Source: Hyphochytrium catenoides (Eukaryota; Sar; Hyphochytriomycetes; Hyphochytriales; Hyphochytriaceae). From it: a stretch of DNA of 24,295 nucleotides. How positions within the stretch are numbered: the stretch's first letter is position 1; each line of letters opens with the position of its first letter. Location: the NCBI GenBank assembly GCA_900088475.1, contig FLMG01001651.1:53942-78236 (forward strand). The letters run 5' to 3'. The position numbers and the translations under genes were made by a program. The notes under the pieces were generated by a model. The model saw only the letters and a program-made list of their open reading frames with translations. It did no database searches and was not told the origin of the DNA. Below are positions 1-24,295 of the stretch, in pieces.

Positions 1-1555
1 GCCGCCTAGGAAGGAGCCAACAAGCGCTAGATCTCCTGGTAACTCAAGTCGGAGATGTGCACAAAGCCATTGAATTTGTTCAGGTAAACGCAAGACACCC
101 TTCCGTAACACACACTGTGGCTCGTGGCAAGTAATCTAGCCGGTCCAACGTCGCTTTAAAGTCCCGGGCGCATGCTTCTAAGGCATACCCTAACCTTTGC
201 CTCCAACCTCTTGCTTATAGGAGCAAGATGAGAATCTATGGGATAACCTAGTCCAAAAGAGTCTGCGCTCCGCCCCTTTTCTTTCTGAGCTGTTGGACTA
301 TGCTGGATCGCACGGCGTTGACCCGAAGAAGCTTGTCACAAATGTAAGCTTACGAGGGTATTGACAGTAAGAGGAGGACAGACTAGCAATCCACATTCCC
401 TGGTCTGCAAGGAGAGGATTAACAATGGTGTTGAGAGCGATGACCGTGTCAAACCTCAACGTTGCTCTATGGTCCTATATTATGACCTCTTTCGCTCTCC
501 TGCTATCTTGCTGTGCTACCTTATATAAGGCGCGATGACGAATAATTGCGGGCTTCCTTGCCTAGTTCCCCAGAAGTACTTGCTGGCATACTCTTACTCT
601 CCGCTGTTCTTTCTATCGCAGATTCCAGAAGGCATGGAGATTCAGAACCTTAGGGCCAAGCTTCTCCGCATATTGGTAGATTATAACCAGCAGGTACATT
701 TGTCAGCACCGTAGAAGCTTAGTCATCGAGCATCATCCTAGCATCTTCTCCAATGAGCATCGCCATGTTTTGGAAAGCACATGAAATGCCCCTCATCATT
801 TCTGGCAAATGGGTCTCTGTTCTTTCGTGCTCATAAGGCTACCCACTTCTTGCAAGGTGACGCTCCGCCAGGCCTGTAGCCGAGTTTTTGCCTCTGACTG
901 CAGCACCAGCCTTGGCCACTTATTGGCTCAGAAGCGAAGGGCTGTAAGGGTGGACCAAGAGGGACTCTGCGGTATCTGTGGGAAGAGTATTCTGGGAGGT
1001 ACGAGTAGGAAAGATAGAGAGGAAAAAGAGCTTTTGTTCTCCTCTAGCGCTACTTCTACTCTTGGTTGTGTCGTATACAATCTCTGACTAGTTGCACCTC
1101 TCCCAGGGATTGCTCACAAAAAGAATGCTTCTGTGGCTATATTTTTCTGCGGGCATCATTACCACGAGCAGTGCCTGCGCTCACTCTTGGAGGAAGTGAG
1201 AAGTCAACAGACCAGAAGACGACGAGCGAGTTCAGGGCCTCTGAAAATGAAACGTGAGCACCAGGATGCGCCTAGACCCTTAGTCTGCCCAAGCTGAAAC
1301 CTTACAAATCGTCTGAGTCTTGTAGTAGCATAGTTTGCTTCTTTTATTAGTCTACTGCTTTCTGAGCCAGACTGCCCGGTACTCATCGCTCTGTTCTCTG
1401 CGTTCTCTTGGCCTCCCTTAATTGCGGGCAAAGTCCTGGAAAATGACCTAGTGTGCTCATGCTGCCACTATAGTCAGTACGTGCCTAGGGAGCAAAGCGA
1501 GAAGACAGAAGCGGCAGGAGAGGAGCCCGAAGACATCATCTTTGCTAGTGCTTGA
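1..1555 (+). CDS. VPS41: VPS41, HOPS complex subunit (C-terminal 228 residues; 5' part outside window)
   Basis: VPS41 is a core subunit of the HOPS tethering complex, which drives fusion at the late endosome and lysosome or vacuole. Visible exons are 1-83, 221-343, 622-693, 857-998, 1107-1253 and 1434-1555 (TGA 1553-1555), with consistent phases. The first exons give the family's clathrin-heavy-chain-repeat region: GDVHKAIEF, then EQDENLWDNLV, then IPEGMEIQNLRAKLLRIL, closely matching animal VPS41. The end is a RING-H2 finger with CGIC (exon 4), CGHHYHEQC (exon 5) and CSCC (exon 6), which supplies the cysteines and histidines of the zinc ligands. After it come about 24 mostly acidic and polar residues. 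The gene enters from the left edge, so its start, WD40 domain and length are unknown. Identity is secure from the ordered family motifs. Confidence 0.93.
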
Positions 1556-1667
1556 GGAGCGTCAACAAGAGTGTTCTGCAGCCTGTGGACCGCAACTGCA
1601 GCTGAATAGCTTCACTCGGGTTGGTCTTTTCGTTCGGTAAAGAACAGACGCGAAATAGCTTAAAATC

Positions 1668-1705
1668 CAAGGCGAATGCCTTCATAAGCAAGGCGAATGC
1701 CTTCA
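1668..1705. repeat. Tandem 17-bp repeat, each copy a small hairpin
   Basis: Two identical 17-base copies (CAAGGCGAATGCCTTCA) lie at 1668-1684 and 1689-1705, separated by TAAG. Each copy holds the inverted arms AAGGC and GCCTT around a GAAT loop, so each can fold into a 5-bp stem. Function is unknown. It lies about 110 bp after the VPS41 stop codon and may be part of its 3' untranslated region. Confidence 0.85.
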
Positions 1706-1794
1706 CGGCTGCAGATGGATACTTCTCTTTCTACAGAGACTAACTAGGCTGCTAGAATGGAAGTGACAGCCGCAATCGGGGGCCCTCCCTATTT

Positions 1795-2182
1795 TGGAAC
1801 TCTAACTTCCAGAGTCAGGAAAAACAAGCTTATGGTCAGCCATTTCCGTGCCAGCTAAAGCTCACTGCAGCAACAGAATTTGCTGCCACGCCATGCGGAC
1901 CATAGATCTTAGGTCATTCGTGCCAACCCTGGCTTTCAGCGGTACCTATCTATTCTGCGGAGTGCGGACCACCATCAGAGTACCATAGACGCCAAGGAAG
2001 CCTATGTTAACTCCCGTTTAATTTTCGCCTTTGCAAACAAGGTTCCTTCTATCCCTTCTTCAGCACATTCAGTTCGCGGCATCCAGTTTTCCTGCCAGTT
2101 TTCTTTGTCTCATACTGTTGGGCCTATCCTTCATGATGTTCGCCTTATGATTACTACTAGACCAAGCGGTTTTGGGATATAG
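1795..2182 (+). pseudogene. Probable decayed Ty1/copia RNase H fragment
   Basis: Plus-strand frames here hold scattered pieces that resemble the end of a copia polyprotein. LTAATEFAAT near 1860-1890 resembles the RNase H motif usually read as L-S-x-T-E-A-E-x-x-A. Further on, a frame open from 1922 to the TAG at 2180-2182 contains HHQSTIDAKEAYVNSR, resembling the D-N-Q-S-A-I-x-x-A-K...S-R segment near the family's end. The pieces are in different frames with stops between them, and no LTR was found. The assignment rests on motif memory alone and is tentative. It is supported by clearer copia relics at 14.8-16.0 kb. Confidence 0.42.
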
Positions 2183-2353
2183 TCACGAGACAGGACGTAA
2201 CACTGGAACCGGGGACGGGAGTAGCAGGGTTTCTAACATAACTCATTTGCTGAATAGTCGCATCGAAAAGGCGGGATCCCTTGTCTGAAAGGCAGGGCAG
2301 CAGTTGTGATGAAGGGATTGCGTGGAAAAATTAATGATTATGTCAGTCTTAGG

Positions 2354-3793
2354 CTACTCATCTCCAGCTTCTGCTTGAGAGATCTCAACAGTGGCAAGCA
2401 GATCCTTCAGCTCTTGCTCAGTTAGAATGTGTCGTACAATTTTTCCGTCGACCCTATGAACGACGCAGATGCATAGTGGTCAGAGACTGAACGAGCAGCC
2501 ACTAGTATGGCTTAGCAACATGATATATAGAACCCTTACCTCTTTAGAGTCATAAGCTCAATTTTCTCCGCGGATGGTGTGGTCGTGTCCATGCTCTTTG
2601 TAAGGACCTGTCAAGCATAGTCAGCCGTCGACATGGTCCTTAATCATCGTAAGTAGCGAGAAAGAGACATACTAGCACTTAATGAGACGCAAACTATGAG
2701 CAACGAGGCTCACGACAGGGGGAGTAGGCTCCGTTGCCTCGTGGCCCGCCCAATTCGATGAGGAGCAATAATGGAGGAGCACTGTGATTTGGACAATGGC
2801 CCGTAAACTTTGATCCTTCCTTACCTTGACAGCTAGCTTTAGTGCGTCATTAATGGAGCAGTTCTCCACATATTCATTCTTGAGCAGTCTCTTGGCTGGC
2901 TCATTGTTAGCACCGATGGCAGTAGCCTTCCACCCACTAAAATTGCCACTTGGGTCGCTGTGATAGAGCTGGAATCTATGGTGCTCATCCCACCCAGCGT
3001 AGAGGAATGAAACACCAAAAGGTCGCTGACCTAGGAAGCGCATGCCAAAGAGAGGGTGGAGGCAGTACGAGAGGAAAGCTCAGCTATAAGTAGAGAGAAG
3101 CAAGGGACGTAACACTTTTCTCCCACCTCCGAACTGAGTGTAAGCTTGCTTGTAGTTGCAGACGGACTGAATGAGCTGCTCCACTGGGATGGGCTCCTGA
3201 TACGTCAACTCGTGCCTTTGAGCAGTTAGCCGCGCATAGTTGATAAGAATATTTGAATCGGCAGTCAGACCTTGAAGGAGTAATGAGGTGCGGAGGAGTT
3301 AGTTTTTAAGCTTCGTCTTGGTGCTCTCTCTAGGACATACCAGCAACTGCGCAGATAAGGTGATCTGCTAGCGGCAGCATCTTCTCACTGCTCTTTGGAG
3401 GTGCGAGAAGCTTTGACATGGTTTTCTTTCCAGCTACGAAAGCAAGGAACATGAAAACGAGGTGAATAAGGAGTATGGCCTCTCGCAGGGCTGACAATGA
3501 CAAACCTCCTAAGACTATGCCCTCTGACGAGAGGATTCCTACTGCGGAGCCAGCATTATTGATAGCTTCCATCGCATACTCGACCTGGAAGAGTCGGCCT
3601 GGATGTTCACAAAGATCGAGTGACATGGTTAGACAAGTTTCCAAAGCTGCAACATATAGAAAGGCCACTGAACACACCATCTGGCGAAAAGGTGGTGGTC
3701 CGGCTATCGTAACGGCGAGCCTGTAAAAGGGAAGGGCACACGTGTTAGACTTCAATATCCACCAGGACAATCTCTCCCACGGCTAGTTACCAT
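2354..3793 (-). CDS. PSMA4: 20S proteasome subunit alpha type-4 (yeast alpha3 position)
   Basis: A structural, non-catalytic subunit of the outer alpha ring of the 20S proteasome, the chamber that degrades ubiquitinated proteins. Exons on the minus strand: 3791-3793, 3678-3720, 3506-3598, 3341-3433, 3127-3270, 2825-3030, 2540-2607 and 2354-2453, giving 249 residues, close to the usual length of about 250-260. The start reads [16 protein letters not shown] followed by [12 protein letters not shown], the alpha-subunit signature. Later landmarks are [33 protein letters not shown] and [12 protein letters not shown], which fit the alpha-4 paralogue rather than other alpha subunits. The tail is acidic (AEAGDE). 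The first coding exon holds only the start codon, and 70 bp of intron follow before the second exon. The gene diverges from the SNF2 gene. Confidence 0.95.
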
Positions 3794-4543
3794 TGTTATC
3801 CTATAAGCCTGCCCTCTGTATCTCTGGTTATGAAGCTACGCTCAGAAGATAAGCCCAAGGGAAGATAGTAGAGATCTGACAGAGCTCAGAAAGACGAATC
3901 TGCAAAAATCTGCGAAGAGAAATGAACTCCTTCAGGATCCTTTCGCCAAAACTCATCAGCGTAAGAAAGATCTAAGATTTGATCTCATGTATGTCACAAG
4001 TCTTCCCTTATTGCCGCTGAGCAATTCCCCAGACCTGACCTACAAGGGACGATCTAAGGAATCGTTGGGCAGGTGTTCAGCCGAACCAAAGTGGCAAAAT
4101 GACCCTAGAGGCCGGTTTGAGGGACCTCTCAGCTCCAATACACTGATTACAAGGTGGCCGGGATTCTGAATAAGACTACTGTCATACCCCTCTATTCAGG
4201 AATCCATCAATACTGTACGCATGGTAGATCTATACTAGTTATCATATATATCCACCCTGATAACCACATACTCTGATAACCTTTAGAGTTTGGCGGGAGA
4301 ACTCTCTGATACGTTGCGATGCGCGCTGAGCTGCTGCTTCCTTCTTCACTCCCGAGCTCTCAATAAATAGCTTCCACTCTGCAAGTCTTCGTGTCTCTGT
4401 AGAGGAGAACCTCTTGGTTATGGAGGTGGCAGATCATCCTATGTAAGAGCAGAGGTGTCAGTGAGATACCAGGTGTGCCGGTGTCCTTATCCACCACTAT
4501 TGCTCAAGGGTACGGCTAACTGGCGAGAGCAAGGCAACAGAGC
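3794..4543. promoter_or_regulatory. Divergent intergenic region between PSMA4 (-) and the SNF2 gene (+)
   Basis: This 750-bp region must carry the 5' ends and promoters of both flanking genes. No TATA box or known element can be assigned with confidence. A direct repeat CTGATAACC occurs at 4257-4265 and 4273-4281, and an AATAAA lies near 4363. A plus-strand frame at 3987-4169 (60 codons) is open but resembles nothing I recognise. Confidence 0.5.
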
Positions 4544-7500
4544 ATGGTGGATGTTCGGCATCATGCCACAAATGGCATCCTCAGTATCTCAACCACGTTG
4601 AAGCTTGGACGCGGGAGCATGCTGGGTGACTATACGATCAGGTGAGGGTAACTAAAGCGAAAGAGCTACATCAGCTTCGCTAATAGAATGCTCTCAGCAA
4701 CCCCCGCCTCAGCCTGAACCAGGTCCGGCTCGAGCCAAATAAAGAGGTATGGATACCAGCAACTCCCTCAGCGGCCACCTTCCTACTAGGTGGTTCCCCC
4801 TTTCGCCTTTCTCTTTCCATGTCCCGCTTGTAGCCACACGCCGCTCCAGGCAATCAAGAGGTTCATTGTTTTGTCTTCCCTTTGGTCTTCAGGGTAGCCT
4901 CTTGCTGACGTGTCTGGGCACTCGACCTAGCCTTTGGATCAAGAAGGGAACGGACCAGGTCTCTCGTATTCTCTTTAACGAGAGTGTCAGGTTGCATCCC
5001 GGGTAAGGGCAGTGCACGAGAGTTCTCTAACACCGCCGATCGCGAGACCTGCAGTTTCAGACAAATGTTGACATTTGTTTACGCGCTTTGCCTGATCTCC
5101 TTCCGCCGTCATGCATGATACTTGTCACTTGTCTGATTGAGCTAGTCAACATGGTATACCGCGCACTCATAGAAGTTCTACACAGTGACAGCTTTTTTCT
5201 TGGGGACGATAAGAGTGAGTGCTTTGAAGTGTGCCAGGACACAGCTACCAAAGTGCAGAATGTTGCTGGAAAGGGCAAAGATGCCGGAGAAACAAGCGGA
5301 GAAGCTTGGTCCCAGTCTTTATCGCAATACTCCTATAGTAGCGCACAGAGCGCTGAGAAACCAATGTATAAAGGAGGAGAGGATGACCCAGCGACACCAC
5401 TGGTGAAAAATGGAAAGAGGAAGGCGAAAAGAGCGGTAGTGGACTCCGATGAAGAAGAGTTAGACGAAGAAGAGAGCCCCAAAGTCGGCAGAAGCACTAG
5501 AAATGAAGACGAAGAAGACAACTTAAGGCTCATTGATCTCACTGTCGCTGAAAAAGAGGCGAAGCCTCAGAATGGAAAGCTGAAGATGCCACAAATTTCT
5601 TCTTCTGGGTGGATTAAGATACCCCCAAAGACGAGCAGAGACGTTCTAAAGCAAAGCCGGAAGAGCAAAAAGAAAGAAAAAAAGAGCAAGGGAAAAGGTC
5701 GGTACTTAGAGGGCCGCTGTTGTTTCTTCTAACTGACTCACAACCCTTTTTGGCCGTGATAGGTACATCCTCTAGAGGATCCAGGAAGTGGGTTATTGAT
5801 TCTGATGAAGAAGATTCTGAGGTGGAGGAAGTCAAGGAGGATGCCGAGGAAGAAATCGTCGTGTCTGACAATGACACTGATTCGTCTGGTCCGGGAGATG
5901 ATGTCTTCGAAGAAGAAGAGGAGGAGGAAGAGAATCGGTTTGTTGCTAACATTTTGAACCGCTGCGCTACGCTTTCTGCTAAGATGAGAAGTCTGCTGGA
6001 TCTCCGTGAGGCGGACGGTGAGTTGGCATACTTGTTCCCTGCACGTGATCCTCGTTTAGGCCGCTATTTGCACGTGAGTTGAGGTATTGAACTTGCGTTA
6101 GCAGCACCTGCCGGCACAGCGATGATTCCTACGCTCACTTGTCTCCTTGGACCTTAAGCTATAACGTCCTGACTTTCTGACTGTCTTTTTCTCTAGGGGA
6201 CGCCAGGACCAACGCCACGTCATTAGACCCTTCAAAAGTCAGCACGACACTTGTCTCTCAAGAAGATATCTTTGGACTCTCGCCCTCTCTTCGACTGAAG
6301 TCCTACCAGTTAGTCGGTGTCAACTGGCTGCTGACTCTCCACCGCCAAGGAGTAAGTGGCGTCTTGGCGGATGAGATGGGCCTCGGAAAGACGGTTCAGA
6401 CTATTGCTTTTCTGGCGCTGTTAAACACGATGGAGATGAAGTCCGGAGAGCGAAAAGGTCGGGTACTTGTCTCCGCAATCGTCGTTTTACCTTCATCCAA
6501 TGCTGCAGCTCCCACATTCTCAAACTTGTTTACCGTCTCCTCCCTTCCCTTCCATGACAGGCCCCCATCTAGTCGTAGTGCCAGCTAGTGTCCTGACTAA
6601 CTGGAAGCTGGAGATTCAGAAGTTCTGTCCGGTGCTCCGAGTGGAGGTGTATCACGGTTAGAAGCTCACTTATCTCGAGATCATTCTTTCTAGCGTCATT
6701 TCTCTCTTACCGGCTTATGCGGCTTTACTTCACTTTGAACTCGCCGTAGGCCTGCAGAAAGAGCGTTACGAGATTCAAGATAGAATCAGAAGCGATGAGG
6801 ATTTCGATATACTCCTGACTACGTACTCTTACTTTGAGCGGGACGCCTGCAAAGATGATAGGTGAGCCACATCATTGGAACTTTATGGAGGGAGTAGAGT
6901 CAACGATCCCTACTGGACTTCTATAACTCTGCTGGCTGTGGAGTGTGCACGTGCTCCTGCGGTGTGCGAACTCTCTAAGCTAGGGGTGGCATTGTCTTTC
7001 TTTAACATACTTATTGCGACAGCTACAAGCTGCTCCTATTCCTGAAGCGAACCCCTTACGTGCTCTTTCTTCAGTGGGGAGTCCTCCGCCAACTAACGTT
7101 TCGAGGAAGCTCAGCCTCACCTCTCCTTAGCGGCTATCCTTCGCTGACCTCTTTCAACTCCACGATACCTCACAGGAGCTGGCTACGACGGTTCTCTTTT
7201 GGGTACATGGTCCTGGACGAAGGTCACAGCGTGAAAAATAGCAAGAGTTCACGTTTTACGCGCCTCATGGCTGTCAACTCGTCTCACCGGCTGCTTCTCT
7301 CTGGGACGCCGGTCCAGAACGCGCTCAGTGAACTACTATCCATCCTGACCTTCATCATGCCCAGCATATTTGATTGTGGCAGGTAGGGGTTTACTTCCTA
7401 GGCAGATTGAAGATACGCCCCCCACTGTCAATCTTTGCAAACTAAAGGGCTTTGTCCTTTCCCAAAGAACACGATTTTGGCTCTTTCTATCATTTACTGC

Positions 7501-10202
7501 CGATGATCCTCTTTTTCTGCGTTGGGAAGGGATGCGTTGTATCCAGTTTCCGCTTTACTCTCTTTGATCAATGCTTTCCCATGCTGTCTGCTTCCGTCTA
7601 TTTTGCTGCCTCTTTCTCCTCTGTCAATATGCGTGTCCGACTCTCAACTGCTGCCCGTTCTTCCTTGTTGTTTCCCCTCTCTCCCTTGTTGTTTCCCCTC
7701 TCTGTCCTTTCGCGTTTTTCCTTCTCTCTCCTCCTGTCCTCTCCTTTAACTATACTATGTCATGTCCCCTAAAGTGAGAAGTTTCAAGAGTGGTTCAATT
7801 CTGCGGCGGATCAGGCCGAGAGGCTGCAGCAAATCAAAACAATTTTGGGTACGTGCCAACTCAGATAACGTATCTCTAGTCACTACCGTGTACACACAGA
7901 TGATGTGACCTCTATAGTCCTTTGTTTTGCAATACCCACCAGATGCTGTATGCCTTCCAGGCCATCGTTCTTGCTCTTCCTTGGCTATACATCCTTAGTT
8001 AGGCCGGGTCTGTTGATTCTCTTCAATCTCCTCCAGCGCCTTTCGTTCTTCGCAGACTAAAGGCGGAAGTGCTGGATCAGCTCCCTGGGAAGAACGTGCG
8101 TGTTGAAATGATCTCTATGGATTCGCAGCAGCAAGAACTCTACACAGCTATTCTTAAGAGAGAAGCGGAGAAAAGGAAAGAACGTGGAAAGACTGCTCCA
8201 ACTGCTGGAAAAGGAGAGAATCAACGCGAAGAGAACGGAGATAAAGAGCCAGTAAGGCGGAAGCGCCAGAGAACAGGGATTCTAAGGTCACTTTACGTCT
8301 CTTACAAATGCTCTAGCGCCTGCAACTCAAGATCATCGGGTTCCGACACCTTGCTCTGCATACAATTCTCCCTTTGACAGACCGTTATTCTTAGCACTCT
8401 TCCCCTTTCTATAGAGAGCTGGCCAGTCTACAAGACGGACTTTCTACAAATAGAAAAGTAAAGAGCAAGTCCCAGGAGCCTTCAGCGAACGAAGTAAAGC
8501 ATCTTTTTACAGAGCTGAGGAAGGCATCGAACCATCCGTTGCTGCTACGGACCAGGTTGATCTTTTTTCCTCTAACATTACCGAACGCCCGCTGGGTCCT
8601 GACCTACAGCTGCTCTTATCTTCAAACTGCCTGTCTTGTTAATGTTCCCCCATCCTCGAGGAAACTGCTACTGACCTTTAGCAGCAGCATGCCTGTATCC
8701 TCTCTCCAAGCTCCCTGGTATCTGTGAGGTCCCTATGTATTGCGCCTTTTGCTAACTGCCTTTCCACAGATATGTAGACCCGGAAACTCTTAAATCTATG
8801 GCCGAGGCGCTACAAGCTCGGGGAGCCTTTGGGAATAGCTGCACGGTAGCGATGGTTCTGCGAGAGATTGAAGGCTATAGCGATTTTCAGCTCCATTCTC
8901 TATGTGTCGAATACAGACTTACCCAATGGCAGCTCCCTAAAGAGGTAAGAGGAGGGGAGTACGTGGAGATAGGAGGCCAAACATTGGAGCCAAACCCCAG
9001 CATTGACCTTCAGGCTGAACAGCAAAGCTTGAGAATGTGACATCTGTTGCTTCTTCAAACTGACGTTGCCATTCCAGGCACTATTGCGGTCATGTAAGCT
9101 CGACTTCCTGAAGGGCTACTTGCCCACCCTGCAGAAGCAGGGAAGAAGGGTCTTGCTCTTCTCCCAGTGGACAAAGCTTCTTGATCTGTTAGAAATATTT
9201 ATGGGGCACATGCAGGTAAGGGCAAGTAGACTTGAGGAGGCTGTGGAGATTCTAGTAGTAGCTCTCTTGCTCAGATTGATCCTGCCATCGATCCTACCTC
9301 TGTTTCTTTATCTGATTCTATGGACTTGTTGGGACTTCCTTCGTCGTTCTACGGTCACGATTCTTCTGAAAAAGAAACCCCATACATCGCTACCTGCAGA
9401 AAACTTACTTCTTGCGAATTTCTGGATAGTTCCAATACCTTCGTCTGGATGGTCAAACCGCTGTGTCTGAGCGACAGGATCTGATCGATAAGTTTACTAA
9501 GGATAAGGACATTTTCATCTTCCTTCTCTCAACTAGAGCCGGCGGTCTAGGACTCAACCTTACAGCGGCAGGTATCATGCAGGACCACGTCCTAGCTAGA
9601 CAGTCTTTTTTCGCTTGAACAACCAAGAATAGTTTCGCACTTCTCTTCCTGTCAGCTTTTGTGCATCTCATGGGCACGTGGACAGCCTTCACACTAACGC
9701 AGGCATCATAACCCTTTGTGTTTCTTCATTATCTCCCGAATTATTATCCCCCTTGCTTCCAGACACAGTCATCTTACACGACCTGGACTTCAATCCGCAC
9801 AACGATAGACAGGTAAGGAAAGACTTTCCCATAATACCTAGCGAATTTTCTGCCATTTAGAAGCGTTGGGACCGAGTATAAGTTAGAGGAGATGCGGCAA
9901 TGCAAGCTCAACGCGCACAATGTTCAACAATCACCATGCATCCCTTTGCACCGCCAGTAACAAATCTGTTCTCTTCATCATTAACTTGCCAGGCGGAGGA
10001 CCGGTGTCATCGCATTGGTCAAACCCGCGATGTGACGGTGATAAAGCTCGTCACAATTGGGACCGTAGACGAAGATATTCTGCGCGTGGGAGAGCGGAAA
10101 AAAGAGCTTGACGAAGCGCTGCTCGGCGAGGGAGAGGACGACACAGCCACAATGGAGACGATGATTGCCAGAGCTATATCTTCACTAAACCCTAATAGCT
10201 AA
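4544..10202 (+). CDS. SMARCAD1: SNF2-family chromatin remodeller, Fun30/SMARCAD1 type
   Basis: An ATP-dependent nucleosome remodeller of the nucleus. In yeast and animals this subfamily acts in silencing and DNA-end resection. Exons: 4544-4641, 4698-4746, 4893-4958, 5061-5697, 5763-6017, 6197-6457, 6561-6656, 6750-6861, 7176-7382, 7775-7848, 8037-8286, 8415-8555, 8770-8944, 9078-9215, 9430-9571, 9763-9812, 9993-10202; 986 residues. Residues about 77-115 look like a CUE ubiquitin-binding fold ([10 protein letters not shown]...RALIEVL). A Lys/Glu-rich acidic linker with two VxDSDEE motifs follows. Helicase motifs run in order: DEMGLGKT (about 426), [15 protein letters not shown] (about 539), [39 protein letters not shown] and [14 protein letters not shown] instead of DEAH is typical of this subfamily. 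The ATG at 4544 follows an in-frame TAA. The helicase half is certain. Exons 1-3 are supported only by matching phases and coding-like sequence. Confidence 0.93.
7663..7704. repeat. 21-bp tandem duplication inside a pyrimidine-rich intron
   Basis: Two adjacent copies of a 21-base unit (CCTTGTTGTTTCCCCTCTCT plus one base) occupy 7663-7683 and 7684-7704, differing only at the last base. They lie in the 392-bp intron 7383-7774 of the SNF2 gene, the longest intron in that gene. The plus strand of this intron is strongly C/T-rich. It looks like a recent replication-slippage event. Confidence 0.9.
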
Positions 10203-10886
10203 TGGTTAGTTCATCTCATCTATTCCTGTCTGTCGATCGCTCAGTTAGAACGGCCGGGACCTGGCTCCCTTTAGGAGGCAACTAGTTCTGAAGATTAGCC
10301 TACGCACGCTATCGGCTATACATTGACATGTTGTCCAAGAAAGGAGTCTCAAGAGACGGCTTGGACAAGTGATGATTAGGGTTTACTTGATGATGTCGAG
10401 AGGCGAATCAAGTCCTGACGGATGTCCTTCGTCACCACTCACATATAAGATCAACGGACGTGATATAACTTCATGACGGCGGGCATCTTTCTGCTCTTGT
10501 TCTCCGTCTGCTTTCCGAAGCTAGCTCATTTCTTCAACAAGCACTGTCTTCCATCCATCAATCCCGTGGCTTGGCTTCGGGATACAGGAGTAATAGTTCC
10601 GCGTAGGTTGGCTGAGTGCACCTCAAGCCCGCAGGTCTGATTCCTCGAACATTCTCCAACGTTCTAACTAGCCGTATCCCAGTCTCTTCTCTTGTGAGGG
10701 CAGTGGTCCGCCTGCCCAGAGCCACTATTCACTTGACTACCTTCGAAGCTGACTATTGGTCTCACCATCTGAGTATGGCACGGAGTCACTCACGGGCATA
10801 CATGTGGCGACTACTGGATATGCCGTATGATCCACTTGGTCCAGCCACGCTACAGTTGATGCGCTCCTTCCCGCCGCATATACAAT
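10203..10886. other. Convergent intergenic spacer between the SNF2 gene and PFK-2
   Basis: This 684-bp region lies between two converging genes and should contain both 3' untranslated regions. A plus-strand frame stays open from 10616 to 10960, but its translation matches no family I know and it runs antisense into the last PFK-2 exon. I therefore do not call a gene. No repeat or RNA gene was recognised. Confidence 0.55.
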
Positions 10887-13800
10887 CTATCGTCGTCCTT
10901 TCGGCTCATCCACCTGCATCTTGTGTTCCTGGACGGAGACACCACAAACGTTTGTGGTGATCTCATGAACGATGTCCTACAAGCAGCATGTGTCAGGACC
11001 CGGCAATGCCCAATAGCATGGGCCAAGAACAAAGTGCAAAGCGTAACAAGGACTAAAGACCAACCTGGTCACTTTCTAAGAACGGAACTCTCCGCGCCTC
11101 AATGCCTGCGAAGTAGGCCAAGAAAACTCTCATAACAGCCTGCATCCGAGAAATAACGTACTACAGTGAGTCCGTGCTCATATTGGCATCAGGTGGAGTC
11201 AACTAGGTGCACAAGAGCATCGATGATGAAGAGGACGGCGCATACTACTGCATGCGGGTAGTATGAAGGGGAATTATAGCCACGAATGGTGCCAAAGTAA
11301 GACTACAGCTTTGAAAGACTGGTCTAGAGACGCGAATGAGGTTAGGAGGACCTTGTGACAGACAACAACGACGGTACTCCGTTGCCTCTCCAGTTCTACT
11401 ATAAGTGGCCTTAGCCTCTCTATGACGTCCATATAGGACTCTCCACCAACACCTGGGTATCTACGGACAGTTGACAGCGGGTGAGATGCCATATGGGGGT
11501 CTTGGGAACGAAGGAAGACATAAAAGATGGTTGTGGAAAAAGACTGGCAACCTAGAGCCACAGCAAGAGCCAGCGAGGAGATAGTCTTAACGGAAAAGGA
11601 GCGGCTCTCAACACATAAGCTTAAAGTTCCACTTACATACCTGTAATTGAGTTTATCGTTCTGTCTGGCTTCATATTGCTCCGGGTACAGCTTCTTGATC
11701 TCATCGTAGGTTAGCCCTTCCATATCCCCACCTCCCAGCTCGTTCAGTAAAGGTGTGGTCAAGTGTTCACAGTTAGGGGAGTTATAGTACGAGAGGCACT
11801 CCTGTACACGTTGCGCTGTTCCTGTTTAAGAGAAAGCAAAAGGAGGATTAGCGCAGAAGAAGTAGACACATAGTGTTGCGCGATAGGACTTCATAGTAAG
11901 GGAACCTAATCGGCAGCTACTAGTGAGAAGACCTGAACTGAGGAAGCTAGACACACGGAAAATGAAGTGGCAGACAGAAGCACGAATGGAACAATAGCTC
12001 AATGCGCACATCGAAAATGCTCTAGTTGATGCCGGACTGAAAATAACAAATAACCACGTTGTTTGGCGGCGGAAGGGCCTTAACAAGCTCGACCCACCTC
12101 CCCAAACCAATAGCTTCCCTTTATAGGAGGACTCCCTCTGAAGGATGAACTGAGAGATCTGTCTTGCCAATCGGTGGCCCCGGTCTGTAAGGCCCAGATC
12201 TAGTCCCAGTACGTTGAACTTCATATTCTCATTCTCACCCGGGCGAACCAGATATATCCGACGAGGGTGGAGATGAATGTTCTGGAGAGACATGAGCCAG
12301 TAAGTGGGCCGATGAGGAACGTGACAGTAGGAAAAAAGGAAGCAAGATTAAAAGTGGGAATACGCATGGATGGGTTGAGACAGCCAAGTTTGGAAAACCG
12401 TTGTTGAATCTCAAACGACCAGTAGAGCATAGAAAGAACCCGACATACCTGAAGGAAAAACACAACTTGGCTGGCCAAGTAGCCGTCACAACCGCGTGCA
12501 GTCACCTTAGCGCCAACCTATGAAGGCAGTTAGAAATGAATGCACGTGAGGCCAGCTGTACAATGGGAGAGTGGCAGTTCTCAGATAGCTAGCGGAAACG
12601 AGGAAGAGTTCCGCGGGCCGAGAGCTATAACGCTATAAATTGCGCACACTTTTGGCATAGGCAGAACTTACATTGTAAATTTTTATGTAGCGAACCTTGC
12701 CATCTGCTTCCGTATCCTCTAGAGTTTCGTAAATCTAGTAAAGGATGGCACGCAAGGGCAAAGGTTGTCAGCCACGAGCTAGCCAAAACAGGCAAGATAG
12801 GACAGCCGATCGGACCTTCTCGTAGGCAGCTACCCTTTGCTTGAAGTCCTGAATGGCTTTTTCCTGATCACGTCCTGAATAATCTGCGTTGGCAGCTTTG
12901 CTGCGAGAGACGTTGACTCAGAACGAAGTATTATAGATACTTTCTCTTTCAGACACCTCTTCAACCACCGAGCGTGATGTCAACGGCTGCCAGGTTCAAC
13001 TCGGACCTTGATCATTCTTCATTCTCGTCTACTCCTCTTTCGCGCACTCCTTCTGCTAACCACTGTCACACATCTTGCACCTGATACGCCTCCTTCATCG
13101 ACACTATGCGTCTCATCCGTGAGGGTCTGAAGTCTCTATTGTTGCTTCCTGCTTTACCTTCTATAGTTTGACTCTAATATGTCTGGGTCATTGCAGATCG
13201 ACTCGATAAAAATGACATCCACTGAAGGGACTCCCGCGCACCGCTGAATCACCTTTTCGCTAAAAGAAGTGGTGTGATGGTGTTAGAGATATAGAGAAAG
13301 TACCCCAGGAAGAAAGTCTCCATGTGGATGCTCACGAATCAGTGCTAAGCATTAGAATGAGGAAAAGCTGGGACTCACCGCCTGGCCCGAGTAGTATTTG
13401 TAGCATCAAAGACAGCCACTTGACCTTCTTCTGCTAACCACTCCAGTAGTTCTATACAGAAGAGAGCAAGGTCAGGAACAATTAGATGAAGCGATAAGGA
13501 GCAGTAACGTCAGACAAGGTCTAGGCTGAACAGTCAGAATCTTGAAAGCGCTCCTTATAAGATAAGAAGACCTCCTACCATCTAGAGTATCCATTGCCAT
13601 TTGTTCCCTAAGCTCCTTACTCTTAACGTTGCTCGGTTCAAAGAACGAAGCATCCTCTCCTGCATGTCCTACTTGCCGCCGTCTCTCCCCAGCGTTGAAG
13701 GTCTTCGACTCCACACTTACCCAATTCAAATAGCGAATGATCTTACGGGTTATAAAGCTCTTGCCCCGCGCTGGAAGCCCTACCATGACTAAGACCAGCT

Positions 13801-14011
13801 TGTCTTGGACTCCCAGGGCTTTCAGGGTGCCGCTATGCGGAGCATTACGGCTTGTCAAGCTGTCAGAACGCCGTTTCTCATCTTTGACACAATGCACCCT
13901 TGATATGTGATATGGGCGTGGAGGGCCACTGGAATAAAGCCTCCATGCGATGGCCGTAGCCAGAAAACCGAAAAAGAACTGAGCTACCGCGGCCCGAACG
14001 TCCATTGCCAT
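10887..14011 (-). CDS. PFKFB: 6-phosphofructo-2-kinase/fructose-2,6-bisphosphatase with altered phosphatase site
   Basis: The family's bifunctional enzyme makes and breaks fructose 2,6-bisphosphate, the signal that sets glycolytic flux. Exons: 13579-14011, 13379-13451, 13158-13259, 12816-12900, 12672-12734, 12449-12517, 12098-12281, 11641-11821, 11352-11460, 11065-11139, 10887-10976; 487 residues, near the animal length. The kinase half has the P-loop GLPARGKS (78-85), RYLNW, FNAGERRR and FDATNTTR. The phosphatase half has IYLVRPGENEN, LGLTDRG, EGLTYDEI (Glu371), VVCHK (His432) and AVMRVFLAYF. The catalytic His expected in RHGEN is Pro289 (CCG at 12240-12242), so phosphatase activity is predicted to be lost. 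Residues about 7-26 are hydrophobic (AAVAQFFFGFLATAIAW), a possible membrane anchor or targeting signal. Start is ATG 14011; a second in-frame ATG lies two codons later. Confidence 0.95.
11241..11265. repeat. Intronic inverted repeat (8-bp stem, 9-nt loop)
   Basis: CATACTAC at 11241-11248 and GTAGTATG at 11258-11265 are perfect inverted arms around nine bases. They lie in the PFK-2 intron 11140-11351. Nothing links this to a known element and it may be chance. Confidence 0.6.
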
Positions 14012-14700
14012 TGATCCTGAACTCTACGTACGTAGCTGTCACTCCAGTATCTTTGTCTCTTTAGGTGGTACGGCTCTGAAGACTTTCGGCCTCTACTCTT
14101 CAAGCAAGGAACCGAGACACCACAAGCTTAGATGGCCCCTGTCGGGCTTCTATCAGCAAGGTCCTAGAACGCCCTTCCGAGAGGTCACATTTCCAGATCC
14201 GAGGTCTTGAGGCACTTATGCGAGAGATTGACCAACCTTGTGAAGCTTCTGAAGACAGATAGGTCTGCCAAGGTGGAGCTACTTCTGAAGATTTGGCTTT
14301 GCAGATTGATGAAGCTGCAGAAAGTCTCAATAACAATAACTCAGGGACCGAGAATATGACGAGATTAGAGGGCACCTATCTCTTATCTCTGTCTCCACAA
14401 AGCGCAGGTCTGTTTATCACAGAGAGATATTTTTGACAGAGGTCGTCTTCGCTCTGTCTTTGTAAAAGATATCTCCCCCATCACTCTGTTTCCTCTAGGT
14501 TGTCCCTGCCTCTTTATTTTCGCCGTTCGATCACTTTATACATACAATATCGCCAACAATATTTGGATCCCTCGTTCCTAAGGGTGTTATTTTGGGCCAG
14601 CAACCCAAAGTTACAAGAGCATCAGTTTTTCTCTATCCAATAGCGTCGTTCCCTACGGGCATCAGTAGAAAACAGAGGGGGCCAATAGAGATTGAACTAA
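14012..14700. other. Upstream region of PFK-2; no gene identified
   Basis: This holds the PFK-2 promoter and 5' untranslated region on the minus strand. On the plus strand, 14020-14400 reads through in long polar stretches in all three frames. One frame is open from about 14080 except for a single TAG near 14262 and contains RPSERSHFQIRGLEALMREI. I recognise no family and no matching exon structure. From 14400 to 14700 the sequence is A/T-richer with no recognised feature. Confidence 0.4.
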
Positions 14701-14859
14701 AGGTTAGGCCCTGGAATGATCAGTAGAAAGAGCTGTGCTTCTGGTCGTCATCCTTCCGTTCCATAATTTTCTACTTCAGATTGCTCTAGACATGGCAGTT
14801 GTAGGGGTGAGACGCGGAGATCCGTATGCCACCAGGCTTCTTCTGGGGGCCGTGTTCTG

Positions 14860-15045
14860 GTGCTCAATCCAATCCCACCGCTCTCTTAGGATTTCCCGGA
14901 GGTGTGATCTCGCTATTGTCAGTTCGGATACATATCTTATAGCTTACTCAGTCTGATTCTCCACATACGCTCGGAACTTACGAAATGCAGCGCCAGCTTG
15001 TCCCTTATGCGTGAGAAAAAAAGTAAGCCCGTACGTAGTAGGAGT
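14860..15045 (-). pseudogene. Decayed Ty1/copia integrase fragment, minus orientation
   Basis: The minus strand reads LTFFLTHKGQAGAAFRKF followed by RAYVENQTE, matching the copia integrase segment usually seen as F-L-K-H-K-S...A-F-x-x-F...V-E-N-Q-T. After a stop, the pieces SELTI and PKRAVGL occur, corresponding to the region around the T-D-N-G-G-E active-site motif. Stops and frameshifts show it is dead. It is a diverged homologue of the plus-strand copy around 15630-15800 but points the opposite way. Confidence 0.75.
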
Positions 15046-15058
15046 CGGACTGCAGAGA

Positions 15059-15073
15059 GGTGAGGACCTCACC
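15059..15073. repeat. Odd palindrome at the junction of the inverted copia relics
   Basis: GGTGAGGACCTCACC has 7-bp perfect arms around one central base. It lies just where the minus-strand integrase relic ends and the plus-strand copia homology begins, so it may mark the rearrangement point. A target-site or chance origin cannot be excluded. Confidence 0.7.
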
Positions 15074-16030
15074 GCTATCGGCAAGGAAGATGTCAAGATG
15101 GTGTTAGGGACAGATGACAATATCTCCCCCTGAACAAGGATGTTCTCGATGTACCTGGATTCCACGACGTATACCTCTTCTAAGTGAAGAAGCTGATTAC
15201 AAGAAGGAAGGCACAAGGTGTGGCACCGGCTGCTAGAAGTGGCTCAAGAGTCTACTACTGAGCATCGGCTCTACGGACTCCAAGGGCAAGAAGTCCGGGT
15301 GGCCTAAGGTCCAGGGCAGGAGCAAGGAGGTTGCAGTAACCACAACAGCCAGTAGTGGCTCGGGTGTAACCCTTCAAGAGTGGCACATCCGTCTACTAGG
15401 CCTTCGGCAGTACGAAGTGGTCAAGAAGCTATTCAAAGACTTGAACATCCTTCTAACATAGAGCGGTGATGAGGTCCAACGCTGCAAGACCTGCCTTATA
15501 AAGAAGCTAATCACGCAGCCGAGATCAAAAGGTCCAGCGGCGGGCTTCGACGAAGACAAGACGCCTACCGGGGAGCGGTACATTCAGAGCTTCATCAATT
15601 AATAACGCTCTTGATCCTTTTGAGTCTACCTGCTCAAGCATAGCAGAGAGCTGGCGCTGCACTCGTGAGTTCTGAGCCTATGTGGAGAAACAGACGGGGA
15701 AAGCGATAAGAGTATTCGAACTGACAATGGCGGAGAGCAGACCTCGTCTGAGTTCTAAAGAGCGGTGGGATTGAGCGCCAGAAGACGGCACCCAGCAGGA
15801 TCCCCAAGGAAATGGTGTGGCTGAGCCCTTCAATTGGACGATACTGGGAAATGCCCGCTGCACGCTAAGGCAAGCAGGGCTAGCAGACACGTATTGGAGT
15901 GACGCAGTGCGAACAGCTGTCTACTTACCAGCTCAGCAACACTACTAGTTGCTGGCATGGCAGAGCGAGCCCCTACTACAACCTACGAACAACTCTGGAA
16001 GGCACGGAACAAAGAAGCCACGTTAGCACT
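15074..16030 (+). pseudogene. Decayed Ty1/copia polyprotein fragment (pre-integrase and integrase)
   Basis: Plus-strand frames carry copia landmarks in the right order, broken by stops and frameshifts. TAIGKEDVKMVLGTD and DVLDVPGFHDV (about 15071-15180) match the protease to pre-integrase linker. EWHIRL and QRCKTCLIKK (about 15380-15500) match the GAG-pre-integrase zinc region. The integrase part has YVEKQTGKAIRV, TDNGGEQTSSEF (from 15720, including the second catalytic Asp), NGVAEPFNWTI (from 15811), NARCTLRQAGLADTYWSDAV and TYEQLWKARNKE (to about 16020). No reverse transcriptase, RNase H or LTR pair is attached. The first catalytic Asp of the integrase was not located. Confidence 0.85.
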
Positions 16031-16777
16031 TCCTAGTCCCTTTGGCTGTGCAACATACGCCTAATAACCCTGACCATAGCTGTTGTCGCCCTGGCTGCAC
16101 AATTTCTACATGGTCATCGCCTCTTCTCCTCGTTTGGATGCTTGCCGCAGCCGATGACCGCAGCCGATTGTCATCGGCGAAAGAAGAGAGGTTTACGCTT
16201 GAAACAGTAGTAGAGAGTGGAGGAAAGAGATCGAAACGACACACCATCCAGAAGGAAACTTACCTGTTATTGAAGGAATTGAAAAGAAATGTTTCCCTCA
16301 AATAAAAGCATAACGCAACAGAAATTTAACAAGGAGATTTATAGTTTCTTTGTTTCGATCGGAATCCCTCACACTCTTCCCGCACCAACCAAAGTCATAC
16401 AGTGTACGGGAAGGCAGAGGCACGGCAAGACTATCAGGGATAGGTCCACATTATCTTTCCATAACAACTATGACTTGTATTCTGATAGCTACAGTAATAA
16501 CTGGAGTTTGTGCCATTCTGGCTCGAACATGGCCCATCTCCAAAGTTGCGTTATCCGTAATCTGACTACCCTCGCGCAAGGAGCGGCGATGTCGGTGGTG
16601 GTGCGGAGTCTTCAGTCTTCAGAGCAATGTTTCTGCCATCCTCGTCCATGAGGCAGCCGCAGACATCTTCCAAGGCAAGTTTAGCTGGCGTGAAGGGACA
16701 ATCGAGCACACAGAGGCTGCTGAGCGCCTCCTTGCCACAGTTGACATCACATAGCGAAAAGACATAAGCTGGACAAG
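16031..16777. other. Intergenic region upstream of RRS1; no confident gene
   Basis: This 747-bp stretch follows the copia relic and must hold the RRS1 promoter and leader. It contains a strong hairpin at 16150-16178 and an AATAAA at 16301-16306. A 31-codon ATG frame at 16470-16565 encodes a mostly hydrophobic peptide (MTCILIATVITGVCAILAR and on) of unknown meaning. Frames at 16042-16305 and 16566-16799 show no family resemblance. Confidence 0.5.
16150..16178. repeat. Perfect 9-bp inverted repeat with 11-nt loop
   Basis: GCCGATGAC at 16150-16158 pairs exactly with GTCATCGGC at 16170-16178. The loop repeats part of the left arm, since CCGCAGCCGAT is present twice in tandem across this spot. 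It could be a hairpin in a transcript or a replication relic. No family was recognised. Confidence 0.8.
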
Positions 16778-18282
16778 ATGGGAGCTGCAGAGAATTCAAA
16801 GACGAAGGGTGACAAGAAGGTGATCAAGGGCTCTGACATCGCACCAGAAGCGTTTCAGGCCCCTGCTCCTGAAAAGCAGGATGACCTGAACTATGATCTT
16901 GGGAACCTAGCGGCATTCGACGAGCATCCTGTGGATCTCTCCAGGCTTGGTTCAAATCCTAAGCAATATTTGCTTGAGACGGCCACTGAGAATGCGCAAC
17001 TCCTGATCAACAAAATATTCGCCCTTCCCGTAGAAAAGACTGATGTTGGCCCCATTGTAAGTTAGAGAACATCTCCTTGTCTCAGGCTTACTCTAACAGC
17101 GTCGTATATATCAGGCCACCCTGCCCCCTGACACCACGCCTATTCCTAGGGCTAGGCCACTACCGAAGCCAAAGGTTGAGACGCGATGGGAAAAGTTTGC
17201 TCGTGAGAAGGGCATCAAGAAACGCAAGAAGAGTCGCATGGTCTACGATGAACAGGCGGGAGAATACAAAGCGGCGTGGGGCTACAAGGTACTTTTTGAG
17301 TTTCAAGCTCCCTAAAAGCATCCTCCACATTAGCTCCAGACGCTTCTTAGATCTTACGTCTTCTGGGGCTATTTTTTGACATTTATTACTAGGCTTGTGG
17401 GCACGATATTGGACTGCGTCCTAGCCCTTCTGACCCTGGCGCACCTATGTCAAGGACTGATGTGATCTCTTCCTCCTTTGCTTTCCTCTTGGGTTTTACG
17501 GGCATGGAAACTTATGTCATGCTTCTCTTTCGACTACGCTTACCGCCTTCACTCCATTACTTCTTAACAGAGGGCCAATGATGACTCTCAAGACTGGGCA
17601 ATGGAAGTCAAGCAGGGGTCAGATCCTAATGCTGACCCATGGACAGAGCGAAAGCAGGCGAAGGCGGGAAGAGTTGCAAAGAATCTTAGGCAAAGGGCAA
17701 ATAATCTTGCACAAGGGAGAGGGCGTCCTGGCACTCTCCCTACTGGAATCCCACTTGACCTTGTTCAAGAGGGTGGTAAGAGAGGCAAGTCCGGAACGAA
17801 GAGAACCCTTGAAGCCGTCCAAACATCTACTGCTTCAATGGGGAAGTTTGATGAGCACAGACCTGGAGAAGGCGAAAGAAAGAAACGCGGAAAGCGAAGA
17901 AAGTTCGAGGCTGTCGTCGGGCATGAGGACAAGGAGAAAGCGCGGTACGACACTGTCATGAATCAGATCCTCTCGAAGGATAGCAGGAAGAGCTCCAATG
18001 AGGTGAATGTTCACGCTCCAGATGCTGAATCAAAGAAAAGGAAAAAGGTAGGAACCTGTTCTCTGTCTGGTGTTCAAATATCGTTTTGTTTAAGATGGTC
18101 CCACGCGGATTTTATCACCATTGCTATCACTGTTCCTCAACTCGCCCACACGTCGTTTGTTACTAGCGCAATGTTCTTTTGCCGAAGCTAACTTGGTACT
18201 GATTACTTCACAGGGTAAGGGATCGGGTCGTGGAGTGGCAAAGAAAGTATCCAGAAGCGCCAAGAAGGGCGCAAAAAAGTGA
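16778..18282 (+). CDS. RRS1: Ribosome biogenesis regulatory protein RRS1
   Basis: RRS1 is a nucleolar factor needed for assembly of the large ribosomal subunit, where with its partner RPF2 it helps bring in the 5S RNP. Exons 16778-17056, 17115-17288, 17571-18047 and 18214-18282, all joined in phase 0, give 332 residues against about 365 in humans. The conserved N-terminal core reads LNYDLGNLAAFDEHP and ENAQLLINKIFALPVEK. It is followed by TRWEKFAREKGIKKRKKSRM, VYDEQAGEYKAAWGYK and RANDDSQDWAMEVKQGSDPN. The C-terminal third is very rich in Lys, Arg and Glu, ending in a Lys/Gly/Ser tail, as expected of a nucleolar RNA-associated protein. Start is ATG 16778, the first ATG ahead of the conserved core. 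It converges with TMEM19 across 187 bp. Confidence 0.95.
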
Positions 18283-18469
18283 AAGCAAAAGTCTCCTAGC
18301 TAGATCTCATTTATCTCTTCTCTTTTCCTCTTTCTAAAAGTCTCTCTCCTCTGTAACATAAACCCAGTCAATTATATACTGGTTTGAGAACACTGCCCGG
18401 CAGCTGTGGTCAAAATTTGAGGCGGCGAGTGACAAGAGAGCCATGCCCAACTCGAGCCTGACAAAGCCT
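18283..18469. other. Short convergent spacer, RRS1 to TMEM19
   Basis: These 187 bp hold the 3' ends of two converging genes. The plus strand after the RRS1 stop is C/T-rich. There is no room for another gene, and the two 3' untranslated regions probably overlap. Confidence 0.6.
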
Positions 18470-20179
18470 CTAAAGCAGCGCTCGTCCCATCATTCCAGAG
18501 AGAATGGTAATAATGAAGGTGGAGACGAGGTTCACCTTTGTCCAGAGAGAGCGGATGGTGAGTTGGACAACCTCAGCAGTGGTGGAGGAGGAAGTTTAGA
18601 CGTGGGGTAAGGAAAAAGGAAAGGCTCGGAGTAGAAGCTAAAGTGCCAAGCAGAAAAGAACAGGATTGAGGACGCAGGAGAAAGGCTGCTACCTGTTCGT
18701 TAGTGAGGAGGTCTGCCCCTGATATAAGAATCAGCTGCCGGTTTTTCCTCAGTTCCGCTTCTGTGGGCTTAGACACAACGATCTTCCTATTCTTGTCGTA
18801 AAAAGTGGCCTGAGCGATGTTGGAAGTCAGACACGGGTCAATTTGCAGCCACTTAGGACTGCACACTGTGTACCTAGAAAAGTCAATTGCTCTATGGTCT
18901 TGGGGCCTTAAACGGCAGCGACGGCTTTGCTCCATTCTCCCAAAACTACCTCTCCCTTGCCATCCTAAACTCTGTGTAGCTTGCTCTCTCGCATCAACTA
19001 TACCTGGAATACTGATCCGATAAAGGAGTCCAGACAAGAGCCCCAGAAGCCTGCCATCATTCCCAACAGGATCAAGTTTGGTTGTAGAGTTGTCGCCGCG
19101 CTTCCCTTATTCGTCTCGTCGCTGACGAAGAGGCCCATAAAGAAGAAGACAAGACCGATTAAGGTGCCTCCAGCAGTGGCGGCAACGGTACCCGCTAGCG
19201 TCACTCCTCCATTTGTCCCTCGGGGGACTCTCCTTTTTCTCCCTAAGGGTAAGGACGTGATGAGGTAGGGATCCTCCTCAGAGAGAACGCCTAGCTCCGA
19301 GGCCCAAGTATCTCCACTGCAGCAGGCATAATGGCCTAGATATGCGCAAGCGAGGAAGCTTTGAAATGGGCGTACGGAGAAGTCTATAGGTCTCTCGTCC
19401 CCGATATATAGCTGTATCAAGGCAATGAAGGTAGCTATCACGCTGCAACATAGCACCTGCAATGAGACAACATGTAACTCAATAGTCTGGCCATAGCCAA
19501 ATGACAGGATGAATAAAATGCTTCAGGGGAAGACACTATTAGGTTAAAAAGGCACAGCCCTTGTTATTGAACTTGACCAACATAAGACGTGAGGCATAGT
19601 GCTTCAGACTCGAGAGATGAACGCAAACGGAAGAAAGAGAGGAGAGCCAGCCAAGCAGTAGGCACAGAAAGCAAGACGAGTGATAAGGCGAGGGAGACGC
19701 AGCAATGGAGAGAGCCTGCAAAACCTACTGTCCAACCACTGCTTTATTAGACCTCACCAACGCCGCAAACTCGTCTATACTGACCTGCGAAAGCCCTCTT
19801 TCCGTTCCGGACGCATACTCGTCGGTTATCCTTGTCTTCTTTTCCAGGTCAACTTTAGTCAGCTTGGTCCCAGCATAATAGAACGCGATAAGCGTGACGC
19901 CTGAGAGAGAAGAAGCCTTAGGACGAAGCACTATTATCTTTGGCCTTTAGCGGTTATGACAAGATTGCTCTCATACACCATTGGTAAGGATGTCGAGAAG
20001 GCTGTTGGTTAGAAGGGTCACAAGTCCTTACCATATCGCATAGAAGCAGAGAAAGCAATGAGCCCCGTCAAGAACGCAGCGATGGCTCCGCGACCATCCA
20101 AGCTCTGTTTGTTGAAGCCTCTGGCTGCTAACACCGCCGCAAGAACGATGGCAATCGGAACTCTGGCTGACAAAGACAT
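18470..20179 (-). CDS. TMEM19: TMEM19/DUF92-family membrane protein
   Basis: A multi-pass integral membrane protein of the DUF92 family. The plant member VTE6 is a plastid phytyl-phosphate kinase, while the role of animal TMEM19 is not settled, so no reaction is assigned here. Exons 20032-20179, 19785-19900, 19004-19456, 18693-18809 and 18470-18571 give 311 residues. Family landmarks are FNKQSLDGRGAIAAFLTG near the start, SGDTWASELG, PRGTNGGVTLAG, a Gly-rich helix GTLIGLVFFFMGLF, GMMAGFWGSCLDSFIG and a final KVNLVSTFIITILSGMMGR. The start ATG 20179 was chosen because the TMEM19 frame is open upstream to a TGA but has no earlier ATG. An out-of-frame ORF overlaps the start. A leader exon further upstream is possible. 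Confidence 0.92.
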
Positions 20180-20913
20180 TTTCTTCCGCCTTCCTCTTTG
20201 TTGCTGTTCCAACAGCCCTTGAGCTGAAGATAACTTTTCGGAGCCAAAGAGCTCTAGAGTTGGCAGCCCTCACTGCGGCTCGGCAGATGGCTAGTGCACT
20301 CGCAATGCCCATGTAACCTGCAGGCTCAGCAGCTTTCCAGCTCTCGTGCAGTGGGACATCGTTCCACCTGCTTCTGAAGTGGTGTTTGCAGTCTGCAGAT
20401 GGGTCTTCAGCTGGGTCTTCACCACATACCCGAATCATATCCTGTTATATTCGGTAAGTCTGATAATGAATAGATGGGCCAATACCTCAGAGCGTCTGGA
20501 ATAAGGCACCTACGGATTCCTGACGTCGTCGTCTTCACGGTTTGGGGCGTGATGTAAAGGAGTAAAGGTGATTAGGACGGATCTTCTGCTTCATAACAAC
20601 TGCTTCAGACAGCATGCAGATGCCAGAGCAGATCTTCAGACATGAAAGCTCTTCGTTTGCCACCGTCTTCTTTGAAGAAAAGTTGGCGGCATACGAGGTT
20701 GTGGAAGACTCTCAAGCAACGATCTTGACCTCGTAGGAGCTTCACAGGCGTTGGTTCTAAAGTTATCTTTGAGCAGCACGCGCTGTCCTGGTCGCGGGGT
20801 TGATAAGCTTTTGGGAGGGCTCCTTCTCTTGTCTCTCTCGTTGTTAGAGGATCGTGGCCGGCAGCTTTCTACCGTCTTGGCTAGTCTAGAGAGCTTCAAG
20901 CTTGAACATAAAG
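20180..20913. promoter_or_regulatory. Divergent promoter region between TMEM19 (-) and elongin B (+)
   Basis: The 734 bp between two diverging genes should carry both promoters and leaders. On the minus strand an ATG frame from 20438 overlaps the TMEM19 start in another frame and stops at 20028. Its fourth codon begins GTATGT, a good splice donor, so it could instead belong to a spliced leader. A short plus-strand ATG frame begins at 20641. No core promoter element was recognised. Confidence 0.5.
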
Positions 20914-21429
20914 ATGTCCATGTATCTCAGGGTCAAAAGGAAGAATCAGACCGTCTTCTTGCACTGCGAGCCTACTGACACTTTTGCGGCTTTAAAGGAA
21001 AAGCTAAAGTCTGTCGTAGATAGAAGTGCCACCGATATCAAGCTACTCCACACCGATAAGGTCACAGCCGCTTCTGCCTATCTGCGTACATTTCCAGTAA
21101 CCCTACCTGGTTTACACCTAGCTACGGCCTCTTCTGCCACAATCAGGCCCGCAGCTCTGCATCTCTATCCTCTCCTTCTCTCGAAGACACCAACAGTTCC
21201 TTTCCACCGCCAAACTGGTACTACTTCATACTTACCAAATCGCGTTTCCCCTGTATGTATGCAGACGCGAGAGCTTCAAGATCCCGCTTCAGTTCAGGAT
21301 TTTGAATTGGAAACTGACGCCATCATCTTCATGGTGCTTCGTCTAGATGGTAAGCTATTGCCCCTTCGGAAGAGACACTCGCGTGCACCGCGAACACAAG
21401 GGGGAAGTGATGAGCAGGCAAAGGAGTGA
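20914..21429 (+). CDS. ELOB: Elongin B (ubiquitin-like adaptor subunit)
   Basis: Elongin B pairs with elongin C as the adaptor of cullin-RING (CUL2/CUL5-type) ubiquitin ligases and in the elongin transcription factor. Exons 20914-21060, 21265-21349 and 21401-21429 give 86 residues, against 118 in humans. The ubiquitin-like fold opens with MSMYLRVKRKNQTVFL, matching the animal start M-D-V-F-L-M-I-R-R-H-K-T-T-I-F. It continues with FAALKEKLKSVV, IKLLHTDK and, after the intron, TRELQDPASVQDF and AIIFMVLRLD, then a short tail ending DEQAKE. The ATG at 20914 is chosen because it matches the family start. Both introns (204 and 51 nt) are multiples of three without stops, so an unspliced transcript would also be open. 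The fold match makes elongin B the best call; a generic ubiquitin-like protein is the alternative. Confidence 0.82.
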   Translation: MSMYLRVKRKNQTVFLHCEPTDTFAALKEKLKSVVDRSATDIKLLHTDKVTAASAYLRTFPVTLPGLHLATASSATIRPAALHLYPLLLSKTPTVPFHRQTGTTSYLPNRVSPVCMQTRELQDPASVQDFELETDAIIFMVLRLDGKLLPLRKRHSRAPRTQGGSDEQAKE

Positions 21430-22006
21430 TTATGAGTAAAGAAAGCTATGCGTTTGGACGCGGGGATGAGTGCAGACGGAGAGCGATAAAACAAAAAGAA
21501 GGGAAGGGTCAAACATGCGCAAAGTTCAGCGAGGCAACGTGGAACGGTGATTGAGTGACGAATGGGGTCAAAGATATGTCTATGCGAGGAGAAAGACGGC
21601 GGCAACGGACATTGAAATCTGTCACTATAGACGAATTGACCTGTATCCCATAGGTACGGACAAGTTTGAAGAGATCGAAATATCTGAGTCCTCCAACAAG
21701 GAAGAACCAAGCCATTGAACGGACCATGGCCGACATCATACCAGCTTCCAAGATCCTTCCTCGTTGACGCGCTGAAGCAAACTAGCTTCTTTCATTCAGG
21801 GAAGCCCGAGGAAACTCCTAGTGCGGAACCAGCATTCCGTCATATATGCTCTCCTCTTTCCCCTCTGCCTCGCTACCAGCCCGAAACTGAACTCATAAGC
21901 GACCCCACTTGCCGAATGCTGGCTAGGACTTTTCGATATATTATATAATCAACTTCTAGCCTTGTTTCCATTCTGAAGTGTGTAATACTGACAGACTCTT
22001 CGTCTT
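21430..22006. other. Convergent spacer between elongin B and DNALI1
   Basis: The region holds the 3' ends of two converging genes. One minus-strand ATG frame starting at 21739 encodes a hydrophobic peptide (SMAWFFLVGGLRYFDLFKL and on) that could be a small membrane protein; it is listed separately. Otherwise nothing was recognised. Confidence 0.5.
21641..21739 (-). CDS. Possible first exon of a small hydrophobic protein (speculative)
   Basis: From ATG 21739 the minus strand reads MMSAMVRSMAWFFLVGGLRY and on through FDLFKLVRTYGIQ, then meets a plausible GT donor (GTCAAT) after 21641, 33 codons in all. Unspliced, the frame runs on to a stop at 21509 with less protein-like sequence. Residues 8-18 could form part of a membrane helix. 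I recognise no family and found no second exon, so this may be chance. Confidence 0.2.
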
Positions 22007-23813
22007 CTATTTTGGCGCCGCCAACATGCTCTCAAGCGAAGTCTTCAGCTGTTCGTTGGTCTTCTTCAGAAAGTCTACCTCGTCCTGATGCTTTTTCTCG
22101 TCCTGCTCTCTTCGTGAGGCTTCTCTCTGAAGAATTCCTCCATGTCGCGATTGAAGCTCTTCAGATTGGCGCTCCAGATCAGAAATCTCAGCTTCCAGTT
22201 GCGTGATCTGTAGAGACATTAGAGAGAGATGTGCCATCGTGAAACCAAGCACTCAAAGAAAGCAAGGTGGACGACCGCGAAAGGGGGCGGTGCCCAGGTA
22301 AGATAGGGAGTACTAGTGCTAGCTAGGCGCAGCCCATAAGCATCAGTCGCAGAGGAAGGACAGCGAGGCGGGAGAAGGAAGGCTAGTTGGGAGCTCGGAC
22401 CTTAGACTGCATCTCGGCCTTCTTCTGCTCAGTGAGAATGGCCTTCCTCATGCCAAAAGCGATGCTGCTCTCATAGAGCGTCTGATACGCACTTATGGCC
22501 ATGCGTATTTCATCCCTGACCCGGAGTACCAGCAGGCCGCGTTCCGCGCACTCAATCGTGATGTGACGGATCAGCTCGTCTAGTAGTAGTCAAAAAGGGA
22601 GGAGAAGATAGATTTAAGGCTGAGATCAATGAGGAGGCTAGGAACCTGTTTTCAAAACAGGGCAAACGAAGACGAGAGAGCAGATGGTGCCTTGCCACAA
22701 GACAGCGAGAAGCAAGCGGTAGAAAGGGTACGATGTCGGCACAGTGAGAGATTGGAGAACCAACGAGTAGTAGAGAAGAATCCCACAGAGCCGCAATATC
22801 GGCTGAATTATGTTTTCTTCACTTCATGGGGGACTAAGTGTCCACGATGAGTGATGGCACGAAGCCGTCGGTCGAGCAATATCAAAAAAAGACACTAAAT
22901 GTGGGAAGAGGTCCTTGGTGCGGGACGGCCCCTGAGAGTGCGATGGAATCTCTATGGACAAGAACAGAGATAAGAAGCTAACGTGAACTACGTGGCATTT
23001 GCATACCAAAACACTGAGTGTACAGCTCCTCTCGGATTGGACAGATGCCTGTCTCTCTCGCCTGTCTCTGTTGAAGTTTCAGATCCAGTTGCTCCTGGAT
23101 GAACATAGTGAGACAAAGAACCGTTAACCGAGAGAATTAGGGGTCATGATAGGCCGGCCAAGAGGCTGCAAACCTTGTGGACTGTAGAGACGAGACAAGG
23201 ACCAGCTCGAGCTCACCTGCAACGTGATGACATCAAGGCGCGTAGCCGGTGTGCTAGAGACATATTGTACCCATAGCTGGCCGTCCTCTGTCCATTCCCT
23301 GGCCAAAAATGTGAGTATGTAACCGAGCAAGTTGGAGAGACCGCATGTGCCGGAAGGCAACAGATGGAGGAGGATGGAGTCAAAGCCATGTGCAGGGCCT
23401 TTGGAACTAGGCACAGTGGGAGCCTGAGACAAGCAGCAAGAGAAGGACAGACAGACAGAAAGAAAGAAAGAAAAGGAGGTGGGAGAAACCTCGCCTGCTC
23501 ACGAGCGGCTTTTTGAAAATAGCTACAAGTTAAAGGTCTTGAGACGATGTCGATGACATGAGGAGAAGGCTAATCCTGCAAGTGCTTGCGTCCACACATC
23601 CACCGCCTTCCTTTTCAGTTCAGTGCAATCTTTGCACCACTTTTTTTCCCTCCTTTGTCCTTACCTTGGCGGCAGTATCGAGTTGAGGATGTCCTCTGTC
23701 TGGGAATGCTCCTTGTCAAGCCCTGCCTTCTTCTTCTTCACCTGCTTCTCGCTCGTTGTGCTGACAAGCTTAGGGTGGTCATATTTGACCAGAGAAGCGC
23801 TAGGGGGAATCAT
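22007..23813 (-). CDS. DNALI1: Axonemal inner-arm dynein light chain p28 (DNALI1)
   Basis: The p28 light chain binds single-headed inner-arm dyneins of the ciliary or flagellar axoneme and is needed for normal beating. Exons 23665-23813, 23217-23298, 23007-23094, 22401-22579 and 22007-22207 give 232 residues, slightly short of the human protein. Landmarks in order are MIPPSASLVKYDHPKLVS, TEDILNSILPPREW, DGQLWVQYVSSTPATRLDV, EQLDLKLQQRQARETGICPI, ELIRHITIECAERGLLVLRV, RDEIRMAISAYQTLYESSIA and FGMRKAIL, then a coiled coil with QDEKKHQDEVDFLKKTNEQL, ending MLAAPK. All are close to animal and Chlamydomonas p28. The ATG at 23813 matches the family start M-I-P-P. It is the clearest lifestyle marker in the window, implying motile cilia at some stage. 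Confidence 0.96.
23446..23476. repeat. Purine-rich microsatellite (ACAG then AAAG units)
   Basis: A run of three ACAG-type units passes directly into four AAAG-type units within the DNALI1 intron 23299-23664. On the transcribed minus strand this is a pyrimidine tract. It is an ordinary slippage-prone repeat. Confidence 0.85.
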
Positions 23814-24130
23814 TTCTGCTGCGCTCTTCTCCCCTTCTACTGTGCTACTTAAACCTCACTGTACCCAGCAGTCCTCTAGGTCCGACTCCTGCTTTCTCTT
23901 TGCTCTTCAGGAGGTCTAAGCTTTCTTTATAGACATAGATGGTGTAAGCAGCCGCTGTCTCAGGTAGATGACTACGGTTTTGGTCAAGTTCAAGAGTATC
24001 ACTGGTAAGGAGCTCTGTTTGTGGGCTTCAGCGGCTAAACTCACTAGGAGAGGTCCTTGAACAAGCTGATCATCGATCAATTTTGCGCTTCCTCGTCTTC
24101 GTCAGTGCACTTCGAGGTCCGAAGTCTGAC
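23814..24130. promoter_or_regulatory. Upstream region of DNALI1 and 3' flank of the next minus-strand gene
   Basis: These 317 bp contain the DNALI1 promoter and leader on the minus strand and the 3' untranslated region of the gene at the right edge. No core promoter motif stands out. Confidence 0.5.
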
Positions 24131-24295
24131 TTATCTTTCGCCTACGTTGAGCTGTCCGTCGTCATTTGGTGCCACACTCGCTTCCTCTGTCTCTTTCCCT
24201 TTCTCAGCACGCTTGGCTCTGCCCTGCTGCCACCTTAGAGCCGCTGGGCCGAGGCTGTAACGTCCAATACTAAAGACACCAAGTAGTACTGGGGT
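24131..24295 (-). CDS. C-terminal exon of an unidentified, probably membrane, protein (runs off window)
   Basis: The minus strand from the window edge reads without a stop for 54 codons to a TAA at 24131-24133. It begins with a hydrophobic stretch PVLLGVFSIGRYSLGPAAL, followed by a basic run RWQQGRAKRAEKGKE and a polar tail ending QLNVGER. A hydrophobic segment followed by positive charges is typical of a last membrane helix with a cytosolic tail. The rest of the gene lies outside the window and I do not recognise the family. The exon could be shorter if an acceptor lies inside it. Confidence 0.5.
   Translation of the reverse strand, partial: TPVLLGVFSIGRYSLGPAALRWQQGRAKRAEKGKETEEASVAPNDDGQLNVGER

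Follow-up and report, generated by a model that had tools for sequence, protein, structure and literature searches.

The stretch of DNA analysed here (the window) covers 24,295 nucleotides of the Hyphochytrium catenoides genome and carries, at 14011-10887 on the reverse strand, a PFK-2/FBPase-2 gene whose exon model was rebuilt from the sequence (Table 1). The gene has 11 exons, and its ten introns of 81-276 bases are all GT...AG and in phase, giving an open frame of 487 amino acids. The predicted protein carries both Pfam domains, 6PF2K (252.3 bits) and His_Phos_1 (87.1 bits), which places it in the PFK-2/FBPase-2 family, and over its residues 68-478 it can be aligned with human PFKFB3. The region is present as a single copy in the assembly, where no second allele was found, and a plasmid search gave no match.

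Table 1. Positions in the window of the parts of the PFK-2/FBPase-2 gene and of individual codons.
Feature	Position	Strand	Basis
Exon 1: start codon to kinase domain, with N-terminal hydrophobic stretch and Walker A inside	13579..14011	-	exon model
Hydrophobic stretch, residues 5-23 (VRAAVAQFFFGFLATAIAW), candidate membrane anchor	13943..13999	-	hydropathy
Walker A GLPARGKS, residues 78-85	13757..13780	-	translation of exon model
Exon 2: Walker B segment DATNTTR, residues 160-166	13379..13451	-	exon model
Exon 3	13158..13259	-	exon model
Exon 4	12816..12900	-	exon model
Exon 5	12672..12734	-	exon model
Exon 6	12449..12517	-	exon model
Exon 7: FBPase-2 domain begins	12098..12281	-	exon model and domain search
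Pro289 codon CCG, where RHG with the catalytic phosphohistidine becomes RPG	12240..12242	-	sequence, exon model, alignment column
Exon 8: V-W-G-G at the junction with exon 7 (junction is a model)	11641..11821	-	exon model
Glu364 codon, kept; aligns with catalytic Glu of PFKFB3	11739..11741	-	alignment
Exon 9	11352..11460	-	exon model
His432 codon for the second catalytic His, retained here but not in the 18 tabulated oomycete rows	11355..11357	-	alignment
Exon 10	11065..11139	-	exon model
Exon 11 and stop codon	10887..10976	-	exon model

Elsewhere in the window, open frames at about 5031-10202 (+), convergent with the PFK-2 gene, contain what we take to be SNF2-type helicase motifs, and the frames at 3330-3782 (-) and 20914-21429 (+) resemble a proteasome alpha subunit and elongin-B, respectively. 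ARAGORN called a tRNA-SeC at 16824-16901 (-), possibly a false positive, which overlaps an open frame at 16745-17065 (+) that looks to us like the ribosome-biogenesis protein RRS1.

Catalytic residues of the window protein

Phosphatase catalysis in this family runs via a phosphohistidine, assisted by a Glu and a second His. In the window protein the reverse-strand codon at 12242-12240 is CCG, within CTG GTT CGC CCG GGT GAG AAT (L-V-R-P-G-E-N), such that the R-H-G of bifunctional enzymes reads R-P-G with proline, which cannot be phosphorylated, at residue 289. The catalytic Glu and the second His are both present (Glu364 and His432), as are the binding columns Arg, Tyr and Lys, and the phosphatase half is full length. 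The columns of Asn (RHGENEH-N) and Gln (CH-Q) have lost these residues as well, and V-W-G-G stands in the spliced model where V-W-T-S is canonical, a loss of T-S that hinges on how exons 7 and 8 are joined. Script enumeration at this junction returned 28 single-intron in-phase GT-AG alternatives, the chosen one included, and 191 two-intron combinations (introns of at least 50 bases) that take in PASTR in frame, 91 of which retain KGKLLVW. The single join 12098/11821 was retained because it gives a gapless alignment with ochrophyte homologues (VLAGTA.VHAETVL), and it is still a model. A micro-exon from the intron 7 stretch SPASTRAF, which resembles the missing T-S..R, was set aside; the 20 inspected of the 191 combinations all mismatch the spacing in relatives. 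The Pro289 codon lies well within exon 7 and is unaffected by the choice of junction.

On the kinase side, the Walker A Lys, the Walker B Asp, the F6P Arg pair and the catalytic Lys column are all in place, with GLPARGKS beginning at residue 78 and DATNTTRARR at residue 160, and the ten tested columns are identical to those of PFKFB3 save for a Thr to Ser replacement in Walker A. A first-pass annotation, made from the letters of the window, had described a 487-residue protein with CCG at Pro289 and intact kinase P-loop and nucleotide motifs; the rebuilt 11-exon model returned the identical length, numbering and codon, and the kinase columns bear out the description of that half. It had also listed Glu371 and His432 as kept phosphatase residues. 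Both are present and His432 is the second catalytic His, but alignment of LN-E-IDAG identifies Glu364 as the catalytic Glu, equivalent to Glu322 in the PFKFB3 numbering given in the accessible part of PMC6937325, which places the His column at 253. The annotation's prediction of a kinase-only enzyme is likely correct as far as these residues can tell; they are best read as those of an enzyme that acts as a kinase only or with a strong kinase bias, in which some phosphatase activity may survive.

Proline and other letters at the His column of relatives

Aligning the protein with family members, as the first-pass annotation had proposed, drew on a homologue search in which 7993 candidates were scored and the best 120 aligned. 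At the His column these best 120 of 7993 have His in 42 cases, Pro in 31, Thr in 16, Asn in 15, Val in 5, Ser and Leu in 3 each, Ile and Ala in 2 each and a gap in 1, and R-H-G plus the second His are all retained in 11, five of which are fungal. Proline recurs in relatives, and the notion that the His to Pro change is singular is not borne out: among the best 120, 24 rows are of the oomycete type, with Pro in 21 and Val (P0012), Ser (P0037) and a gap (P0025) in one each. Eighteen of these 24 were tabulated (P0001-P0018; 14 with oomycete names and four unnamed metagenome proteins). They resemble the window protein in domains, in their N-terminal stretch and in the His column, which is Pro in 17 and Val in one. 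In all 18 the second His is replaced (by Ser in 12, Asn in 5 and Asp in 1); these proteins keep T-S, whereas the window protein keeps the second His (His432) and G-E and lacks T-S in the model. Judged by these alignments, loss of the His is a property of the clade, common to oomycetes, and is both real and old. The first-pass annotation had argued against a single read error from the two base changes that separate His from CCG, and with the same Pro standing in relatives (21 of 24 oomycete-type rows) a base error is indeed unlikely; although the assembly holds the region as a single copy, the chance that the proline arose in sequencing or assembly is close to negligible.

The ten non-oomycete rows with Pro (P0022, P0029, P0032, P0034, P0039, P0051, P0060, P0063, P0104 and P0113) have it in other sequence contexts, such as R-P-A-E-S, and the letter is therefore probably of multiple origin. 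In 27 other kinase-type rows, of which the named ones are ochrophytes, the Gly after the His column is Ala in 22 and the Ser of T-S is Gly in all 27; 11 of them retain the catalytic His, and 25 the second one. The ten kinase columns are retained in these kinase-type groups, except for the Walker A Thr to Ser replacement, an Arg column that varies and a single gap where the Lys should stand.

A kinase-domain tree was built from 65 rows picked from 99, with long-branched and near-identical rows left out. Here 14 oomycete rows, of the oomycete-type kinase PFK-2, form the sister group of the window protein, with support (91/92) just below the program's starred level; beside them stands a group of 36 other rows (100/99), and the union of the two groups is weak (83/59). 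A quick tree of all 99 rows placed the window protein identically, with support of 91. The 65-row tree requires a minimum of 5 switches between His and any other state (12 when counted by letter), and 3 at the second His. By these residue patterns, the phosphatase site has been damaged repeatedly, and in differing ways, across the stramenopile kinase-type homologues.

The N-terminal stretch of the window protein has a hydropathy of 1.51 over 19 residues, within the 5% tail of its own shuffles. Using a threshold of 1.2, which was chosen after this stretch had been examined, and rows that begin with Met, have at least 60 residues before Walker A and possess the Walker A motif, we found that a comparable stretch begins 14 of the 18 oomycete rows that could be used (24 given) and 62 of 76 such rows among the others (91 given), as against 4 of 52 from the paralogue search (120 given) and neither of 2 from fungi (5 given). 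By hydropathy, the window protein thus shares this feature with its kinase-type relatives. Four of the six non-fungal rows that retain R-H-G and the second His also have it (P0068, P0084, P0092 and P0109), and the stretch is therefore not tied to phosphatase loss. The pattern suggests a membrane anchor on a normally soluble enzyme, or an algal targeting signal.

A second PFK-2 gene with the opposite damage

The genome search for a phosphatase-competent paralogue, likewise proposed in the first pass, covered 42.5 Mb in 1105 contigs and, from 7 scored candidates, yielded one further PFK-2 gene, on contig C576, whose predicted protein has all 16 tested phosphatase columns intact. Its exon model has one GC-AG intron, the others being GT-AG, and a first exon pair for which no phase was settled; CBM pieces upstream match AMPK1_CBM with 52.9 bits when joined. 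Among the matches listed, the protein is closest to CBM-bearing oomycete proteins, and it is the orthologue in this genome of the oomycete CBM-PFK-2/FBPase-2 (P0121-P0162; 97 SH-aLRT), which belongs to the same superfamily as the window gene but differs in its intact phosphatase and in the AMPK-type CBM in front. The His and second His are present in all 120 listed homologues. Two kinase columns read Ile in the paralogue, one that is Lys in 115 of the 120 listed homologues and one that is Thr in 112 of 120, and since Lys and Thr are both retained in 42 of 42 oomycete relatives of the CBM type, the kinase loss is special to the lineage of the window. PFK-family genes also occur on contigs C627 and C444, the latter with a GGDGT motif.

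Divergence of the two halves gave a mirror image between the genes. The window gene shares 54.7% identity in the kinase and 45.2% in the phosphatase with the 18 oomycete rows; for the paralogue against 42 oomycete rows the values are 42.3 and 73.4%. In a column bootstrap the kinase-minus-phosphatase distance was -0.095 for the window gene (95% interval -0.189 to -0.011) and 0.312 for the paralogue (0.225 to 0.395); the window gene is only slightly asymmetric, with an interval nearly at zero, and the asymmetry of the paralogue is clear of zero. Between oomycete orders, the CBM-type protein is asymmetric (0.375 for the kinase, 0.176 for the phosphatase) and the kinase-type protein is not (0.404 and 0.409), and this equal divergence of both halves argues against free decay of the phosphatase half.

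The two genes sit in DNA of differing repeat content. CT repeats are dense on C576, very much so in the introns of the paralogue (C576:1-12500, loci L006 and L056, where the AMPK-type CBM pieces also lie upstream of the gene), but the window has none. Twenty contig starts were sampled, of which five were all N (L031, L033, L035, L040 and L045), which limits genome-wide claims of absence, three were 34-63% N and one was 6% N; the remaining starts scatter in CT repeats and 3-mers, and the window is set off from C576, L027 and L043. Ribosomal L15e, S6e and L19e have one locus each in the genome, which argues against two eukaryotes in the assembly, and a genome search for eIF-6 found none and is uninformative on mixture. 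Both PFK-2 proteins have oomycete proteins as nearest relatives among the matches listed. It is probable that both genes come from one organism, despite the difference in repeats.

A probable division between a kinase-type and a phosphatase-type protein

Taken together, we assign a probability of roughly 0.7 to the reading that two genes handle fructose 2,6-bisphosphate by a division of labour, with the window gene supplying the isoenzyme dedicated to the kinase reaction. The phosphatase half of this isoenzyme would have little or no turnover of fructose 2,6-bisphosphate and would be retained mainly for folding or dimer reasons, and degradation would fall to the C576 paralogue, whose own kinase would have decayed; the presence of other histidine-phosphatase genes in the genome counts against that assignment of the eraser. 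Proline would have no special role, being one of several letters taken up after relaxed selection at the His column. Since the paralogue has intact phosphatase columns and a damaged kinase, the bias of the cell toward high fructose 2,6-bisphosphate predicted in the first pass does not follow. A structural role of the retained domain is probable from modelling of P0005, an oomycete protein that served as a proxy for the one in the window; the predicted structure of P0005 has a mean pLDDT of 85.9, above 90 through most of both domains, and a TM score of 0.89 by target length against PFKFB3 (6iby), a protein that shares this fold and, unlike the window protein, keeps the catalytic His.

The phosphatase half could instead act as a sensor for fructose 2,6-bisphosphate or fructose 6-phosphate, one that binds its ligand without turning it over and modulates the kinase or some partner. 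Its full length, the binding columns Arg, Lys and Glu retained in 18 of 18 tabulated oomycete rows, a divergence between oomycete orders no faster than that of the kinase, and the well-folded phosphatase domain predicted for the proxy are all consistent with this, but the same facts fit a structural role, and we consider the sensor unlikely. A similarly small chance goes to an enzyme that has remained bifunctional, its phosphatase being slow and working by another route, such as direct water attack with His432 and Glu364. These two residues and Arg288 are retained, and the rat enzyme carrying H256A reportedly has roughly a sixth of wild-type bisphosphatase activity. By its title, the paper on the rat testis H256A structure describes a mutant with bisphosphatase activity, which we count against a phosphatase-dead reading, and entry 2bif is titled as the H256A enzyme with F6P in the phosphatase site; the additional damage to the window protein, at its Asn and Gln columns and, if the model holds, at T-S, and the relatives that have lost the His432 equivalent as well speak against a slow phosphatase. 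That the gene is a decaying pseudogene seems very improbable: there are several active-site changes, and exons 7 and 8 allow more than one splicing, but the frame is open through 11 exons with in-phase GT-AG introns, the kinase residues are intact and orthologues are widely kept.

The kinase-dedicated reading has counterparts in other lineages. In the yeast proteins PFK26, PFK27 and FBP26 one activity was lost through a catalytic-residue change in one half, PFK26 reportedly by a comparable His to Ser change, and Michels and Rigden (in 2006) are said to have noted catalytic-residue loss of this kind in many protists. According to the accessible portion of PMC9721465, Myceliophthora PFK2-A has phosphatase activity only and PFK2-C kinase activity only, and one fungal subfamily (subfamily 2) has Ala in place of the RHG His; these monofunctional isoforms resemble the window gene in that a catalytic change in one half removes one activity, and differ from it in lineage and in replacement letter. 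Loss of the catalytic His is thus in itself of a kind already described for fungi. Human PFKFB3 has a strong kinase bias of about 740:1, as stated in the part of PMC6937325 available. Within the open-access literature, as far as its accessible text extends (including PMC12203962, PMC8879444, PMC2173943 and PMC12414984), we found no report of lost PFK-2/FBPase-2 catalytic residues or membrane anchoring in stramenopiles, nor of the pattern across stramenopiles, of Pro in place of the His or of the hydrophobic N-terminus.

A wider proposal, which we advance tentatively and at less than even odds, is that stramenopiles have two spatially separated enzymes, namely a kinase with a dead phosphatase half, anchored in a membrane by a helix at its N-terminus, and a phosphatase-type partner that carries an AMPK-type CBM and lost its kinase in the lineage of the window; the signal would then be made at the membrane and erased at the storage polysaccharide. 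Whether carbon flows toward glycolysis or toward gluconeogenesis is set by fructose 2,6-bisphosphate, and the textbook bifunctional switch is the protein responsible for both its synthesis and its breakdown. If it is true that a large lineage of algae and oomycetes has split these two jobs, with the maker on a membrane, then the switch there must work by separate control of two proteins.
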